Shown: one piece after another, positions 1 through 64,000 of the stretch
Layout: each line of letters opens with the position of its first letter
How positions within the stretch are numbered: the stretch's first letter is position 1
From: Cryptosporangium arvum DSM 44712
GTDB lineage: Bacteria > Actinomycetota > Actinomycetes > Mycobacteriales > Cryptosporangiaceae
Assembly (NCBI RefSeq): GCF_000585375.1
Contig: NZ_KK073874.1
Location: 1,178,001-1,242,000, forward strand
Reading direction: 5' to 3'
Length of the DNA: 64,000 nt
Notes under the pieces: generated by a model
The model's input: the letters and a program-made list of their open reading frames with translations, nothing else
The model's database searches: none
What the model was told of the DNA's origin: nothing
Translations under genes and position numbers: made by a program

Positions 1-593
1 GCCTGGCCGGCGCCATCCCGGCCCGCGAGCGGGTGATCAGCTGCGAAGAGGTGTTCGAACTCCAGCTGCGCCACCACCCCGACTGGGTCGCGCTCCAGAC
101 CCGCCAGCCCAACCTCGAGGGCACCGGCGAGATCCCGCTGCGCCGCCTGGTCACCGAGGCGCTCCGGATGCGTCCGGATCGCTTGATCGTCGGCGAGGTA
201 CGGCAGGCCGAGGCGCTGGACCTGCTCCTGGCGCTCAACGCCGGGCTGCCCGGTCTCTGCTCGGTGCACGCGAACTCCGCCCGCCAGGCCGTCACCAAGC
301 TCTGCACGCTCCCGCTGCTGGCCGGGGCCAACGTGCACCCGTCGTTCGTCGTCCCGGCCGTGGCCACCTGCGTCGATCTGGTCGTGCACGTCGAGCTCAC
401 GGCGGCGGGTGAGCGCCGCGTCCGGGAGATCGTCGCGGTGGGCGGGCGCAGCGGCGACGGCGCGGTCGAGACCGCGGACATCTTCGCCACGACGCGCGAG
501 GGGCTGACCCGCCGCGACGGGTTCCCACCGCACGGCGAGCGCTACGCCCGCGCGGGTGTCGACCTGCCCGCCCTGCTCGCGGGGGCCGCCTGA
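1..593 (+). CDS. tadA: TadA/CpaF-type pilus assembly ATPase, C-terminal part
   Basis: Only the C-terminal ~196 residues are present; the frame is open to the left edge, so the gene starts upstream. The visible part carries hallmarks of the secretion/Tad ATPase family: an ERVI-CEE segment, the TRQPN-EG-GE stretch, the arginine-rich helix ALRMRPDRLIVGEVR and the His box SVHANS. The family forms a cytoplasmic hexamer that powers assembly of Flp/Tad pili. It ends TGATG, so its stop shares a base with tadB, and tadC follows with a 4-base overlap, giving a tight tadABC operon. Identity as TadA is secure; the nucleotide-binding Walker A lies outside the window. Confidence 0.93.
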   Translation, partial: LAGAIPARERVISCEEVFELQLRHHPDWVALQTRQPNLEGTGEIPLRRLVTEALRMRPDRLIVGEVRQAEALDLLLALNAGLPGLCSVHANSARQAVTKLCTLPLLAGANVHPSFVVPAVATCVDLVVHVELTAAGERRVREIVAVGGRSGDGAVETADIFATTREGLTRRDGFPPHGERYARAGVDLPALLAGAA

Positions 594-1471
594 TGGGTGC
601 GTTGCTGGGGTTCGTCTTCGGCTGCGGCGCCGTGCTGCTCCTTCGTCGCTTCCCTATCGACGCCCTGAGGCCGGGCCGCGGTGGCTCGAGGGCTGTGTCC
701 GGGTGGGGTTTCAGGCCGCGGCGGCGTGAGTTGTTGCGGGCGGCGGGGCTGGGGGAGATCGGGGCGGTGCGGCTCGGGGCGGCTCAGATCCTCGCGGGGC
801 TGGTCGCGGGTGCGGTGGCGTTCGTCGTGACGGGGAGCACCTCGGTCGCGACGTGCTTCGCGGTGTTCGGCTACCTGGCCCCGGTGGCGCTGGTGCGGCG
901 GCTGCGTGCGGCTCGGGTCCGCGCGCTGCGTGACGCCTGGCCCGACGTCGTCGACAACCTGGCCTCGGCCGTGCGGGCCGGGATGTCGCTGCCGGAGGCG
1001 GTGGCGGCACTCGCCGAGCGCGGCCCGGCGCCGTTGCGGCCGGCGTTCGCCCGGTTCGCGGCCGACCATCGGGCCACCGGCCAGTTCCTGCTCTGCCTCG
1101 ATCGGCTCAAGGACGACCTGGCCGATCCGGTGGCCGACCGGATCTGCGAGGCGCTCCGCGTCGCCCGCGAGGTCGGCGGCACCGATCTCGGGCGGCTGCT
1201 GCGCACGCTCTCGGGCTTCCTGCGCGCGGACGCCCGGATCCGAGCCGAGCTCGAAACGCGTCAGGGCTGGACCGTCAACGCGGCCCGCCTCGCGGTGGCC
1301 GCGCCCTGGCTCGTGCTGCTCCTGCTGGCGATCCAGTCCACCACGCTCAGCGTCTTCGACAGCACGTCCGGACGGGTGCTGCTCGCGTTCGGCGGTGCGG
1401 TCACGGTGCTGGCCTACCGGCTGATGCTGCGCGTCGGACGGCTGCCGACCGACCGGCGGGTGCTGGCGTGA
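593..1471 (+). CDS. tadB: TadB-like inner-membrane pilus platform protein (T2SSF family)
   Basis: A 292-aa membrane protein of the type II secretion F (GspF/TadB) family, the inner-membrane platform on which the Tad ATPase acts. A hydrophobic N-terminus, a pair of membrane segments around residues 60-100, a cytoplasmic T2SSF helical domain (AWPDVVDNLASAVRAGMSLPEAV and on) and two C-terminal membrane segments match the family. The ATG overlaps the stop of the upstream ATPase gene by one base, and the GTGA at its end starts tadC, so the three are probably translationally coupled. Confidence 0.9.
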   Translation: MGALLGFVFGCGAVLLLRRFPIDALRPGRGGSRAVSGWGFRPRRRELLRAAGLGEIGAVRLGAAQILAGLVAGAVAFVVTGSTSVATCFAVFGYLAPVALVRRLRAARVRALRDAWPDVVDNLASAVRAGMSLPEAVAALAERGPAPLRPAFARFAADHRATGQFLLCLDRLKDDLADPVADRICEALRVAREVGGTDLGRLLRTLSGFLRADARIRAELETRQGWTVNAARLAVAAPWLVLLLLAIQSTTLSVFDSTSGRVLLAFGGAVTVLAYRLMLRVGRLPTDRRVLA

Positions 1472-2388
1472 GCACGGTCGGAGCGCTGTTCGGGCTCGCG
1501 CTGGCGTTCGGGCTCGTCCTGGTGCTGCGGGGCGGCCCGCCCGCCCGCCACCCCCGCCTCGACGATCGGCTGGCGCCCTACGTGGGCCGCCCCGACGTGT
1601 CCCGAGCCGCTCTGCGCGGAGGTGGCCGCCCGGGTCCGCGTCCGCGGGAGTGGGTGGTCGCCGGGCGGGCGGTGGGAGACGTGGTCGCGGGGTGGATCGA
1701 TCGGTTGCTGCCCGGTGGGGCCGGGATCCGGCGGCGGCTGTCGGCGGCGGGGCGGCCCGGCTCGGTGCCGGCGTTCCGGGCCGAACAGGTGCGGTGGGCC
1801 GCCGCCGGGCTGCTCGCCGGTGCGGTGAGCGGCGGCGCGCTGGGCGGCGGCACCGGGCTCGTGCTGCTGACCCCGATCGGCGCGCTCGCGGGCGGGCTCG
1901 GGCGCGACTGGTGGCTCTCCGTCCAGGTCCGGCGCCGCACCGAGGCGCTCCGTGCGGAGCTGCCGGTGATCGCCGAGCTCCTCGCGCTGGCCGTCACCGC
2001 GGGCGAGGCCCCTGTCGCCGCCCTCCGCCGGGTGAGCGTGGCCTGCCGCGGGGAGCTGGGCCGCGAACTGACCCGGGTAGTAGACGAGAGCCGGTCGGGC
2101 GCGGGCCTGACCACCGCGCTCGAAGAGCTGGCCGCCCGGACGGCGTTGGAGCCGCTGGTCCGGTTCGTCGACGGCTTCGTCATCGCTCTCGACCGGGGCA
2201 CGCCGCTCGCCGAGGTCCTCCGGGCCCAGGCCTCCGACGTCCGCGAGGCGGGTCACCGCGCGCTGCTCGAAGCGGGCGGACGCCGGGAGATCGCGATGAT
2301 GGTGCCGGTCGTCTTCTTGATCCTGCCGGTCACCGTGCTCTTCGCCCTCTACCCGGGCCTGGTCTCGATCAGTCTGCTGACGCGGTGA
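1468..2388 (+). CDS. tadC: TadC-like inner-membrane pilus platform protein (T2SSF family)
   Basis: A 306-aa T2SSF-family membrane protein, the second platform subunit of the Tad machine, expected to pair with TadB. It starts at a GTG overlapping the tadB stop by 4 bases. A hydrophobic segment opens the protein, a glycine/alanine-rich double membrane span sits near residues 115-150, then the helical domain with LPVIAELLALAVTAGEAP, and a C-terminal hydrophobic span (VVFLILPVTVLFALYPGL). Only 7 bases separate its stop from crcB, so the fluoride channel genes may be read through from the tad promoter. Confidence 0.9.
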   Translation: MSTVGALFGLALAFGLVLVLRGGPPARHPRLDDRLAPYVGRPDVSRAALRGGGRPGPRPREWVVAGRAVGDVVAGWIDRLLPGGAGIRRRLSAAGRPGSVPAFRAEQVRWAAAGLLAGAVSGGALGGGTGLVLLTPIGALAGGLGRDWWLSVQVRRRTEALRAELPVIAELLALAVTAGEAPVAALRRVSVACRGELGRELTRVVDESRSGAGLTTALEELAARTALEPLVRFVDGFVIALDRGTPLAEVLRAQASDVREAGHRALLEAGGRREIAMMVPVVFLILPVTVLFALYPGLVSISLLTR

Positions 2389-2395
2389 AGCTAAC

Positions 2396-2806
2396 GTGGC
2401 CCACGTGTCGGGGGAGAAGCAGATCGTCGCGGCGGTGTCCGCCGGTGGGGTGATCGGCGCGCTGGCCCGCTACGGCCTCTCGGTCGCGTGGCCGCACGGG
2501 CCGGGAGGGTTCGCCTGGTCGACGTTCGTCGTCAACGTGTCCGGCTGCCTGCTGATGGGCGTCCTCATGGTGGTGATCACCGAGGTGTACCCCGACCAGC
2601 GGCTGGTGCGGCCGTTCCTCGGCGTCGGCGTGCTCGGCGGGTACACCACGTTCTCGACGTACGTGATCGACGTCGGCCACAACGCGACCTCCGGCGCGGC
2701 GGCGATCGGCCTGGCCTACTTCTTCGCGACGGTGATCGGCGCGCTGGTGGCGGTCTGGGCGGGCGCCGCCGGAACTGGGTACGTGCTCGCCCGGCGGCGC
2801 CGGTGA
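2396..2806 (+). CDS. crcB: Fluoride ion channel CrcB/Fluc, subunit 1
   Basis: A 136-aa four-helix membrane protein of the CrcB/Fluc family, which exports fluoride passively as a dual-topology dimer. The family signature is visible: GALARYGL near the N-terminus, a [11 protein letters not shown] segment with the conserved Asn, and [12 protein letters not shown] with the phenylalanines and threonines of the pore. Its GTG lies 7 bases after tadC, and its TGA overlaps the GTG of a second crcB. Two adjacent crcB genes are typical of Gram-positive bacteria, where the products form a heterodimer. No fluoride-riboswitch-like leader is visible upstream. Confidence 0.92.
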
Positions 2807-3168
2807 CCGTGCTTCTGGTTGCGCTCGGCGCGGCGGTCGGGGCCCCGCTGCGCTATCTCACCGACCGGACGATCCAGGCCCGGCACGGCACCACGTTCCC
2901 GTGGGGCACGCTCGTGGTGAACGTCGTCGGGTCGCTGATCCTGGGGTTCCTGGCCGGGCTGCCGGCGTCCCCGGCGGTGACCGCGCTGGCCGGCACCGGC
3001 TTCTGCGGAGCACTCACCACGTACTCGACGTTCAGCTACGACACCTACCGGCTGACCCGCGGCGGCGAACCCTTCGCGGCCCTGCTGTACGTCGTCGCGA
3101 GCCTGTGCGCGGGCGTGGGCGCAGCGGCGATCGGGCTGGTAGCGGCTTTGGCTATTGACCAGCTTTAG
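2803..3168 (+). CDS. crcB: Fluoride ion channel CrcB/Fluc, subunit 2
   Basis: A 121-aa CrcB/Fluc protein and second half of the presumed heterodimeric fluoride channel. The start chosen is the GTG overlapping the upstream crcB stop (GTGA); the frame is open further upstream, but conserved sequence begins only here. [24 protein letters not shown] and [16 protein letters not shown] match the family, including the conserved Asn and the TTYSTFS pore segment. Length is normal for the family. Confidence 0.92.
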
Positions 3169-3277
3169 ACATTTTGTCGTTTACTTGTCTTATGTCGGTG
3201 ATCGTTACCCGCTGGGTACGTTTCGCTGACGTCTGTTCGGGCACGAGACCAGGGACAACACAAAGGAGGCCAGTTCC

Positions 3278-3661
3278 ATGGTCGACGTCCGGAAGGAAGA
3301 GCACGGGTTCTCCGAGACCGAACCCGGCTTCGAAGCGGAACGGGCCGAACGCACCCGTCTGGTCGACGCGTTCCTCGCCGCGATGGGGGAGGCGGGCAAC
3401 CCCGGTACGTCACGCAAACTCGGGTCGTTCATGCGCGAGCTGACCGGTCAGCACCAGGACCGCTACTGGGCCACCGAGGTCGAAGGGGACGGCGACGGCG
3501 TACTGGTGTTCGCCGACGGCAGGCATGGTTGGGAGCGCAGCTTCCGGAGCTCGGACCGCCCGATGAGCCCCGACGACGAGATCCCGCCCGACCGCCTGGC
3601 CGACGCCCTCCGCGTGATCTTGGACGAGAACGACGTGAGTCGTCCTTCGGAGTTGGCCTGA
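3278..3661 (+). CDS. Conserved hypothetical protein, 127 aa
   Basis: A small, acidic, soluble protein of unrecognised family. The ATG has a good ribosome site (AAGGAGG at about 3262-3268). No signal peptide or membrane span. The N-terminus is charged (KEEHGFSETEPGFEAERAERTR), followed by an amphipathic helix (LVDAFLAAMGEAG) and a region with HQDRYWATEVEGDGDGVLVF. The gene is monocistronic: about 110 bases follow crcB and a hairpin terminator lies downstream. Function unknown. Confidence 0.75.
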   Translation: MVDVRKEEHGFSETEPGFEAERAERTRLVDAFLAAMGEAGNPGTSRKLGSFMRELTGQHQDRYWATEVEGDGDGVLVFADGRHGWERSFRSSDRPMSPDDEIPPDRLADALRVILDENDVSRPSELA

Positions 3662-3703
3662 GGTTGTCGTAGTGGAGGGCCGCCTGAGGTGGCTTTCGCT
3701 GTG

Positions 3704-3737
3704 GGCCCGCCCGGCTTCTTGCTGGGCGGGCCATTTT
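3704..3737 (+). terminator. Rho-independent terminator after the 127-aa gene
   Basis: A 9-bp perfect GC stem (GGCCCGCCC at 3704-3712 with GGGCGGGCC at 3724-3732), 11-base loop, then A and four T. It separates the small gene at 3278 from the pilin gene cluster. Confidence 0.8.
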
Positions 3738-3868
3738 CGCGCATCGGGTCACTTTTGGTGAGCGGGCAGTTATCCACAGTTCGGGTGAACGGTCGTCGGG
3801 GCGGATAGGGGGTCCGTACGCTTGGTGCGGGGCCTTGGGATTCGCGTCGAGCGCACGGAGGGCGTCCC

Positions 3869-4063
3869 ATGCTGCCTCCCACCCGTTTCTTGGTCCGCCT
3901 GTCGTGCCGCCCACGCGGTGACCGCGGCGACGTACCCGGCTGGGTCATGGTCACGGTCATGACAGCCGGCCTGGTCGCGGCGGTGTTCGCTGTCTTCCGC
4001 GAGGCGATAGTGGTCGCGGTGCAGAACGCATTGGACCAGGTGGTCTCCGACACGAGTCGGTGA
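3869..4063 (+). CDS. Small pilin-like protein of the Tad locus
   Basis: A 64-aa protein: hydrophilic N-terminus (about 22 residues), then [16 protein letters not shown], a hydrophobic helix, and a short tail. Similar small [16 protein letters not shown] proteins sit beside tadE genes in many actinobacterial Tad loci and are thought to be Flp-type pilins or pilin-like subunits. The hydrophilic leader directly before a hydrophobic helix suits a class III prepilin, but no prepilin peptidase gene is seen here. The stop overlaps the GTG of the TadE-like gene (GTGA), so it belongs to that operon. The role as pilin subunit is inferred. Confidence 0.7.
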
Positions 4064-4908
4064 CTCCGGTGTTCCGGGTGCTCGCGGTGTTTTGCGCTGT
4101 CGCGGTGTTTCGGGTGCGTGCGGCGGTCGGGGTGTTCCAGGTGTTCCGGGTGCCCGAGGTGGTCGGGGTGCTTCGGGCGCTCGCGGTGCTCTGCAGGCCC
4201 TCGGTGTGCTGGGTGTTTCGGGTGGTCCGGCTGCTTTGGGTGGTCTGGGCGCTTTGGGTGGCCCGGGTATTTCCGGTGGCCCGGGTGTTTTCGGTGGCCC
4301 GGGTATTTTCGGCGCCGCGGATGCTCTTCATGGCGTGTGCGCAGTCGAATGCGCGTCGGGCTACCCCGGCTACCCCGGCTACCCCGGTAGCCCCGGTAGC
4401 CCCGGTAGCCCCGGTAGCCCCGGTAGCCCCGGTAGCCCCGGTAGCCCCGGTAGCCCCGGTAGCCCCGGTAGCCCGGGTAGCCCGGGTAGCCCGGGTAGCC
4501 CGGGGGACTCCGGCCGCCCGCGGCGACGGGGGATCGGCCGTGGTCGAGTTCGCACTGGTTTCGGTGGTGCTGCTCATGCTGTTGCTGGGCGTCCTGCAGG
4601 TGGCGGTCTATCTCTACGTGCGCAACATCGCCGCCGCATGCGCAGCGGAAGGTGCGCGCTTCGCCGCGAACGCCGACATCGATGTCGCCCAGGGCGCCGA
4701 GCGAGCCGAGGAAATCCTGCAGCACGGCGCCGGCAGCAGCGTCGCCGAACGGATCACTTGCATAGGCCGCGACGAACTCGGCGACGGTGGACTCCGCCTG
4801 GTCGCAGTGGAGTGCACCGGCGCTCTCCCGGTCTTCTTCGCCCCCGTAGGTGACACCCTCCCCCTCCGCGTAACCGCCCACGCGGTAGAAGAAAGCCGCC
4901 CCCAATGA
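4060..4908 (+). CDS. TadE-like minor pilin with repeat-expanded N-terminus
   Basis: The C-terminal ~130 residues form a TadE domain: [20 protein letters not shown] with the conserved Glu after a small-residue run, one membrane helix, then a soluble domain with two Cys. TadE proteins are anchored pseudopilins of the Tad system. The first ~150 residues are unusual: a low-complexity hydrophobic/Arg region (RVF, VARVF runs), then ATP x3, VAP x9 and VAR x4 encoded by a 9-bp DNA array. Normal TadE proteins have only 20-30 residues before the helix. The start taken is the GTG overlapping the upstream stop; a later start such as ATG 4321 is possible. The ATGA at the end couples it to the next gene. 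Confidence 0.75.
4360..4503 (+). repeat. 9-bp tandem repeat array (16 units) inside the TadE-like gene
   Basis: Sixteen consecutive 9-bp units: GCTACCCCG x3, GTAGCCCCG x9, GTAGCCCGG x4. The period is three codons, so copy-number change keeps the frame and only lengthens or shortens the segment before the TadE helix. Each sub-block is internally identical, as expected for recent slippage-driven expansion. Confidence 0.95.
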
Positions 4909-6272
4909 CTCACCCACCCAAGATCCTCGCGGCCGCATCGCGCCCGCCGCTCGCACCAGCGACACCCCCTGACCAATCCGCCCCGGCTGGTACGGCGGCC
5001 CCAGCTGGTACGGCGGCCCCAGCTGGTACGGCGGCCCCAGCTGCTACGGCGGCCCCGCCTGGTGTGGCCGTGCTGCCCGGTGTGGCCGTGCTGCCCGGTG
5101 TGGCCGTGCTGCCCGGTGTGGCCGTGCTGCCCTGCCCCGCCGCCTGGCCTTGCCCCACCGCGGTGCCCTGCCCCGCCGCCGTTCGTCACTTCCTGGCCGC
5201 GTCCGGCTCCGCGGTTGTGCCCGACCCTCTCTGCGCGCTCCAACGGGCGCTCATGCCTTCCGCCACGGTCGTGCCTCAGCCCCCGGCAGTGGCCCACACC
5301 ATGGCGCAACCCCACCCCGCAGCCATGCCTTCGCCCCAAATCGCAGCCATGCCCCCTGCGAAGCCAGTGCCCTGCGCTGCGGTGGTGACGAGCCCTAAAT
5401 CCCTACCCGGTCCCATGCCTCACCGTGCGGCTGTGCCTCATCGCGAGGCCGTGACCTATGCCCCGGTCGACACCACGACCCGTCCGGAAGCCACGAGCCG
5501 TGCCGCACCCACGAGCCCTGCCCTGCCTGCAAGCAGTGCGGCCACCGACACCCGCGCCGCGACCGACACCCGCGCCGTGACCGACACCCGCGCCGTGACC
5601 GACACCCGCGCCGCGACCGACACCCGCGCCGTGACCGACACCCGCGCCGTGACCGTCGCCCGGGCGGCGATCGGGTACTCCGCCGCGGCCCGGACCCCCA
5701 CCGCTGCCGCGCCTCGACCCGCGGCCGCGTCTCGTCTCGCGGTGGCTGCGCCCTCCTCGGCTGGGACAGTGTCTCGTCGGCCCGGACGGGGGTGGCCTCG
5801 GCTCACGATCGTGGGGGAGCGGGGGGCGGCCACCGTGGAGTTCGTGTTCGCTGGGGTGCTCCTGCTCGTGCCGCTCCTGTACCTCGCCATCGCGCTGTCC
5901 GAGGTTCAGCGCAACGCTTTCGCGGTCACTCAGGCGGCGCGGGAGGCCGGGCGTGCCTACGCCACCGCGGAGGATCCGGCCACCGCGCCGGCACGCGCCG
6001 GCTACGCGGTTCGGCTCGCGCTCGCTGATCAGGACCTTTCCGGTACGGCGGAGTTGCGCTGGGGGCCGGTCGGACGGTCCTGCGACGGCCTCACCGTCGA
6101 CTCCACGGTTAGCTCCGTCAACCAGCCGCCTTCACAGCCGGGCGCCCGCTTCGAGCTCTGCGTTCGCCGTACCTACCGCCTCCCCGGGGTTCCCACCTTC
6201 CTCGACGCGCGAAGAAACACCATCGAGGCCCGCTTCGTCGTACAGGTGGACGATCTCCGGAGTGCCCCGTGA
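4905..6272 (+). CDS. TadE/TadG-like pilus protein with ~290-aa repeat-rich extension
   Basis: The conserved part is the last ~160 residues: GERGAATVEFVFAGVLLLVPLLY (TadE-type helix with Glu), then a soluble domain with two Cys. Before it lies about 290 residues rich in Pro, Ala and Thr with three in-frame repeat blocks: AGTAAP, PGVAVL and TDTRA(A/V). This is far longer than usual for TadE-family proteins. It starts at an ATG overlapping the previous stop; the real start could instead be a GTG close to the helix (around 5768-5811), in which case the repeat region would be untranslated or belong to another product. The pilus role follows from domain and context. Confidence 0.7.
   Translation: MTHPPKILAAASRPPLAPATPPDQSAPAGTAAPAGTAAPAGTAAPAATAAPPGVAVLPGVAVLPGVAVLPGVAVLPCPAAWPCPTAVPCPAAVRHFLAASGSAVVPDPLCALQRALMPSATVVPQPPAVAHTMAQPHPAAMPSPQIAAMPPAKPVPCAAVVTSPKSLPGPMPHRAAVPHREAVTYAPVDTTTRPEATSRAAPTSPALPASSAATDTRAATDTRAVTDTRAVTDTRAATDTRAVTDTRAVTVARAAIGYSAAARTPTAAAPRPAAASRLAVAAPSSAGTVSRRPGRGWPRLTIVGERGAATVEFVFAGVLLLVPLLYLAIALSEVQRNAFAVTQAAREAGRAYATAEDPATAPARAGYAVRLALADQDLSGTAELRWGPVGRSCDGLTVDSTVSSVNQPPSQPGARFELCVRRTYRLPGVPTFLDARRNTIEARFVVQVDDLRSAP
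4986..5057 (+). repeat. 18-bp tandem repeat A (4 units, AGTAAP)
   Basis: Units of 18 bp (GCTGGTACGGCGGCCCCA), three identical and one with two changes, in frame with the TadE/G-like gene. Confidence 0.92.
5058..5129 (+). repeat. 18-bp tandem repeat B (4 units, PGVAVL)
   Basis: Four units of CCCGGTGTGGCCGTGCTG, directly abutting repeat A, same 18-bp period but unrelated sequence. Confidence 0.92.
5544..5651 (+). repeat. 18-bp tandem repeat C (6 units, TDTRA[A/V])
   Basis: Six units of ACCGACACCCGCGCCGTG/GCG, then a decayed seventh (5652-5669). Third independent 18-bp array in the same reading frame. Confidence 0.92.
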
Positions 6273-6772
6273 GGGGCCCCGCCGCCGCCCACGCCGGAGG
6301 CACCCGTCGTGAAGCCGCCCGTCACGACAGCGAAGGCCCCGGCAACCGCGCCGCAGCCACCCGCCGACCCGCCCGGAGCCACGACGACGGCAGCCTCACC
6401 CCCCTCGTACTGCTCTGCACCCTCCTCGCCCTCCTGCTGATCGCCGGCGCGACCACCGCCTCCAGCGCCTTCCTGGCCCAGCGAAACCTTCAAGCCTGGT
6501 GTGACTCCGCCGCCCTCGCTCTCGCCTCCGACGTCGCCACAATTTCCGCGTACGGAGCCGAACCCACCCCCGACCAACTAGCCGCTGAGCTGCGGACCTA
6601 CCTCGGGGGTATACAAAACGAAGGGGCTATCACGCGTCTGAGCGTACAAAATGATCAGATCACCCTGATCTGTACGCATACGGCTGTCCTCCCGTTCGGA
6701 CGATTGTTCGGTATACCGGACGGAATTGAGAGGGTCGTAATGAGCTCCGCGCGAGTACGCTGGAGCACCTGA
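6269..6772 (+). CDS. TadG-like/Rv3654c-type pilus-locus protein
   Basis: A 167-aa protein with a ~40-residue basic N-terminus, then DDGSLTPLVLLCTLLALLLIAGATTASSAFLAQRNLQAWCDSAALALA. This matches the N-terminal unit of TadG-like proteins found last in actinobacterial Tad operons. The helix anchors the protein and the remainder is extracytoplasmic. It starts at a GTG overlapping the upstream stop. Base composition drops markedly in its last third (about 6600-6740). Function beyond pilus association is unknown. Confidence 0.75.
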   Translation: MRGPAAAHAGGTRREAARHDSEGPGNRAAATRRPARSHDDGSLTPLVLLCTLLALLLIAGATTASSAFLAQRNLQAWCDSAALALASDVATISAYGAEPTPDQLAAELRTYLGGIQNEGAITRLSVQNDQITLICTHTAVLPFGRLFGIPDGIERVVMSSARVRWST

Positions 6773-6919
6773 TCGGACTGTGACCGACGCTTCTCGACGA
6801 TTGGCCGGGATCGTTCCCGGGTAGAACGTCGTACCCGGTGACCTGGGAACTGTCCGACTTATGACGGGTTCCACTTTGGAAGGCGTGGCGTATGGCGCGA
6901 CCGCCCGAATCGTGTCACC

Positions 6920-7453
6920 GTGGCTAACATGGCGGAGAAAGGTCTCAATGCGACGGCGGCAGCCCTACTCGGGCTGCTCCACGAAGGTCCGATGACAGGT
7001 GGCCAGCTCATGGCCACTGCGGAGAACAGATTGGGTCCGTTCTGGACCACTACTCGGAGCCAGGTATACCGCGAACTGCCGGTGCTGGCCGAGAGAGGGT
7101 TCGTTCGGCTCGGAAGACCCGGCCCCCGCTCCTCCCAGCCCTATGCGATCACCGCGTCCGGTAAGCGGGTGTTCGCGAAGTGGCTGAGCGAGGACGCGGG
7201 GCGCGATCAGTTGCGCAACCCGCTGATGCTGCGGGCGGCGTTCGGGTCCCTGCACAAGCCGCAGCAGCTCCAGGAGCTGTACGCGGAGCGCCGGGAAGAA
7301 CACACCGCGCGCCTGGCCGAGCTCCGCGAGGAGCTCAAGGAGATCAAGAAGCGCGATGACGCGTTCCAGGCCGCGACGCTGGAATTCGCGATCCAGTACC
7401 AGCGGTCGATCCTGAAGTGGCTCGACACCGCTCCCGGTGGCTCCGGGAGTTGA
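6920..7453 (+). CDS. PadR-family transcriptional regulator
   Basis: A 177-aa regulator. An N-terminal winged helix (NATAAALLGLLHEGPMTGGQLM, then TRSQVYRELPVLAERGFV and the wing RPGPRSSQPYAITASGKRVF) is typical of PadR; a C-terminal helical domain (about residues 100-170, rich in Glu/Arg/Lys) would form the dimer. The start is GTG 6920 or ATG 6929; neither has a clear Shine-Dalgarno. It stands alone between the Tad operon and prfB, so no target is indicated. Confidence 0.88.
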   Translation: MANMAEKGLNATAAALLGLLHEGPMTGGQLMATAENRLGPFWTTTRSQVYRELPVLAERGFVRLGRPGPRSSQPYAITASGKRVFAKWLSEDAGRDQLRNPLMLRAAFGSLHKPQQLQELYAERREEHTARLAELREELKEIKKRDDAFQAATLEFAIQYQRSILKWLDTAPGGSGS

Positions 7454-7459
7454 TCCGGC

Positions 7460-7510
7460 CGTTCCCGGCCGCGCGTGACTACCGGGTGGCATCACGCTCG
7501 GCCGGGAACG
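7460..7510. terminator. 12-bp inverted repeat after the padR gene
   Basis: CGTTCCCGGCCG (7460-7471) is the exact reverse complement of CGGCCGGGAACG (7499-7510), separated by 27 bases and followed by AAAA. It probably ends padR transcription; the long loop makes a protein-binding site an alternative. Confidence 0.5.
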
Positions 7511-7575
7511 AAAACTTTCGAACTCCTGAACCCACAGGACAGCCTGCGGTGAAGCGGGCAGGGCCCCGGACCGCG

Positions 7576-7590
7576 TAGGCTGGTTCGCTG
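7576..7590 (+). promoter_or_regulatory. -10 element for apparently leaderless prfB
   Basis: TAGGCT at 7576-7581 ends 8 bases before the prfB GTG, so transcription would begin at or within a base or two of the start codon. No Shine-Dalgarno lies upstream. ftsE has the same arrangement. Confidence 0.5.
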
Positions 7591-8708
7591 TGGCTGCCCT
7601 CGACCTTCATGAAGAGCTCAAGGCTCTCGACTCGACGATGACCTCGGTCGAAGCCGTGCTCGACCTCGACAAGCTCCGGCGGGAGTTGGCCGAGCTGAAC
7701 GAGGCGGCCGCTGAGCCCGGTCTCTGGGACGACCAGGAGCGTGCCCAGCAGGTCACGTCCCGGCTGAGCTTCGTCCAGGGCGAGCTCAACCGGGTGGGTA
7801 GCCTGCGCCAGCGTCTCGACGACGCGCGTCTGCTGCTCGAGATGGCCGAGGACGAGGGCGACTCCGGTTCGGTCGAAGAGGTCGCCACCGAGGTGGAGTC
7901 CCTCAAGAAGACGGTCGAGGAGCTCGAGGTCCGCACGCTCCTCTCCGGCGATTACGACCCGCGCGAGGCGCTCGTGACGATCCGCGCCGAGGCCGGCGGT
8001 GTCGACGCGGCCGACTTCGCCGAGATGCTGCTGCGGATGTACCTGCGCTGGGCCGAGCGGCACCACTACAGCACCGAGGTCTACGACACCTCGTACGCGG
8101 AAGAGGCCGGCATCAAGTCGGCGACGTTCACCGTCCGGGCGCCGTACGCCTACGGCACGCTCTCGGTCGAGCAGGGCACGCACCGTCTCGTCCGCATCAG
8201 TCCGTACGACAACCAGGGCCGCCGCCAGACGTCGTTCGCCGGCGTCGAGGTGCTGCCGGTCGTCGAGACGACCGATCACGTCGAGATCCCGGAGAACGAT
8301 CTGCGGATCGACGTCTTCCGCTCGTCGGGCCCCGGTGGTCAGAGCGTCAACACCACCGACTCGGCCGTGCGCATCACGCACCTGCCCAGCGGCATCGTGG
8401 TGTCCTGCCAGAACGAGAAGTCGCAGATCCAGAACCGGGCGGCCGCGATGCGGGTGCTGCAGGCGCGGCTGCTCGAGCGTCGTCGTCAGGAACAGAAAGC
8501 CGAGATGGACGCCCTGCGCGGCGACGGTGGCAATTCCTGGGGCAACCAGATGCGCTCCTACGTCGTCCACCCCTACCAGATGGTCAAGGACCTGCGCACG
8601 CAGTACGAGGCCGGTAACCCCCAGGCCGTGTTCGACGGCGACATCGACGGGTTCATCGAGGCGGGCATTCGCTGGCGCCGGCAGCAGGACGCGGACGTCT
8701 CAGCCTGA
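7590..8708 (+). CDS. prfB: Peptide chain release factor 2
   Basis: A 372-aa class I release factor that ends translation at UGA and UAA. A coiled N-terminal domain is followed by the codon-recognition domain and the catalytic loop [16 protein letters not shown], with the GGQ that triggers peptide hydrolysis. The RF2 recognition tripeptide, normally Ser-Pro-Phe, reads Ser-Pro-Tyr here ([15 protein letters not shown]; codons AGT CCG TAC around 8200-8208). The frame is continuous, with no internal UGA frameshift site like that of enterobacterial prfB. It starts at GTG with a -10 element 8 bases upstream and is followed by a hairpin. Confidence 0.96.
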
Positions 8709-8711
8709 CGA

Positions 8712-8731
8712 ACCGATCCTCCGATCGGTTA
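8712..8731 (+). terminator. Hairpin after prfB
   Basis: Perfect 8-bp stem, AACCGATC/GATCGGTT, with a 4-base loop, 4 bases after the prfB stop. No T-run follows. Confidence 0.6.
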
Positions 8732-9181
8732 ACCGGCGGTCAACCTTTCCGCGTCTCCGTCCAGGTTGTCTTAGACCTGTTCCCGTCAGTCACCGCTGCT
8801 CGCGTCTGTGCGCTCAGTAACGGGCCGGTCGACCCACGACCTGCGCCGACCCGTGCGACCAGCGGTCACGCCGCGCTCCGGAGAATAACGGTGCGTGTAA
8901 CAAGGTTGCTTGGGTGCACCTAATGGTTGTCGTACTCACCTTAACCATCGGGCCATCCCGCCTCTTAAATCCCGCGCACAACATTCTCATAGCTATGGCG
9001 TGACATCTCATTGTTAACGTATGGTCTGGCACCAGCAGCGAGACCAGCAGTACCTGGGAATCGCGGCTACTAGGGGGCACGGCGTTATGGGTCGGCGTAT
9101 GCGCTGATCCTGTCTGCGGCGTGTCCTTTGTCGTTCCCAGATGTTCTTTTGATGTCCACCGAGGGAATGGAAGTGCTTGAG
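8732..9181. other. Long non-coding upstream region of the LPVTG protein gene
   Basis: About 450 bases with no convincing gene. It is less GC-rich than its surroundings (notably 8930-9060) and probably carries the promoter of the secreted-protein gene; no single promoter stands out. Confidence 0.6.
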
Positions 9182-10195
9182 ATGGCCCGAGGCTTACGCG
9201 GTGCGCTCCGCCGTGGCCTTGCCGCGACGATGGTGACCGGTCTGGTGACCATGGGTGCGATGTCGCTGTCCGCCGCCCCGGCGAACGCAGCTGAGAAGTC
9301 CGAGAACCTGGTCAAGGGCACCGCTGAGTTCGTCGACGGTCGGTACGTCGTCGAATGGTCGGTGACGAACCAGGACAAGGAGACCGACGAGAAGATCACG
9401 GCGGTCGTCTGGCCCGAGGACAGCAAGCTGGAACTCGACGACGAGATCGAGGCCGGCGAGACGATCGAGGGCAAGCAGTTCCTGCCCAAGGGCAGCAAGG
9501 GCATCAAGGACGCCCAGGGCCGCGACGTCGCCAAGATCCACGTCCACGGTGAGTGGCGCAAGGACGGCAAGAAGGTCGAGCACGACGAGTTCGTCGACGT
9601 GCCGCTGCCCCCGGTCAAGGGCGAGTCGCCCAAGCCGACCCACAAGCCCAGCGAGGACGAGGTTTCGGCCGCGATCGTTCTGAGCTGCGAGGCCTTCTCG
9701 ATCGAGCTCACCAACCCGACCGACCGGCCGGTGCGCTTCAAGGTCTTCATCAAGCTGGACGACAACCGTCCGCTGACCGAGGAGTTCAAGGTCGACGCCG
9801 GCGACACGCTGACGCTGCCCGAGGACCTCGACAAGGAGGACGCCGGCTCGGTGGCCAAGGTGTCCGAGGACGGCGAGCTCGACTTCTCGAAGATCACCGT
9901 CGCCGTCGTGAACCGCGACAAGAAGCTGGCCCAGAAGAGCCTCGACGTCACCAAGTGCGAGGACGAGGACAACAACGCCGAGGAGACCACGTCTCCCGAG
10001 GCCAGCCCGAGCGCCAGCGCCAGTGAGGTCGCCTCCGGTGGGGACGACAACGAGGCCGCGCCGTCGCCGGCCGCCGAAGAGGACAGCCTGCCCGTGACCG
10101 GTGCCAGCCTGGGTGGTCTCATCGCCGCCGCCGTGCTGGTCCTGGGTCTGGGTGTCGGCATGGTCGTCTTCACCCGCCGCAAGAAGCGCGCCTGA
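9182..10195 (+). CDS. LPVTG-type cell-wall-anchored surface protein
   Basis: A 337-aa secreted protein. The N-terminus MARGLRGALRRG followed by a hydrophobic stretch and APANA is a Sec signal peptide. The mature part is acidic and Lys-rich with two similar beta-type segments, then a Ser/Ala/Glu linker. The C-terminus has the sortase signal LPVTG, a hydrophobic helix (GGLIAAAVLVLGLGVGMVVF) and the tail TRRKKRA. Start ATG 9182 is preferred: GGAAG precedes it by 8 bases and the signal peptide follows at once; in-frame ATG 9167 and 9128 are alternatives. No sortase gene is nearby. Function unknown beyond surface display. Confidence 0.85.
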   Translation: MARGLRGALRRGLAATMVTGLVTMGAMSLSAAPANAAEKSENLVKGTAEFVDGRYVVEWSVTNQDKETDEKITAVVWPEDSKLELDDEIEAGETIEGKQFLPKGSKGIKDAQGRDVAKIHVHGEWRKDGKKVEHDEFVDVPLPPVKGESPKPTHKPSEDEVSAAIVLSCEAFSIELTNPTDRPVRFKVFIKLDDNRPLTEEFKVDAGDTLTLPEDLDKEDAGSVAKVSEDGELDFSKITVAVVNRDKKLAQKSLDVTKCEDEDNNAEETTSPEASPSASASEVASGGDDNEAAPSPAAEEDSLPVTGASLGGLIAAAVLVLGLGVGMVVFTRRKKRA

Positions 10196-10240
10196 CGTCG
10201 AGGCTCGCTAGCGAATAGCACGACCCGATAGCGCAAGAAA

Positions 10241-10278
10241 CAGTTGGCCCGGCCGCCTAGTTGCGGCCGGGCCAACTG
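10241..10278 (+). terminator. Strong hairpin after the LPVTG gene
   Basis: A 16-bp perfect stem (CAGTTGGCCCGGCCGC and its complement) with a 6-base loop. Stem strength and position 45 bases after the stop support termination, although there is no long T-run. Confidence 0.8.
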
Positions 10279-10671
10279 CTTGCGTGGATCTGCTACTAGC
10301 AGTCGAACCTATTCGCACCTCTAGCCAATTCTTATCGCCGCATTAAGAATTCGCGGCCGGTTGAACCGGCCGGATCCGCAATTCCGAGGTCGGAACGGCG
10401 GGTCCGATCCGGGCCTCGGGTACTCGGGGTTGCGCTCTCGATGACAGAGCATTGGCAACGTGTGGTCCTTGCGCAGAGTGAGCCGCCGCGCAGAGTGACA
10501 TCCGGGCGGTCGGCGGACCCCCGGCGTCCCAGCGGCCCCAGGAAGAACTCGCGGCTTCCGGACACGAGAATGTGAGGTCCGGACCGCCGATCCGGCCGTG
10601 TCCGGCGCACAACTCTGAACAAGACCGTAGGAGAGCTGTGTAGCCCGGCCTGAGGGCCCGGGCGGTGTGGC
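10279..10671. other. Intergenic region before ftsE
   Basis: Nearly 400 bases without a supported gene. Visible structure: the hairpin GGCCGGTT-G-AACCGGCC near 10353-10370 and two direct copies of GCGCAGAGTGA (around 10470-10500). An unannotated small RNA or leader cannot be excluded. Confidence 0.5.
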
Positions 10672-10686
10672 TAAACTCGGCCACCG
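10672..10686 (+). promoter_or_regulatory. -10 element for apparently leaderless ftsE
   Basis: TAAACT (10672-10677) ends 8 bases before the ftsE GTG, with no Shine-Dalgarno, so the mRNA likely starts at or next to the start codon. Confidence 0.55.
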
Positions 10687-11366
10687 TGATCACCCTCGAC
10701 CGCGTGACCAAGACGTACCCGAAGTCGCGTCGCCCCGCCCTCGACGACGTGAACGTCAACGTCGAGAAGGGCGAGTTCGTGTTCTTCATCGGGCCGTCGG
10801 GTTCGGGGAAGTCCACGTTCATCCGGCTGCTCCTCAAGGAGGACACGCCGACGACCGGCAAGGTCCTGGTCGCGGGGAAGGACGTCGCGTCGATCCGCCC
10901 GTGGAAGGTCCCGCAGCTGCGGCGCAGCGTCGGCTGCGTGTTCCAGGACTTCCGGCTGCTCCCGAACAAGACCGCGGCGGAGAACGTCGCGTTCGCGCTC
11001 GAGGTCATCGGGAAGACCCGCTCGGTCATCCGCCGGGTCGTGCCCGAGGTGCTGAGCCTGGTCGGCCTGGAGGGCAAGGAGAACCGGTACCCGCACGAGC
11101 TCTCCGGTGGTGAGCAGCAGCGCGTCGCGGTGGCGCGCGCGTTCGTCAACCGGCCGCTGGTGCTGCTGGCCGACGAGCCCACCGGAAACCTCGACCCCGA
11201 CACGTCGATCGAGATCATGCGGCTGCTGGACCGGATCAACCGCACCGGCACTACGGTCGTCATGGCCACGCACGACTCGAACATCGTGAACCAGATGCGC
11301 CGCCGCGTGGTGGAGCTCGACCGCGGCCGGATCATTCGTGACCAGGCTCGCGGCGTCTACGGATGA
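10686..11366 (+). CDS. ftsE: Cell division ATP-binding protein FtsE
   Basis: A 226-aa ABC ATPase that pairs with FtsX to control septal peptidoglycan hydrolases. Walker A GPSGSGKS (residues 36-43), Q-loop VFQDFRLL, signature LSGGEQQ, Walker [14 protein letters not shown] and the H-loop ATHD are all intact. The GTG at [12 protein letters not shown] matches known FtsE N-termini; an upstream in-frame GTG (10665) would add seven unconserved residues. ftsX follows after 50 bases, then an M23 peptidase. Confidence 0.96.
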
Positions 11367-11416
11367 GCACGACCGGCACCGACCGCTAGCTCCCATTCCA
11401 TCCTTCTGAGGAATTC

Positions 11417-12298
11417 ATGCGTGCCAAGTTCGTCCTGACCGAAGCTGCGACCGGCCTGTGGCGCAACGTCACGATGACGGTTGCTCTGATCCTCACCACG
11501 GCGATCTCGCTGGCGCTGCTCGGTGCGGGAGGCTTGCTGTACACCCAGGTCAACAAGACCAAGGACCTGCTGTACGCCCAGGTGGAGGTCACGATCTTCC
11601 TGGAGACCGCGGTCACGCCCGAGCAGAAGGATGCCCTGCAGCAGAAGCTGGAGAGCGACTCGGCGATCAAGTCGGTCACGTACGAGAGCAAGCAGGAGGC
11701 GTACGAGCGCTTCAAGGAGCTGTTCGCCGAGTCGCCCGACCTGGTGGAGAACACGAAGCCCGAGTCGCTGCCGGAGTCCTTCCGCATCAAGCTGGAGAAC
11801 CCGTCCCAGGCCAACGCGATCGACGCGAAGTACAAGAACGAGGCCGGTGTCGACGTCGTGTCGACGCAACAGGAGCTCGTCGGTCGCCTGTTCGACGCGA
11901 TCGACGCGGTCAAGAACCTTTCGCTCGTCGTCTCGCTGGTCTCCGGCGCGGCCGCGATCCTGCTGATCGGGAACACGATCCAGGTCGCTGCCTACAGCCG
12001 TCGGCGCGAGGTCAGCATCATGAAGCTCGTCGGTGCGTCGAACTGGTACGTGCGGTTGCCGTTCATCCTGGAGGCCGCCGTCGCCGGCCTGATCGGCGCG
12101 CTCCTGGCCTCGGCCGGCCTGGCCATCGCCAAGGTCATCGTCATCGACGACGCGTTGAAGGCGCTGGGCCAGAACAGCGTCGTGCCGTCGATCGGGTGGA
12201 GCGAGATCGCGGTCACCGCGCCGATCCTCGCCCTGGTCGCGGTGCTCACGGCCGGTGTCACGGGATGGACCACACTGCGCTTCTACGTCAAGGTCTGA
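11417..12298 (+). CDS. ftsX: Cell division membrane protein FtsX
   Basis: A 293-aa permease-like partner of FtsE. One membrane span near residues 20-45, a large extracytoplasmic loop (about 50-165), which in this family binds and activates a hydrolase, and three C-terminal spans, with the coupling-helix region SRRREVSIMKLVGASNWYVRLPF. Length equals that of mycobacterial FtsX. The ATG follows a TGAGGA ribosome site. Confidence 0.95.
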   Translation: MRAKFVLTEAATGLWRNVTMTVALILTTAISLALLGAGGLLYTQVNKTKDLLYAQVEVTIFLETAVTPEQKDALQQKLESDSAIKSVTYESKQEAYERFKELFAESPDLVENTKPESLPESFRIKLENPSQANAIDAKYKNEAGVDVVSTQQELVGRLFDAIDAVKNLSLVVSLVSGAAAILLIGNTIQVAAYSRRREVSIMKLVGASNWYVRLPFILEAAVAGLIGALLASAGLAIAKVIVIDDALKALGQNSVVPSIGWSEIAVTAPILALVAVLTAGVTGWTTLRFYVKV

Positions 12299-12394
12299 CG
12301 TCCGCGTGACGCGCCGGTAGCTCCGTGACTTTTGTGAACTAATCGGACTAGTCGTACCGTAACCCCCGTCGTCAGCAGTGGCGCGGGGGTGGGG

Positions 12395-13642
12395 ATGCGG
12401 GTAGAACGTGGCCGCGTATTCGCGGTCTGTCTGGTGCTCGCGCTGTCGGGTGCGCTCCTGGTCGAATCGGCGGGCGCCCATGCCCGGAACGGACCGTCGC
12501 CCGCCGAGGCCCGGCGTGCGATGGAGCGGGCCGCCGCGATCATGGAGACCGCGACCGATCGGGCCCGGGCGGCCACCCAGGCCTTCGTCGAGACCACGCA
12601 GCGGCTGCCCGGGGTGCAGAACCGAGTGGCCGTGGCTCAAGGCCGGGTCGCTGCCGCCCAGGTCCGTGCCGCCTCCGCGGAACGGGCGTCGGCTCGCGCC
12701 GACCGTGCGCTGCGCGTCGCCCAAGCGCATTTCGACGCCGCGCAGGCGGCCGTGGAGGCAGCGCGCGAGCAACTCGGCACCTACGTGCGATCGACCTATC
12801 AGGGCCGCTCCTACATGGTGCTGTCGGCGCTCGGCGCCGGCGGCGGGCCCGGCGACCTCCTCGACCGGCTCAACTACGCCGAGCGCCTGGTCGGCGGGCA
12901 GAGCCGAGCCGTCGACGCGGTGGAGCGGCGGCGCCAGGACCTCGCCGAAGAGCGCGCGACCGTCGCCGAGCAGAAGCGGCGGGCGGACGTCGCGCGGGCC
13001 ACAGCGCGCCACGCGCTCGGCGAAGCCCGTGCCGAGCAGAGCGCAGCGCTCACCGCCCAGGCCGAGATGGAGAGCCTGCTGGCCCAGCGCCGCAACGCCG
13101 TCCACGTCGCCGGGCAGGAGCGGCAGGCCAGCGTGGCCCGGTACAACGAGGCGCGCGCGGAGTCGTACCGGATCGGGCAGGCGCTGCGCGAGGCCGCCCG
13201 GCAGGTGCGTGGCGGCACCGCCCGGACCCGCGGTTCCCGGCCGCGCATGCTGTCCCGTCCCGGGCAGCTCTCGATGCCGGTGTCCGGCTGGAAGTCCAGC
13301 GACTTCGGCTGGCGGTTCGACCCGTACTACCGCCGGGCGCAGCTGCACGCCGGCACCGACTTCGCGGCTCCGGCCGGTGCGTCGATCCGGGCCGCGGCCG
13401 ACGGTGTGGTCGTGCGGGCCGGGTGGAACGGCGGCTACGGCAACTACACCTGCATCTACCACGGCGGGAACCTGTCGACCTGCTACGGCCACCAGTCCAA
13501 GATCCTGGTCTGGGCCGGAGAGCAGGTGAGTCGGGGGGAGACGATCGGGCTGGTCGGCACGACCGGTGCGTCGACCGGTAACCACCTGCACTTCGAAGTG
13601 CGGATCGACGGAAATCCGGTGAACCCGCTCGGGTACCTCTGA
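12395..13642 (+). CDS. Secreted coiled-coil M23 (LytM-type) peptidase linked to FtsEX
   Basis: A 415-aa protein: signal peptide (VFAVCLVLALSGALLVESAGAHA), about 220 residues of Ala/Glu/Arg-rich coiled coil, and a C-terminal M23 metallopeptidase domain. Zinc ligands are intact in HAGTDFAAP (HxxxD) and HLHFE (HxH). The organisation resembles EnvC, the FtsEX-controlled regulator of cell separation, but unlike EnvC all metal ligands are present, so it should be an active endopeptidase. Position directly after ftsEX supports control by that complex. Start ATG 12395 is preferred over GTG 12389; both are in frame. Confidence 0.88.
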   Translation: MRVERGRVFAVCLVLALSGALLVESAGAHARNGPSPAEARRAMERAAAIMETATDRARAATQAFVETTQRLPGVQNRVAVAQGRVAAAQVRAASAERASARADRALRVAQAHFDAAQAAVEAAREQLGTYVRSTYQGRSYMVLSALGAGGGPGDLLDRLNYAERLVGGQSRAVDAVERRRQDLAEERATVAEQKRRADVARATARHALGEARAEQSAALTAQAEMESLLAQRRNAVHVAGQERQASVARYNEARAESYRIGQALREAARQVRGGTARTRGSRPRMLSRPGQLSMPVSGWKSSDFGWRFDPYYRRAQLHAGTDFAAPAGASIRAAADGVVVRAGWNGGYGNYTCIYHGGNLSTCYGHQSKILVWAGEQVSRGETIGLVGTTGASTGNHLHFEVRIDGNPVNPLGYL

Positions 13643-13670
13643 GGAATATTGTGTCGGCCGCCGCCGTAGG

Positions 13671-13690
13671 ATTGATGTTCAATCATCAAT
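13671..13690. repeat. Inverted repeat upstream of smpB
   Basis: ATTGATG and CATCAAT separated by 6 bases, just before the AGGAGG ribosome site of smpB. Could be an operator or part of an AT-rich promoter; no assignment possible. Confidence 0.4.
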
Positions 13691-13704
13691 AGGCAGGAGG
13701 GTCG

Positions 13705-14181
13705 ATGCCGCGGGAAACCGGACGCAAGGTCATCGCGTCCAACCGCAAGGCTCGGCACGACTACGCCGTGCTCGACACCTGGGAGGCCGGCATCGTGCTG
13801 ACCGGCACCGAGGTCAAGTCGCTGCGTGCCGGTCGGGCCTCGCTGGTCGACGGGTTCGCCCTCGTCGACGACGGCGAGGTCTACCTGCACGGCGTCCACA
13901 TCCCGGAGTACGTGGCCGGGACGTGGACCAACCACGCGCCGCGTCGCGTCCGGAAGCTGCTGTTGCACCGGGCGGAGATCGAGAAGCTGATCGGCAAGAT
14001 CAAGGAGGGCGGGCTGACGCTCGTCCCGCTCTCGCTCTACTTCTCCGACGGGCGGGCCAAGGTCGAGCTGGCGCTGGCGCGGGGCAAGAAAGCCTGGGAC
14101 AAGCGGCAGGACATGGCCAAGCGGGATGCCGATCGGGAGATCGCGAAGGCCTACGGGCGCAACCTCAAGGGACGGCGCTAG
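13705..14181 (+). CDS. smpB: SsrA-binding protein SmpB
   Basis: A 158-aa tmRNA-binding protein needed for trans-translation rescue of stalled ribosomes. Family motifs: [75 protein letters not shown], with the basic C-terminal tail ([15 protein letters not shown]). Good AGGAGG site before the ATG. The tmRNA gene follows 24 bases later on the same strand. Confidence 0.97.
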
Positions 14182-14205
14182 ACTGATAGTGCAACACACC
14201 GACCA

Positions 14206-14574
14206 GGGGGTGATTGGTCTCGACACCGGACGTTGAGACAGGAGAAGCGGGCCGAGGAAGGCAACGATGATCTCGTAAACCATGCGTTGCAACCAATTAA
14301 GCGCCGACTCTGATCAGCGCGCGTTCGCTCTCGCTGCCTAAGCTAGAGCAACGCTGTCAGACCGGGAGTGCCTTCGGCCCGGACCCTGGCATCAGCAAGA
14401 GGGCTCACTAGCTAGTCCGGCTATCGGGACGAGCTAGGAAATCTCACAGTGGCTGGGCTCGTCACATCGGCTTGTTCGCGTGACCGATGGGGCCAAGTAG
14501 AGGCATAGCGAACTGCGCCCGGAGAAGACCTGTTGAGGCGACGGTGGACGCGGGTTCGATTCCCGCCACCTCCA
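14206..14574 (+). ncRNA. ssrA: Transfer-messenger RNA
   Basis: The 5' end GGGGGTG pairs with the 3' CACCTCC to make the acceptor stem (one G-U pair), and GCGGGTTCGATTCCCGC near the 3' end is the T arm. The tag frame begins at GCC 14303: ADSDQRAFALAA, stop TAA 14339-14341, ending in the ALAA degradation signal typical of actinobacteria. CCA is not encoded. Linkage to smpB and a following terminator complete the picture. Confidence 0.96.
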
Positions 14575-14582
14575 CGCTGACG

Positions 14583-14610
14583 AAGCCCCGGCCCCATGGC
14601 CGGGGCTTTT
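14583..14610 (+). terminator. Rho-independent terminator of ssrA
   Basis: An 11-bp stem (AAGCCCCGGCC/GGCCGGGGCTT), loop CCAT, ending in TTTT. The convergent gene ends 2 bases later, so it may serve both strands. Confidence 0.9.
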
Positions 14611-14611
14611 G

Positions 14612-15154
14612 TCATCCCGCGAGCGCCCGCGCGGTCCACCCGGCGCCGTGCCGGACGTACTCGACGCGTGTGCTCGGACCGGCGTCGTCGGCCGTCCAGA
14701 ACGTCATCCGGCGCGGCCGCAACCGGTACCCGGCCCAGGTGGGCGGCGGCTCGAGCGCGTCCGGGTGCTCCTCCTCGAACCGCTTCCATGCTTCTCGGCG
14801 GACGTCCGGCGGCCGCGCGGCGAGCTCGTCGGTGTTCACCCAGGCGAGAACCTGGAGGTAGCGGGTCCGGAGACCGTACGCCCCGTGCGGGGCGTCCAGC
14901 GGCTCGACGTCACCGACCAGAACGATCTGCCGCCCGTTCAGGAGCACCACCGCCGAGGCGCGGGGATCCGCCGCCAGCTGGGCGGCCTTCCGCGAGCGAG
15001 CGTCGGTGTGGAACTGCACACTGCCGCCGTCGACGCCGCTGAGCAGCACGGTTCGCGCGTCCGGATAGCCGTCGGGGCCGAATGTGGACAGCGTCATCGG
15101 GGGCTTGTCGTAGCTCGCCAACCACTCGCGCGCCAGGCGCATCGGGTCCTCCAC
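14612..15154 (-). CDS. Pyridoxamine 5'-phosphate oxidase-family protein
   Basis: A 180-aa flavin-binding split-barrel protein resembling PdxH: MTLSTFGPDGYPDARTVLLSGVDGG near the N-terminus, VQFHTDARSRKAAQL, then the C-terminal RLRPRRMTFW block. PdxH-type enzymes oxidise pyridoxamine/pyridoxine phosphate to PLP with FMN; the sequence is shorter and more divergent than classical PdxH, so substrate is uncertain. Convergent with ssrA. ATG start with GAGGA nearby. Confidence 0.82.
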   Translation of the reverse strand: MEDPMRLAREWLASYDKPPMTLSTFGPDGYPDARTVLLSGVDGGSVQFHTDARSRKAAQLAADPRASAVVLLNGRQIVLVGDVEPLDAPHGAYGLRTRYLQVLAWVNTDELAARPPDVRREAWKRFEEEHPDALEPPPTWAGYRLRPRRMTFWTADDAGPSTRVEYVRHGAGWTARALAG

Positions 15155-15268
15155 GGCGACAGCCTACGAAAACCGGGTTTCCGAACCGTTCCGAGCTGAT
15201 GGCAGACGCCCGTCTACACCACTACAGTTGTACCAAGCAAGCTTTTTGGTCGAGGAGACGCATTCCCC

Positions 15269-15775
15269 ATGGCTGACTCGAGCGCCATCGCCCCGGAGCA
15301 GGCGCCCGCCACCCCTGACGACACCGTCACCGAGCTGGGCCGCCAGCTCGCCCGCTTCGGCCGGGCCATGGTGCGCTACAAGGCACAGCAGGCCGCGAGC
15401 GCCGCCTACGGGCTGCTCTTCCCGCTCGCGGAGCGTCCGCAGCGGGCCGGTGCACTAGCCGAAGCAGTGCACGCCGACCCGTCGACGGTGAGTCGCCAGA
15501 TCGCTCAGCTGGTCGACCGCGGCCTGGTCGAACGCCAACCCGATCCGGCCGACGGGCGGGCCTGCGTGCTGGTGCCGACGGAAGCCGGCCACGAGACGAT
15601 GGCCACCCTGCGGCGCCGGCGCGACGAGCACCTCGCCGCGGTGCTCCAGCACTGGCCGGCCGAGGACGTGCACGAGCTGGTGGAGCTGCTCAGCCGTTTC
15701 ATCACCGACTTCGAGACCGCCCGTCCGCCCGCCGTCCGTCCGGAAGAGACGGAAATCCCGACGCAGCCGCGCTGA
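15269..15775 (+). CDS. MarR-family transcriptional regulator
   Basis: A 168-aa winged-helix regulator: helix-turn-helix RAGALAEAVHADPSTVSRQIAQLVDRGLV and wing RQPDPADGRACVLVPTEAGHE. A GAGGAG site lies upstream of the ATG. Regulators of this type often govern efflux or stress genes, but no transporter lies beside it; the following small ORF begins within its stop codon (TGATG). Confidence 0.88.
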   Translation: MADSSAIAPEQAPATPDDTVTELGRQLARFGRAMVRYKAQQAASAAYGLLFPLAERPQRAGALAEAVHADPSTVSRQIAQLVDRGLVERQPDPADGRACVLVPTEAGHETMATLRRRRDEHLAAVLQHWPAEDVHELVELLSRFITDFETARPPAVRPEETEIPTQPR

Positions 15776-16011
15776 TGTCGGTGGGGGTGGCTATAAAGAA
15801 CGCGTCGTCGGGAGCCTCTCGGGGGTCGGGCATGGCGGTGCGGAGCAGTGCGGGCTGGGCGCGGCAGTCGCTGCACGTCCGGGTGGACGCCGGTGACGGG
15901 GCGGCCTGCGGGTGGTGTCTGCGCCCGTGGCCGTGCACGGCGGCTCGGGCCGCGGCGCGATGCCAGTTGAACGCAGAGCACCCCCGGAACGCGGCGGATG
16001 CGCCACACTGA
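15775..16011 (+). CDS. Small Cys-containing hypothetical protein
   Basis: A possible 78-aa protein overlapping the marR stop by one base. The plausible part is the second half (from ATG 15832): LHVRVDAGDGAACGWCLRPWPC, a C-x2-C-x4-C pattern like short actinobacterial proteins with metal-ligand-like cysteines. Ribosome site is poor and composition gives little support, so it may be spurious. Confidence 0.35.
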   Translation: MSVGVAIKNASSGASRGSGMAVRSSAGWARQSLHVRVDAGDGAACGWCLRPWPCTAARAAARCQLNAEHPRNAADAPH

Positions 16012-16019
16012 TCGGACCA

Positions 16020-16092
16020 CTCGCTGTAGCTCAGTGGACAGAGCCCTTGGAGTATCTCTGGGGAGACGCCGGTTCGACTCCGGCCAGCGAGT
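16020..16092 (+). tRNA. tRNA-like gene of uncertain identity
   Basis: A 7-bp perfect acceptor (CTCGCTG/CAGCGAG), T8-A9, D stem GCTC/GAGC with GG in the loop, and T arm GCCGG-TTCGACT-CCGGC form a proper cloverleaf. The anticodon arm is abnormal: stem CTTGG/CTGGG has three G-U pairs, and the loop AGTATCT lacks U33. Read by position the anticodon would be UAU (Ile AUA). Discriminator U, no encoded CCA. Either a decaying tRNA or a non-decoding tRNA-like RNA. Confidence 0.6.
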
Positions 16093-16096
16093 CGCC

Positions 16097-16897
16097 CTAC
16101 GGCAGGTCGAACGCGAGCTTGATGCCGTCGAGCGCGTGCGAGCAGGCGCAGTCGCGCTCCTCGGGCAGCGCGGCGGCGGCGCGGAGCACCAGCGCGCGCA
16201 TCCGGTCGGTGTTCTCGGCGAACACCCGGAACACCTCTTCCTGCGTGACCTCCTCGCCGGTCTCCACCCCGGCGTCCAGATCGGTCACCAAGGCCACCGC
16301 CGTGTAGCAGACGGCCAGCTCGCGGGCCAGGACCGCTTCCGGGTGCCCGGTCATGTTGACGACCGACCAGCCCTGCGCGCTGAACCAGCGGGACTCCGCG
16401 CGGGTCGAGAACCGCGGCCCTTCGACGACCACCATCGTGCCGCCGTCCACCGGGCTGACCTCGGTGCTCTCGGTGAGCACGGTCGTGCGGCCGGTGGGGC
16501 AGTAGGGGTCGGCGAACGACACGTGCACGGCGCCGACGTCATGGAACGTCTGGACGCGCCCGGACGTGCGGTCGACGAGCTGGTCGGGGACGACGAACGT
16601 GCCCGGGCCGAGTTCGGGGCGGAGGCCACCGACCGCGCACGGGGCCAGGATCTGGCGCACCCCGAGTGAGCGCAGTGCCCAGATGTTGGCGCGGTACGGG
16701 ATCAGGTGCGGGGGATACCGGTGGTCCCGTCCGTGCCGGGGGAGGAAAGCAACGCTTCGTCCCTCGACGGTGCCGATCGTGATCGGATCGCTCGGTGCGC
16801 CGTAAGGCGTGTCCAGCGTCACTTCGTCGACGTCGTCCAGCAGTGCGTAGAGGCCAGAGCCTCCGATCACGGCGACGTCCGGCCGCGCAGTCGTCAT
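16097..16897 (-). CDS. mtnP: S-methyl-5'-thioadenosine phosphorylase family protein
   Basis: A 266-aa phosphorylase that would split methylthioadenosine (or another purine nucleoside) with phosphate, feeding methionine and adenine salvage. Motifs: VIGGSGLYALLDD at the N-terminus, LPRHGRDHRYPPHLIPYRAN, ILAPCAVGGLRPELGPGTFVVPDQ, EGPRFSTRAES, NMTGHPEAVLARELAVCY and TDLDAG. The start is the ATG at 16897 (MTTARPDVAV); a TTG further upstream adds unconserved residues. TAAGGT ends 7 bases before this ATG, so it may be leaderless. Inosine-phosphorylase activity cannot be excluded. Confidence 0.9.
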   Translation of the reverse strand: MTTARPDVAVIGGSGLYALLDDVDEVTLDTPYGAPSDPITIGTVEGRSVAFLPRHGRDHRYPPHLIPYRANIWALRSLGVRQILAPCAVGGLRPELGPGTFVVPDQLVDRTSGRVQTFHDVGAVHVSFADPYCPTGRTTVLTESTEVSPVDGGTMVVVEGPRFSTRAESRWFSAQGWSVVNMTGHPEAVLARELAVCYTAVALVTDLDAGVETGEEVTQEEVFRVFAENTDRMRALVLRAAAALPEERDCACSHALDGIKLAFDLP

Positions 16898-16977
16898 GTG
16901 GCCGACCTTACGTCCCCGGAGGGTTAGGGCTCCAACGGTGGGGTACCTAACCAACAGTCATCGGAAGGGAGTCCGGA

Positions 16978-17172
16978 ATGAGCTTCGACGACAAGGCCGA
17001 GAACAAGACCCAGGAGTTGAAGGGCGAGGCCAAGGAGCGCTGGGGCGGCGCTACCGGCAATGAGAGTCTGCAGGCCGAGGGCGCTGCGGACAAGTCGGAG
17101 TCCCGCATCAAGCAGGCCGGTGAGCACATCAAGGACGCGGCTCACAGCGTCAAGGACGCCTTCAAGAAGTAG
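16978..17172 (+). CDS. CsbD-family stress protein
   Basis: A 64-aa hydrophilic, Lys/Glu/Ala-rich protein, MSFDDKAENKTQELKGEAKERWGGATGNE and on, the CsbD-like pattern of general stress-inducible proteins of unknown mechanism. GGAAGGGAG ribosome site. Monocistronic, with a strong terminator directly downstream. Confidence 0.9.
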   Translation: MSFDDKAENKTQELKGEAKERWGGATGNESLQAEGAADKSESRIKQAGEHIKDAAHSVKDAFKK

Positions 17173-17183
17173 TCACATAGCGT

Positions 17184-17213
17184 CGCCGGTCCCTCTCGGG
17201 GGACCGGCGTTTT
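17184..17213 (+). terminator. Rho-independent terminator after csbD-like gene
   Basis: A 10-bp stem (CGCCGGTCCC/GGGACCGGCG), 6-base loop, then TTTT. Confidence 0.9.
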
Positions 17214-17360
17214 GCTGTCCGGACCCGGCGTTTCGGGTTGCCCGTCGCGGTGAGCAGTGGTCACGTGTGTGACGAGGCGCTCGCGTGTCGGCTGACAAAA
17301 TGACATGCTCCGTCGAGCGCTCGTGGGCGACAGCGCGAACGATGGCGGGGGTGGTTCGGC

Positions 17361-17930
17361 ATGATCACCGGCATGCCGGCGGAAGACCTGACTGGGCGCC
17401 TCTTGGTCGCCTCACCTTCGTTGAAGGATCCGAACTTCGAGCGCTCGGTCGTGCTGCTCATCGCGCACGAACCCAGCGGTGCGCTCGGCGTGGTTCTCAA
17501 CCGCGCCACCGAGGTTCAGGTCGAAGACGTGCTCGACGGGTGGCAGGACTTCGCCGCGCAGCCCCAGGTGGTGTTCGAGGGCGGCCCGGTGCAGCCCGAG
17601 GCGGCGATCTGCCTGGCGCGCGTCCGCCCGGGAACCTCACCCGACGGCTTCAGCCGCGTGGAGGGCGTCGTCGGTACCGTCGACCTGTCGGCCAGCCCCG
17701 ACGCGTTCAACGGTTCGCTGGACCGCCTCCGGGTGTTCGCCGGGTACGCCGGCTGGGACGCCGACCAGCTGGAGTCGGAGATCGAGCAGGGCGCCTGGCT
17801 CGTTCTGGACGCCCTCCCGGGCGACGCGTTCATGCCGCAGCCCGAAGACCTCTGGTCGATGGTGCTGCGCCGCCAGGGCGGCATGCTGGCCGCGCTGGCG
17901 CTCTACCCGGCCGATCCCCAGCTGAACTGA
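17361..17930 (+). CDS. YqgE/AlgH-family (UPF0301) protein
   Basis: A 189-aa soluble protein matching UPF0301: LTGRLLVASPSLKDPNFERSVVLL, EPSGALGVVLNRATE, VFEGGPVQPEAA, VRVFAGYAGWDADQLESEIEQGAWLV and PEDLWSMVLRRQGG. The family is widespread; AlgH is linked to transcriptional control in Pseudomonas, but no biochemical role is firm. Followed by tRNA-Ala. Confidence 0.92.
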   Translation: MITGMPAEDLTGRLLVASPSLKDPNFERSVVLLIAHEPSGALGVVLNRATEVQVEDVLDGWQDFAAQPQVVFEGGPVQPEAAICLARVRPGTSPDGFSRVEGVVGTVDLSASPDAFNGSLDRLRVFAGYAGWDADQLESEIEQGAWLVLDALPGDAFMPQPEDLWSMVLRRQGGMLAALALYPADPQLN

Positions 17931-18003
17931 CCTCGGGTGGGCCGGTTCGGCCGTCGTCCGCTGGTTGTGTACTATTCAGCAGTCGGTCCGGAACGGGCCG
18001 GAC

Positions 18004-18076
18004 GGGGCTGTGGCGCAGCTGGTAGCGCACCACACTGGCAGTGTGGGGGTCAGGGGTTCGAGTCCCCTCAGCTCCA
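18004..18076 (+). tRNA. tRNA-Ala (GGC)
   Basis: Full cloverleaf: acceptor GGGGCTG/CAGCTCC with the G3-U70 pair that specifies alanine, D stem GCGC/GCGC, anticodon stem CCACA/TGTGG with loop CTGGCAG (anticodon GGC), T arm with GGTTCGAGTCC. Discriminator A; CCA not encoded. Confidence 0.95.
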
Positions 18077-18086
18077 CCCCAATCGA

Positions 18087-18128
18087 GTAACACAAAAGCC
18101 AGGCCCGCCGGCCTGGCTTTTGTGTTAC
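18087..18128. terminator. Bidirectional terminator between tRNA-Ala and the chemoreceptor gene
   Basis: A 19-bp perfect inverted repeat with a 4-base loop; AAAA/TTTT in the stem give a T-run in both directions, so it ends the tRNA on the plus strand and the chemoreceptor gene on the minus strand. Confidence 0.9.
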
Positions 18129-18139
18129 CGCTGCTCGGG

Positions 18140-19717
18140 TCAGTATTTGAACTGGCCGACGATGCGTTTCAGGCCGGCGCTCATCTCGTTGAGCTCGTTG
18201 ATCGAGTGCAACGCGCCGTCCAGCGCCTGGGTCGTCTCGACCGCGGCTGCGGCCACGCCGCTGAGGTTGTCGGTGATTTCACGCGTGCTGCCGGACGCCA
18301 TCGTGACGCCGCGGGACATTTCGCTCGTGGTGGCGGTCTGCTCCTCGACCGCGGCGGCGATCGTGGTCTGGTAGTCGTTCACCCGGACGACGATCTCGCT
18401 CATGCGGTTGATCGCCGCGGTGGCGGCCGTCGCGTTGCCCTGGATGCTTTCGACGCGGCGGGAGATGTCCTCGGTGGCCTTCGCGGTCTCCTGGGCGAGG
18501 TCTTTCACCTCGCTGGCGACCACGGCGAAGCCCTTGCCCGATTCGCCGGCCCGCGCGGCTTCGATCGTCGCGTTCAGCGCGAGCAGGTTGGTCTGCTCGG
18601 CGATCGCGGTGATCAACTGGATGACGTTGTTGATCTCGGCCGACGAGGTGCCGAGTTCGTTCACGGTCTCGCTGGCCGAGTTCGCGACCGACACCGCCTC
18701 GGAGACGACGCGGGCGGCGTCGCTCGCGTTGGCGGAGATCTCGCCGATCGACGCACCCATCTCCTCGGAACCCGCGGCGACGGTCTCCAGGGACACGCTC
18801 ATCTCGCGAGCCGAATCGGTGACCGCGTTGGCTTGCTGCGACGTCCGGGCCGCGGTTCCGGAGATGCGTGAGGCCGCCTCGGCGACCGAGCCGGCGGCCG
18901 CGGCCATGCGTGTGGCCTCGTGGTCGATATCGCGAACCGAGCGCGCGATCTTCTCCGCGAAGCGGTTGAACGCGCTGCCCAGCGGGCCGAACTCGTCGCG
19001 CCGGTTCTCGTCGACCCGGCTCGTCAGGTCGCCGTCGCCGTCCGCGATGTCGGCCATCCGCGCGGTCAGGGCCGACAGCGGCCGCAGGATGCTGCGGCTG
19101 ATCAGCAGGGCCAGCGTGACGACCAGCGCCAACGCGACCACGATCGAGACGATGATCGACGTGCGCGAGAGGTTCGCGGTGTCCGTGGTGGTCTCGGCCC
19201 GCACACTCAGCAGCGCGGCCTCCTCGGAGCTCATCGCGTCCAGGACCGAGCGGATCTGGTCCATGACGGCTTTGCCCTTGTTCTCGAGCACGACCCGCTG
19301 CGCAGCGGCGAACCCGCTGCTCCGACGCAGGTCGATCGTCTCTTTCAGCTCGGCGAACTTGGCCTCGACGAGCGTCCGGAGCGTTGTGATGCGTTTCTGC
19401 TGGACCGGGTTGTCGGCGGTGAGGGTGGCGACGTTGTCGATGCGCCCGCCGACGCTGTTGCTCGCCTCGGTGTAGGGCGCGAGGTAGGCGTCCTGGCCGG
19501 TGATCAGGTAGCCGCGCTGGCCGGTTTCGCCGTCCTTCACCGCGTCCATGATGTTGTCCAGGCCCTCGAGCACCTGGTAGGTATGAGTGACCCGGCCGCC
19601 GGTGTACACCAGCTCGTTGGTGTTGCGGTAGGAGATCGCTCCGACGATCACGAGGATCAGCAGCGGTGCTGCGAACCCGACGATCAAGCGAGTACTGATG
19701 CGGTGCCGGAAACTCAT
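18140..19717 (-). CDS. Methyl-accepting chemotaxis protein
   Basis: A 525-aa chemoreceptor. Membrane span 1 at about residues 13-33, a periplasmic helical sensor of CHASE3 type ([22 protein letters not shown]), span 2 near 187-208, HAMP ([27 protein letters not shown]), then a long coiled coil with the conserved hairpin tip [19 protein letters not shown] that contacts CheA/CheW. It implies a chemotaxis pathway and motility at some life stage; no che or fla genes are in the window. Confidence 0.95.
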
Positions 19718-19817
19718 CGCGGTCGCCTCTGTTCGACTACACCGGTCGCTCAGTAATCGGCGGGAGGCTCGGATTATTGAGAAGAAGCAACCCGGCCGTC
19801 GACGAATCGACGCAGCG

Positions 19818-21182
19818 TCAGATCACCGGCCAGTCGTAGACGTACGGGAGACCGGAGCGGCCCATGATCGCGTCCGCGGCCGCCTGGGCGTCGGCGAGGA
19901 CTTTCTCCTCGTCGAGGGTCGTGCAGACGTAGTCGTCCACCACGCGCCGGCCGTCGATCCAGACGCTGTGCACGCCCCGGCCGTCCGCCGACCAGACCAA
20001 CTGGCGAACGTAGTTGTTCACCGGCCGCCACTCGGGCCGGTCGAGGTCGTGCAGGACCACGTCGGCCTTCTTGCCGACGGCGAGGCTACCGATCGAGTCG
20101 GCCAGCCCCATCGCCCGGGCGCCGTTCACGGTGGCCATTTCGAGCGCTGCCGTCGCCGGGAACATCGACGTGTCGCGGCGGGCGTCCTTGAACAGGCCGG
20201 CCATCAGGTTCATCGGCTTCATCATGTCGGCGATGTCGGAACCGTCAGTCCCCAGAGCCAGGTTGACGCCCGCCGCGGCCATCTCCGGGAACCGGCCCAC
20301 CGCGGCGCTCCCGTACCCACCCTTGAGCGCGGCGGCCGGGCAGTGCGTCACGTTCGTACCCGACTCGGCGAGCAGCTCCAGCTCGGCCGCGTCGACGTGG
20401 ACCATGTGCACGAGGTTGAGGTTCGGGCCGAGCACGCCCAGGTGCGCGAGGTGCTCGACCGGGCGCCTGCCGGTGTTCGCGACGAACCACTCGGCGTCGT
20501 TCGGCGCCGGACTCAGGTGCGCCGAGATGCCCGCGCCCTGGGCGTCGGCAAGCGCTTTCGCGCCGCGCCACAGCTCGTCGGTGTTCGTGTTGTGGCCGAC
20601 GAGCATCGGCCAGGCCGCGAGGCGCTGACCATCGCCGCCCGGATACCGGGCCAGGTCGGTCTCGAGCGCGCGGAGCGCGGCGTCGGTCGCCTCGAGCTGA
20701 CCGTCCGGTCCGAACGCGCGGTCCTGCTGCCAGCGGCCGAACCGACCGCGCAGGCCGGTGGGCTCCACCGCCTCGAACACCTCGTCGAGGGCCACCGTCG
20801 TGCTGGCGTCCAGGAACGTGGTGGTGCCGGTGCGCATCATGCTGAGCGCGGCCAGCCGGGCGGCGGCCTGCTGCTCGGCCGGAGTGTGGGCCTCGTAGAG
20901 CGGCATCACCCAGGTGAACAGCGACTCGTCGAACGGCAGGGCTTCGGGCATGAAGCCTTTGAGCAGCGCTTCGGTGAGGTGGACGTGGCCGTTCACGAAG
21001 CCCGGGGTGACGAGGAAGCGGCGGCCGTCGATCGTCGTCTTCGCGGTGACGTCGACGTCGGCGGACTTCCCGAGGGCCACGATCCGGTCGCCGGACCAGG
21101 CGATCGCGCCGTCGGTGACGATGCGCCGCTCGGCGTCCATCGTGATGATCGTGGTGTTGCGAATGAGCGTGTCTGCGTCCAC
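19818..21182 (-). CDS. Amidohydrolase of the ATZ/TRZ (nucleobase deaminase-like) family
   Basis: A 454-aa TIM-barrel metal-dependent hydrolase. The HxH metal site is [13 protein letters not shown]; a His in SAHLSPAP, the [10 protein letters not shown] block, the CPAAALKGG segment and the metal Asp in [19 protein letters not shown] match cytosine/guanine/8-oxoguanine deaminase and chlorohydrolase relatives. The C-terminus folds back as a beta-sandwich (VDDYVCTT). Substrate cannot be read from sequence. Stands alone between the chemoreceptor and a GNAT gene. Confidence 0.88.
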
Positions 21183-21191
21183 CCGTGAAGA

Positions 21192-21701
21192 TTAGGCCCG
21201 CGCGCGCCAGATGTCGGTTGAGATGCCGAGCACGGGATTGTGAATCTGCCGGTCGAGGGTCAGGCCGAGCTTCGTCGCCACCCGCTGCGAGCGGGTGTTC
21301 AGCGGATGGATGATCGAGATGACCTCGGGCAGTTCCAGCCGCGCGAAGGCGTCGTCCCGGGCGGCGGTCGCGGCCTCGGTGGCGAGCCCCATACCCCACT
21401 TCCGCGGGTCCAGGCGCCAGCCCAGTTCGGGGGCGGGGCCGGCGTCGGCCAGGAACGGCGGTACGTACGCCAGCCCGGCGAACCCGACGAAGTCGCCCTC
21501 GTGTTCGACGGCCCAGGCGCCGAAGCCGTGCGTCTCCCAGTGGCCGACGATCAGGCCGTAGAACGCGTCCACCGACGCCTCGTCGACGGGGCGGTTCAGA
21601 TAGCGGCCGACGTCGGGATGGCGGTTGATCGCGGCCATCGCGGGCTCGTCGTCCGGCCGCCAGCGGCGGAGCAGCAGCCGCTCGGTACGCAGTTCGTCCA
21701 C
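21192..21701 (-). CDS. GNAT-family N-acetyltransferase (RimJ-like)
   Basis: A 169-aa acetyltransferase: VDELRTERLLLRRWRPDDEPAMAAINRHPDVGRYL at the N-terminus, FVGFAGLAYV, PELGWRLDPRKWGMGLATEAATAARDDAF (acetyl-CoA binding) and HPLNTRSQRVATKLGL. Resembles RimJ/RimL-type enzymes that acetylate protein N-termini or small molecules. The GTG at 21701 begins at the conserved N-terminus; the longer open frame upstream runs into the terminator and tRNA-like genes and is not coding. Confidence 0.88.
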   Translation of the reverse strand: MDELRTERLLLRRWRPDDEPAMAAINRHPDVGRYLNRPVDEASVDAFYGLIVGHWETHGFGAWAVEHEGDFVGFAGLAYVPPFLADAGPAPELGWRLDPRKWGMGLATEAATAARDDAFARLELPEVISIIHPLNTRSQRVATKLGLTLDRQIHNPVLGISTDIWRARA

Positions 21702-21851
21702 GCCCGCAGTCTCCCGAGCCGCTTCGTGTCCCACGCAGTCCAATTCCGTCGGAGATTGGCCGGGGCCTGGAGTCCGTCGACGCGTGAACGTCGACGTGCC
21801 GACACGGAGCAGGCTGCGCACCAGGAACGCACGCGGCCAGGGGGCAGAGGC

Positions 21852-21883
21852 GGGCCCGGGGGCTTTACCCGTCCCCCGGGCCC
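21852..21883 (-). terminator. Hairpin directly after the minus-strand tRNA-like genes
   Basis: An 11-bp perfect stem (GGGCCCGGGGG/CCCCCGGGCCC) with a 10-base loop, starting one base past the CCA end of the short tRNA-like gene. Position suggests it ends the unit that begins at about 23.02 kb. No T-run. Confidence 0.7.
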
Positions 21884-21953
21884 TGGGAGTTGGCGGGATT
21901 CGAACCCGCGTCCTCATCCTGGAAAGGATGCGCGCTTCCACTGCGCTACAACT
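21884..21953 (-). tRNA. Shortened tRNA-like gene, UCC anticodon region, encoded CCA
   Basis: Reading the minus strand: acceptor AGTTG/CAACT (5 bp), T8-A9, D stem GCGC/GCGC with GG in the loop, anticodon stem CATCC/GGATG closing a 6-base loop TTTCCA, variable AGGAC, T arm GCGGG-TTCGAAT-CCCGC, discriminator C, then CCA. Every stem is perfectly paired, yet the acceptor is 2 bp short and the anticodon loop 1 base short. The loop would present UCC (Gly GGA). Perfect pairing argues against random decay. A non-decoding tRNA mimic is possible. Confidence 0.65.
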
Positions 21954-21984
21954 TTCGCCTCGAAACGACGTTCGTCAGCGGGTG

Positions 21985-22087
21985 ATGCCGGTCAGCCTGA
22001 ATCGCTGCGCTCTGCCGTTGAGCTATTCCGCCGGGATGGAGGCGGAACCAGGATTTGAACCTGGAACCTCAGCGAGTGAGCCGGCAT
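21985..22087 (-). tRNA. Candidate circularly permuted tRNA gene (UCA anticodon after joining)
   Basis: On the minus strand the 3' half comes first: CGCTG (22074-22070), variable AGGTT, T arm CCAGG-TTCAAAT-CCTGG, acceptor strand TTCCGCC, discriminator T and CCA (22039-22037). After TCCC comes the 5' half: GGCGGAA (22032-22026), TA, D arm GCTC-AACGGCA-GAGC, G26 and CAGCG (22007-22003). GGCGGAA pairs TTCCGCC and CAGCG pairs CGCTG. Flanks CCGGCAT (21991-21985) and ATGCCGG (22087-22081) are also complementary. Joining the halves gives loop ATTCACT: U33 and anticodon UCA. A15-U48 is conserved. Two broken tandem tRNAs is the alternative. Confidence 0.65.
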
Positions 22088-22224
22088 ACGTTCGTGCCGG
22101 ACGTCCGAAGCGGGTATTCAGTTTGGCGCGAGAGCTTCAACCTCATGGTCAGCTTGATCGTCAGCTTCAGCTTCTCCGGCCGTTGCGGGCCGGTGACCCC
22201 GCGCGCCAGCGGGGTGTTCGGGGG

Positions 22225-22998
22225 CTACTCCCGCAGGAGGTAGCCGGTGAGGGCGGCGCCGAGCGGCTTGTCGACGACCGCTGCCAGGTTGGCCTGCTCG
22301 CGCGCCATGCGCACCGCCGCGACGAGCTTGTCGACCCGATCGAGGAGCGTCGCCTTGCGGCCGGCGGGGATCGCTCCGGAGAGCTTGACCGTCGTCCAGA
22401 AGCCGACGACGACGTCCTCGTTGTAGGACGTGACCTGCGCCGGGTGCTTCTCGGTGGCCTCGTAGAGCACCTGCACGCGCGGCACCTTCGCGGTGCGGGT
22501 GGTCTCCCGCGGCTCCGAGCGGTAGGCCTCGGCGTCGACGTCGCGGGTCCAGGCCTCGGCGATGTCGAGGACCGGCAGCTTGGCGAGCACGCCGCGCCAG
22601 TCGACGAGCTCCTTCTCCGCGGTCATCAGGAAGGTGACGGGCACGTCCGCCGCGATGGTCTCGCCGTCGACGACGATGTCACCGCGCGCCCGCGTGTTCG
22701 TCTCGTCCTTACTGGCCGTGACGTCGAACAGGCGGGAGAGCGTGCGTGCCGCCTCGTCGAGCAGCTCCTCGACGTGAACCTGGACGCGGGTGCGCTCGTC
22801 GGGCAGGCGCACGCCCTCGTCGTCGATCGGCCGGTACGTGCGGATGAGGCCGGTGAGGGCCGCGTCGAGCGAACCGCGCTGCATCTGCTGGTGGATGGCG
22901 GATTGAGCGTCCTTGGCGCGAGCCTTGACGCTCTTCTCGATCGCCACGATCTGGTTGAGCAGCGTGGTGCGACCGGGGGCCTGAGCGGTGGTGGTCAT
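22225..22998 (-). CDS. Conserved hypothetical protein, 257 aa, next to abnormal tRNA genes
   Basis: A soluble protein of no family I can name. The N-terminal ~50 residues are a basic helix (LLNQIVAIEKSVKARAKDAQSAIHQQMQRG); the middle carries DERTRVQVHVEELLDEAARTLSRLFDVTASKD; the last third has VVVGFWTTVKLSGAIPAGRKATLLDRVDKLVAAVRMAREQANLA. No signal peptide or membrane span. The ATG has a GGGAAGG ribosome site and a promoter with a palindrome in its spacer lies 30 bases upstream. Downstream on the same strand, with no terminator visible before them, are the two tRNA-like genes. That context suggests work on RNA or tRNA, which is inference only. Confidence 0.8.
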   Translation of the reverse strand: MTTTAQAPGRTTLLNQIVAIEKSVKARAKDAQSAIHQQMQRGSLDAALTGLIRTYRPIDDEGVRLPDERTRVQVHVEELLDEAARTLSRLFDVTASKDETNTRARGDIVVDGETIAADVPVTFLMTAEKELVDWRGVLAKLPVLDIAEAWTRDVDAEAYRSEPRETTRTAKVPRVQVLYEATEKHPAQVTSYNEDVVVGFWTTVKLSGAIPAGRKATLLDRVDKLVAAVRMAREQANLAAVVDKPLGAALTGYLLRE

Positions 22999-23027
22999 GG
23001 TTCCTTCCCGTCGGAGGACGCCCGGGA

Positions 23028-23056
23028 ACCGTATGACGCTCCGTCATCGAAGCCAA
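23028..23056 (-). promoter_or_regulatory. Promoter with palindromic operator for the 257-aa gene/tRNA-like unit
   Basis: Minus strand: -35 TTGGCT (23056-23051), 17-base spacer, -10 TACGGT (23033-23028). Inside the spacer lies the perfect palindrome ATGACG-CTC-CGTCAT (23033-23047), so a bound repressor would block polymerase. No regulator gene is adjacent on the minus strand. Confidence 0.55.
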
Positions 23057-23138
23057 CCGGATTTCGTTTCTCGTGGGCTCGTTGGAATGTGTGCTAGCTT
23101 CGCTGGGTCGGTTACCGAGAGCCTGGAGGACTAATCTG

Positions 23139-23483
23139 ATGACCGAGCCGAGTGGTGAGTGGACGGCGTTAGAGCGCCGTGTCTCAGTTCTGGAGGAGCG
23201 GATGGACGTCGAATCCGGATTCCGGATCGGGATCGAGCGCGATCTGGACAAAATCACGCAGCGGCAGGTTGCCCAGGGGCAGTTGCTGCAAGCTTTGGCG
23301 CTCACCCAGAGTGAACACACCGAGCGCCTGAGCCGCATCGAGACCAAGCTGGGCTCGTACGAGACGAGGATGGGCGCGCTCGAGATGAAGGTGGGCGCGC
23401 TCGAGATGAAGGTGGGCTCGCTTGAAGGGGGCGTCAACCGCATCATTGGGATGCTCGACACCTTGATAAGCCGGGAGAACTAA
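23139..23483 (+). CDS. Coiled-coil hypothetical protein, 114 aa
   Basis: A hydrophilic helical protein. The ATG follows GGAGGA by 8 bases. A heptad pattern runs through most of the length, ending in near-identical repeats (ETRMGALEMKVGALEMKVGSLEGG) encoded by a 21-bp direct repeat at about 23360-23425. Likely an oligomeric coiled coil; function unknown. Its last bases overlap the convergent PucR gene by 4. Confidence 0.7.
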   Translation: MTEPSGEWTALERRVSVLEERMDVESGFRIGIERDLDKITQRQVAQGQLLQALALTQSEHTERLSRIETKLGSYETRMGALEMKVGALEMKVGSLEGGVNRIIGMLDTLISREN

Positions 23484-24634
23484 CCGCGGTCGACCCCGGC
23501 GGCCAGGACCAGGAGAAGTTCGAAGCGGGTGCCGGGGTCGTCCAGTGACTCGCCGAGCAGCTCGCGGAGGAGTTTGAGCCGATAGCTCACCGTCTGCGGA
23601 TGAACGAACAGCTCCGCCGCCACCTCGCTCCGGGCGCCCCAATGCCGCAGCCAACTCTGCAGCGTCGTCAACAGACGCTCGCGCTGCGGCGGCCGCAGCT
23701 GATCCAGCGGCGCCAGACGCTGGGCCCGGAGCACGGCCAGCGCCCCGGGCTCTCCCCGTAGCGCCAGCGTGGCCAGGTGATCCTCCACGAACGTCGGTTC
23801 CGGGCGCCGTTCGAGCAACTCGGCGGTGAGCTCGGTCAGATGCACGGCCTCGGGTACGCGTTCCCAAGCCAGCGAAGGCCCGACCACGGCGTGCCGTCCG
23901 GCCAGCGCGTCGGCGAGCGCGGCTCGTGAACCGGACCGCAGCAGGAGCAGCGCGTCGCGGTCCCGTTCCACGACGATCCCGGACGCGCCGAACCGGAAGC
24001 GGGCCTCGCGGGCCGAGTCCAGCGGCAGCAGCACCGGCACGATCGACGGCGACCCGGCCCAGCCGATCCGCGCGGCCGCGCCGTGCACCACGCTCTCGGC
24101 CGCCCCACCGCGCAGCAGCAGCTCGGCGAACTGCCGACGGAGCCGGTCACCTTCGCCGGCCTGCTCACGTAGCTGCCGCGAGTACCCCTCCGTGCTACCG
24201 GCCGACAACTCGTCCACGAACGCGGTGATCGCGTCCGAGAGGTCGATCAGCTCAGCCGCGCTCACCGGACGCAACCGCGCCAGCGCCTCCCCGCAGGCCC
24301 GCATCATCAGCCGCGCGGCGGTGCGGAACGCCGCGAGCAGCACGTCCGGTCCCCGTTCCTCGCGCGCTTCGGCGGCGCCCAGCCCTACGAACACCGCCCG
24401 CGTCTCCGGGGGAAGCGCGGGCGACCCGGTGCCGGCGAGGTCGAGGAAGCGTCCCAGCGCCACGGTGACCGCGGTCTTCACGTCGCGGGGGAACTTCGGA
24501 TCGGAGATACCGCGGAAAGCCGGCGACGCGGCGGTCACCGCGTCGGCGATCTCACGCACGGTCTCGTCGAACCGGGGCCGCAGCGCGGTCGCGAGGTCCG
24601 GCGGCAACCGTTGCCAGGGCGTATCTATCTCCAC
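23480..24634 (-). CDS. PucR-family transcriptional regulator
   Basis: A 384-aa regulator with the PucR C-terminal helix-turn-helix: LLTTLQSWLRHWGARSEVAAELFVHPQTVSYRLKLLRELLGESLDDP. The N-terminal ~280 residues form a helical GGDEF-like/ligand domain as in PucR/CdaR activators. It is divergent from the aldolase-aminotransferase and kinase genes, 92 bases away, and is the obvious candidate for their control. Confidence 0.88.
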   Translation of the reverse strand: MEIDTPWQRLPPDLATALRPRFDETVREIADAVTAASPAFRGISDPKFPRDVKTAVTVALGRFLDLAGTGSPALPPETRAVFVGLGAAEAREERGPDVLLAAFRTAARLMMRACGEALARLRPVSAAELIDLSDAITAFVDELSAGSTEGYSRQLREQAGEGDRLRRQFAELLLRGGAAESVVHGAAARIGWAGSPSIVPVLLPLDSAREARFRFGASGIVVERDRDALLLLRSGSRAALADALAGRHAVVGPSLAWERVPEAVHLTELTAELLERRPEPTFVEDHLATLALRGEPGALAVLRAQRLAPLDQLRPPQRERLLTTLQSWLRHWGARSEVAAELFVHPQTVSYRLKLLRELLGESLDDPGTRFELLLVLAAGVDRG

Positions 24635-24726
24635 GTGCTAAATCGTGCCCGAAATTCTACTGATCAGGGAACGGAGATTTCGCTCCCCGCTACCGCCAGG
24701 ATGAGGACACGACTCCGGGAGGCCCG

Positions 24727-27141
24727 ATGAAGCACCTGCGCTCGCGTCAGCACGTCGTCGACATGTGCCGCACCCTTCTGGAACGGGGTTACCTCAAGGC
24801 CACCGAGGGCAACGTCTCGGTGCGGGTGCCGAGCCACGACTGTTACGCGGTCACGCCGAGTAACTACGACTACGACAAGATGCGCCCCGAGGACATCTGC
24901 CTTGTCGGTTTCGACGGCAAACCGCTTCCGGACGACGACGCGTCGGGGCTGGCACCGTCGATCGAGTGCGGCATGCACGCGAACATCTACCGCGAGCGGC
25001 CGGACGTGAACGCGATCGTGCACACGCACCAGCCGTACGCGTCGGCGCTGGCGTTCCTGCGCAAGGAGATCCCGGCGCTCACCGACGAGCAGGTGCGGTT
25101 CCTCGGGCGCAAAGTCGCGATCATCCCGTACGCGCCGTCGGGGACGTCGTTCCTCGCGAAGAAGGTGCAGAAGCGTGTCACGAGCGGTGACAACGCGTTC
25201 ATCATCGCGAACCACGGGATCATCGCGGTCGGTACCGATCCCGACCGTGCGGTGTTCAACATGGCGCTGCTGGAGAAGGTGTCGCTGGCTTATCTGCTCG
25301 CGTTGACCACGGAGTCGGGCAAGATCTACACGATTCCGGACGCGATCCGGGAGGTCGCGTTCACCAAGCTGCGCAAGGACGAGAAGAAGATCGCCGCGCA
25401 GATCACGGCGGCGGTGCGCCCCATCCGTGTCCCCGAGGGCGAAGACCTGCCCAGCGCGGGCACCCCCGATCTCGCCGGCTCGGCCGCGCTCCAGCACCCG
25501 GGCGCAGCCGAGCCGGCGACCGACCCGGCCGCGCTCCAGCACCCGGGTGCGGCGGAGCCGTCGACCACCCCGGCCGGGACCGGACCACTCAGCGCGATCG
25601 CCGACCTGGCCTCGGCCGGCGGCGACGACCCGGTCGGGGCCCCGTCCGAGCCCACCCCGGCACCCGCCCCGGAACCCACCGAACCGACGCCCGACCACGG
25701 CTACGCGATCAGCACCTACCCGGACGTCCCCGACACGATGCGCCGCCTCAAGGCCCTCGTCGCCCAGCCGGTCCGGGGCCTCCGCCACGACGCGATGCTC
25801 GACGTCCTCAACTACTTCGAAACCAAGTGCACGGCCAGCAAGGAGATCACCGACCGCGCCAAGACGCGCATTCCCGGTGGCGTCCAGCACAACCTGGCCT
25901 TCAACTACCCGTTCCCGCTCGCGATCGAGAAGGCCGAAGGCGCCTACCTCACCGACCGCGACGGCAACACCTACATCGACTTCCTCCAGGCCGGCGGCCC
26001 GACCCTCCTCGGTAGCAACTACGCACCGGTGAACGAGAAGGTCGCCGACGTGATCAAGGCGTCCGGCCCCGTCACCGGCCTCTTCCACGAGTACGAACTC
26101 AAGCTCGCCGAGATCATCCACACCTACATGCCGCACATCGAGATGTACCGCTCGCTCGGTTCCGGCACCGAGGCGGTGATGGCGGCGGTCCGCGGCGCTC
26201 GTGCGTTCACCGGCAAGAACGTCGTGATCAAGGTCGGCGGCGCGTACCACGGCTGGTCGGACACGATGGTCTACGGGCTGCGCGTGCCCGGCACGTACCG
26301 GATGAACGCGAAGGGCATCCCGTTCGGGGCCACCGGCGCCACCCGCGAGGCGTTCCCGCACGACCTCGGCCTGCTCAAGCGCAAGCTCATCGAGAACCGC
26401 GTCCGGGGTGGCACGGCCGCGGTGATCGTGGAGCCCGTCGGCCCCGAATCGGGTACGCGGCCGGTGCCCGAGGACTACAACGCCAAGGTCCGCGAGCTCT
26501 GCGACGAGTTCGGCGCGCTGCTGATCTTCGACGAGGTCGTCACCGGTTTCCGGCTGGGGATGGGCGGAGCGTCCGGGTACTTCGGCGTCACGCCCGACCT
26601 GACCGTGCTGGGCAAGGCCGTCTCCGGCGGTTACCCGATGGCCGGCGGCGTCGGCGGACGGGCCGACGTGATGGCGGTGTTCGGCTCCGGTCTGGACGGC
26701 AAGAACGGCTCGCACGTGCAGGTGGGCGGCACCCTGAGCGCGAACCCGCTCTCCTGCGCGGCCGGGTACTTCGCGATCGAGGAGATGGCGCGCACGAACG
26801 CACCGGTGAAGGCCGGGCGCGCCGGCGACCGCCTCACCCGCGGGCTGCAGCGCCTCATCGGCGATTTCGGCCTGCCGTACGTCGCCTACAACCAGGGCTC
26901 GATCGTTCACCTGGAAGTCAGCGGCGTGATGCTGCTCGACATGCGTCACCCGATGAAGCTTCTGAAGGAGAACAAGCCGCGTAAGCGGCTCATGGAGCAG
27001 ATGAGCGCGGCCTATGCTGCGCACGGCATCATCACGCTCGCCGGGTCGCGCATGTACACGTCGATGGCCGATACCGACGAGGTGATCGACGACGCCCTGG
27101 GTCGGTTCGAGCAGGTGTTTTCCCTGGTGGAGGGCGTGTGA
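24727..27141 (+). CDS. Class II aldolase - class III aminotransferase fusion
   Basis: An 804-aa two-domain enzyme. Residues 1-235: class II aldolase/adducin fold with the catalytic Glu in SIEC, zinc ligands in IVHTHQPY and a third His in ANHGIIAVG. Residues ~235-325: Pro/Ala linker with a duplicated ALQHPGAAEP motif. Residues ~340-804: class III PLP aminotransferase like glutamate-1-semialdehyde aminomutase (GSGTEAVMAAVRGARAFTG, AYHGWSD, LLIFDEVVTGFR, and the PLP Lys in LGKAVSGGYP). Both sites look intact. The kinase gene starts 4 bases inside its end. Suggested role: catabolism of an amino- or phospho-sugar-like compound in which transamination and C-C cleavage are consecutive; substrate unknown. 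Confidence 0.85.
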   Translation: MKHLRSRQHVVDMCRTLLERGYLKATEGNVSVRVPSHDCYAVTPSNYDYDKMRPEDICLVGFDGKPLPDDDASGLAPSIECGMHANIYRERPDVNAIVHTHQPYASALAFLRKEIPALTDEQVRFLGRKVAIIPYAPSGTSFLAKKVQKRVTSGDNAFIIANHGIIAVGTDPDRAVFNMALLEKVSLAYLLALTTESGKIYTIPDAIREVAFTKLRKDEKKIAAQITAAVRPIRVPEGEDLPSAGTPDLAGSAALQHPGAAEPATDPAALQHPGAAEPSTTPAGTGPLSAIADLASAGGDDPVGAPSEPTPAPAPEPTEPTPDHGYAISTYPDVPDTMRRLKALVAQPVRGLRHDAMLDVLNYFETKCTASKEITDRAKTRIPGGVQHNLAFNYPFPLAIEKAEGAYLTDRDGNTYIDFLQAGGPTLLGSNYAPVNEKVADVIKASGPVTGLFHEYELKLAEIIHTYMPHIEMYRSLGSGTEAVMAAVRGARAFTGKNVVIKVGGAYHGWSDTMVYGLRVPGTYRMNAKGIPFGATGATREAFPHDLGLLKRKLIENRVRGGTAAVIVEPVGPESGTRPVPEDYNAKVRELCDEFGALLIFDEVVTGFRLGMGGASGYFGVTPDLTVLGKAVSGGYPMAGGVGGRADVMAVFGSGLDGKNGSHVQVGGTLSANPLSCAAGYFAIEEMARTNAPVKAGRAGDRLTRGLQRLIGDFGLPYVAYNQGSIVHLEVSGVMLLDMRHPMKLLKENKPRKRLMEQMSAAYAAHGIITLAGSRMYTSMADTDEVIDDALGRFEQVFSLVEGV

Positions 27142-28724
27142 CGGTAGAACCGCAGGTGCTGGCGATCGATCTCGGCACCTCGGGCATGAAGGCCGCGCTG
27201 GTCGCGGCCGACGGCACCGTGACCGGGTGGGCCGAGCGCGAGGTCAAGCTCCACGTGCTGCCGGGCGGCGGTGCCGAGCAGGATCCGCGGGACTGGTGGG
27301 ACGCGCTGGCCGAGGTCGTCGCCGACCTCGGCCGCGCCCACCCGGACCACCTCCGCGCGATCACGACGATCTGCTCCTCCACCCAGGGCGAGGGCACGAT
27401 CCCGGTCGACGCGGCCGGCGAGGCGCTGACCCGGTGCATCACCTGGCTCGACATGCGCGGTGCGCGGAATCTCAAGGAGCACTTCAAGGGCTTCCCGGCT
27501 AAGGACGGCGTCGCGGTGCGCCGGATCCCGCGCTGGCTGCGGCTCACCGGAGGCATGCCGTCGACGACCGGCAAGGATCCCGCCGCGCACATGCTCTACG
27601 TCCGCGACGAGTTGCCCGAGGTCTACGAGCGCACGGCGTCGTTCCTCAACGTCCTGGACTGGATCAACCTCAAGCTGACCGGACGCACGGTCGCGACCGT
27701 CGACTCGATCCTCACGTCCTGGGTCACCGACAACCGGAAGCCCGACGACATCCACTACGACGCCGGGCTGGTCGCCGCGTCCGGTATCGACCGGGACAAG
27801 TTCCCGCCGATCGTCGCCTGCACCGAGGTGATCGGCGAAATCAGCCGCGAAGCCGCTGCCCACCTGGGGCTGCCGCTCGCCACGCAGGTCGTGGCGGGTG
27901 CGATCGACAACACGGCCGCCGCGGTCGGGGCGGGCACGGTCGCCGACAACCAGCCGCATCTCTACATCGGAACGTCGTCGTGGATCGCCGCGCACGTCCG
28001 TCGCAAGAAGACCGACGTGTTCGCGCAGATCGCGTCGGTGCCGTGCGCGGTGCCCGACCGGTATCTGATGACCGCGTTGCAGGCCACCGCCGGGGCGAAC
28101 CTCACCTGGCTGCGCGACAAGATCGTCGAGTATGACGACCCGCTGGTCGGGGCCGGGCACGTCAGCCGCGACGAGGGTTCGATCTTCGACGCGTTCGACC
28201 GCATCCTGCCGACCGTGCCCGCGGGCGCGAACGGCGTCGTCTACACGCCGTGGCTCTACGGCGAACGCGCGCCGGTCGATGACCCGAAACTCCGGGCTGG
28301 TTTCTTCAACATCTCGCTCGACACGAACCGTTCGGACCTGCTGCGTGCGGTCTTCGAGGGGGTCGCGTTCAACACCCGCTGGCTGAGTGCCGCGGTGAAC
28401 CGTTTCCTCGGCGCTCCGGTGTCGTCGCTGGTGATCACCGGGGGAGGGGCCCGCTCGGACGCCTGGTGCCAGATCTTCGCCGACGTGCTCGGCGTCGAGA
28501 TCCGCCGCGACGCGCGCCCGGTCGCGGTCAACGCCCGCGGCGCGGGCTGGATCGGCGCGGTCGGCGCCGGGCTGGTCACGTTCCCCGAGATCAGTGGCTT
28601 GGCCAAGAACGACCACTGCTTCGCTCCCGACGACACCAAGCGCGCCCTCTACGACGACCTGTTCGCCTCGTACCGCACCCTCCACAAACAACTGGCCCCG
28701 GTCTACCGCCGCCTCAACGCCTGA
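27138..28724 (+). CDS. FGGY-family carbohydrate kinase
   Basis: A 528-aa sugar kinase related to xylulokinase/autoinducer-2 kinase. N-terminal phosphate-binding motif AIDLGTSGMKAALV, TWLDMRG substrate loop, VAGAIDNTAAAVGAG, and the C-terminal FGGY signature region VITGGGARSDAWCQIFADVLGVEI. The GTG overlaps the stop of the aldolase-aminotransferase gene (GTGA). It would phosphorylate the substrate so that the aldolase half can cleave it; the actual sugar is not evident. Confidence 0.9.
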   Translation: MTVEPQVLAIDLGTSGMKAALVAADGTVTGWAEREVKLHVLPGGGAEQDPRDWWDALAEVVADLGRAHPDHLRAITTICSSTQGEGTIPVDAAGEALTRCITWLDMRGARNLKEHFKGFPAKDGVAVRRIPRWLRLTGGMPSTTGKDPAAHMLYVRDELPEVYERTASFLNVLDWINLKLTGRTVATVDSILTSWVTDNRKPDDIHYDAGLVAASGIDRDKFPPIVACTEVIGEISREAAAHLGLPLATQVVAGAIDNTAAAVGAGTVADNQPHLYIGTSSWIAAHVRRKKTDVFAQIASVPCAVPDRYLMTALQATAGANLTWLRDKIVEYDDPLVGAGHVSRDEGSIFDAFDRILPTVPAGANGVVYTPWLYGERAPVDDPKLRAGFFNISLDTNRSDLLRAVFEGVAFNTRWLSAAVNRFLGAPVSSLVITGGGARSDAWCQIFADVLGVEIRRDARPVAVNARGAGWIGAVGAGLVTFPEISGLAKNDHCFAPDDTKRALYDDLFASYRTLHKQLAPVYRRLNA

Positions 28725-28741
28725 CCGGCGGTACGGAGTGG

Positions 28742-30346
28742 ATGGTCGAGCCCTACGATCGTCCGGTGGCGAGGAAGATCGAGCTTCGGCCGACCCGGGA
28801 TCCGGGTGAGAAGTCGGTTGATCTGATCACCCAGGTCGAATACGTGTCGACAATCGTGCTGGACGCGATCGGGGAGAACCAGAAAGCGGCGGTGTCGAAC
28901 ACCCTGATCGGCACGATGCGTGAGCTCCGCGGGAGGAGCAAGCGGTTCGTGGACCGCGACTACGCTGTCTGGTACGGCGAAGTCGAAAATCATGGGGAAA
29001 AATTCGCCTGTATCGGCCTGCCCGAGCGATTCGACGCCGATCTCCACATCTACTATCAGCGGGCGCTACGACGAGCCGGGTGGAACATCCGCGCCATCCA
29101 CCGTTACCTGGTCTCGGACATGGACGCCGAGCCCATCCTGCGATGGGACCGCGGTCGGATCATCGCCTACAAGCTCGGGCTCGACGAGGCCACCGGCGAA
29201 TTCGGACCGGACGTCGAAGAGCGGAGCTGTGAAATCCGCTCTCGTCCGACCCGCTCGAACGTGCGAACACCGCCCGCTCCGGCGACGTTCCGCGCTTCGG
29301 AAGTCCACTCTTTCGAGAGCTGGGACCAGCTTCGCCGCGAGATCGTGGCTTACGTCGGGCATTTGACGGCGCCGTCGTCCTACGCCGGATTGCGGAGGTT
29401 CGTGACCGAGCACTGCGGTATCGGTGTCGTCGAAGTCAAGAACGCCGGGATCGATTCTTTCGCCTACGGTCTGACCCAGGCCGGCTGGATCGACGACGAC
29501 GGCTGTGGAGTTCGGGTCCTGATTCAGTCCGCGCTGACGACCGCTCACAAGCACGCGGTTCTTGCGCACGAGCTGGCGCATTACGTCTTGCACTTCCCGA
29601 TCTTGTACCTTCGCCAGTTGATCGAGCAGGCGAGTTGGAGTGACGCCCGGTTCGAGTCGGCGTACACCGAGGCATATTCCGAAGCCTTCCCGAATCCGCC
29701 GGACATCGAGGCCGATGCGAGCTACTTTGCGTCGTACCTCCTCGTTCCCCGTTGGGTGAACGAGGAGTTCGCGTCACTCGTCTGGGAAGAGAATCGGTCG
29801 CCGACCGCGTACGAGCTCGCGTGGCGGTTCCTGCAGCCGTTGTTGGCCGCCGACGACGGTCAACCGGGGTGGCAGAGTCTCGAGCGAGTGCGTGGTGAGT
29901 CCGCCGGGGAGAAGTCGGTGTGGTCCGACCTCAACGCACAAGGGCTCGACGATCTGTACGCGACGATGGTGGCCGCGCTCGCCGGGCGGGAGAGCGCCCA
30001 CTCGGAGCAGGTCCGGGACTCGGTCGTCACGGGGATGCAACGCCTCGAGTCGCTGCTGCAAGACCGGCTCGACGGGTCCACGATGGGCGCGGTCCGCAAG
30101 CGTTCGGACGGCACGGCGGCGATCGAAGGTACGGAGATCAGTCCCGCGCGTCGTGTCTATCCGCCGCTGGCGGCCGACGGTCGGGCCGACCGCCGCTTTC
30201 CGATAGTCCCGGTGAAACTCACGGCGGCCGGCGAGGACGACGAGTGGGCGTCACCGCTGGCCGCGGGGGTCGCCTCGGTCCACGCGTGGCGCCGTGAATA
30301 CGAAGACATATCAGTGGTCGCCTACCCCTATCAGGCCGAGCGGTGA
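28742..30346 (+). CDS. ImmA/IrrE-type zinc metallopeptidase with novel N-terminal domain
   Basis: A 534-aa protein. The middle (about residues 190-370) is an ImmA/IrrE (DUF955) peptidase with the HExxH site in AVLAHELAHYVLHF; such enzymes cleave phage-type repressors or stress regulators. Residues 1-160 form a domain I do not recognise, and the last ~150 residues are also unassigned. ATG 28742 is chosen because the upstream open frame lies inside the kinase gene. Composition is less GC-rich than neighbours in places (28980-29060). It forms a two-gene unit with the next gene, 9 bases downstream. Acquired origin is inferred. Confidence 0.82.
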   Translation: MVEPYDRPVARKIELRPTRDPGEKSVDLITQVEYVSTIVLDAIGENQKAAVSNTLIGTMRELRGRSKRFVDRDYAVWYGEVENHGEKFACIGLPERFDADLHIYYQRALRRAGWNIRAIHRYLVSDMDAEPILRWDRGRIIAYKLGLDEATGEFGPDVEERSCEIRSRPTRSNVRTPPAPATFRASEVHSFESWDQLRREIVAYVGHLTAPSSYAGLRRFVTEHCGIGVVEVKNAGIDSFAYGLTQAGWIDDDGCGVRVLIQSALTTAHKHAVLAHELAHYVLHFPILYLRQLIEQASWSDARFESAYTEAYSEAFPNPPDIEADASYFASYLLVPRWVNEEFASLVWEENRSPTAYELAWRFLQPLLAADDGQPGWQSLERVRGESAGEKSVWSDLNAQGLDDLYATMVAALAGRESAHSEQVRDSVVTGMQRLESLLQDRLDGSTMGAVRKRSDGTAAIEGTEISPARRVYPPLAADGRADRRFPIVPVKLTAAGEDDEWASPLAAGVASVHAWRREYEDISVVAYPYQAER

Positions 30347-30355
30347 GGACAGAGT

Positions 30356-30973
30356 GTGTCGACCGTAGTCATTACGCGTGATCGGTACCTGGAGCCCTTG
30401 GGTCTCGGCGCCGTTGCGCCGCATCTCCATGGATCGGTTGCGCGAGGTGCCGCCTATGCGCTGCTCATCGGTTATCTGCGCGAGCAAGGTCGAGTGGAGG
30501 AAGTTCCTCTCCAGCACGACTCGTCAGGTCTCGCGTTGCCGTTCAAGGTCCCGCGGACGCCGCTGACCATCCGTACGACCGGTCTGTCGGCTGATGAACT
30601 GAGCGCGGTGACGGTCGCGCTGGTTCTCCTGACGCAGGATCCTCCGGGCCCCGACGAGCTCACCGGTGCGATTGCCGGCCTGCTCCTGATCGTCCGGCGA
30701 TTCCGACGGCTGAAGGCCGCAAACGGTGAGGTGTCGGTGGTGGATGCCATCGTGCGGACGAGGCCTCGCTCCACGGTGGATGCCGTGACGCTCTTCCTGT
30801 ACGGGAAGGCGTGCCGAAATCCCAATGCCGCCTGTCGGTTCCTGGCGGAGGACGGCACGACGTGTGGCATCACCCGCGACCAAGCGCAAGGCACGGTCGA
30901 CTTCTTGATCTCCGAGGCGGTGCTGAAACCGACCGGCGGCGTGCCTCCGATCGAATATGCGGTGGTCCGTTAG
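30356..30973 (+). CDS. Hypothetical partner of the ImmA/IrrE-type gene, 205 aa
   Basis: A mostly helical soluble protein of no recognised family. A charged middle (LLLIVRRFRRLKAANGEVSVVDAIVRTRPR) is followed by CRNPNAACRFLAEDGTTCGITRDQAQGTVDFLISEAVLKPTGG, with three Cys that might bind metal and a helix-turn-helix-like arrangement. Starts at GTG 9 bases after the peptidase stop, so co-expressed. It could be a substrate or regulator controlled by the peptidase, but nothing in the sequence proves it. Confidence 0.7.
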   Translation: MSTVVITRDRYLEPLGLGAVAPHLHGSVARGAAYALLIGYLREQGRVEEVPLQHDSSGLALPFKVPRTPLTIRTTGLSADELSAVTVALVLLTQDPPGPDELTGAIAGLLLIVRRFRRLKAANGEVSVVDAIVRTRPRSTVDAVTLFLYGKACRNPNAACRFLAEDGTTCGITRDQAQGTVDFLISEAVLKPTGGVPPIEYAVVR

Positions 30974-32046
30974 CTGCGGCGGGTGAGGGTGCCGAGGCGG
31001 CCGATGGTGTTGCGGACGGCGATGCCGAGGGACGTCTTCGGCACCAGCAGGCCCGCGGCCAGGGCGATGCGTCGTTGCTTGGGGGTCGTGAGTTTGCGGT
31101 GTTCGGCCTCGTAGGCGGCGAACCCGCCGCCGTTCGCGAGGGCGGACGCCAGCGTGTGGGCGCCGGCCATGGCCAGGCTCGAGCCGTCGCCGAGCAGGGA
31201 GACGCAGGACGCGGCGTCGCCGACGAGCGCGACCCGGGGCGTCGACCAGCGTGGCAACCGGACCGCGCTCACCGCGTCGAAGTAGAGGTCGGTGGTGTTC
31301 CGGACGGCATCGAGCAGCTCCGGAACCCGCCACCCGTCGTCGCGGTACATCGTCGTGACGATCGTCTTCTGACGCTCGGGGTCGCGGTATTCGGACGCGG
31401 GTAGCGCCGGGCCGCGGAAGATGAACGCGGCGCCGGCCTCGCCGCGGGCCGGGTGCAGGGCGACGAGGCGGCGCGGCCGGTTGTAGATCATCACGTCGTG
31501 CGGGTCGGCCGGGGCGCCACCGAGCGTCACGGTCGCGATGTAGAGCCCCGCGTGGTGCACGAACCGCTCCTCCGGCCCGAAGGCCAGCCGGCGGACGGTC
31601 GAGTGCAGTCCGTCGGCGCCGATCACGTAGTCGAACCGGCGGGGCGTACCGCGGGCGAACGAGACGTCGACCCCGGTGCGGTCCTCGTGCAGCGCGGTGA
31701 TCGTGTCGTCGAACACGAACTCGGCGTCGTCGCGGGACGCGCGGTACAGCACGGCCGCGAGGTCGGTGCGGGCGAGCTCGATCTCGTCGCCGCGCGCCAT
31801 CGGCAGGCGGATGTCCGTGCCCACGACACGCATCCCGGTGGCGAGCGTGGCGTGCTCGCGCAGCTCTTCCATCAGGCCCATCGCTCGGGCGACGGGCAGC
31901 GCCGGGCCGCGTACGTCGACCGGGTTTCCGCTGGACCGTAACCCGGCCGCGACCTCAACGACCGTGGGGCGGAAGCCGGAGCGGGCCAGCCAGTACGCGA
32001 GTGTCGGGCCGGCCACGCCGGCGCCGGAGATCAGTACCGAAGTCAT
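30970..32046 (-). CDS. FAD-dependent monooxygenase (PHBH-like)
   Basis: A 358-aa flavoprotein hydroxylase. N-terminal dinucleotide fold SVLISGAGVAGPTLAYWLARSGFRPTVVE, the DG motif in VIGADGLHSTVRR, and the second FAD motif VALVGDAASCVSLLGDGSSLAM. Start ATG at 32046; it is divergent from a tetR gene with a palindromic operator between, so probably repressed by it and induced by its substrate or a toxic aromatic. Many relatives modify tetracyclines or other phenolics. Confidence 0.9.
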   Translation of the reverse strand: MTSVLISGAGVAGPTLAYWLARSGFRPTVVEVAAGLRSSGNPVDVRGPALPVARAMGLMEELREHATLATGMRVVGTDIRLPMARGDEIELARTDLAAVLYRASRDDAEFVFDDTITALHEDRTGVDVSFARGTPRRFDYVIGADGLHSTVRRLAFGPEERFVHHAGLYIATVTLGGAPADPHDVMIYNRPRRLVALHPARGEAGAAFIFRGPALPASEYRDPERQKTIVTTMYRDDGWRVPELLDAVRNTTDLYFDAVSAVRLPRWSTPRVALVGDAASCVSLLGDGSSLAMAGAHTLASALANGGGFAAYEAEHRKLTTPKQRRIALAAGLLVPKTSLGIAVRNTIGRLGTLTRRS

Positions 32047-32062
32047 GCCGGAACCATAACCG

Positions 32063-32088
32063 CACTCAGTGCAAATTTGCAATGAGTG
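32063..32088. promoter_or_regulatory. Palindromic operator between monooxygenase and tetR
   Basis: CACTCAGTGCAAA followed by TTTGCAATGAGTG: a 26-bp palindrome with one mismatched pair, 16 bases from the monooxygenase ATG and 32 from the tetR ATG. Typical site for autoregulated TetR control of a divergent gene. Confidence 0.8.
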
Positions 32089-32120
32089 CCGACTTGCGTC
32101 GAGTGCCGTATGGTCCGGGC

Positions 32121-32729
32121 ATGTCACTGCGCGATCGCAAACGGGCCCGGACGCGTCAGGCGCTGGTGGAGGCCGCCGCCGATCTGTTCGAGCGGCACGG
32201 CTACGAGCGGACGACGATCGCCGACATCGCGGCGGCGGCCGAGATCGGCACGCGCACGTTCTTCAGCTACTTCCCGACCAAAGAGGACCTGCTCTTCCCC
32301 GAGACCGAGGCCCGGCTACGCGCCGCGAAGGAGGCGATCGACGGCCGCAAGCCGGCCGACGGTCCGGTGGAGGTGCTGCTCACGGCGTTGCGGATCGTCG
32401 GGGAGGACAGCGACGACCTGAGCAGTCGGTACGCGGCGCTGCGGCTGTTCCTGGTCCGGACGGTGCCCGCGGTGCGCGGGCGTGGCCTGCAGATCCAGTC
32501 CGAAGTGACGCGTGAGATCGCCCGGAGCCTCGCGACGGCGTTCCCCGGCGAGCTGGACGAGGTGACGGCGGCCGCGATGGTGGGGGCGTTCACCGGCGCG
32601 GTGACGGCCGCGTTGCAGGTGCTGCTCGAGGATCTGGACGACCTGCCCGAGCCGGCCGTGGTGCAGGCGGCGGTGGAGCGCGCCACCGCGGTCGCCCTGG
32701 GTACGTGGACTAGTCCCGATTCTCACTGA
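32121..32729 (+). CDS. TetR-family transcriptional repressor
   Basis: A 202-aa repressor: helix-turn-helix RTRQALVEAAADLFERHGYERTTIADIAAAAEIGTRTFFSYFPTKEDLL, then a helical ligand domain. ATG 32121 begins the conserved region (MSLRDRKRARTRQ). The shared palindrome suggests control of itself and the flavin monooxygenase. Confidence 0.92.
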   Translation: MSLRDRKRARTRQALVEAAADLFERHGYERTTIADIAAAAEIGTRTFFSYFPTKEDLLFPETEARLRAAKEAIDGRKPADGPVEVLLTALRIVGEDSDDLSSRYAALRLFLVRTVPAVRGRGLQIQSEVTREIARSLATAFPGELDEVTAAAMVGAFTGAVTAALQVLLEDLDDLPEPAVVQAAVERATAVALGTWTSPDSH

Positions 32730-32808
32730 GTGATGAGGATTGATCGCGTTTCGCAATAGTTAAGGCCATCATCGGACGGGCACTGCTGCTCCTCGGAGAG
32801 GTGGCCCC

Positions 32809-34446
32809 GTGTACCAACAGGTGCTGGATCCCGTCGCCCATTCGCTGGCGTGGAGTTCGCTGATCGCGGCGATCCCGCTACTCGTCCTGTTCGTCCTGCT
32901 CGGAGTGTTCCGGCTGCGTGCCTGGGTCGCATCGCTGATCGCGCTGGCCGTGGCGCTCGTCGTCGCGATCGCGGTGTACGGGATGCCGGTCGGGCAGGCG
33001 TTGCTGGCCACCTCGGAGGGGGCGGCGTTCGGCTTCTTCCCGATTCTCTGGATCGTCATCAACGCGATCTGGGTCTACAACATGACCGTCGCGACCGGAC
33101 ACTTCGACGTGCTCCGGCGCAGCTTCACGTCGGTGAGCGACGACCGGCGGATCCAGGCGATCATCATCGCGTTCTCGTTCGGCGCGCTGATCGAGGCGCT
33201 GGCCGGCTTCGGGACGCCGGTCGCGGTGACGTCGGTGATGCTGATGGCCCTCGGGTTCTCGCCGATCAAGTCGGCGGTTCTGGCGCTGACCGCGAACACC
33301 GCGCCGGTGGCGTTCGGCGCGATGGCGACGCCGATCCTGACGCTCGGCACGGTCACCGGCATCGATAGCGACACGCTCGGCGCCATGGTGGGGCGGCAGA
33401 CGCCGATCCTCGCGGTGTTCGTCCCGCTGGTGCTGGTGTTCATCGTGGACGGTGCCCGCGGGCTGCGCGAGACCTGGCTGTACGCGCTGGTGTGCGGTCT
33501 GGTGTTCGGGTTCGCGCAGTACGTGACGTCGAACTTCATCTCGGTGCCGCTGGCCGACGTCGTCGCGTCGCTGTTGTCGGTGGCGGCGATCGTGGCGGCG
33601 GTGCGGCTCCGTCGTCCGCTCGTCACACCGGTCACCGCGCACGCGTTCAGCGCCGAGGGGCCGGCCGAGCCCGTCACCGAGGAACGGGAACCGGCGGAGC
33701 CGGACTCCCGCGCCGAGGTCATGCGTGCTTACGCTCCGTACGCGATCATCATCGGTGTCTTCGTGATCTGCCAGATCGGGCCGGTCAAGGAATTCCTGGA
33801 ACGGGCGACGACGGTCGTCGACTGGCCGGGTCTGCACCTGACCAACACGTCCGGGAAGGAGCTGTCCTCGGTCGCGTTCAAGTTCAACTGGTTCACGACT
33901 CCGGGCACGCAGATGCTGGTCGCGGGCCTGATCACGATGATCGTGCTCCGCGTATCGGTAGGGCGCGCGCTGCGCGCGTACGGCGCCACCCTGAACCAGT
34001 TGAAGTGGGCGATCCTGACCGTGATGGCGGTGCTGGGCCTGGCGTTCGTGATGAACGCGTCCGGGCAGACCGTCACTCTCGGTACGTGGATGGCCGGTGC
34101 CGGCGGGCTGTTCGCGCTGATCTCGCCGATCCTCGGCTGGCTCGGCGTCGCGGTGACCGGCTCCGACACGTCCTCCAACTCGCTGTTCGGCGCGCTGCAG
34201 GTCACCGCCGCGAGCCAGGCCGACCTGTCGGCGACGTTGATGGCCGCGTCGAACAGCTCCGGAGGCGTGCTCGGCAAGATGATCTCGCCGCAGAACCTCG
34301 CGATCGCCGCGGCCGCGGTGGGCCTGGACAACCGCGAGGGCGACATCTTCCGGAGGGTGGTCGGGTGGAGCGCGGTGTTCCTGGCCGGGATCTGCCTGCT
34401 CAGCTGGCTGCAGTCCACCGCGGTGCTGTCCTGGATGGTGCCCTGA
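32809..34446 (+). CDS. lctP: L-lactate permease (LctP family)
   Basis: A 545-aa membrane protein with about 13 hydrophobic spans. Family blocks: FGALIEALAGFGTPVAVTSVML, ALTANTAPVAFGAMATP, GVAVTGSDTSSNSLFGALQV and SNSSGGVLGKMISPQNLAIA. It imports L-lactate (or glycolate) with protons. GTG start with GGAGAGG upstream. No lactate dehydrogenase gene is adjacent, and it is monocistronic with a hairpin after it. Confidence 0.95.
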   Translation: MYQQVLDPVAHSLAWSSLIAAIPLLVLFVLLGVFRLRAWVASLIALAVALVVAIAVYGMPVGQALLATSEGAAFGFFPILWIVINAIWVYNMTVATGHFDVLRRSFTSVSDDRRIQAIIIAFSFGALIEALAGFGTPVAVTSVMLMALGFSPIKSAVLALTANTAPVAFGAMATPILTLGTVTGIDSDTLGAMVGRQTPILAVFVPLVLVFIVDGARGLRETWLYALVCGLVFGFAQYVTSNFISVPLADVVASLLSVAAIVAAVRLRRPLVTPVTAHAFSAEGPAEPVTEEREPAEPDSRAEVMRAYAPYAIIIGVFVICQIGPVKEFLERATTVVDWPGLHLTNTSGKELSSVAFKFNWFTTPGTQMLVAGLITMIVLRVSVGRALRAYGATLNQLKWAILTVMAVLGLAFVMNASGQTVTLGTWMAGAGGLFALISPILGWLGVAVTGSDTSSNSLFGALQVTAASQADLSATLMAASNSSGGVLGKMISPQNLAIAAAAVGLDNREGDIFRRVVGWSAVFLAGICLLSWLQSTAVLSWMVP

Positions 34447-34457
34447 CCGAATTCTGA

Positions 34458-34486
34458 GCGAGGGCCGGTCCCCGGACCGGCCCTCG
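34458..34486 (+). terminator. Hairpin after the lactate permease gene
   Basis: A 13-bp perfect stem (GCGAGGGCCGGTC/GACCGGCCCTCGC) with a 3-base loop, 11 bases after the stop; no T-run. Confidence 0.75.
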
Positions 34487-34498
34487 CGTCGACCCGAG

Positions 34499-34621
34499 AC
34501 GGACGTCCTCGGGATCGTGTTCTTCGCCGATCCGGTCGCGGCGTTCGCGAACCTCGCGCGCGCTCTGCGGCCCGGTGGGCGGTCGGCGTTCGTCTGCCTT
34601 CGGGGTCCACGCGGTGCTTCC
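34499..34621 (+). pseudogene. Remnant of a SAM-dependent methyltransferase gene
   Basis: About 40 codons read VFFADPVAAFANLARALRPGGR followed by SAFVCLRGP, the post-motif II/III block of class I methyltransferases (usually FFADP-AFANLRRALRPGGRL-FV). There is no N-terminal SAM-binding part upstream, where the permease terminator lies, and the frame continues into unrelated sequence. A decayed fragment. Confidence 0.7.
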
Positions 34622-34694
34622 CGGTCTCCGGTGACGGCGCCCGGTGCCGGCGGGTTACGGTCTAGTTTCCGCCGCACGAGAGAAGAGGCACACG

Positions 34695-35867
34695 GTGCAG
34701 CCGCACGAGTCCGCCCGGGGACCGCACGTGTTGCGGCAGATCAATTCGCGCGCCGTGCTGCGGGCGATCCGGGAACGCTCCCCGGCCCGGGTGGCCGACC
34801 TCATGCAGGCGACCGGCCTCTCGCGCCCGGCGGTGACCAGGGCGGTCGCCGAGCTGCGTGACGCCGGGCTGGTCGCCGACGTCGACGAGACCGCGCAGGT
34901 CTCGATGGGGCGCCCGGCGCAGTGGATCCGCTTCCGCGCCGAGGCCGGCTACGTCGTCGGTGTCGACGTCGGGTCGCACAAGGTCGTCGCGATGGTGGCC
35001 GATCTCTCCGGCAAGGTCGTGGCGTCGCGGCAGATGGCGACCGGTGAGCGGCTGCTGCAGTCGGTGCGCGACACGATCGCCGAGGCGCTGGCGAAGGCCG
35101 ACCTGACCGGCGACGACGTGTGGGCGATCGTGGTCGGGACGCCGGGCATCGTCGAGGAGAGCAGCGGCGAGGTGCTGCTCGCGCCGGGCATCCCGGGCCT
35201 GGCCCACCTGCCGGTGCTCGACGAGCTGCGCACGATCACGCCGAGTCCGGTGCTGATCGAGAACGACATCAACCTCGCGGTGCTCGGCGAACGCTGGTGC
35301 GGTGCGGCGGTCGGTAGCGACAGCCTGGTGTTCGTGCACTGGGGGGTCCGGATCGGCGCGGGCATCATCATCGACGGCAAGCCGTACCGCGGGGCCAACG
35401 GGGCGGCCGGAGAGATCGGGTTCGTCGACGTGTTCTCGACGCCGGACGGCCCGGATCCGGAGCCGCTGCTGGGTGCGCGGGCGGCGAACGCGGTGAGCGA
35501 GAAGGGTGCCTTCGAGCACGCGGTGGGGTCTCAGACCATCGCCGAACTCGCCGACGCCGAGGACGTCGCGGCGGTGTTCGCTGCGGCCACCGACGGCGAC
35601 CCGGCCGCGCTCGAGGTGGTGGACCGTATCGCGGCCCGTTTCGCCCGTGGTCTGGCGGCTCTGCTGCTCATCCTCGACCCGCGAGAAGTGATCATCGGCG
35701 GTGGTCTGTCGCGGGCGGGGGAGACCCTGCTCGCGGCCATCGACCGGCACCTGCGCCCGCGGATCCTGACGTCGCCGCGCCTGGTGCTCTCCGACCTCGG
35801 CAGCGACGCGGTCGCCCTCGGTGCGGTCCGCCGCGCCCTCGATCACGCGGAGCAGCGACTCCCATAA
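34695..35867 (+). CDS. ROK-family transcriptional repressor
   Basis: A 390-aa NagC/XylR-like regulator: winged helix-turn-helix at residues 15-70 (VLRQINSRAVLRAIRERSPARVADLMQATGLSRPAVTRAVAELRDAGLV), then the ROK sugar-kinase fold (VVGVDVGSHKVVAMVADLSG, GTPGIVEE, NGAAGEIGFVDV). The usual Cys zinc cluster of ROK kinases is absent, fitting a regulator. GTG start with GAAGAGG upstream. It precedes the sugar ABC operon, whose promoter carries a palindrome. Confidence 0.9.
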   Translation: MQPHESARGPHVLRQINSRAVLRAIRERSPARVADLMQATGLSRPAVTRAVAELRDAGLVADVDETAQVSMGRPAQWIRFRAEAGYVVGVDVGSHKVVAMVADLSGKVVASRQMATGERLLQSVRDTIAEALAKADLTGDDVWAIVVGTPGIVEESSGEVLLAPGIPGLAHLPVLDELRTITPSPVLIENDINLAVLGERWCGAAVGSDSLVFVHWGVRIGAGIIIDGKPYRGANGAAGEIGFVDVFSTPDGPDPEPLLGARAANAVSEKGAFEHAVGSQTIAELADAEDVAAVFAAATDGDPAALEVVDRIAARFARGLAALLLILDPREVIIGGGLSRAGETLLAAIDRHLRPRILTSPRLVLSDLGSDAVALGAVRRALDHAEQRLP

Positions 35868-35921
35868 CGAGTCGGTCACGTACCAGGAGACCGATTGACG
35901 CACGTCACACCCGCACGATAC

Positions 35922-35938
35922 TAACGATCCATTCGTTA
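35922..35938. promoter_or_regulatory. Palindromic operator upstream of the sugar ABC operon
   Basis: TAACGA-TCCAT-TCGTTA, a perfect 6+6 palindrome with a 5-base centre, 34 bases before the binding-protein ATG. Likely the site of the ROK repressor encoded just upstream. Confidence 0.65.
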
Positions 35939-35972
35939 ATAACCCCCTCCTCGTTCGACGGAAGGAACACGC

Positions 35973-37253
35973 ATGGGTGCAACAGGCAGGACGCGCTGGA
36001 TCGCGCGTCTGGCCGGTGCGACCGCGCTGGCCTTGGGGCTGGCCGCGTGCAGCGGCGGCACCGGTGCCAGCGACGCCGACAACTCCGGTGGCGGTGACAG
36101 CGCCAAGGAGATCAAGGTCGTCATCGCCGAATACAGCAAGGACCACACGGCCACCTTCTGGAACGCGTTCAAGAAGACGTACGAGGACAAGACCGGCGTC
36201 AAGCTGAACCTGCAGATCATCAGCTGGAACGACATCGACCAGCAGGCCAGCACGATGGTTCAGAACGGCAACCCGCCGGACATCCTGAACCTCAACGCGT
36301 ACGCCAGCTACGCCAAGGACAACCTGCTCTACAACTCCGACGAGGTGCTGACCGACAGCGTCAAGTCGGACATGATCGACGCGTTCGTCAAGAGCGGCAC
36401 GTACAACGGCAAGTTCTACGGAATGCCCGACCTGTCGTCGGCGCGGGCCCTGTTCTACAACAAGGACCTGTTCGCCAAGGCCGGCATCGCCGCTCCGCCG
36501 AAGACGTGGGCCGAGTTCGTCACCGACGCCAAGAAGGTCCAGGCGCTCGGCGGCGGCAACATCGGCTACGCGCAGCCGCTCGGCCCGGAAGAGGCCCAGG
36601 CCGAGTACTCGATCTGGCTCTTCAACAACGGCGGCGACTGGAAGTCCGACGGCAAGTGGACGATCAACTCCGCCAAGAACGTCGAAACCCTGCAGTTCCT
36701 GAAGGACCTCTCGGTCAAGGACAAGGTCACCCAGAACAACCCTGGGAAGACCAACCGGACCGACGGCGCTTTCCCGCTGTTCACCTCGGGTAAGGCCGGC
36801 ATGATCGTCGGCTTCGGTCCGCTCCAGGGCGACCTCGACTCGAAGTACAAGAACGTCAAGTACGGCATCGCTCCGATGCCGACGAAGGACGGCAGCGCGC
36901 CGCAGACCTACGGTGTCACCGACTACCTGATGTCGTTCAAGAAGAGCGGCAACCAGGACGCGGTGAAGAAGTTCTACGAGCTCTACTACGCCAAGGACCA
37001 GGTCAACACCTGGATCAAGTCCGAGGGCTTCCTTCCGGTCACCAAGTCCGGCCTGGAGGAGTTCTCGAGCGAGGCGTCGCTCAAGGTCTACCTGGACACG
37101 CTGCCGAACATCCACTTGACCCCGACCGACGACCCGGCCTGGGACAAGATCAAGCTCGCCGTCCAGCAGAACCTCGGCACCGCGGTGTCCCCGTCGGGTG
37201 ACCCGAAGGCCGTGCTCGACGACCTGCAGAAGACCGCGGAAAACGGCGGCTGA
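35973..37253 (+). CDS. Sugar ABC transporter substrate-binding lipoprotein
   Basis: A 426-aa extracellular solute-binding protein (family 1). Lipoprotein signal with lipobox LAAC at residues 23-26, then the binding fold (EIKVVIAEYSKDHTATFWNAFKKTYEDKTG; ALFYNKDLFAKAGI; LPVTKSGLEEF). It captures a sugar for the two permeases that follow. GGAAGGAAC ribosome site. The stop TGATG overlaps the first permease. Confidence 0.93.
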   Translation: MGATGRTRWIARLAGATALALGLAACSGGTGASDADNSGGGDSAKEIKVVIAEYSKDHTATFWNAFKKTYEDKTGVKLNLQIISWNDIDQQASTMVQNGNPPDILNLNAYASYAKDNLLYNSDEVLTDSVKSDMIDAFVKSGTYNGKFYGMPDLSSARALFYNKDLFAKAGIAAPPKTWAEFVTDAKKVQALGGGNIGYAQPLGPEEAQAEYSIWLFNNGGDWKSDGKWTINSAKNVETLQFLKDLSVKDKVTQNNPGKTNRTDGAFPLFTSGKAGMIVGFGPLQGDLDSKYKNVKYGIAPMPTKDGSAPQTYGVTDYLMSFKKSGNQDAVKKFYELYYAKDQVNTWIKSEGFLPVTKSGLEEFSSEASLKVYLDTLPNIHLTPTDDPAWDKIKLAVQQNLGTAVSPSGDPKAVLDDLQKTAENGG

Positions 37254-38257
37254 TGTCCTCCCGGGCTGACTCGAAGCCCGGCGCCGTCACCGACAGCCCG
37301 GCGCCCGCCTCCAGAAAAGGGGGCGGTGCGCCGGGTGCGGGCGCGCCGGCCAAGAAGATTCGTCGGACGACGCGTGGCCGCGCGCCGTGGTGGGTCGCGC
37401 TGATCTGGCTCGGCCCGGCGCTGGCCCTGATCTTCGGTGTCGTGATCTACCCCGCGATCGAGCTCGTCCGGGCCTCCACCGGCGAGTACTCGATCACCGG
37501 TCTGCGGCGCGGCCCGGCGGGTATCGACAACTACTCGCACGTGCTGAGCCACCCCGCGTTGGGCACGGTCCTGCTGAACACGGCCATCTGGGTCGCCGCG
37601 GTCGTGCTGATCACGATCGTGCTGAGCCTCGGCCTGGCCCAGTTCCTGTCGAAGGAGTTCTTCGGCCGACGCCTCGTGCGGTGGGCCGTGCTGGTTCCGT
37701 GGGCGGCGTCGCTGGTGATCACCGCGCGCCTGTTCACGCTGATCTTCGACTACTACCACGGCATCCTGAACGTCTTCCTGCTCAAGCTCCACGTCATCTC
37801 CGAGCCGATCGACTGGCTCGGCGACGACACCTGGACGATGCCGTCGATGATCCTCGTCGGTGTCCTGGTCTCGATCCCGTTCACCGCGTACGTGCTGCTC
37901 GCCGGCTTGAACTCGATTCCGGACGACGTGCACGAGGCCGCGCGCATCGACGGTGCGAGCGCCTGGCAGGCCTATCGCCAGGTGACGTTCCCGCTGCTGC
38001 GGCCCGCGCTGCTGGTGAGCGCCGTGCTCAACATGATCTACGTGTTCAACTCGTTCCCGATCGTCTGGACGCTCAACGACCGGAACCCGGGCTACACGCA
38101 CGACACGACGATCACCTTCATGTACAAGCTCGCGTTCAAGAGCGCCGACCGTGACGTGGGCGCCTCGGCCGCGGCCGGTGTGTTCAACGTCCTCCTGATC
38201 CTGGTCGCGGTGGTCCTCTACCTGCGGCTGGTGAAGTGGCGAGAGGAGGAGTCATGA
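37253..38257 (+). CDS. Sugar ABC transporter permease (MalF/UgpA type)
   Basis: A 334-aa permease with a ~45-residue basic/Pro-rich N-terminus, six membrane spans and the EAA loop (LNSIPDDVHEAARIDGASAWQAYRQVTFPLLRPAL) that docks the ATPase. The ATPase gene is absent here, as is common where a shared MsiK-like ATPase serves several importers. ATG overlaps the upstream stop by one base; ATGA links it to the next permease. Confidence 0.93.
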   Translation: MSSRADSKPGAVTDSPAPASRKGGGAPGAGAPAKKIRRTTRGRAPWWVALIWLGPALALIFGVVIYPAIELVRASTGEYSITGLRRGPAGIDNYSHVLSHPALGTVLLNTAIWVAAVVLITIVLSLGLAQFLSKEFFGRRLVRWAVLVPWAASLVITARLFTLIFDYYHGILNVFLLKLHVISEPIDWLGDDTWTMPSMILVGVLVSIPFTAYVLLAGLNSIPDDVHEAARIDGASAWQAYRQVTFPLLRPALLVSAVLNMIYVFNSFPIVWTLNDRNPGYTHDTTITFMYKLAFKSADRDVGASAAAGVFNVLLILVAVVLYLRLVKWREEES

Positions 38258-39081
38258 GTTGGCGCCAGATCCGCCCGGTCGCACTGCCGATCGTCGGGCT
38301 GCTGGTGGCGGTGGTCTTCCTGGCCCCCTACATCGTGATGCTGCTGGACTCGCTGCGTCCCGGTTCGGAGGCGCTGGCGTCGCCGCCGACGTTCCTGCCC
38401 CAGCACTGGCAGCTGGACGCCTACGGCGAGATCCTCGGCGACTCCCGCTTCCAGAACTGGCTGAAGACGTCGCTGCTGGTGTCGCTGGCCTCGACGGTGA
38501 TCGTCATCCTGGTCGCGATCCCGGCGGCGTACTTCAGCGCCCGGTTCAAGTTCCCCGGGAAGACCGCGTTCCTGTTCCTGGTGCTCGTCACCCAGATGTT
38601 CGCGCCCACGTCGCTGGTCGTCGGCATCTACCGCGAGTTCTTCGAGCTGTCGATGGTCAACACCTACGGCGCGCTCATCCTCACGAACTCGGCGTTCAAC
38701 CTGGCGTTCGCGGTCTGGATCCTGCACGGGTTCTTCGCCGCGCTGCCGCGTGAACTCGAGGAGGCCGCCGAGCTCGACGGCAACGGGCGGCTCGGCACGA
38801 TGCTGCGGGTCATGCTGCCGCTGACGCTGCCGGGCGTGGTCACCGCGACGATCTTCACGTTCATCGCGGTGTGGAACGAGTACGTCGTCGCGCTGACGCT
38901 GATGCAGGACGACGACAAGAAGCCGCTGACCGTCGGCATCAGCTCGTACGTCACCGGCTACGACCAGAACTGGGACCAGCTGTTCGCCGCGTCGATCGTC
39001 GCGATCGTGCCGGTGGTCGTGTTGTTCGCGGTCATCGAGAAGCACCTGGTGGGCGGCTTGACCGCCGGATCGGTCAAATGA
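38254..39081 (+). CDS. Sugar ABC transporter permease (MalG/UgpE type)
   Basis: A 275-aa second permease: six spans and EAA loop (AALPRELEEAAELDGNGRLGTMLRVMLPLTLPG). ATG 38254 has GAGGAGG upstream and overlaps the first permease stop by 4 bases. Its TGA overlaps the ROK kinase start. Confidence 0.93.
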   Translation: MSWRQIRPVALPIVGLLVAVVFLAPYIVMLLDSLRPGSEALASPPTFLPQHWQLDAYGEILGDSRFQNWLKTSLLVSLASTVIVILVAIPAAYFSARFKFPGKTAFLFLVLVTQMFAPTSLVVGIYREFFELSMVNTYGALILTNSAFNLAFAVWILHGFFAALPRELEEAAELDGNGRLGTMLRVMLPLTLPGVVTATIFTFIAVWNEYVVALTLMQDDDKKPLTVGISSYVTGYDQNWDQLFAASIVAIVPVVVLFAVIEKHLVGGLTAGSVK

Positions 39082-40007
39082 CGGTGCCAACCGTCGTCAC
39101 CCTCGACATCGGAGGGACGACGATCAAGGGCGCCCTCGTCGGCGCGGACGGGCAGGAGCTCAAGCGGCTCGACCGGGACACCGGCGCGTCGTCCGGGGAG
39201 TCCGAGGTGGTGGCCCGGGTGCGTGCCGTCGCCCGGGAGCTGGCCGACGCCGGCACGGTCGGCGTCGGGCTCTCGGTGCCCGGCATCGTCGACACCGCGG
39301 CCGGCGTCGCGCGCCACGCGGTCAACCTGGGGTTCCGGGACACGCCGCTGGCCGCGCTCGTCGCCGAGGAGGTCGGCGTCCCCGTGGTGCTGGAGCAGGA
39401 CTGCCGCGCCGCCGCGGTGGCCGAGAGCGAGATCGGGCTCGGGCGCGACGCCAGGGACCTGATGGTCGTCGTGCTCGGTACCGGCGTCGCGGCCGGGTTG
39501 ATCGTCGACGGCCGGCCGCTGGCCGGCGCCGACGGCAGCGCCGGCGAACTCGGGCACCTGCCGGTCTACCCGGACGGCGAGCACTGCGCTTGCGGCCAGC
39601 GGGGCTGCCTGGAGGTCTACGCGTCCGCGTCGGGGATCGCCCGCCGGTACGCGGCGGCCGGCGGTACCCGCGCCGGAGCGACCGCCGCCGACGTCGCTTC
39701 CTCGCTGGATTCCGACGTCGTGGCGGCGCGCGTCTGGCGCGAGGCGACCGAGGCGCTCGGGCTGGCGCTGGCCACCGCGACGCTGCTGCTCGATCCGGCG
39801 CTGATCGTGCTGGCCGGTGGGCTCACCGGTGCCGGTGACACGCTGCTGCGCCCGGTGCGGTCCGAGCTGCAGGGCGCACTGGCCTGGCGGCAGGCGCCTC
39901 CGGTCGCCAACAGCCCGCTCGGCGGCGACGCGGGACGGCTCGGCGCGGCGATTTTGGCCTGGCGCGCGGCCGGATACGAGGACGTGGTCCTGCGCGACGC
40001 GGTTTGA
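39078..40007 (+). CDS. ROK-family sugar kinase
   Basis: A 309-aa glucokinase/N-acyl-hexosamine kinase relative: ATP site TLDIGGTTIKGALV, GLSVPGIVD, LEQDCRAAAVAE, VLGTGVAAGLIVDG, and the zinc motif GHLPVYPDGEHCACGQRGCLEVYASA. ATG 39078 overlaps the permease stop. It should phosphorylate the imported sugar; the exact sugar is not readable. Confidence 0.9.
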   Translation: MTVPTVVTLDIGGTTIKGALVGADGQELKRLDRDTGASSGESEVVARVRAVARELADAGTVGVGLSVPGIVDTAAGVARHAVNLGFRDTPLAALVAEEVGVPVVLEQDCRAAAVAESEIGLGRDARDLMVVVLGTGVAAGLIVDGRPLAGADGSAGELGHLPVYPDGEHCACGQRGCLEVYASASGIARRYAAAGGTRAGATAADVASSLDSDVVAARVWREATEALGLALATATLLLDPALIVLAGGLTGAGDTLLRPVRSELQGALAWRQAPPVANSPLGGDAGRLGAAILAWRAAGYEDVVLRDAV

Positions 40008-40014
40008 TGCCCTG

Positions 40015-40887
40015 GTGGCACTGATCGACACCGAGCTCCCGGCGCTCTGCCGGGAGCTCGGAATTCCCGGGTTCGCCGACGTCCACGTCCACTTCATGCC
40101 CGAGCGCGTGCTCGCCAAGGTGTGGGCCTACTTCGACGCGCTCGACGTGCTCGAGTGGCCGATCGAGTACCGGCTGGACGAGACCGAACGCCTGGAGCGG
40201 CTCGGCGAACTCGGGGTGATCCGGCACACCGCGCTGCTCTACCCCCACAAGCCGGCGATGGCGGCCTGGCTCAACGAGTGGGGTCTTTCCTTCGCGAAAG
40301 ACGCGCCGAACTGCGTTCCGACTGGCACCTTCTTCCCCGAACCGGGCGCGGCCGAGTACGTGCGCGTCGCGCTCGAGAGCGGAGTCCGCGCGTTCAAGGC
40401 GCACGTGCAGGTCGGCGCGTACGACCCGCGTGATCCGCTGCTCGACGAGGTCTGGGGCCGGCTCGCCGACGCCGGCGTGCCGGTGGTGTGCCACTGCGGC
40501 AGCGGGCCGATGCCCGGCCGGTTCACCGGCCCGGGCCCGATCGGTGAGGTGCTGGCCCGCCACCCGTCGCTGACGCTCGTCGTCGCTCACCTCGGACAGC
40601 CGGAGTACGCCGAGTTCCTCGCGCTGGCCGAGGCCTACCCGAACGTCCACCTCGACACCACGATGACGTTCACGGACTTCGTCGAGCGGATCGCGCCGTT
40701 CCCGGCCGCGCTGCGCCCCCGGCTGCGTGACCTGGCGCACCGGGTCGTGCTCGGCTCGGACTTCCCGAACATCCCGTACCCCTATGCCCACCAGGTGGAG
40801 AGCCTGATCCGCCTCGACCTCGGCGACGACTGGCTCCGGGCGGTACTGCACGACAACGGGCTGCGCCTGCTCAGTCCAGCATCGTGA
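40015..40887 (+). CDS. Amidohydrolase_2-family metal-dependent hydrolase
   Basis: A 290-aa TIM-barrel hydrolase/decarboxylase-type protein: FADVHVHFMPERV (HxH), AFKAHVQVG, VPVVCHCGSG, LVVAHLGQPEYAE and the metal Asp in VVLGSDFPNIPYPY. Start GTG 40015 lies 7 bases after the kinase. As last gene of a sugar operon it may open a lactone or remove a side group, but relatives have diverse substrates. Its end overlaps the convergent gene by 17 bases. Confidence 0.82.
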   Translation: MALIDTELPALCRELGIPGFADVHVHFMPERVLAKVWAYFDALDVLEWPIEYRLDETERLERLGELGVIRHTALLYPHKPAMAAWLNEWGLSFAKDAPNCVPTGTFFPEPGAAEYVRVALESGVRAFKAHVQVGAYDPRDPLLDEVWGRLADAGVPVVCHCGSGPMPGRFTGPGPIGEVLARHPSLTLVVAHLGQPEYAEFLALAEAYPNVHLDTTMTFTDFVERIAPFPAALRPRLRDLAHRVVLGSDFPNIPYPYAHQVESLIRLDLGDDWLRAVLHDNGLRLLSPAS

Positions 40888-41428
40888 GCAGCTTGCTCAG
40901 CGTGTTCCAGTTGCGTGCGGTACCCGCGGCGTTGGCGTCCTCCGGGTAGCGCTTCTCGAAGAACGGCGGGCTCAGCTTCGCTTTACGGACGCCGTCCGGG
41001 TACCAGACGTAGACCTCGCGCGGCCCGATCGCCATCACCTCGGGTGCATGGGTGGCCGGGTCGACGGCGTCCAGCCGCGCCTCGGCGGTCGGTGCCGAGA
41101 GGAACGTGACGAGGAGTCTCGACGGGTCGGTCGCCACCTCGGCGAGGGGGTTGGCGTTCAGGACGCGCCGGAAGTCATCCTCGTCGCGCACCAGCACGCG
41201 GACGGTCAGCCCCAGTTCGCGGGTGATCGCCGCTTCGATCTCGTCGGCGATCGTGTCCGGATCGGCGCGGTCGCTTCGGAACAGTGCGTTACCGCTCTGC
41301 AGGTACGTGGTGACGTCGTCGAGGCCCAGATCGGTCAGCAGAGCGCGGAGATCGGCCATCGCGATCCGCTGGTTGCGGCTGACGTTGATGCCCCGGAGAA
41401 GGGCGACGTAGGCGGTCACGTTCGCCAT
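40871..41428 (-). CDS. DUF1697-family protein
   Basis: A 185-aa protein matching DUF1697: TAYVALLRGINVSRNQRIAMADLRALLTDLGLDDVTTYLQSGNALF, VTFLSAPT and YPDGVRKAKLSPPFFEKR with the AAGTARNWNTLSKLLTML C-terminus. Widespread in bacteria, function not known. Convergent with the sugar operon. Confidence 0.9.
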   Translation of the reverse strand: MANVTAYVALLRGINVSRNQRIAMADLRALLTDLGLDDVTTYLQSGNALFRSDRADPDTIADEIEAAITRELGLTVRVLVRDEDDFRRVLNANPLAEVATDPSRLLVTFLSAPTAEARLDAVDPATHAPEVMAIGPREVYVWYPDGVRKAKLSPPFFEKRYPEDANAAGTARNWNTLSKLLTMLD

Positions 41429-42012
41429 CCTTGCCTACGGAACGGACATCTGTCGTGGGGGCGGCCCGCCCACCGAGGGAGGGCTGGCCCCCACCGGCAA
41501 CCTCTTCCGCGCAGGAGTTCCCGGAATTCGGCTGCTTTTCACTCAGCTGAATAGCGTCGACTGTACCCCTTTCGGAGAGTGACGCGTTCGGCTTTTCCGT
41601 CTCCCCGTTATCTGCGGGAGATTGGCCTTTCCGGTGCGATCGAAATCTCTTCCGCATCGTACTCAATGGACGGTTATAGGCGGCTCCCGATGACTGCCGT
41701 TCGGGGGCACGGGTCCGGCTGGACGGCCGATGAGCAGCGACGGGGCCGGATCGGCACGGCATTCTTATGCGCCGAGGGGTGCCGGAATGCCCACCTCCGA
41801 TTGGGCTGTCGGTAATCGTTCGACAACGCTTTGTGACATGTGGGAGTAGATCGGGTGCAAATCCCGGATCTTTGTTAAGGCCAGTGGAAGCAGCGTTAAG
41901 TGCGCGCTAGGGTGCAGGATGTGCCGTAGGCGGCGACGGCGTCTCGCCCTTGCGGAAATAGCCGTTTACCACCGCGCGGCGAATGGTGTCACCGTGATGG
42001 AGGTCCGAAGGC
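41429..42012. other. Long intergenic region before the Roadblock cluster
   Basis: About 580 bases, less GC-rich than its surroundings between 41520 and 41900. Short open frames have no recognisable features. It should hold the promoter of the Roadblock/DUF4388 cluster; the stretch AGCGTTAAGTGCGCGCTAGGGT at 41892-41913 is a possible site. Nothing else is recognised. Confidence 0.5.
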
Positions 42013-42414
42013 ATGCCGGGAATCGACGAGAGCCTGCAGCGCGCGATGGCGATCTCCGGCGCACGCGGGGCGAACATCGTCGACTTCACCAGCGGCCTCG
42101 TCGTCGGCACGGTGGGCGACTGGCCCTACGGCGGCCCCGACGCGGCCGCGGCCGGCGCCACCGAGGTGGTGCGGGCCGCACGGGACAACTCGGCGTTCGT
42201 CGGCCCGGAGCGGCCCGGCGGTGCGCCTGACGACGAGGACCGTTGGGAGGACATCGTGCTCACCGCACAGGGGCGCTACGACCTCCTGCGGTTCCTCCAC
42301 ACGCAGTTCGACGGCCGGTTCTTCCTCCACCTCTGGCTCGACCGCAGCCAGAGCAACCTCGCGATGGCGCGTCTGGAGCTCCGTCGCCTCGCAGACGAGC
42401 TGGTACTGCAATGA
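42013..42414 (+). CDS. Roadblock/LC7-like protein (1)
   Basis: A 133-aa protein, MPGIDESLQRAMAISGARGANIVDFTSGLVVGTVG, with the alpha-beta-beta start of Roadblock/LC7 (MglB-like) proteins and LFLHLWLDRSQ-type strands before a C-terminal helix. It is similar along its length to the product at 44572. Such proteins act as dimeric regulators or scaffolds of small GTPases. GGAGG upstream of the ATG; ATGA overlap with the next gene. Confidence 0.72.
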   Translation: MPGIDESLQRAMAISGARGANIVDFTSGLVVGTVGDWPYGGPDAAAAGATEVVRAARDNSAFVGPERPGGAPDDEDRWEDIVLTAQGRYDLLRFLHTQFDGRFFLHLWLDRSQSNLAMARLELRRLADELVLQ

Positions 42415-43682
42415 GTGCGGTGGCTGCCACCCTCCGTGAGCTCGCGACGCTCGGTGCGACCGGGGCGCTGCACGTCGAGGCGTTCTCCGGTGCGGTGCTC
42501 TATCTCCAGGACGGGGCCGTCACCCACGTCGACGCCGGTTCCGCGCCCGGTATCGGAACGCTGCTCACCGCGTCCGGCCGGCTCTCGAAGGACGTCTGGG
42601 AATCCGTGCTCACGGTCGGTGGGCCGACCGGGAGGGTCGGCGCGCTGCTCGTCGAGCAGGGTTACCTGAGCCAGGGCGAACTGGAGCTCTGCGTCAACGG
42701 AGCGTTGTTCGACGCCGCGTACTTCGCGCTCACGCTCGAACCGACGTCGGTGAAGTTCGTCGAGGGCGAGCGGTCCTGGTTCGGCGGCGCGCTCCGCGTC
42801 GACGTCGAGCGGCTCGTGCGTGAGGTGACGCGCAGGCAGGACCAGCTGACCAGGGTCTTTCCCTCGTCGGAGTTCGACTCCGCGGCGCTCACGCTCGTCG
42901 CGCGGCTGCCCAAGGAGCAGATCGTCGTCGACGGCCTGCGCTGGGAGCTGCTGCTGAGCGCCGACGGGCGACGCACGCCGCTGGAACTCGCGCGGATGCT
43001 CGGCCGGGGCGGGTTCGCCACGCTCCTGGAGGTGCGCAGGCTCGCGGCGATCGGGCTCGCGTTGTCACCGTCGGCCACCGGCGCGGCGGCGCGTCCGGCC
43101 GTCACGCCGTACCGTCCGGCGGTCGGCAGCTCGGCGGTGAAGGCCAAGCCGGCGTCGACGAGTTCCACGTTGTCGGAGTTGTTCGGGCCCGGCGACCGGC
43201 GGGGTGCCGCCGAGCCCGTACCACCGGCGCGGGCCGGGGCCAGCGCACCTTCGGTCGGGGATGCCGAAGGTGCGCCGAGCTCCGCGCCCCTGCCCCGCCG
43301 AGTGAACGGCGCGGGCACGAACGGCACCGGCGTGACCGGCACCGGCACGAACGGCAGACCCGCGAACGGCGGATCCGCGAACGGGGCGGCCACGGCGAAA
43401 GCGCCGTTGCCGCCGCTGCCCCGGCGGGGAGACCCGATCGAGGCCGAGCCGGTGGCGGGGGAGCGCATCCAGCCGTTGCCGCCGCTGCCGAAACGGGTCC
43501 CGACGCGGGTCGTGCGACCGAGCCAGCAGGGCCGGGCGCCGCAGGAACCCGGAGACCCCGCACCCGCCCTGGTCGCGAGCCCCGGACCGCGGTGGCCGTC
43601 GCCGCCGCCGGAGATCTACGCCGAAGCGCCGTCGCTCTCCTCGCTGCGTCGATTCCGTGACGCGCTGCAGGAATTCTCCTGA
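42411..43682 (+). CDS. DUF4388-domain protein with long disordered C-terminus
   Basis: A 423-aa protein. Residues 1-110 match DUF4388 (LRELATLGATGALHVEAFSGAVLYLQDGAVTHVDAG), found beside GTPase-regulating and motility proteins. A second helical part reaches residue ~225 (winged-helix-like: LRWELLLSADGRRTPLELARMLGRGGFATLLEVRRLAAIGL). The rest is Pro/Ala/Gly/Asn-rich with NGT and PLPPLP(R/K)R repeats, which could be interaction motifs. Start overlaps the Roadblock gene by 4 bases. Confidence 0.8.
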   Translation: MSAVAATLRELATLGATGALHVEAFSGAVLYLQDGAVTHVDAGSAPGIGTLLTASGRLSKDVWESVLTVGGPTGRVGALLVEQGYLSQGELELCVNGALFDAAYFALTLEPTSVKFVEGERSWFGGALRVDVERLVREVTRRQDQLTRVFPSSEFDSAALTLVARLPKEQIVVDGLRWELLLSADGRRTPLELARMLGRGGFATLLEVRRLAAIGLALSPSATGAAARPAVTPYRPAVGSSAVKAKPASTSSTLSELFGPGDRRGAAEPVPPARAGASAPSVGDAEGAPSSAPLPRRVNGAGTNGTGVTGTGTNGRPANGGSANGAATAKAPLPPLPRRGDPIEAEPVAGERIQPLPPLPKRVPTRVVRPSQQGRAPQEPGDPAPALVASPGPRWPSPPPEIYAEAPSLSSLRRFRDALQEFS

Positions 43683-43723
43683 ACACCTTCGATCCGACGC
43701 CCGCTGACCGAGAAGGGAGACGC

Positions 43724-44134
43724 GTGGACAACCTCGAGCACGAAGTGATGACCGAGATCCGGGCCCTACGTGACCGGGTCCGGTTCGTGTCGGGCAGCCT
43801 CGTCTCCCGGGCCGACGGTCTCCTGATCGCGCACGACACGTTCGGCGTCCAGCCGGAGGGCATGGCCGCGCTCTCGGCGACCACGCTCGGGCTGTCCGAG
43901 CGGGTGGCGGTGGAGGCCGGGCACGGACGGTTCCAGGAAGCGCTGGTGCGTGGTGCGCACGGGTACGTGGTCACCTACGCCGCCGGCACCTACGCGGTGC
44001 TGACCGTGCTGGCCACCGCCGACACGAACCTCGGCCGTCTGCACCTCGAGGCCAGGGCGCTGGCCGATCGGGTCGGCGCGCTCGTGGACGCGGCGGAGGG
44101 CACCGCGCGCGGGACCCTGGGCGGTTGGCACTGA
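43724..44134 (+). CDS. Roadblock/LC7-domain protein (2)
   Basis: A 136-aa Roadblock protein: LRDRVRFVSGSLVSRADGLLIAHDTFGVQPEGMAALSATTLGLSERVA, HGYVVTYAAGTYAVLTVLATADTNLGRLHLEARALADRVG. Typical MglB/CvnB-like length. GTG start with GAAGGGAG upstream. Member of the same cluster as the DUF4388 gene. Confidence 0.88.
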   Translation: MDNLEHEVMTEIRALRDRVRFVSGSLVSRADGLLIAHDTFGVQPEGMAALSATTLGLSERVAVEAGHGRFQEALVRGAHGYVVTYAAGTYAVLTVLATADTNLGRLHLEARALADRVGALVDAAEGTARGTLGGWH

Positions 44135-44571
44135 ACAGCAACCGGTGGTGGGCGCGCGCCCGTGGACGGCATCGCCGTCGCACGGCGTCGGACGCCGAGC
44201 ACCCCCAGCTCACGGCTGATGCCGGCGTACTGAACGGCAGCGCGTCGGCGCCGTCGGGATCGGGGTCGGGCGGCTCGGCCACGGCCGAGGAGCGGTACGA
44301 CGCGGACGCCGAGTACCCCGTCTTCATCCGGGCGCCGGTCGACCAGGAGTACGCGGCCTCGTCACCGTTCCCGCCGGAGGCACCGCCGCCAAAGGCACCG
44401 CCGCCGGAGGCACCGCCGCCGAAGGCGCCACCGGCGGAGGCGCCACCGACGGAGGCTCGCGCCGCGCCGGCGCGAGCCGCGCCGGAGGAGGCGCGAATCG
44501 AACCGGTCGCCGATCGGACCGGCGACAGTAATGACAAGCACGACGAAACAGTACGAACAGGAGTAGAAGTA
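44125..44571 (+). other. In-frame open extension ahead of the third Roadblock-like gene
   Basis: Open in the frame of the following gene from a TTG at 44125 with no stop: basic start (RWWARARGRHRRR), acidic stretch, then PPEAPPPKA repeats. It has coding-like codon use but no good start, and a consensus ribosome site with ATG follows at its end. Either an N-terminal extension of the next protein made from a weak start, or a separate region joined by repeat growth. Confidence 0.45.
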
Positions 44572-44940
44572 ATGAACCTGGAAGCCTCGCTCAAGGAAGC
44601 CATGAACATCGAGGGTGCGATCGGCGTCGCGCTCATCGACTACAACAGCGGCATGCCGCTGGGCACCCTCACCTCGGTGTCCGACCTGGACCTCGACATC
44701 ATCGCCGCCGGCACCACCGACTTCGTCCGGGCGAAGATGCGCACGCTCGAGCTCATGCGTCTCGAGGAGCCGATCGAGGACATCCTGGTCACGCTGGTCA
44801 CCCAGTACCACGTGATCCGTCCGGTCACCTCGCGCTCGGGCAAGGGCCTGTTCATGTACCTGATGCTCGACAAGACCCGCGCCAACCTGGCCCTGGCCCG
44901 TCACAAGCTCACCCGCATCGAACGCGAACTCGAGGTCTGA
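44572..44940 (+). CDS. Roadblock/LC7-like protein (3)
   Basis: A 122-aa protein aligned with the product at 42013: MNLEASLKEAMNIEGAIGVALIDYNSGMPLGTL, then a longer middle helix and KGLFMYLMLDKTRANLALARHKLTRIERELEV. The ATG has AGGAG 8 bases upstream and coincides with the start of similarity, so I prefer it although the frame is open back to 44125 (a 271-aa form). Probably a scaffold or dimer partner of the other Roadblock proteins. No GTPase gene is in the cluster. Confidence 0.78.
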   Translation: MNLEASLKEAMNIEGAIGVALIDYNSGMPLGTLTSVSDLDLDIIAAGTTDFVRAKMRTLELMRLEEPIEDILVTLVTQYHVIRPVTSRSGKGLFMYLMLDKTRANLALARHKLTRIERELEV

Positions 44941-44968
44941 GCGGGCTCCAGGTCACTGCCAAATGACA

Positions 44969-45008
44969 ACAGCGATGCCCGGCAGCCTTGGCTGCCGGGC
45001 ATCGCTGT
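44969..45008. terminator. Bidirectional terminator after the Roadblock cluster
   Basis: A 17-18-bp stem (CAGCGATGCCCGGCAGC and its complement) with a 4-base loop, between convergent genes. Confidence 0.88.
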
Positions 45009-45009
45009 G

Positions 45010-45501
45010 TCACAGGACCTGCTGGCCGTACATCTCGCCCAGGGGGTCGGCGATGAGTTCGACGCGGGCGCCGTCGGGGTCGCGGAAGTAGACCGAGACC
45101 TCGCTGTGGACGGTGTGCTCGACGCCCGAGTCGGACAGCTTGCGCACCAGGTACTCCCACTTCTCCGGCTCGACCGAGATCGCCACGTGGTGCAGGCCGC
45201 CCAGCACCTCGGCGTACGGGCCGACGTCGAGCCCCGGGAAGTCGAAGAACGCCAGCAGGTTGCCGTTGCCGATGTCGAAGAAGAAGTGCGAAGAACCGGG
45301 GTAGTCACGGTTCTCGATCAGCTCGGTGAGCGGGAACTCGAGCAGGTCCTGGTAGAACCAGATCGTCCGCTCGACGCTGCTGCTGATCAGCGCGGTGTGG
45401 TGCAGACCCCGCGCCGACGAGGCCGGGCGCACGCCGTCGGGCTGCAAGTACGTGTCACGGAGCAACTCGCGCTGCTTCTCGATGGCTGCCAGGTCGGTCA
45501 T
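45010..45501 (-). CDS. VOC-family (glyoxalase/dioxygenase fold) protein
   Basis: A 163-aa protein with paired beta-alpha-beta-beta-beta units: GLHHTALISSSVERTIWFYQDLLEFPLTE, SSHFFFDIGNGNLLAFFDF, GGLHHVAISVEPEKWEYLVRKLSDSG, VYFRDPDGARVELIADP. His and Glu metal ligands are in place for a VOC metalloenzyme. ATG 45501 has GGAGG upstream. Substrate unknown. The pirin gene 11 bases upstream on the same strand suggests one operon. Confidence 0.88.
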   Translation of the reverse strand: MTDLAAIEKQRELLRDTYLQPDGVRPASSARGLHHTALISSSVERTIWFYQDLLEFPLTELIENRDYPGSSHFFFDIGNGNLLAFFDFPGLDVGPYAEVLGGLHHVAISVEPEKWEYLVRKLSDSGVEHTVHSEVSVYFRDPDGARVELIADPLGEMYGQQVL

Positions 45502-45511
45502 GTCTGCCTCC

Positions 45512-46234
45512 TCAGGCGGCGGGCGTCGCGTGCATCTCCCACACGAGTATCTCGGTTGCGCCGCTCGCGGTGACACGCTGGCCGCCGACCCCGGTGACCC
45601 GTGCGGCGTCGCCGCTGGTGAGCGAACCGGTGCTCTCGAGCTCCACCCCGCCGCGGGCGACGAACAGGTGCACGAACGGCGCGTCGGGCAGGAGCACGGA
45701 CTCGCCCGGCGTCAGCCGGGCCACGTGCAGCGCGGCGTCCCGCTGTGCGATCCGGATCGCGGCGGAGTGCCCAGGGCGACCGGACGCCACCGGGACCAGC
45801 CGGCCGTGCTGCAGCTCGTCGCCGATGTCGCGCTGTTCGTACCCGGGCTCGATCCCCGGGGTGTCGGGCAGCACCCAGGCCTGCACGAAGCGCACGGGCC
45901 GCGCGGAATCGTTCTTCTCCGAGTGCCGGATGCCGCTACCGGCGCTCATCCGCTGGGCCAGGCCGGGGTAGATCACGCCGGCGTGGCCGGCGGAGTCCTC
46001 GTGCACCAGCGACCCCTCCAGCACCCACGTCACGATTTCCATGTCGCGGTGCGGATGGGTGTCGAAGCCGGTGCCGGGCTGGACGACGTCCTCGTTGTGG
46101 ACGACGAGCACGCCGTGATGGGTATTGCCGGGGTCGTAGTGCGCGCCGAACGAGAACGATCGTTTCGACTCCAGCCACGCACTGCCGGCCCGGTTCCGGG
46201 ATGCGGACGGACGCACGTCGACCTGTTGGTGCAT
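45512..46234 (-). CDS. Pirin-family bicupin protein
   Basis: A 240-aa pirin: FGAHYDPGNTHHGVLVVHNEDVVQPGTGFDTHPHRDMEIVTWVLEGSLVHEDS with the His and Glu metal ligands, then MSAGSGIRHSEKN. Some pirins are quercetinases or redox sensors. Likely co-transcribed with the VOC gene downstream. Confidence 0.93.
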   Translation of the reverse strand: MHQQVDVRPSASRNRAGSAWLESKRSFSFGAHYDPGNTHHGVLVVHNEDVVQPGTGFDTHPHRDMEIVTWVLEGSLVHEDSAGHAGVIYPGLAQRMSAGSGIRHSEKNDSARPVRFVQAWVLPDTPGIEPGYEQRDIGDELQHGRLVPVASGRPGHSAAIRIAQRDAALHVARLTPGESVLLPDAPFVHLFVARGGVELESTGSLTSGDAARVTGVGGQRVTASGATEILVWEMHATPAA

Positions 46235-46257
46235 GCGTCCATCCTCCCCGGTGCCGG

Positions 46258-46818
46258 TCAGGCGTTCTTGATCGCCGAGACCTCGAACTCCAGCGTGATC
46301 TTGTCGCTGACGAGCACGCCACCGGTCTCGAGCGCGGCGTTCCAGGTGATGCCGAAGTCCTGACGGTTGATCGTGACCGAGCCCTCGAAGCCGATCCGGA
46401 CGTTGCCGAACGGGTCCTTCGCGGCGCCCTCGAACGCGAACGGGATCGTGAGGGACTTCGTCACGCCCTTGATCGTCAGGTCGCCGGTCACCTCGTAGTT
46501 GTCGGCGTCGACGGCCTGGACGGCGGTCGTGACGAACGTGATCTCCGGGTAGGTCTCCGGGTCGAGGAAGTCGTTCGTGCGCAGGTGACCGTCGCGCTGC
46601 TCGTTGCGGGTGTCGATGCTCGCGGTCTTGATCGTGACCTTGGCCGACGACTTCTCCGGGTTGTCACCGTCGACGACGGCCGAGCCCTCGAACTCGTTGA
46701 ACGAGCCGCGGACCTTGGTGACCATCGCGTGCCGGGCGACGAAGCCGATCCGGGTGTGCGTCGGGTCGAGCGTGTACTCGCCGGTCAGGTCGGTCAGGGT
46801 GAAGGCAGGGGCGGTCAT
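46258..46818 (-). CDS. YceI-family protein
   Basis: A 186-aa YceI-like lipocalin-fold protein: YTLDPTHTRIGFVARHAMVTKVRGSFNEFEGSAVVDG, RTNDFLDPETYPEITFVTT, VTGDLTIKGVTKSLTIPF, GSVTINRQDFGI, LVSDKITLEFEVSA. Members bind isoprenoid/polyisoprenoid-like lipids. Unlike Gram-negative YceI no signal peptide is present, so cytoplasmic. GAGGAG before ATG 46818. Divergent from a marR gene, the usual arrangement for this pair. Confidence 0.95.
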   Translation of the reverse strand: MTAPAFTLTDLTGEYTLDPTHTRIGFVARHAMVTKVRGSFNEFEGSAVVDGDNPEKSSAKVTIKTASIDTRNEQRDGHLRTNDFLDPETYPEITFVTTAVQAVDADNYEVTGDLTIKGVTKSLTIPFAFEGAAKDPFGNVRIGFEGSVTINRQDFGITWNAALETGGVLVSDKITLEFEVSAIKNA

Positions 46819-46856
46819 GGATTGCTCCTCGGGGAGAACTTGTTGATGCTTCAAGT

Positions 46857-46886
46857 ACGCTAGGCCGAACTTGGATGATGTGTCAA
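46857..46886 (-). promoter_or_regulatory. Promoter of the yceI-like gene overlapping a probable MarR site
   Basis: Minus strand: -35 TTGACA (46886-46881), 18-base spacer, -10 TAGCGT (46862-46857). ACTTG/CAAGT half-sites occur at 46839-46855 and 46869-46873, within and beside the promoter, as expected for the divergent MarR regulator. Confidence 0.6.
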
Positions 46887-46910
46887 CTATTCCCGGGTAA
46901 AGTGATCGGC

Positions 46911-47414
46911 ATGACCGACCCCCGGTGGCTCGACGCCGACGAACAGCGGGCTTGGCGCCGGTATTTGCGCATGCACGCCGAGCTCACGACCCGGCTGGCA
47001 CGCCAGCTCCAATCCGAGTCCGACCTCTCGCTCGCCGACTTCGAGGTCCTGGTGAACCTCACCGACGTGCCCGAGGGGCGGATCCGCGTCACGGAACTGG
47101 CCAAGTCGCTCCAGTGGGAGAAGAGCCGTCTGTCTCATCACTTTTCGCGCATGGAGAAGCGCGGTTTAGTAGTTCGCGAAGATTGTCCGAGTGATGCTCG
47201 CGGCGCGTTCGTCGTCCTCACCCCGCACGGCCGGGCGACGATCGAGGCCGCTGCCCCCGGGCACGTGGAGACCGTACGCAGCCTGATGTTCGACGGTCTG
47301 ACCGACGAGCAGGTCGACGCCCTCGAATCCATCGCCGACGTCGTTCTCGATCGCATCGAGCGCGCCGACGCCGGCGCCCTGCGTTCTGCGCCACCCGGAG
47401 CCGCCGGGGCATGA
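46911..47414 (+). CDS. MarR-family transcriptional regulator
   Basis: A 167-aa regulator: ADFEVLVNLTDVPEGRIRVTELAKSLQWEKSRLSHHFSRMEKRGLV and wing REDCPSDARGAFVVLTPHGRATIE. ATG 46911 begins at MTDPRWLDADEQRAW, conserved in regulators next to yceI; a further ATG 36 bases upstream is less likely. Probably represses the divergent yceI-like gene and itself. Confidence 0.92.
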   Translation: MTDPRWLDADEQRAWRRYLRMHAELTTRLARQLQSESDLSLADFEVLVNLTDVPEGRIRVTELAKSLQWEKSRLSHHFSRMEKRGLVVREDCPSDARGAFVVLTPHGRATIEAAAPGHVETVRSLMFDGLTDEQVDALESIADVVLDRIERADAGALRSAPPGAAGA

Positions 47415-47463
47415 TGGGCGTAGGGCGCCGGGGCCGGGGTGGCGCCGACGAGAGGAGCGGTTG

Positions 47464-48462
47464 GTGCTGAAGTTCGGGTACAAGGCGTCGGCGGAGCAGT
47501 TCGGTCCGCGTGAGTTGCTCGACTACGCCGTCCACGCCGAGAAGGTCGGCTTCGATTCGGTCTGGGTCTCCGACCACCTCCAGCCGTGGCGTCACGACGG
47601 GGGCCACGCGCCCAACGCGATCGCCTGGCTCGGTGCGCTCGGTGCGAGCACCGAGCGGGTGCAGATGGGCACCAGCGTGCTGACCCCGACGTTCCGCTAC
47701 CACCCGGGCCTGATCGCGCAGGTCTTCGCGACGCTCGGGCTGCTCTACCCGGAGCGGGTGATCCTCGGGGTCGGCTCGGGTGAGTCGATGAACGAGGTGC
47801 CGCTCGGCGTCGAGTGGCCGGACAACAAGGAGCGGTTCGCCCGGCTCAAGGAAGCCATCGAGATCATCAAGCTGCTCTGGTCGGAAGACCGGGTCGACTA
47901 CCAGGGCCAGTTCTGGAGCCTCGACAAGGCGACGATCTACGACAAGCCGTCGACGCCGGTGCCGCTCTACGTCGCCGGGTCCGGCCCGGCGGCGACGCGG
48001 ATGGCCGGGCGGATCGGCGACGGGTACATCACGACGTCGGGCAAGGCGCCCGAGCTTTACACCGACAAGCTGCTCCCGGCCCTGAACGAGGGCGCGGAGA
48101 AGGCCGGCCGTGACGTCAAGAACCTGGATCTGATGATCGAGGTGAAGGTCTCGTTCGACCCGGATCGCGCGAAGGCGCTGGAGGACACCCGGTTCTGGGG
48201 CGCGCTGGCGCTGAAGCCGGAGGAGAAGAGCGACGTCGAGGACCCGATCGAGATGCAGCGGCTGGCCGACGCGCTGCCCACCGAGCGCACCGCGTCGCGG
48301 TTCATCGTCTCGGACGAGCCGGAGGAGCACGTCGCGGCGATCAAGCGCTACATCGACCTGGGCTTCACCCACCTCGTCTTCCACGCGCCCGGCCCCGACC
48401 AGGCGCGTTTCCTCGATCTGTACGGCGAGAGGATCCTCCCGCTCCTGCGTAAGCAGGGCTGA
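47464..48462 (+). CDS. fgd: F420-dependent glucose-6-phosphate dehydrogenase
   Basis: A 332-aa luciferase-fold oxidoreductase that oxidises glucose-6-phosphate with coenzyme F420. It keeps diagnostic FGD blocks: LKFGYKASAEQFGPREL, SDHLQPWRHDGGHAP, TSVLTPTFRYHPGLIAQ, ILGVGSGESMNEV, DGYITTSGKAPELYTDKL, RFWGALAL, DPIEMQRLADALP, HLVFHAPGPDQARFLDL. GTG 47464 is placed best after GAGGAG; TTG 47461 would add one residue. Shows the organism makes F420. Confidence 0.93.
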   Translation: MLKFGYKASAEQFGPRELLDYAVHAEKVGFDSVWVSDHLQPWRHDGGHAPNAIAWLGALGASTERVQMGTSVLTPTFRYHPGLIAQVFATLGLLYPERVILGVGSGESMNEVPLGVEWPDNKERFARLKEAIEIIKLLWSEDRVDYQGQFWSLDKATIYDKPSTPVPLYVAGSGPAATRMAGRIGDGYITTSGKAPELYTDKLLPALNEGAEKAGRDVKNLDLMIEVKVSFDPDRAKALEDTRFWGALALKPEEKSDVEDPIEMQRLADALPTERTASRFIVSDEPEEHVAAIKRYIDLGFTHLVFHAPGPDQARFLDLYGERILPLLRKQG

Positions 48463-48653
48463 CCGTTCGTCCACTGTGCCGGCGCGGTTGATCGCGCCGG
48501 TCCGGGGGAATGACCCTCGTCACTTCCGCACGTGATGAGTGTTGCCGGGTGATGCGTCGTCCTGCCATGGGAACGTGCCTTCGCCGGTTACATTCAGACG
48601 TCGGAGTCGCACTCAATGTGGCCCTCGGGCGACATCTGATCGAGGTGAGGGGC

Positions 48654-50822
48654 GTGAGCGACGCGCGTCGGCGATTCGTGATCTCGCACGTCGGCCGGGA
48701 TCGGCCGTGGGCGGAGTGGATCGCGGCCCGACTCGCGGACGCCGGAGCGCCCGGGAGCGTCGAAGTCCGGCTGGCCGGGTGGCGATGGGACACCGGCCAG
48801 CCGTTGACCGAGGCCCTGCGCAGCTGCTTCCTCGACGCCGAGGCGCCGGTCGAGCGGGCCGTGCTGCTGTTCTCGGCCTCGCTGCTGGAGGCCTCCGAGT
48901 ACGTCGACGACACGAAAGCCGATCTGTCGCTGCTCGGCAAGGTCGTCCCGGTGCGGGTGGAGCCCGTCGCGCTGCCGGAGCCGTGGTCGGGCGTCAGCGG
49001 GCCGACCCTCTACGACGCCCCGCCCGCGGCCGCCGCCGACCGGGTGGTCGCGGCCGTGCTCGGGCGTTCGGCGGCGCCAGCCCCGCCCCGGCTGCCGGGG
49101 TACCGGCCCGACGTGTGGAACGTCCCCGCGCGCGACGGTGTGTTCGTCGGGCGCGACGACGCGTTGATCGGTCTTCGTACGGCGCTGAGCGCGGACGGGC
49201 GCGTCGCGGTCGAGGGGCGGTTCGGGATGGGCGGGGTCGGCAAGACCCGGCTCGCGCTGGAGTACGCGCACCGGTTCGGGGCCGACTACGACCTGGTCTG
49301 GTGGATCCCGGCCGACCGCCCGGTGCTGGTCGGCGACCAGTTCGCGGCGCTGGCGGTCCGTCTGGGCCTGGTCGGCCCGGCGACCGACACCGGCACCGCG
49401 GCCACCGTGGCGCGCACGTACCTGCGTCGCAACACCAAGTGGCTGGTGGTGTTCGACAACGCGGAGTCCGCGGAGGCGCTGGCGCCGTGGCTGCCCGGCG
49501 GGGACGGTCACACGATCATCACCTCGCGCACCTCGGGGTGGGCGCCGGTCGCGTCGACGCTCGAAGTCGACCTGTTCAGCCGGGCCGAGTCGATCCAGTT
49601 GCTGCGCAGCCACGACCCGGGGCTGAGCGGGATGGAGGCCGGTCGGCTGGCTCCGGTGCTCGGTGACCTGCCGCTGGCCGCCGTGCTCGCGGCCGGCTAC
49701 CTGGTGGAGACCGACACCCGGCCCGGCGACTACCTCACCGAGCTCGCCCAGCACGTCGCGCACGTGCTCGACGAGCAGCGGTCGGTCAACTATCCGCACG
49801 CGCTGGCCGGCGCGATCTCGACCGTGACGAGCTGGCTGGCCAACCGCGACCCGGTCGCGCTGGCGCTGGTACGGGTCTGCGCGTTCCTCGCGCCGCGGCC
49901 GATCCCCGTCGGCCTGCTCGGCCTCGCCGATCCGAACCTGTCCGACGAGGTGGACCGCTGGTTCCGCACGCATCCGCTGGCCGCCCTCGAAGGCATCGCC
50001 GACGGCAGCGGCCTGCTCGAACGGAGCGTCGACCGGCTGCAGCGGCTCGGGCTGGTCCACGTGGAACGGCGCAGCCAGTTCGGGATCGCGATCGAGGATC
50101 CGCTCAACGGCGCGCACGGCGTGGTGGCGCTGCACCGGCTGGTCGCCGCGCTCCTGCGTGACCAGCTCGGGGCCGACCGCCGGGAAGCGGTCCGCGCCCA
50201 CGTCGACGGTCTGCTCGCCGCGGCCGACCCGGGCGACCCCACCGACCCGCGGCGCTGGCCCGCCTGGGCGCAGCTGCTCCCGCACCTCTACGCGGCCGAC
50301 CCGGCGCACTCCGACCACAGCGGACTGCGCGCGAGCGCGGTCTCGGCGGCGCGGGTGCTGCTCTCCCGCGGCGACGTCCGGTCGGCCCGCGACCTGGCCG
50401 ACCAGCTGCACCGCCGCTGGCGCGACCGGCTCGGCCCCGACGACGAGGACACCCTGCGCGCCGCGCGCTGCCTGGCGCAGACCCTGCGGACGCTCGGCCG
50501 GTTCGAGGCCGCGCAGGAACTCGACGCCGACCGGCTGCGCCGCCGCCGCGAGGCGCTCGGCGAGGACCACTCCGACAGCCTGTCGGCCGCCACCGATCTC
50601 GCCGACGACGCGTGGGGGCTCGGCGACGTCGGTCTCGCGCGCCGGCTCGACGAGGAGATCCTCGCGCGCCGCCGCCGGGTGCTCGGCGAGTCGCATCCCA
50701 GCGCGATCGAGTCCGCGCGCCGGCTCGCGCGTGACCTCGCCGCGCTGGGTGAGGCGAAACGAGCCGAAGAGTTGCGCACCTGGGTGGAACACACCGAGAC
50801 CACGCGTCGCGACGCCGGCTGA
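48654..50822 (+). CDS. TIR-like / NB-ARC / TPR STAND protein
   Basis: A 722-aa multidomain NTPase. Residues 1-120: TIR-like domain (RRFVISHVGRDRPWAEWIAARL, GWRWDTGQPL, VLLFSASLLEASEY). Residues ~165-440: NB-ARC ATPase with Walker A FGMGGVGKTRLALEYAHRF, Walker B WLVVFDNAES, TIITSRTSGW and GDLPLAAVLAAGYL. Residues ~580-722: tetratricopeptide repeats (TLRAARCLAQTLRTLGRFEAAQELDADRLRRRREALGEDHSDSL). STAND proteins of this build act as signal sensors, some in phage defence. Start GTG 48654 is chosen from GAGGTGAGG upstream and domain onset; the frame is open to 48510. Confidence 0.88.
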   Translation: MSDARRRFVISHVGRDRPWAEWIAARLADAGAPGSVEVRLAGWRWDTGQPLTEALRSCFLDAEAPVERAVLLFSASLLEASEYVDDTKADLSLLGKVVPVRVEPVALPEPWSGVSGPTLYDAPPAAAADRVVAAVLGRSAAPAPPRLPGYRPDVWNVPARDGVFVGRDDALIGLRTALSADGRVAVEGRFGMGGVGKTRLALEYAHRFGADYDLVWWIPADRPVLVGDQFAALAVRLGLVGPATDTGTAATVARTYLRRNTKWLVVFDNAESAEALAPWLPGGDGHTIITSRTSGWAPVASTLEVDLFSRAESIQLLRSHDPGLSGMEAGRLAPVLGDLPLAAVLAAGYLVETDTRPGDYLTELAQHVAHVLDEQRSVNYPHALAGAISTVTSWLANRDPVALALVRVCAFLAPRPIPVGLLGLADPNLSDEVDRWFRTHPLAALEGIADGSGLLERSVDRLQRLGLVHVERRSQFGIAIEDPLNGAHGVVALHRLVAALLRDQLGADRREAVRAHVDGLLAAADPGDPTDPRRWPAWAQLLPHLYAADPAHSDHSGLRASAVSAARVLLSRGDVRSARDLADQLHRRWRDRLGPDDEDTLRAARCLAQTLRTLGRFEAAQELDADRLRRRREALGEDHSDSLSAATDLADDAWGLGDVGLARRLDEEILARRRRVLGESHPSAIESARRLARDLAALGEAKRAEELRTWVEHTETTRRDAG

Positions 50823-50854
50823 ATTACGTCGCGTCGATAAGGTAAAGATAAGCT

Positions 50855-50872
50855 GTATCGGTTCTCCGATAC
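50855..50872 (+). terminator. Hairpin after the STAND gene
   Basis: GTATCGG-TTCT-CCGATAC, a perfect 7-bp stem 32 bases after the stop. The remaining ~170 bases to the next gene are relatively AT-rich and should hold the promoter of the FAAL-PKS-AccD operon. Confidence 0.55.
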
Positions 50873-51043
50873 CGTCGGTAACTATTTAGCGGCGCGCGAA
50901 TAGCCCTCTGACCTGCGGCTTAGCGCGATTGTGTCGCCGGTGACAATTTCCCCGGTACGGGTGCTCAATTTCGTTTGTTCGGCGTTGTCAATGGTCGATG
51001 GCGTAATACGGTGGCCGGACTCTTTGCTTTCGAGGGAGTCCGG

Positions 51044-52702
51044 ATGCCCCCCGATCGGATGTCGCCGCTGTCCACGCATCTGGCCCACTGGGCCCGGAGC
51101 ACCCCCGAACTGCCGGCGTTGACGTTCCTCGACTACGCGTCCAACCCGGACGGTGTCGCCCGTTCGCTCACCTGGGCGCAGCTCGACGAGCGGGTCTCCA
51201 CGGTCGCCGCGCGTCTGCAGCGGACGGTGCGACGCGGCGAACGGGTCGCGCTGATGACCCCGTCGGGCCTCGACTACGTGGCCGGGTTCCTGGGCGCACT
51301 GCGTGCCGGGGCGGTCGCCGTGCCGCTGTTCCCGCCGGACCTGCCCGGTCACGAGGAGCGGCTCGCCGGGGCGCTCGCCGACTGCGAGCCCGCGTGCGTG
51401 GTCACGACGTCGGCCGCGTCGGCGGGGGTGCGAGCGTTCCTGGCCGCGCTCGACCTCGCGCCCGACGTCGTCGACATCGATCTCGTGCGTGGACCGGAAG
51501 CCTGCGAGCCGGTCGACGTCGACCTCGACGAAGTGGCGTATCTGCAGTACACGTCGGGTTCCACGCGGGAGCCGTCCGGCGTGATGATCAGCCACCGCAA
51601 CGTGGTGGCCAACAGCCACCAGGGCTTCGCGCTCTACGGCGTCGAACCCGGGCGGTCGACGCTGATCAGCTGGTTACCGCTGTACCACGACATGGGCCTT
51701 GTGCTCACCGCGTGCGGGGGGATCGTCTACGGCGTCCCGGCCGTGTTCACCGACCCGGTCGCGTTCCTGGTGCGTCCGGTGCGCTGGCTCGAGCTGCTGT
51801 CGCGGTATCCGGGCGGCATCACGGCCGCGCCGAACTTCGCGTTCGACTACTGCGCTTCGCGAATCACGCCGGGGGAGCGCGCCGACCTCCGGCTCGAGAA
51901 CGCGGACCTGATCATCAACGCGGCGGAACCGGTGTCGGCGGACACGCTCGACCGGTTCGCGGCGACGTTCGCTCCGCACGGGCTGCGTCCGGACGTGCTC
52001 TCGGGCGCGTACGGGCTCGCCGAGGCGACCGTGCTCGTGACGTGCTGGTCCTACGAGGAGCCGTACCGCGTGCGGACGCTCGACGTGGGCGGCGACCGGC
52101 GAATGGTGGCGTGCGGGTACGCCGACAACCCCGAGGGGGCCCGGCTGGCGATCGTCGATCCGTCGTCGGGCGTCCGGTGCGCGGATGGGCAGGTCGGCGA
52201 GATCTGGGTGACCGGGCCCAACGTCGCCCTGGGCTACTGGAAACGACCGGATGCCGACGCGTTCGGCGCGTCGCTGGACGGCCGGCCCTGGCTGCGCACG
52301 GGTGACCTGGGCGTGCTCGTCGACGGGGAGCTGTACGTCACCGGCCGGATCAAGGACCTGATCGTCGTCGACGGGCGCAACCACTACCCGCAGGACGTCG
52401 AGGCCACGGTGGAGAGCGCGGACCCGGTCGTCGGGCGGCACCGGGTGGCCGCGTTCCCGGTACCGGTGGCCGACGGCGAAGGGCTGGTGGTGGTCGCGGA
52501 GGTGTCCCGGCACGCGACGGCGTGGGTCACCTCCTCGGTGGCCTCCGCGATCCGTTCGGCGGTCTCGTCGCGGCACGGGGTGTCGGTGCACGACGTCGTG
52601 CTCGTGGTGCCGAACGACGTGCCGCGGACGTCGAGCGGCAAGATCGCCCGGTTCGCCACCCGGGAGAGGTACCTGGACGGCTCGCTGGTGGTCGCTCGAT
52701 GA
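51044..52702 (+). CDS. Fatty acyl-AMP ligase (FadD32-like FAAL)
   Basis: A 552-aa adenylate-forming enzyme that activates a fatty acid as acyl-AMP and loads it on the N-terminal carrier of the adjacent PKS. Adenylation motifs: YLQYTSGSTREPSGVMISHRNVV, SWLPLYHDMGL, NFAFDYC, GAYGLAEATVLVT, LRTGDLGVL, RIKDLIVVDGRNHYPQDVE and C-terminal PRTSSGKIAR. The RNHYPQD segment and PLYHDMGL are typical of FAALs rather than CoA ligases. ATG 51044 after GAGGGAG. The PKS ATG overlaps its stop by 4 bases. Confidence 0.93.
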   Translation: MPPDRMSPLSTHLAHWARSTPELPALTFLDYASNPDGVARSLTWAQLDERVSTVAARLQRTVRRGERVALMTPSGLDYVAGFLGALRAGAVAVPLFPPDLPGHEERLAGALADCEPACVVTTSAASAGVRAFLAALDLAPDVVDIDLVRGPEACEPVDVDLDEVAYLQYTSGSTREPSGVMISHRNVVANSHQGFALYGVEPGRSTLISWLPLYHDMGLVLTACGGIVYGVPAVFTDPVAFLVRPVRWLELLSRYPGGITAAPNFAFDYCASRITPGERADLRLENADLIINAAEPVSADTLDRFAATFAPHGLRPDVLSGAYGLAEATVLVTCWSYEEPYRVRTLDVGGDRRMVACGYADNPEGARLAIVDPSSGVRCADGQVGEIWVTGPNVALGYWKRPDADAFGASLDGRPWLRTGDLGVLVDGELYVTGRIKDLIVVDGRNHYPQDVEATVESADPVVGRHRVAAFPVPVADGEGLVVVAEVSRHATAWVTSSVASAIRSAVSSRHGVSVHDVVLVVPNDVPRTSSGKIARFATRERYLDGSLVVAR

Positions 52703-55700
52703 ACCTCGCGTCGTGGCTGGCCGCGCGGATCGGTGTGACCGACGCCGACCTCGATCGGCCGTTCGGGGAGCTGGGGCTGGCCTCGCGCGACGCGGTGGCG
52801 ATCGTCGGCGAGCTGGAGCAGCTGCTCGGACGTCCGCTGCCGGCGACGGTGGTCTGGGAGTACCCGACGATCGAGCTACTGGCGGGGCATTTGGAGTCAG
52901 GAGTGTCCGTCAATAAGGGATTGCCGGGGCTTGAAGCTGCCGGCTCGCCGGTTCGTGGAGCCACCGGCGAGCCGGCCCGCTCCGAACCGATCGCGATCGT
53001 GGGGCTGGGCGTCCGGTTCCCCGGCGACGTGCGGACGCCGGCGGCCTACTGGGACCTGCTCGCTTCGGGGCGCTCCGGGGTGCGCGACGTGCCGTCGGGC
53101 CGCTGGGAGCAGTTCAGCGACGGGTCCGCGGCCTCGGCGGCGGTGCTCGCCGGGCTCACCCGGTGGGGCGGTTTCCTCGGGGACGTGAGCGGCTTCGACG
53201 CCGAGTTCTTCGGGATCACGCCGCGCGAGGCCGCGCTGATGGATCCGCAGCAGCGGTTGCTGCTCGAGGTGGCGTGGGAGGCGCTGGAGCACGCCGGCCT
53301 GTCGCTGCGCGGAACGGCCACCGGCGTCTTCGTCGGCGCGTCCGGCACCGAGTACGGGCACCTGACCGGCGCGTCGCTGTCGTCGATCGACGCGTGGACG
53401 GCGACCGGGTCGGCGCTGTCGATCGTCAGCAACCGGCTGTCGTACCTGCTCGATCTGCGCGGGCCCAGCGTCACCCTGGACACCGCGTGCTCGTCGTCGC
53501 TGGTGGCGGTGCACCAGGCGTGCCAGAGCCTGCGCCTGTCCGAGGTGGACCACGCGCTCGCCGGCGGTGTGAACCTGCTGCTGTCGCCGTCGGTCACGGC
53601 GACGTTCGACGCGGCCGGTGCGCTGGCCCCGGACGGTCGGTGCAAGGCGTTCGACGCCCGCGCCGACGGGACCGTCCGCGGCGAGGGCTGCGGGGTCGTC
53701 GTCCTCCGGCGGCTCTCCGACGCCCGGCGCGACGGGAACCGGGTGCTGGCGGTCATCCGTGGGTCGGGGGTGAACCAGGACGGGCGCTCGAACGGGCTCA
53801 CCGCGCCGAATCCGGCGTCGCAGGAGGCCCTGCTGCGCGGCGTCTATGCGGGGCTGTCCGGCACGGAGATCGACTACGTCGAAGCGCACGGCACCGGGAC
53901 GCTGCTCGGGGACCCGATCGAGGCGCGGGCGCTGGGCGCGGCGCTCGGGGCCGGACGGGAGCCCGACCGGCCGCTGCTGATCGGGTCGGTGAAGACGAAC
54001 CTCGGGCACCTGGAGGCGGCGGCCGGGGTGGCCGGACTGGTGAAGGTCGTGCTGGCGATGGTGCACGACCGTCTTCCGGCGAGCGTGAACTACTCGACGC
54101 CGAACCCGCACATCCCGTTCGATTCGTACCGGCTGGAGGTGGTCTCGTCGTCGCGGCCGTGGCCGCGGTACAGCGGGGTCGCGCGGGCGGGGGTCTCGGC
54201 GTTCGGTTTCGGGGGGACGAACGCGCACGTGGTGCTGGAGGAGTACCGGTCGGTGCCGCGGCGGAGGTCGCGTGGGGCGCGGGGTCCGGCGCTGGTGCTG
54301 CCGTTGTCGGGGCGGTCGCCGGAGCGGTTGCGGGCGTCGGCGGGGGCGCTCGCCGAGTGGTTGGAGGGGCGGCCGGTCGGCCTGGACGAGGTGGCGTCGA
54401 CGTTGGCCCACCACCGGGAGGTGGGTCGTTCGCGCGCCGCGGTGGTGGTTTCTGCTGTCGATTCCGCGGGCCGCGGGTCGGCGGTGGAGGCGTTGCGGCG
54501 GGTGGCGGCGGGGGAGGAGTGGCCGGGCGTCGTGACCGGGCCGGAGCGGGCCGCGCCGCCGGCCCGCGGGCCGGTGTGGGTGTTCTCCGGGTACGGATCG
54601 CACTGGGCCGGGATGGGCCGGCGGCTCCACCACGAGCACCCGGTGTTCGCGGACGCGGTCCGCGCGCTCGATCCGCACTTCGTCACGTACGCCGGGTTCT
54701 CGCTGGCCACGCTGGTCGAGACCGGTGCGAAACCCCGTGACCTGGCGACGATCCAGATCGCGACTTTCGGGCTCCAGCTGGCGCTCGCCGAACTGTGGCG
54801 CGCCCACGGCGTCGAACCGGCCGCGGTCATCGGGCACTCGATGGGCGAGATCACCGCCGCCGTCGTGGCCGGCGCGCTCTCGCCCGAGGACGGCGTCCGG
54901 GTGATCTCGTTGCGCTCGCGCCTGCTGGTCGAGGCCGGGCAGCGGATCCTGGCCGGGGGCGGAGACCTGGGAGCAACGGCGGTGGTCGACCTCGCCGCCG
55001 CCGAGGTCGACGCGCTGGCCCCGCGCTTCCCCGGCGTCGGGGTGGCCGTCTACGCCTCCCCCGACCAGTGCACGGTCGCGGGGGACAGCACGCAGCTGGC
55101 GGCCCTCGTCGCGCACGTGGAGTCGCTCGGCCGCGCGGCCAGGCAGCTCGACGTCCGGGGCGCCGCGCACTCCCCGATCATCGACGTGATTCTCGACGAC
55201 TTCCGCTCCGGCCTGGCCGTGGTGAAACCCTCGGACGTCGGCGTGGCGATCTACGGAACCGTGCTGGCGGATCCCCGCGAGACGCCCGCCTTCGATGCCG
55301 GGTACTGGGCCGCGAACGTGCGACGGCCGGTGCGCTTCACCCAGGCGGTCGCCGCCGCGGCCGAGGACGGCCACACGGTCTTCGTCGAGATCTCACCGCA
55401 CCCGATCGCCACCGTGCCGGTCGCCCGGACGCTGGCCGCGGCCGCAACCACCGCCCCGGTGCTCGCCTGGACCCTCCGCCGCGACACCGACGACGCGGTG
55501 ACCTTCGCGACGAACCTGGCGACCCTGCACGTGCACGGCGTGCCGGTGGATCTGCGGGTGCCGCGCACGCAACTGGTGGACGTGCCAACGGCCCCGTGGC
55601 GTCACCAGCGCCACTGGGTGGAGACCCGCCCGCGACCCACCGGGCCGCACCCGCTGCTCGGATCGCACGTGGAGCAGCCCGGCCAACACGTGTTCCGCGC

Positions 55701-58700
55701 CTCGGTGGGCACCGACGCGGCCGGCTGGCTGGCCGATCACCGCGTGCACGGCGTGGTCGTGCTGCCGGGCGCGGCGTTCGCCGAACTGGCGCTGGCCGCC
55801 GGATCGGTCGGCTTCGGCGTGCCGGTCGCGCGGCTCACGCTCACCGACCTCGACCTGGAGCGAATTCTCCCGCTCGGCCCCACCACCGAACTGACGGTCA
55901 CGCTCACCGACGCCGGAGCCGTCGAGTTCTGGTCCCGAGCGGCGACGGACGACTGGCTCCGCTACGCGACCGCCACGGTCTCCACCACGGCGACCCCGCC
56001 CGCCGCTGCGGCCCCGTCCGACGTCGCCGGCGAGGCGGTTGATCTCTACTCGCGGGTGCCGCTCGCGGGACGGTCGTACGGACCGGCCTTCCGCGGCCTC
56101 GTGGAAGCGACCCTCCGGGAGCGCACGGGCGGAGCGGCGGGCCGGGTGATTCCGCCGGACGCGGCGGGCCGGGTGATTCTGCCCGACGCGGCGGGCGGAG
56201 CAGCGGGATTCCACCTGCACCCGGCCCAGCTCGACGCGCTGCTCCAGACGCTCGCGGTGGCAGCGCTGGCCCACGAACGACCGGACGACTCGATCTACCT
56301 GCCCGCGAGAATCGGCACGCTCCGGACCGCGGGGCCACTGCCCGGCGAAGTGTTCGCCGAAGCGACGCTCGCGCCGCAGGGGGAGAACGCGGCGCTCGGC
56401 ACCGTGCTCGTCCGCGATCGCGAGGGTGCGTTGATCGCCGAGATCCGCGACGTGTACCTGCGGCGTGCGGACCGCGCCTCGGTGCCCGTTCCGCTCGGGG
56501 ACAAGCTGTTCGCAGCGGTCTGGGAACCGGCTCCGAGCCCGTCGGCGGAACGCCTCGCCGGGCGGTGGCTGGTGCTGGGCACCGGCGCCCACGCCGATCA
56601 GGTGACGCACCTGCTGGCCGAGGCCGGCCAGCAGGTGGTCCGCGACGAGGCCGAGGCCACCGACGTGCTGGTGATCGACCCCCGCACGCCCGGTCCGGAT
56701 CCGACCGGGGCCGAGCGGCTCGTGATGACGGTAGCCGGCACCGCACGTGGGCTCGGCGATCGCGCTCGCTTGTGGACCGCCACGGTGCGGGCGGCCGCGG
56801 TCGTGGACGGTGAGGTCGCCGACCCGGGAGCAGAGGCCCTCCGCGCGCTGATCCGTGTGCTTGGCGTCGAGCATCCGGAACTCACCGCGACGTTCGTCGA
56901 TGCCGATTCCGCCGGCTCGCTCGTCGACGAACTCCTCGTCGCCGCCCCCGACACCGAGGTGGCCCGCCGCGGCCCCCGCCGCTGGGCCGCCCGCCTCACC
57001 CGGGTCTCCGTCCCGGCCACCCCCCGCTCCCACCCCGCGGGGCCGGAATCCGACGGGCTCGAGCCGGCCGGAACGCTCGTGCGGCCCGGCAGCTACGTGA
57101 TCTCGGGCGGGCTCGGTGGCCCGGGCGTGTTGCTCGCGGAATGGCTCGTCGCGCGCGGTGCCCGCCGTGTCGTGCTCAACGGGCGGCGTGGCACCGCGTC
57201 GGCCGAAGTCGCGGCCACGGTGGAGCGGCTCCGGGAGACCGGCGCCGAACTCGAAGTCGTTCCCGGCGACATCGCTGAGCCCGGCGTCGCCGAGGAGATG
57301 GTCGGCGCGGCGACCGCGCACGGACTGCCGTTGCACGGGGTGGTGCACGCCGCCGGAACCCGGGCCGACCAGCCGATCAGCACCCTCGACGCGGGGTCGC
57401 TCCACCGCGTGTGGAGCCCGAAGGTCACCGGCGCCCTCCGACTCCACGAGGCGACCGTCGACCACCCGCTCGACTGGTTCCTGATCTACTCCTCGGCCGC
57501 GGGCCTGCTCGGCTCGCCCGGTCAGGCCGGATACGCCACGGCCAACGCCTGGCTGGACGGGTTCGCGGAGTGGCGTCGAGCGCGGGGCCTTCCGGCGACG
57601 AGCATCCAGTGGGGCGCCCGGTCGCAGGTGGGAGGCGCGAAGGACACGACGAACCCCCTGCTCGAGCCGATCAGCCCGGCCGAGGGTCTGGAGGCGTTGG
57701 CCGCGATCCTCGCCTCTGGTCGCACCGTGACGGGTGTGACCAGGCTCGACGTGCCCCAGCTGCTGGCGCTGTTCCCGCGCGTCGCCGCGATTCCGTACTT
57801 CGCTCACCTGGTACCGGACGAACCCGCGCCCGACCGCCGGGACGGCGTCGCCGAGAACTGGACCCAGCTGATCGACCGGCTCACCAGCCGCGTCGGCGGG
57901 ATCATGGGCTTCCGCCCCGACGAGCTGGACGCGAGCGTGCCGCTCACCGAGCTGGGCCTCGACTCGCTGATGGCGGTGCGGGCCAAGAACGCCGTCGAGG
58001 CCGACTTCGGCGTCCAGCTGCCGGTCCGGATGCTCCTGCAGGGCGCGAGCCTGAACGACTTCGTCACGCACATCGGGCAGGAACTCGGCTTCGCGCCGCG
58101 CGCCCGGACACCACTGCGAAGGACGCCGCTGGCCGGGCGGGACCACACCGAGCGGCTGGTGCAACGCCTCCTGAAGCGCACGGTCGACGTCGACGAACCT
58201 CTCGACCTGGACCACGGCGCCCGCGAGCGGCTCCACGAGCAGCTGCGCGAACGCGTACCCGGCCTGCCGCACGACACCGCCGCCCTGTTCGCGGCCCCTA
58301 CGATCGCCGCGATCGCCGACCTGGTGCGCCCGTTCTCCGAGAACGCCACCTCGGTGGTCCGGCCGCTGCGTGCCGAGGGTCGTCGTCGCCCGCTGTTCCT
58401 GGCGCACCCGGCCGGCGGTCCGGCCGGTGTCTACCAGGAGCTCGCCGGGCTGTTGCACCCCGACCAGCCCGTCTACGGCCTCGAGCGGATCGACGAGCTC
58501 ACGACGATCGAGGCGAAGGCCGCCCGCTACCTGGAGCTGGTCCGGGAGCTCCAGCCGCACGGCCCGTACCGGCTCGGCGGCTGGTCGCTCGGCGGGTGCG
58601 TGGCCTACGAGATGGCCCAGCAGCTCCGCGCGGCCGGCGAGGAGGTGGCGTTCGTCGCCGTGATCGACACGATCGTGCCGTTGCCGCCGGACCCGGCGAA

Positions 58701-59163
58701 GTCCGAACAGGAGCGCGTCACCGACCGCCTGATGGTGTTCCTCGACTACCTGCACGACACCTACGGCATCCGCGTAGACATTCCCTACGACGAGCTGTTC
58801 CGGCTCGACGACGTCGGCCAGACCGACCTGTTGACGAAGCTGATCGCCGACGCCGGACTCGGCCTGAGCAAGGGTGTCCTGCAGCACCAGCGCGACTCCT
58901 ACCTCGACGTACGGGTGGCGGAGCGGTACCGGATCCAGCCCTACGACGGGCGGGTCGTCCTCTACCGCGCCACCGAGGCCGTCGACGTCATCGCGGCGCA
59001 GGATCCGCGCTACATCCGCACCGACGAGTCGCTCGGCTTCGACGAGTGGTGCTCGGACCTGGAGGTGGTCCCGGTCCCGGGTGACCACCTGTCGCTCATC
59101 GACCGCCCCAACCTCGACGTGCTCGCGAGCCACCTGGACGGAGTTCTCGATGACCACGACTGA
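52699..59163 (+). CDS. Modular type I polyketide synthase, ACP-KS-AT-DH-KR-ACP-(ACP-like)-TE
   Basis: A 2154-aa synthase. Carrier 1 with Ser29 (ELGLASRDAV); KS ~96-510 with Cys264 (DTACSSS), His397, His437; AT ~625-965 with Ser714 (GHSMGE); DH with His1014 (DHRVHGVVVLPG) and Asp1179; KR with NADPH loop near 1470 and Tyr1612; carrier 2 Ser1756 (GLDSLMA); a carrier-like segment ~1815-1877 lacking the Ser motif; TE with Ser1963 (GWSLGG) close in style to the Pks13 thioesterase (FLAHPAGGPAGVYQELA). An N-terminal carrier loaded by the adjoining FAAL and extension with a carboxyacyl unit, as for Pks13, are likely; DH and KR would reduce the beta-keto group. Product unknown. Confidence 0.92.
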   Translation: MNLASWLAARIGVTDADLDRPFGELGLASRDAVAIVGELEQLLGRPLPATVVWEYPTIELLAGHLESGVSVNKGLPGLEAAGSPVRGATGEPARSEPIAIVGLGVRFPGDVRTPAAYWDLLASGRSGVRDVPSGRWEQFSDGSAASAAVLAGLTRWGGFLGDVSGFDAEFFGITPREAALMDPQQRLLLEVAWEALEHAGLSLRGTATGVFVGASGTEYGHLTGASLSSIDAWTATGSALSIVSNRLSYLLDLRGPSVTLDTACSSSLVAVHQACQSLRLSEVDHALAGGVNLLLSPSVTATFDAAGALAPDGRCKAFDARADGTVRGEGCGVVVLRRLSDARRDGNRVLAVIRGSGVNQDGRSNGLTAPNPASQEALLRGVYAGLSGTEIDYVEAHGTGTLLGDPIEARALGAALGAGREPDRPLLIGSVKTNLGHLEAAAGVAGLVKVVLAMVHDRLPASVNYSTPNPHIPFDSYRLEVVSSSRPWPRYSGVARAGVSAFGFGGTNAHVVLEEYRSVPRRRSRGARGPALVLPLSGRSPERLRASAGALAEWLEGRPVGLDEVASTLAHHREVGRSRAAVVVSAVDSAGRGSAVEALRRVAAGEEWPGVVTGPERAAPPARGPVWVFSGYGSHWAGMGRRLHHEHPVFADAVRALDPHFVTYAGFSLATLVETGAKPRDLATIQIATFGLQLALAELWRAHGVEPAAVIGHSMGEITAAVVAGALSPEDGVRVISLRSRLLVEAGQRILAGGGDLGATAVVDLAAAEVDALAPRFPGVGVAVYASPDQCTVAGDSTQLAALVAHVESLGRAARQLDVRGAAHSPIIDVILDDFRSGLAVVKPSDVGVAIYGTVLADPRETPAFDAGYWAANVRRPVRFTQAVAAAAEDGHTVFVEISPHPIATVPVARTLAAAATTAPVLAWTLRRDTDDAVTFATNLATLHVHGVPVDLRVPRTQLVDVPTAPWRHQRHWVETRPRPTGPHPLLGSHVEQPGQHVFRASVGTDAAGWLADHRVHGVVVLPGAAFAELALAAGSVGFGVPVARLTLTDLDLERILPLGPTTELTVTLTDAGAVEFWSRAATDDWLRYATATVSTTATPPAAAAPSDVAGEAVDLYSRVPLAGRSYGPAFRGLVEATLRERTGGAAGRVIPPDAAGRVILPDAAGGAAGFHLHPAQLDALLQTLAVAALAHERPDDSIYLPARIGTLRTAGPLPGEVFAEATLAPQGENAALGTVLVRDREGALIAEIRDVYLRRADRASVPVPLGDKLFAAVWEPAPSPSAERLAGRWLVLGTGAHADQVTHLLAEAGQQVVRDEAEATDVLVIDPRTPGPDPTGAERLVMTVAGTARGLGDRARLWTATVRAAAVVDGEVADPGAEALRALIRVLGVEHPELTATFVDADSAGSLVDELLVAAPDTEVARRGPRRWAARLTRVSVPATPRSHPAGPESDGLEPAGTLVRPGSYVISGGLGGPGVLLAEWLVARGARRVVLNGRRGTASAEVAATVERLRETGAELEVVPGDIAEPGVAEEMVGAATAHGLPLHGVVHAAGTRADQPISTLDAGSLHRVWSPKVTGALRLHEATVDHPLDWFLIYSSAAGLLGSPGQAGYATANAWLDGFAEWRRARGLPATSIQWGARSQVGGAKDTTNPLLEPISPAEGLEALAAILASGRTVTGVTRLDVPQLLALFPRVAAIPYFAHLVPDEPAPDRRDGVAENWTQLIDRLTSRVGGIMGFRPDELDASVPLTELGLDSLMAVRAKNAVEADFGVQLPVRMLLQGASLNDFVTHIGQELGFAPRARTPLRRTPLAGRDHTERLVQRLLKRTVDVDEPLDLDHGARERLHEQLRERVPGLPHDTAALFAAPTIAAIADLVRPFSENATSVVRPLRAEGRRRPLFLAHPAGGPAGVYQELAGLLHPDQPVYGLERIDELTTIEAKAARYLELVRELQPHGPYRLGGWSLGGCVAYEMAQQLRAAGEEVAFVAVIDTIVPLPPDPAKSEQERVTDRLMVFLDYLHDTYGIRVDIPYDELFRLDDVGQTDLLTKLIADAGLGLSKGVLQHQRDSYLDVRVAERYRIQPYDGRVVLYRATEAVDVIAAQDPRYIRTDESLGFDEWCSDLEVVPVPGDHLSLIDRPNLDVLASHLDGVLDDHD

Positions 59164-60736
59164 TCTGCCCAGGACCGCACAGGGCACCGCGGCGAAGATC
59201 GCGGAGCTGGCGCGGCGGAGGGAGGTGGCCCGGCAGGGCGCGCGGAGCGCGGTCGAGAAGCAGCACGCCAAGGGCAAACTCACCGCTCGCGAGCGCATCG
59301 ACGCGTTCCTCGACCCGGGCTCGTTCGTCGAGGTGGACGAATTCGCCCGGCACGGTGCCGGCGCGTACGGCGACGACACGAGGGAGGCATACGGCGACGG
59401 CGTCGTCACCGGGTACGGCCTGGTCGACGGACGTCCGGTCTGCGTGTACGCGCAGGACTTCACGGTCTTCGGCGGGAGCGTCGGGGAACGCGTCGGGCAG
59501 AAGATCGTCAAGGTCATGCAGCGGGCGATCGAGGTCGGCTGTCCGATCGTCGGGCTCAACGACTCCGGCGGGGCGCGGATCCAGGAGGGTGTGGCGTCGC
59601 TCGCCGCGTACGGCGAGATCGGCTATCACATCGCGTTGGCGTCGGGGGTCGTGCCGCAGATCTCGCTGATCCTCGGGCCGTGCGCTGGCGGCGCCGTGTA
59701 CGGGCCCGCGGCCACCGACGTCGTCGTGATGGTCGAGAACACCTCGCACCAGTTCGTCACCGGTCCGGACGTGGTCCGGGCCGTGACCGGCGAGGACGTG
59801 ACGTTCGAGGAGCTCGGTGGGCCGGCCGCCAACGCGGAGGCCGGGAACGTCCACTACGTCGCCACCGACGAGCAGGACGCGCTCGACTGGGTGCAGTCAC
59901 TGCTGTCGTACCTGCCGTCCAACAACCTCGACGAGCCACCGGACTTCGGTGCGGCCGACCTCGAGATCAGCGCCGACGACCTGGCGCTCAACGAGGTCGT
60001 CCCGGACGAGCCGAACCGCCTCTACGACATGCGCCGTGTCGTCCGCCACGTCGTCGACGACGGCGAGTTCCTCGAACTGCAGGCCGCGTTCGCGCCGAAC
60101 CTGCTGGTGGGGCTGGCCCGGATCGAGGGGCGGACGGTCGGCGTCGTCGCCAACCAGCCGCTGCACCTCTCCGGCGCGCTGGACATCGACGCGTCGGAGA
60201 AGGGCGCGCGTTTCATCCAGTTCTGCGACGCGTTCAACATCCCGATCCTGACGCTCGTCGACGTGCCGGGGTACTTCCCGGGCCTGGCCCAGGAGCGGGG
60301 CGGAATCATCCGGCGCGGGGTGAAGCTGTCGTTCGCCTACGCGACGGCGACCGTGCCGATGGTCACCGTGATCGTCCGGAAGGCCTACGGCGGCGGGTAC
60401 GCGTCGATGGGCTGCAAGCACTACCGGGTCGACGCGAACCTGGCGTGGCCGACGGCTGAGATCGCGGTGATGGGCGGCGAGGCGGCGGTGAGCGTGCTGT
60501 TCCGGCGGCAGCTGCAGGAGGCCGCGGCGACCGGCGACGTCGAGTCGCTGCACGCGGCGTTGGTGGCGGCCTACCGGGAGCAGCGGTGCACGCCGTACGA
60601 GGCCGCGGAGCGCGGCTACGTCGACGCGGTGATCGCCCCGTCCGAGACCCGCACGGAGGTCGCCAAGGCACTACGGATGCTACGGACGAAACGCCAGGCG
60701 TCCCCCGCCCGCAAGCACACGAACTTCCCGCTGTGA
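59150..60736 (+). CDS. Acyl-CoA carboxylase beta subunit (AccD4-like)
   Basis: A 528-aa biotin-dependent carboxyltransferase: KLTARERIDAFLDPGSFVE, GQKIVKVMQRAIEVGCPIVGLNDSGGARIQEGV, GPCAGGAVYGPA, GPDVVRAVTGEDVTFEELGG, VDVPGYFPGLAQERGGIIRRG and VRKAYGGGYASMG. It would carboxylate an acyl-CoA extender for the PKS. ATG 59150 lies 14 bases inside the PKS end, so coupled. The biotin-carrier alpha subunit must be encoded elsewhere. AccD4 assignment rests mainly on locus context; propionyl-CoA carboxylase activity is possible. Confidence 0.92.
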   Translation: MTTTDLPRTAQGTAAKIAELARRREVARQGARSAVEKQHAKGKLTARERIDAFLDPGSFVEVDEFARHGAGAYGDDTREAYGDGVVTGYGLVDGRPVCVYAQDFTVFGGSVGERVGQKIVKVMQRAIEVGCPIVGLNDSGGARIQEGVASLAAYGEIGYHIALASGVVPQISLILGPCAGGAVYGPAATDVVVMVENTSHQFVTGPDVVRAVTGEDVTFEELGGPAANAEAGNVHYVATDEQDALDWVQSLLSYLPSNNLDEPPDFGAADLEISADDLALNEVVPDEPNRLYDMRRVVRHVVDDGEFLELQAAFAPNLLVGLARIEGRTVGVVANQPLHLSGALDIDASEKGARFIQFCDAFNIPILTLVDVPGYFPGLAQERGGIIRRGVKLSFAYATATVPMVTVIVRKAYGGGYASMGCKHYRVDANLAWPTAEIAVMGGEAAVSVLFRRQLQEAAATGDVESLHAALVAAYREQRCTPYEAAERGYVDAVIAPSETRTEVAKALRMLRTKRQASPARKHTNFPL

Positions 60737-60912
60737 AGCGTCGGCCGCACCGGCCGTCCTACACCGACGTGGAGGACGTCACGACCGACCCCGGCCGGGC
60801 CGGCGTCCACGACCGGCCGCAGAGGTTCCGAGCCTCCTGGCCGGTACGGGCCGCCGGGCTCGGTCTCCCCGCGTGGCGCCGACGACCTCGGGGCGCAGCG
60901 CGACCAGGCTGA
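60733..60912 (+). CDS. Possible small protein after accD, 59 aa
   Basis: A GTG overlapping the carboxylase stop (GTGA) opens a 59-codon frame, very Arg/Pro-rich. Translational coupling and position would suit an acyl-CoA carboxylase epsilon-type peptide, but no epsilon motif is clear and it overlaps the 3' end of the convergent MFS gene. Likely spurious or decayed. Confidence 0.25.
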   Translation: MKRRPHRPSYTDVEDVTTDPGRAGVHDRPQRFRASWPVRAAGLGLPAWRRRPRGAARPG

Positions 60913-62221
60913 TCGCTCCGCCGAGCGCGGTGAGCGCGGCCGCGCACCAGAGGCCGGCGGTGTAGCCGCTGGCGAACGCGTCGACCGGCCCGGCACCACC
61001 GGACGCCCCGGCCGCCGATCGAACCGTGACCACGGCCCCGACCAGCGCGATCCCCAGCACTCCAGAGACCTCACGCGCCGCGCTGATCACCGCGGCCGCG
61101 ACCCCGGCCGACGCCGGCGGCACGACCTCCAGCACCGCCGACGTCAACGGCGTCGTCAACGCCGACCCGACGCCGACCAGTACCAGCCCCGGCACCAGCG
61201 CCCAGGCCGGGTCGCCCCGCCCGACGAACGACACCCAGATCAGCCCGGCCGCGATCAGCGCCATGCCGCCCGCGACCGTGCGGTGGACCCCGGCCCGTGT
61301 GGCCAGCGCTGCCGACACCGGCACGCACACCACCAGCGCCACCGCCAGCGGGACGAACATCGCGCCGGCCGCCGTCGGTCCGAGCCGCATCACGTCCTGC
61401 AGGAACAGCGACGTGAAGAAGAAGACGCCGTTGATCCCGAGCCCCCACAACACCTGGGCGGCCGTTCCTCCACTGAACACGCGGGAGGCGAAGAGCCGCA
61501 CGTCCACCATCGGCGCCGCGGCGAACCGTTCCACGACGACGAACGAGGCCCCACCGGCCACGGCCAGCCCCCCGGCGACCACGCTGCCCTCGATCAGCGC
61601 GTACGTCACCGCGAACATCGCCGACGTCGACGTGATCAACCCGCCGACGTCGACCGGCTGCCCGCTGGCCCGCGAGCCGCCGATCGTCCGTGCCCCCAGC
61701 ACCATCGTGAACAGCCCGACCGGGACGTTGAGGAAGAAGATCCAGCTCCAGTGCCAGTGCTCGGCCACCGCGCCCCCGACGACCGGCCCCAGCGCCAGCG
61801 ACAGCGCGATCGACGCGGTGAGCACGCCCGCCCCGAGGTGGCGCGCGGCCGACGGGACGTCGGTCGCCAGCACCGCCAGCGTGGACGGCAGCACCAGTGC
61901 CGCACCGATTCCCTGCAGCACGCGAGTGGCGATCAGGAAGTCACCGGAGGTAGCGATCCCGCCCAGTGCCGAAGCGGTGACGAAAATGCCGATGCCGACC
62001 AGGAACACGCGCCTGCGCCCGTACAGATCGGTGAGTCGGCCGCCCGCGAGCAGGAGCGCCGAGAACGCCAAGATATAGCTCGTCGCGATCCATTGCAGGC
62101 CGCTGACGCCGAGCGCCAAGTCGCGCTGCATCGAGGGTAGGGCGACATTGACGACAGTGTTGTCGAGTGACGTGACAAAGGCCGCGAGTGCAATTGGCAC
62201 GAGCACGACACGAGAGGGCAT
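60779..62221 (-). CDS. MFS drug/lipid exporter (DHA2, EmrB/QacA family)
   Basis: A 480-aa, 14-span major facilitator: LAAFVTSLDNTVVNVALPSMQRDL (motif D1), GGRLTDLYGRRRVFLVG (motif A), ATRVLQGIGAALVLPSTLAVLA (motif B) and LALGPVVGGAVAEHWHWSWIFFLNVPVGL (motif C, antiporter). ATG 62221 follows AAGGAGG by 7 bases. It could export the PKS product, given adjacency, but relatives are usually multidrug pumps. The last ~30 residues are Arg-rich and unconserved. Confidence 0.9.
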   Translation of the reverse strand: MPSRVVLVPIALAAFVTSLDNTVVNVALPSMQRDLALGVSGLQWIATSYILAFSALLLAGGRLTDLYGRRRVFLVGIGIFVTASALGGIATSGDFLIATRVLQGIGAALVLPSTLAVLATDVPSAARHLGAGVLTASIALSLALGPVVGGAVAEHWHWSWIFFLNVPVGLFTMVLGARTIGGSRASGQPVDVGGLITSTSAMFAVTYALIEGSVVAGGLAVAGGASFVVVERFAAAPMVDVRLFASRVFSGGTAAQVLWGLGINGVFFFTSLFLQDVMRLGPTAAGAMFVPLAVALVVCVPVSAALATRAGVHRTVAGGMALIAAGLIWVSFVGRGDPAWALVPGLVLVGVGSALTTPLTSAVLEVVPPASAGVAAAVISAAREVSGVLGIALVGAVVTVRSAAGASGGAGPVDAFASGYTAGLWCAAALTALGGAISLVALRPEVVGATRGDRARRPVPARRLGTSAAGRGRRPGRGRS

Positions 62222-62450
62222 CGGACGGCCTCCTTGCCGGTATTCTCCCAGAGAGATCGCCATGAAGTGCCCTATTTGGAAGAAAGCTCCGCGTGCGAAC
62301 GGCGCCTCGACAATCGTCGGCAAGGAATTACTGAATGGAGGAAGAAAAGGCCGCAGTGCCTAACGGAGAGTATTTACGGGAAAAGCCTGATGGTCTCGGT
62401 AATTCATGGTACCGAGCTCATTTCCGGAACCCGGAGGCGTAACCTGTCGG

Positions 62451-62478
62451 TTGACAGTTGCAACGCGTCGTTAATAGT
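62451..62478 (+). promoter_or_regulatory. Likely promoter of the second PucR-type gene
   Basis: -35 TTGACA (62451-62456) and -10 AATAGT (62473-62478), spacer 16, in an AT-rich part of the 324-base gap between the divergent MFS and regulator genes. No gene is visible in the rest of that gap. Confidence 0.5.
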
Positions 62479-62545
62479 CTGCCGCCTAGTTCGGAATTAC
62501 TGTCCGTGCGGTTTGCGGTCAGCCCGGTCGGCCGGAGGTGATCGA

Positions 62546-63766
62546 ATGTCGCAGTTAGCCGTGCGCCCGGGTGCGTTCGAGCCCTGGGCCGGTCTGCCGG
62601 CCGAGCTGGCGGAAGTCATCAAGCCGGAGCTCGGCACGCTGGCCGAGGAGATCGTCGAGGCCGTCCGCGAGGGGATCCCCGAGTTCGGGCGGTCGATGGG
62701 CGAGTCGTACGAGTACGTGATCCGGGTGGGAGTCGAGCGGGCGCTCACCCAGTTCGCCGACAAGGTCGGCGACCCGAACCTCACGGTGGACGACTGGGAC
62801 GCCGTCCACCGCAAGCTGGGCTACGGCGAGTTCCAGCAGGGCCGCAGCCTGGATGCGCTGCAGGCCGCGTACCGGCTCGGCGCCCGCGTCGCCTGGCGTC
62901 GCCTTGCCGACGCCGGTCTGCGCCTCTCGATCCCCGCGCCGCTGCTGTTCCAGCTGGGCGAAGCCGTGATCGCCTACGTCGACCAGCTCGCCGCGCTCTC
63001 GGTCGAGGGCTACGCCGAGGCGCAGGCGCACGCTGCCGGGGCCCGCGAGCGTCGGCGTCGCCAGCTGATGCAGACGCTGCTCGCCGACCCGCCGCCGTCC
63101 GAGGCGGCGATCGCCGACCTGGCCCGCACCGCGCGGTGGACGGTGCCGGAGCAGCTGGTCGCGATCGCGCTCGAGCCGCGCGCGGACGACCGCGAGCTGA
63201 CGCTGCCCGACCTCGGTCCGGCCGTGCTCATCGACCTGGAGGGCAGCGAACCCTGCCTGCTGGTGCCGGAGGCACAGCTCGACCGCACCGAGGCGGCCCT
63301 GCGCTCGGTGCTGCACTCCTCCCGGGCGGCGATCGGCCTGCCGGTGGCGGTGGCCGACGCGCGGCGCTCGCTGCGCTGGGCTCGGCGCGCGCTCGCGTTC
63401 CTGCGCCGCGGCTCGCTGAGCCGCCAGCAGGTCGTGCGCAGCGCCGATCATCTGTCCACGTTGCTGCTGCTCGCCGACGAGGCCCTGGTCGAGGTGTTCG
63501 CGGAGCGCCGGCTGGCACCGCTCCGGCAGCTCACCGCGAAGCAGCAGGTGCGGTTGAGCGAGACGCTGCTCGCGTGGCTGGAGACGCGGGGCGGCGCGCC
63601 GGAGGTGGCCTCGCGGCTCCAGGTGCACCCGCAGACCGTGCGCTACCGCCTGCGTCAGCTCGAGGCGCTCTTCTCCGACCAGCTCCACGACCCCGACTCG
63701 CGGTTCGAGCTCGAATGCGCGCTGCGGGCGCTCGCCGTGGTGCGAGCGCCCGCAACGGACGGCTAG
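62546..63766 (+). CDS. PucR-family transcriptional regulator
   Basis: A 406-aa regulator, same family as the product at 23480: a helical N-terminal part (GESYEYVIRVGVERALTQFADKVG, LGARVAWRRLADAGLRL) and the C-terminal helix-turn-helix LSETLLAWLETRGGAPEVASRLQVHPQTVRYRLRQLEALF. ATG 62546 follows GGAGGTGATCGA, a near-perfect ribosome site. Divergent from the MFS exporter; may control it or the neighbouring lipid operon. Confidence 0.88.
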   Translation: MSQLAVRPGAFEPWAGLPAELAEVIKPELGTLAEEIVEAVREGIPEFGRSMGESYEYVIRVGVERALTQFADKVGDPNLTVDDWDAVHRKLGYGEFQQGRSLDALQAAYRLGARVAWRRLADAGLRLSIPAPLLFQLGEAVIAYVDQLAALSVEGYAEAQAHAAGARERRRRQLMQTLLADPPPSEAAIADLARTARWTVPEQLVAIALEPRADDRELTLPDLGPAVLIDLEGSEPCLLVPEAQLDRTEAALRSVLHSSRAAIGLPVAVADARRSLRWARRALAFLRRGSLSRQQVVRSADHLSTLLLLADEALVEVFAERRLAPLRQLTAKQQVRLSETLLAWLETRGGAPEVASRLQVHPQTVRYRLRQLEALFSDQLHDPDSRFELECALRALAVVRAPATDG

Positions 63767-64000
63767 GGCCTGAGCCCGATCGTGGGGACGCACACCTCGG
63801 CGTAGTCCTCGTCGCTGATGAGCGACGGTCCGGCCGGGGCCGGGAGCCCGCGCGCCTCCACGTCGAGCGCCAGCTGGGTGTGGCGCCAGGCCGCGAACTG
63901 CGGCGCGGAGATCCACACCGGAACCGACGGCTCCAGCACGCCCAGCAGCACGTCGGTCGGCGACCGACGTCTTGCCCGGGCCGGCGCGGCGGCGTGCGCG
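63763..64000 (-). CDS. Hypothetical protein, C-terminal part
   Basis: The frame is open through the right edge, leaving 78 residues. AHAAAPARARRR-SPTDVLLGVLEPSVPVW has a faint likeness to the repeat of Clp N-terminal domains (AR-EA...LLLGLL), but too weak to assign. Convergent with and overlapping the regulator stop by 4 bases. Confidence 0.5.
   Translation of the reverse strand, partial: AHAAAPARARRRSPTDVLLGVLEPSVPVWISAPQFAAWRHTQLALDVEARGLPAPAGPSLISDEDYAEVCVPTIGLRP

Follow-up and report, generated by a model that had tools for sequence, protein, structure and literature searches.

Circularly permuted tRNA genes of algae and archaea carry the 3' half of the tRNA before the 5' half, with complementary halves, paired outer flanks and a bulge-helix-bulge motif at the junction, and in permuted tmRNA genes the order of the acceptor region is CCA, loop and G1. 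Permuted tmRNA works in two pieces, as stated in the available part of PMC3978253. In bacterial Y RNA (YrlA), the partner of Ro60 (Rsr), a permuted head made of a T arm, a closed acceptor hairpin and a D arm stands on a stem formed by the RNA ends, and the RNA is linked to one protein gene. The structure of a bacterial Y RNA (6CU1) superposes on tRNAs with a circular permutation (PMC11472068, in excerpt). According to PMC7790460, Y RNA tethers the Ro60 protein to PNPase in Deinococcus radiodurans, and the same source raises the possibility that the tRNA-like domain of YrlA might competitively inhibit an anticodon nuclease. For jumbo phages, Ro60-related or TROVE proteins and a Y RNA or tRNA-like partner are mentioned in PMC7765460 and PMC7824862; DUF7873, the protein family considered below, is not mentioned in the available portions of these two articles.

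The window analysed here, a stretch of 64,000 nucleotides from Cryptosporangium arvum DSM 44712, carries at 21985-22087 of the minus strand a permuted tRNA-like head on a basal 7-bp stem, separated from it by a 6x11 internal loop. Read along this strand, the element begins with the left strand of the outer stem (ATGCCGG, 22081-22087) followed by CTCACT, and continues with the 3' strand of the anticodon stem (CGCTG, 22070-22074) followed by the variable region AGGTT, the T arm (22048-22064), the 3' acceptor strand TTCCGCC with U73 and CCA (22037-22047), the bases TCCC that lie between the two acceptor strands (22033-22036), the 5' acceptor strand GGCGGAA (22026-22032), the D arm (22009-22023), the 5' strand of the anticodon stem (CAGCG, 22003-22007), the 11-nt 3' side of the internal loop (ATTCAGGCTGA, 21992-22002), whose terminal CTGA recurs in an alignment of 71 modules, and the right strand of the outer stem (CCGGCAT, 21985-21991). 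The order of the tRNA body is that claimed by a sequence-only reading of this DNA, and the pairing which it had described was confirmed in every arm, with 7/7 pairs in the acceptor, 5/5 in the anticodon stem, 5/5 in the T arm, 4/4 in the D arm and 7/7 in the outer flank. ARAGORN called no tRNA at 21985-22087 of the unrotated window. In contrast to the unrotated window, ARAGORN called a tRNA with anticodon TCA in the rotated and joined sequence from the window genome (G000) and from two same-genus genomes (G002 and G003).

The element, hereafter module 2, is kept in these two of three same-genus genomes; in the third, G001, no match was found for the RNA nor for DUF7873. Among the three copies of the window genus, double-sided changes affect three pairs in the outer stem and T arm, a number equalled in 34 of 500 shuffles, and these paired changes may be taken as suggestive evidence of covariation. 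Inspection of the same three copies places the junction within a continuing stem, at the 6x11 internal loop that separates the 7-bp stem from the 5-bp stem.

Using cmscan, the element matched the Rfam YrlA family (RF02553) at 21982-22087 over the full length of the model (1-114) with 35.2 bits, below the gathering score of 69 bits, and the sister copies scored 32.7 and 30.3 bits. In five relatives, a YrlA-like element lying within a kilobase of a TROVE match scored between 28.8 and 43.6 bits, also below 69, so that a score of about 35 bits is what TROVE-linked elements of this order commonly reach. Taken by itself, the YrlA match is nevertheless weak, because tandem ordinary tRNAs reach 33.6 bits with the same model (L072). 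A search for a Ro60/TROVE gene gave no match in the window genome, and the element, which does contain a permuted tRNA-like module of the YrlA type, is therefore not classed as a Y RNA proper. Like YrlA with Ro60, the element and its homologues combine a permuted head, a stem and linkage to one protein gene. Unlike YrlA, they adjoin DUF7873 and not TROVE, usually possess two heads and a terminal hairpin, have a 7-bp acceptor stem and sometimes NCCA, and score below the Rfam cut-off. Of 20 genomes that carry DUF7873, entire or as a fragment, nine also encode TROVE, either on a different contig or at a distance of over 1 Mb; in 21 loci surrounding TROVE genes or their YrlA-like elements, several of them overlapping, no DUF7873 was detected, and the TROVE-linked YrlA-like loci of relatives lie at other places than the DUF7873 loci. 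Four TROVE-linked YrlA-like loci (L067, L069, L070 and L087) carry TGATCTCGG-like direct repeats on both sides together with a GGTTACTTC motif.

To locate homologues, a covariance model built from the three copies of the window genus (R1) was applied to 397 genomes of the order and gave matches at E 1e-4 or better in 39 of them. Thirty R1 loci were inspected: 20 lie beside DUF7873, just downstream of this gene and on the same strand, two by a TROVE gene (L122 and L128) and one by neither, and the remaining seven (L115, L118, L120, L123, L124, L125 and L127) are tandem ordinary tRNAs, which were not counted as homologues. Other R1 matches among the 397 genomes were taken in only where their coordinates fall beside DUF7873. 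Two of the 20 loci, L105 (G362) and L112 (G316), have only a fragment of DUF7873 upstream of the module. As tandem tRNAs give matches with both R1 and the YrlA model, model scores alone were not relied on.

Regarding the protein, the Pfam DUF7873 model identified the family in 22 of the 397 genomes, and the permuted module lies beside it in 22/22, found in 20 of these genomes by R1 and in the remaining two, G104 and G385, by a structure parser described below. A scan of genome contigs further revealed at least 560 bacterial stretches encoding a DUF7873 relative. Among the best 80 of these, a biased sample, the R1 module was detected in 80/80 actinobacterial loci with E 6.7e-7 or better in each; 64 of the 80 hold two or more modules and one holds three. 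The linkage between DUF7873 and the RNA is tight but not perfect. When 17 regions of up to 19 kb were compared, no gene family beyond DUF7873 and its overlapping frames was common to more than five, so that the locus looks like a two-part cassette consisting of one protein and one RNA.

Several individual loci deserve mention. In Actinocatenispora rupis (L175), three permuted modules are found in one RNA region. L140 (G362) and L146 (G316) show short DUF7873 fragments beside intact RNA modules, possibly through gene decay or an assembly fault. In G181 (L126; L148, 9100-9200, minus strand), a permuted tRNA-like element was detected at 40.8 bits; no DUF7873 was seen in the surrounding 18 kb, nor any TROVE in the genome.

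DUF7873 is also encoded by phages, where it was found in 73 of 50,697 records. Permuted modules follow the gene in 10 of the 11 phage records examined out of these 73, and the hosts of the ten phages are Arthrobacter, Gordonia, Rhodococcus, Pseudanabaena, Rhizobium, Klebsiella and Vibrio; the module of Pseudanabaena phage PA-SR01 (L155), located 620 nt from DUF7873, is less certain. Neither the parser nor R1 revealed a convincing module after DUF7873 in the Microcoleus phage (L156). From viral contigs, 80 of 420 relatives were kept, of which 74 have at least 450 nt downstream and two also belong to the 118-locus set introduced below. The parser found a module in 66 of these 74 contigs and two modules in 51, R1 added two loci (L288 and L266), and in the other six no convincing module was seen with either method. 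The DUF7873 copies of three phages examined sit within tRNA arrays, and in a Klebsiella jumbo phage a head overlaps a feature labelled tRNA-Sup-TTA. Two observations concern the less typical phages: near DUF7873 in PA-SR01, a permuted tmRNA match of 31.9 bits, below threshold, lies at 5790-5969 (plus strand) of L155, and a HEARO RNA (129.1 bits; L156, 3944-4153, plus strand) is found directly after DUF7873 in the Microcoleus phage.

The parser, which uses no trained model, looks for the permuted succession of a TTCNA-looped T arm, an acceptor hairpin and a D arm, with six acceptor pairs required. Downstream of DUF7873 it detected a module in 116 of 118 loci, compared with 6/118 on the reverse strand, 0-4/118 in five shuffles and 6/113 upstream; the corresponding controls in the viral set gave 4/74 and 6/72. 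About 5% of the parser hits may be due to chance. Beyond the 116, R1 placed a module about 770 nt downstream in L163. An alignment (A7) was prepared with plain MAFFT from the last parsed module of 114 loci, reduced to 72 by removing acceptor loops longer than 10 nt and near-duplicates and then to 71 sequences by removing L175, whose row was module 1. The choice of these sequences by the parser favours pairing and fixes part of the T loop, but few loci were missed by it.

In this alignment double-sided changes occur at each of the seven acceptor pairs, and the acceptor, the T arm and the D arm are paired in 99.2%, 100% and 99.6% of cells, respectively. The whole structure contains 259 double-change cells, compared with a shuffled mean of 82 (none of 500 shuffles reached 259) and with at most 104 when the partners were slid. 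The number of pairs with double changes, a weaker one of five measures, was 18 against 15.1 in shuffles (13/500). The anticodon helix is paired in 57.7% of cells at one register, a weakness that we attribute, by eye, to a one-base register shift between clades. In agreement with the acceptor data, the permuted acceptor of the first module is fully paired (7/7) in 85 of 85 two-module loci, with 27 different strand pairs. Covariation between the halves, which the sequence-only reading had named as a check, is present across the homologues, and the permuted tRNA-like fold of module 2 is not a product of chance.

The bases that are invariant or at least 90% conserved are U8, G10, A14, G18, G19, A21, G53, U54, U55, C56, A58 and C61, positions being assigned by hand and the T-loop TTCNA being required by the parser; by this assignment they fall at the positions that hold together the core and elbow of a tRNA. 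As discriminator, 79 of 85 first modules have A; in the 85 second modules G occurs 44 times, U 37 times and A four times. ARAGORN called a linear tRNA overlapping the permuted head, with a shared T arm, in 20 of the 118 loci: in 19, all actinobacterial, it lies over head 1, and the remaining case is L166. In all 20 the permuted acceptor pairs 7/7, compared with 7/7 in four, 6/7 in 12 and 5/7 in four for the linear one. The permuted fold is better than or equal to the linear one in every case, and the linear tRNA may be a competing fold there. No linear tRNA was called by ARAGORN over head 2 of the window.

The head belongs to a larger RNA region. Directly upstream and on the same strand lies the gene for the 257-aa DUF7873 protein (PF25283; 22225-22998, minus; Pfam E 1.4e-94), which adjoins the modules across loci. 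A GC-rich hairpin at 22197-22214 (minus), 10 nt past the DUF7873 stop, marks the 5' end of the region and has a counterpart at about the same place in a consensus folded from 57 short-loop loci with two modules each, the window not among them. This consensus consists of two heads, each carried by a long and irregular stem whose internal loops are rich in CUGA, and of a final hairpin with the loop cuGG.uA. On the minus strand of the window, the stretch at 22147-22173 resembles by eye the left stem strand that flanks module 1 in L137 (AAGCTGA..CTGA motif), which is paired in the consensus fold of the other loci, and the stretch at 22110-22146 resembles by eye the right stem strand that follows module 1 in relatives; L137 has module 1 at the corresponding place. 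Module 1 is missing from the window genus: the window gives a single R1 match, and L097 and L098 a single parsed module each. From this resemblance of the strands, head 1 would appear to have been lost in the window genus with its stem strands kept.

Beyond module 2, a terminal GC hairpin with a loop around GACGGGTAAAGC (21852-21883, minus), like the final hairpin of the 57-locus consensus, is the likely 3' end of the RNA; no T run follows it. A terminator scan gave a single terminator-like site, on the opposite strand and at chance level, a scan of the window locus for sigma-70-type promoters found none, and a DNA similarity search with the RNA region in plasmids gave no match. Between module 2 and the terminal hairpin, a linear tRNA-like segment occupies 21884-21956 (minus). 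Its anticodon loop has 6 nt in the window and is a UCA loop in G002 and G003, in which the first acceptor pair is mismatched. This segment is possibly a further tRNA mimic and not a decoding tRNA. In L149 (G233), a linear tRNA(tcg) was called after the permuted module, an arrangement like that of the window.

The DUF7873 protein of the window scored 316.9 bits against a curated Pfam cut-off of 27, and six phage homologues scored 218.7-339.2 bits. Its predicted fold is confident (pLDDT 89, pTM 0.75). With Foldseek, nothing in PDB or BFVD reached E 0.001, the best VIA-align hit had a Z of 6.8 (rmsd 8.4 over 127 residues), a range that the tool calls unspecific, and the best hit of hmmsearch against PDB sequences had an E of 0.045; no TROVE-like protein was among the structure and sequence matches listed. 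One weak match was obtained in PHROGs (phrog_26097, function unknown, E 0.17), none in NCBIfam up to E 1 and none with PADLOC for three DUF7873 proteins. DUF7873 has no recognised fold or RNA-binding annotation, and the case for its binding RNA accordingly stands on the linkage. Neither DUF7873 nor PF25283 is mentioned in the literature searched, to which the articles describing YrlA in bacteria do not belong.

These data demonstrate the fold with its covariation, its tight association with the DUF7873 gene and its occurrence across actinobacteria and phages. The linkage to a single protein, the stem-plus-head design and a tRNA core without anticodon together suggest a ribonucleoprotein whose heads dock on a tRNA-binding protein. 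The best reading of the locus would be a Y-RNA-like ribonucleoprotein in which DUF7873 takes the place of Ro60, an inference as far as expression, binding, partner and function are concerned. Just after DUF7873, a structured noncoding RNA of roughly 350 nt would be encoded, probably as the 3' part of the DUF7873 transcript. In most relatives it would comprise two Y-RNA-like elements in tandem, each a permuted cloverleaf placed on a long irregular stem at the position of the anticodon loop of a tRNA, and the window element would be the second head. The RNA, once made, would be bound at its stems by DUF7873 to form a ribonucleoprotein, as Ro60 does with Y RNA, and its heads, which would not decode, could engage a protein that recognises the tRNA elbow. 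This protein would most likely be tethered to DUF7873, or possibly be occupied as by a decoy; tethering and decoy action are both possible. We consider this explanation as a whole, from the putative noncoding RNA and its tRNA-like heads to the ribonucleoprotein and the elbow-recognising partner, to be likely. The RNA-protein system, built on tRNA mimicry, is apparently undescribed.

An alternative gives the heads a different role, namely that of uncleavable decoys that occupy tRNA-targeting nucleases or other tRNA enzymes, with DUF7873 stabilising or delivering the RNA. It draws on the elbow being kept where the anticodon loop is absent: the tRNA core is conserved and the anticodon is not. The position of DUF7873 within the tRNA arrays of three examined phages and the anticodon nuclease inhibition considered for YrlA (PMC7790460, in the part available) point the same way. 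Against it, no linked nuclease or defence gene was seen in the 17 regions of up to 19 kb, PADLOC matched none of the three proteins and the element is widespread in actinobacterial genomes, and we regard the decoy role as unlikely.

The acceptor ends bear on a further alternative, in which the acceptor loop is cut to yield a two-piece, CCA-ended and chargeable tRNA-like molecule, as in two-piece tmRNA. An acceptor ending in NCCA is seen in 50 of the 182 bacterial modules, and the counts for the first and second viral sets are 10/17 and 52/118. These frequencies exceed the 1 in 64 expected of random letters; this excess counts against a pure mimic, which need not keep NCCA. CCA is kept in the window genus and in many phage modules, and the order CCA-loop-G1 resembles that of permuted tmRNA genes, in which, as here, the acceptor ends are joined by a loop. 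However, 132 of the 182 bacterial modules lack CCA, and the window already has a one-piece tmRNA at 14206. The permuted tmRNA model (RF04321) gave no match in the window at its gathering score and none up to E 10 at 21600-22400. Processing into two pieces is accordingly improbable.

The sequence-only reading had itself proposed a true circularly permuted tRNA gene, with TCA at both open ends, whose ends would be joined within TCA to produce a loop with U33 and a UGA-reading anticodon. The joined sequence is indeed called tRNA(tca) in three species, the second tRNA-like segment, with its UCA loop in G002 and G003, adjoins, and the locus shares with algal and archaeal permuted tRNA genes the order of the halves, their complementarity and the paired outer flanks, one cloverleaf being formed from the permuted halves. 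The TCA overlap holds in the window, but among 71 homologous modules just three have it, two of these being from the window genus, and both sister species with the element have A instead of U at loop base 33. A conserved anticodon loop is thus missing, no bulge-helix-bulge was seen by inspection of the three window-genus copies, CCA is confined to 50/182 bacterial modules, and, unlike in the algal and archaeal genes, the head forms part of a larger RNA region tightly tied to a protein gene. The rarity of the TCA overlap, A33 and the homologues lead us to reject the joined UCA tRNA, which is not supported and which we hold to be very improbable.

Finally, a remnant of two tandem tRNA genes minus their outer halves, the outcome that the sequence-only reading had named as its refutation, is barely credible: tandem tRNAs give similar model scores, and tandem duplication with loss of outer segments has been hypothesised for permuted rRNA and tmRNA genes (PMC3978253, in excerpt) and may be the remote origin of the element, but the same arrangement recurs with compensatory changes beside DUF7873 in distant hosts and phages, and the halves of a remnant would not covary.

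Returning to the Y-RNA-like ribonucleoprotein, Ro60 with Y RNA is the known case of tethering by a tRNA-mimicking RNA. DUF7873, for which no sequence relation to Ro60 was seen, is found in at least 560 bacterial genome stretches and in phages of very different hosts. We put forward tentatively, as an idea that may prove right but that we would not yet call probable, that the two-headed RNA and DUF7873 together represent a ribonucleoprotein class without kinship to Ro60, one that arrived with a different protein at the Y-RNA design of a permuted tRNA head on a protein-binding stem, and with which phages and actinobacteria would capture or disarm a tRNA-handling enzyme. If true, a second protein family would have its own permuted tRNA-like RNA, making permuted tRNA mimicry a general design, and there would be a first functional handle on DUF7873 and on "hypothetical" genes beside phage tRNA arrays. 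Such RNAs can be annotated as tRNAs, as illustrated by the tRNA-Sup-TTA of the Klebsiella jumbo phage.

Elsewhere in the window, a reading frame at 24727-27141 (plus strand) encodes a fusion of a class II aldolase domain with a class III aminotransferase, and a similar frame lies near the locus in G002 and G003.
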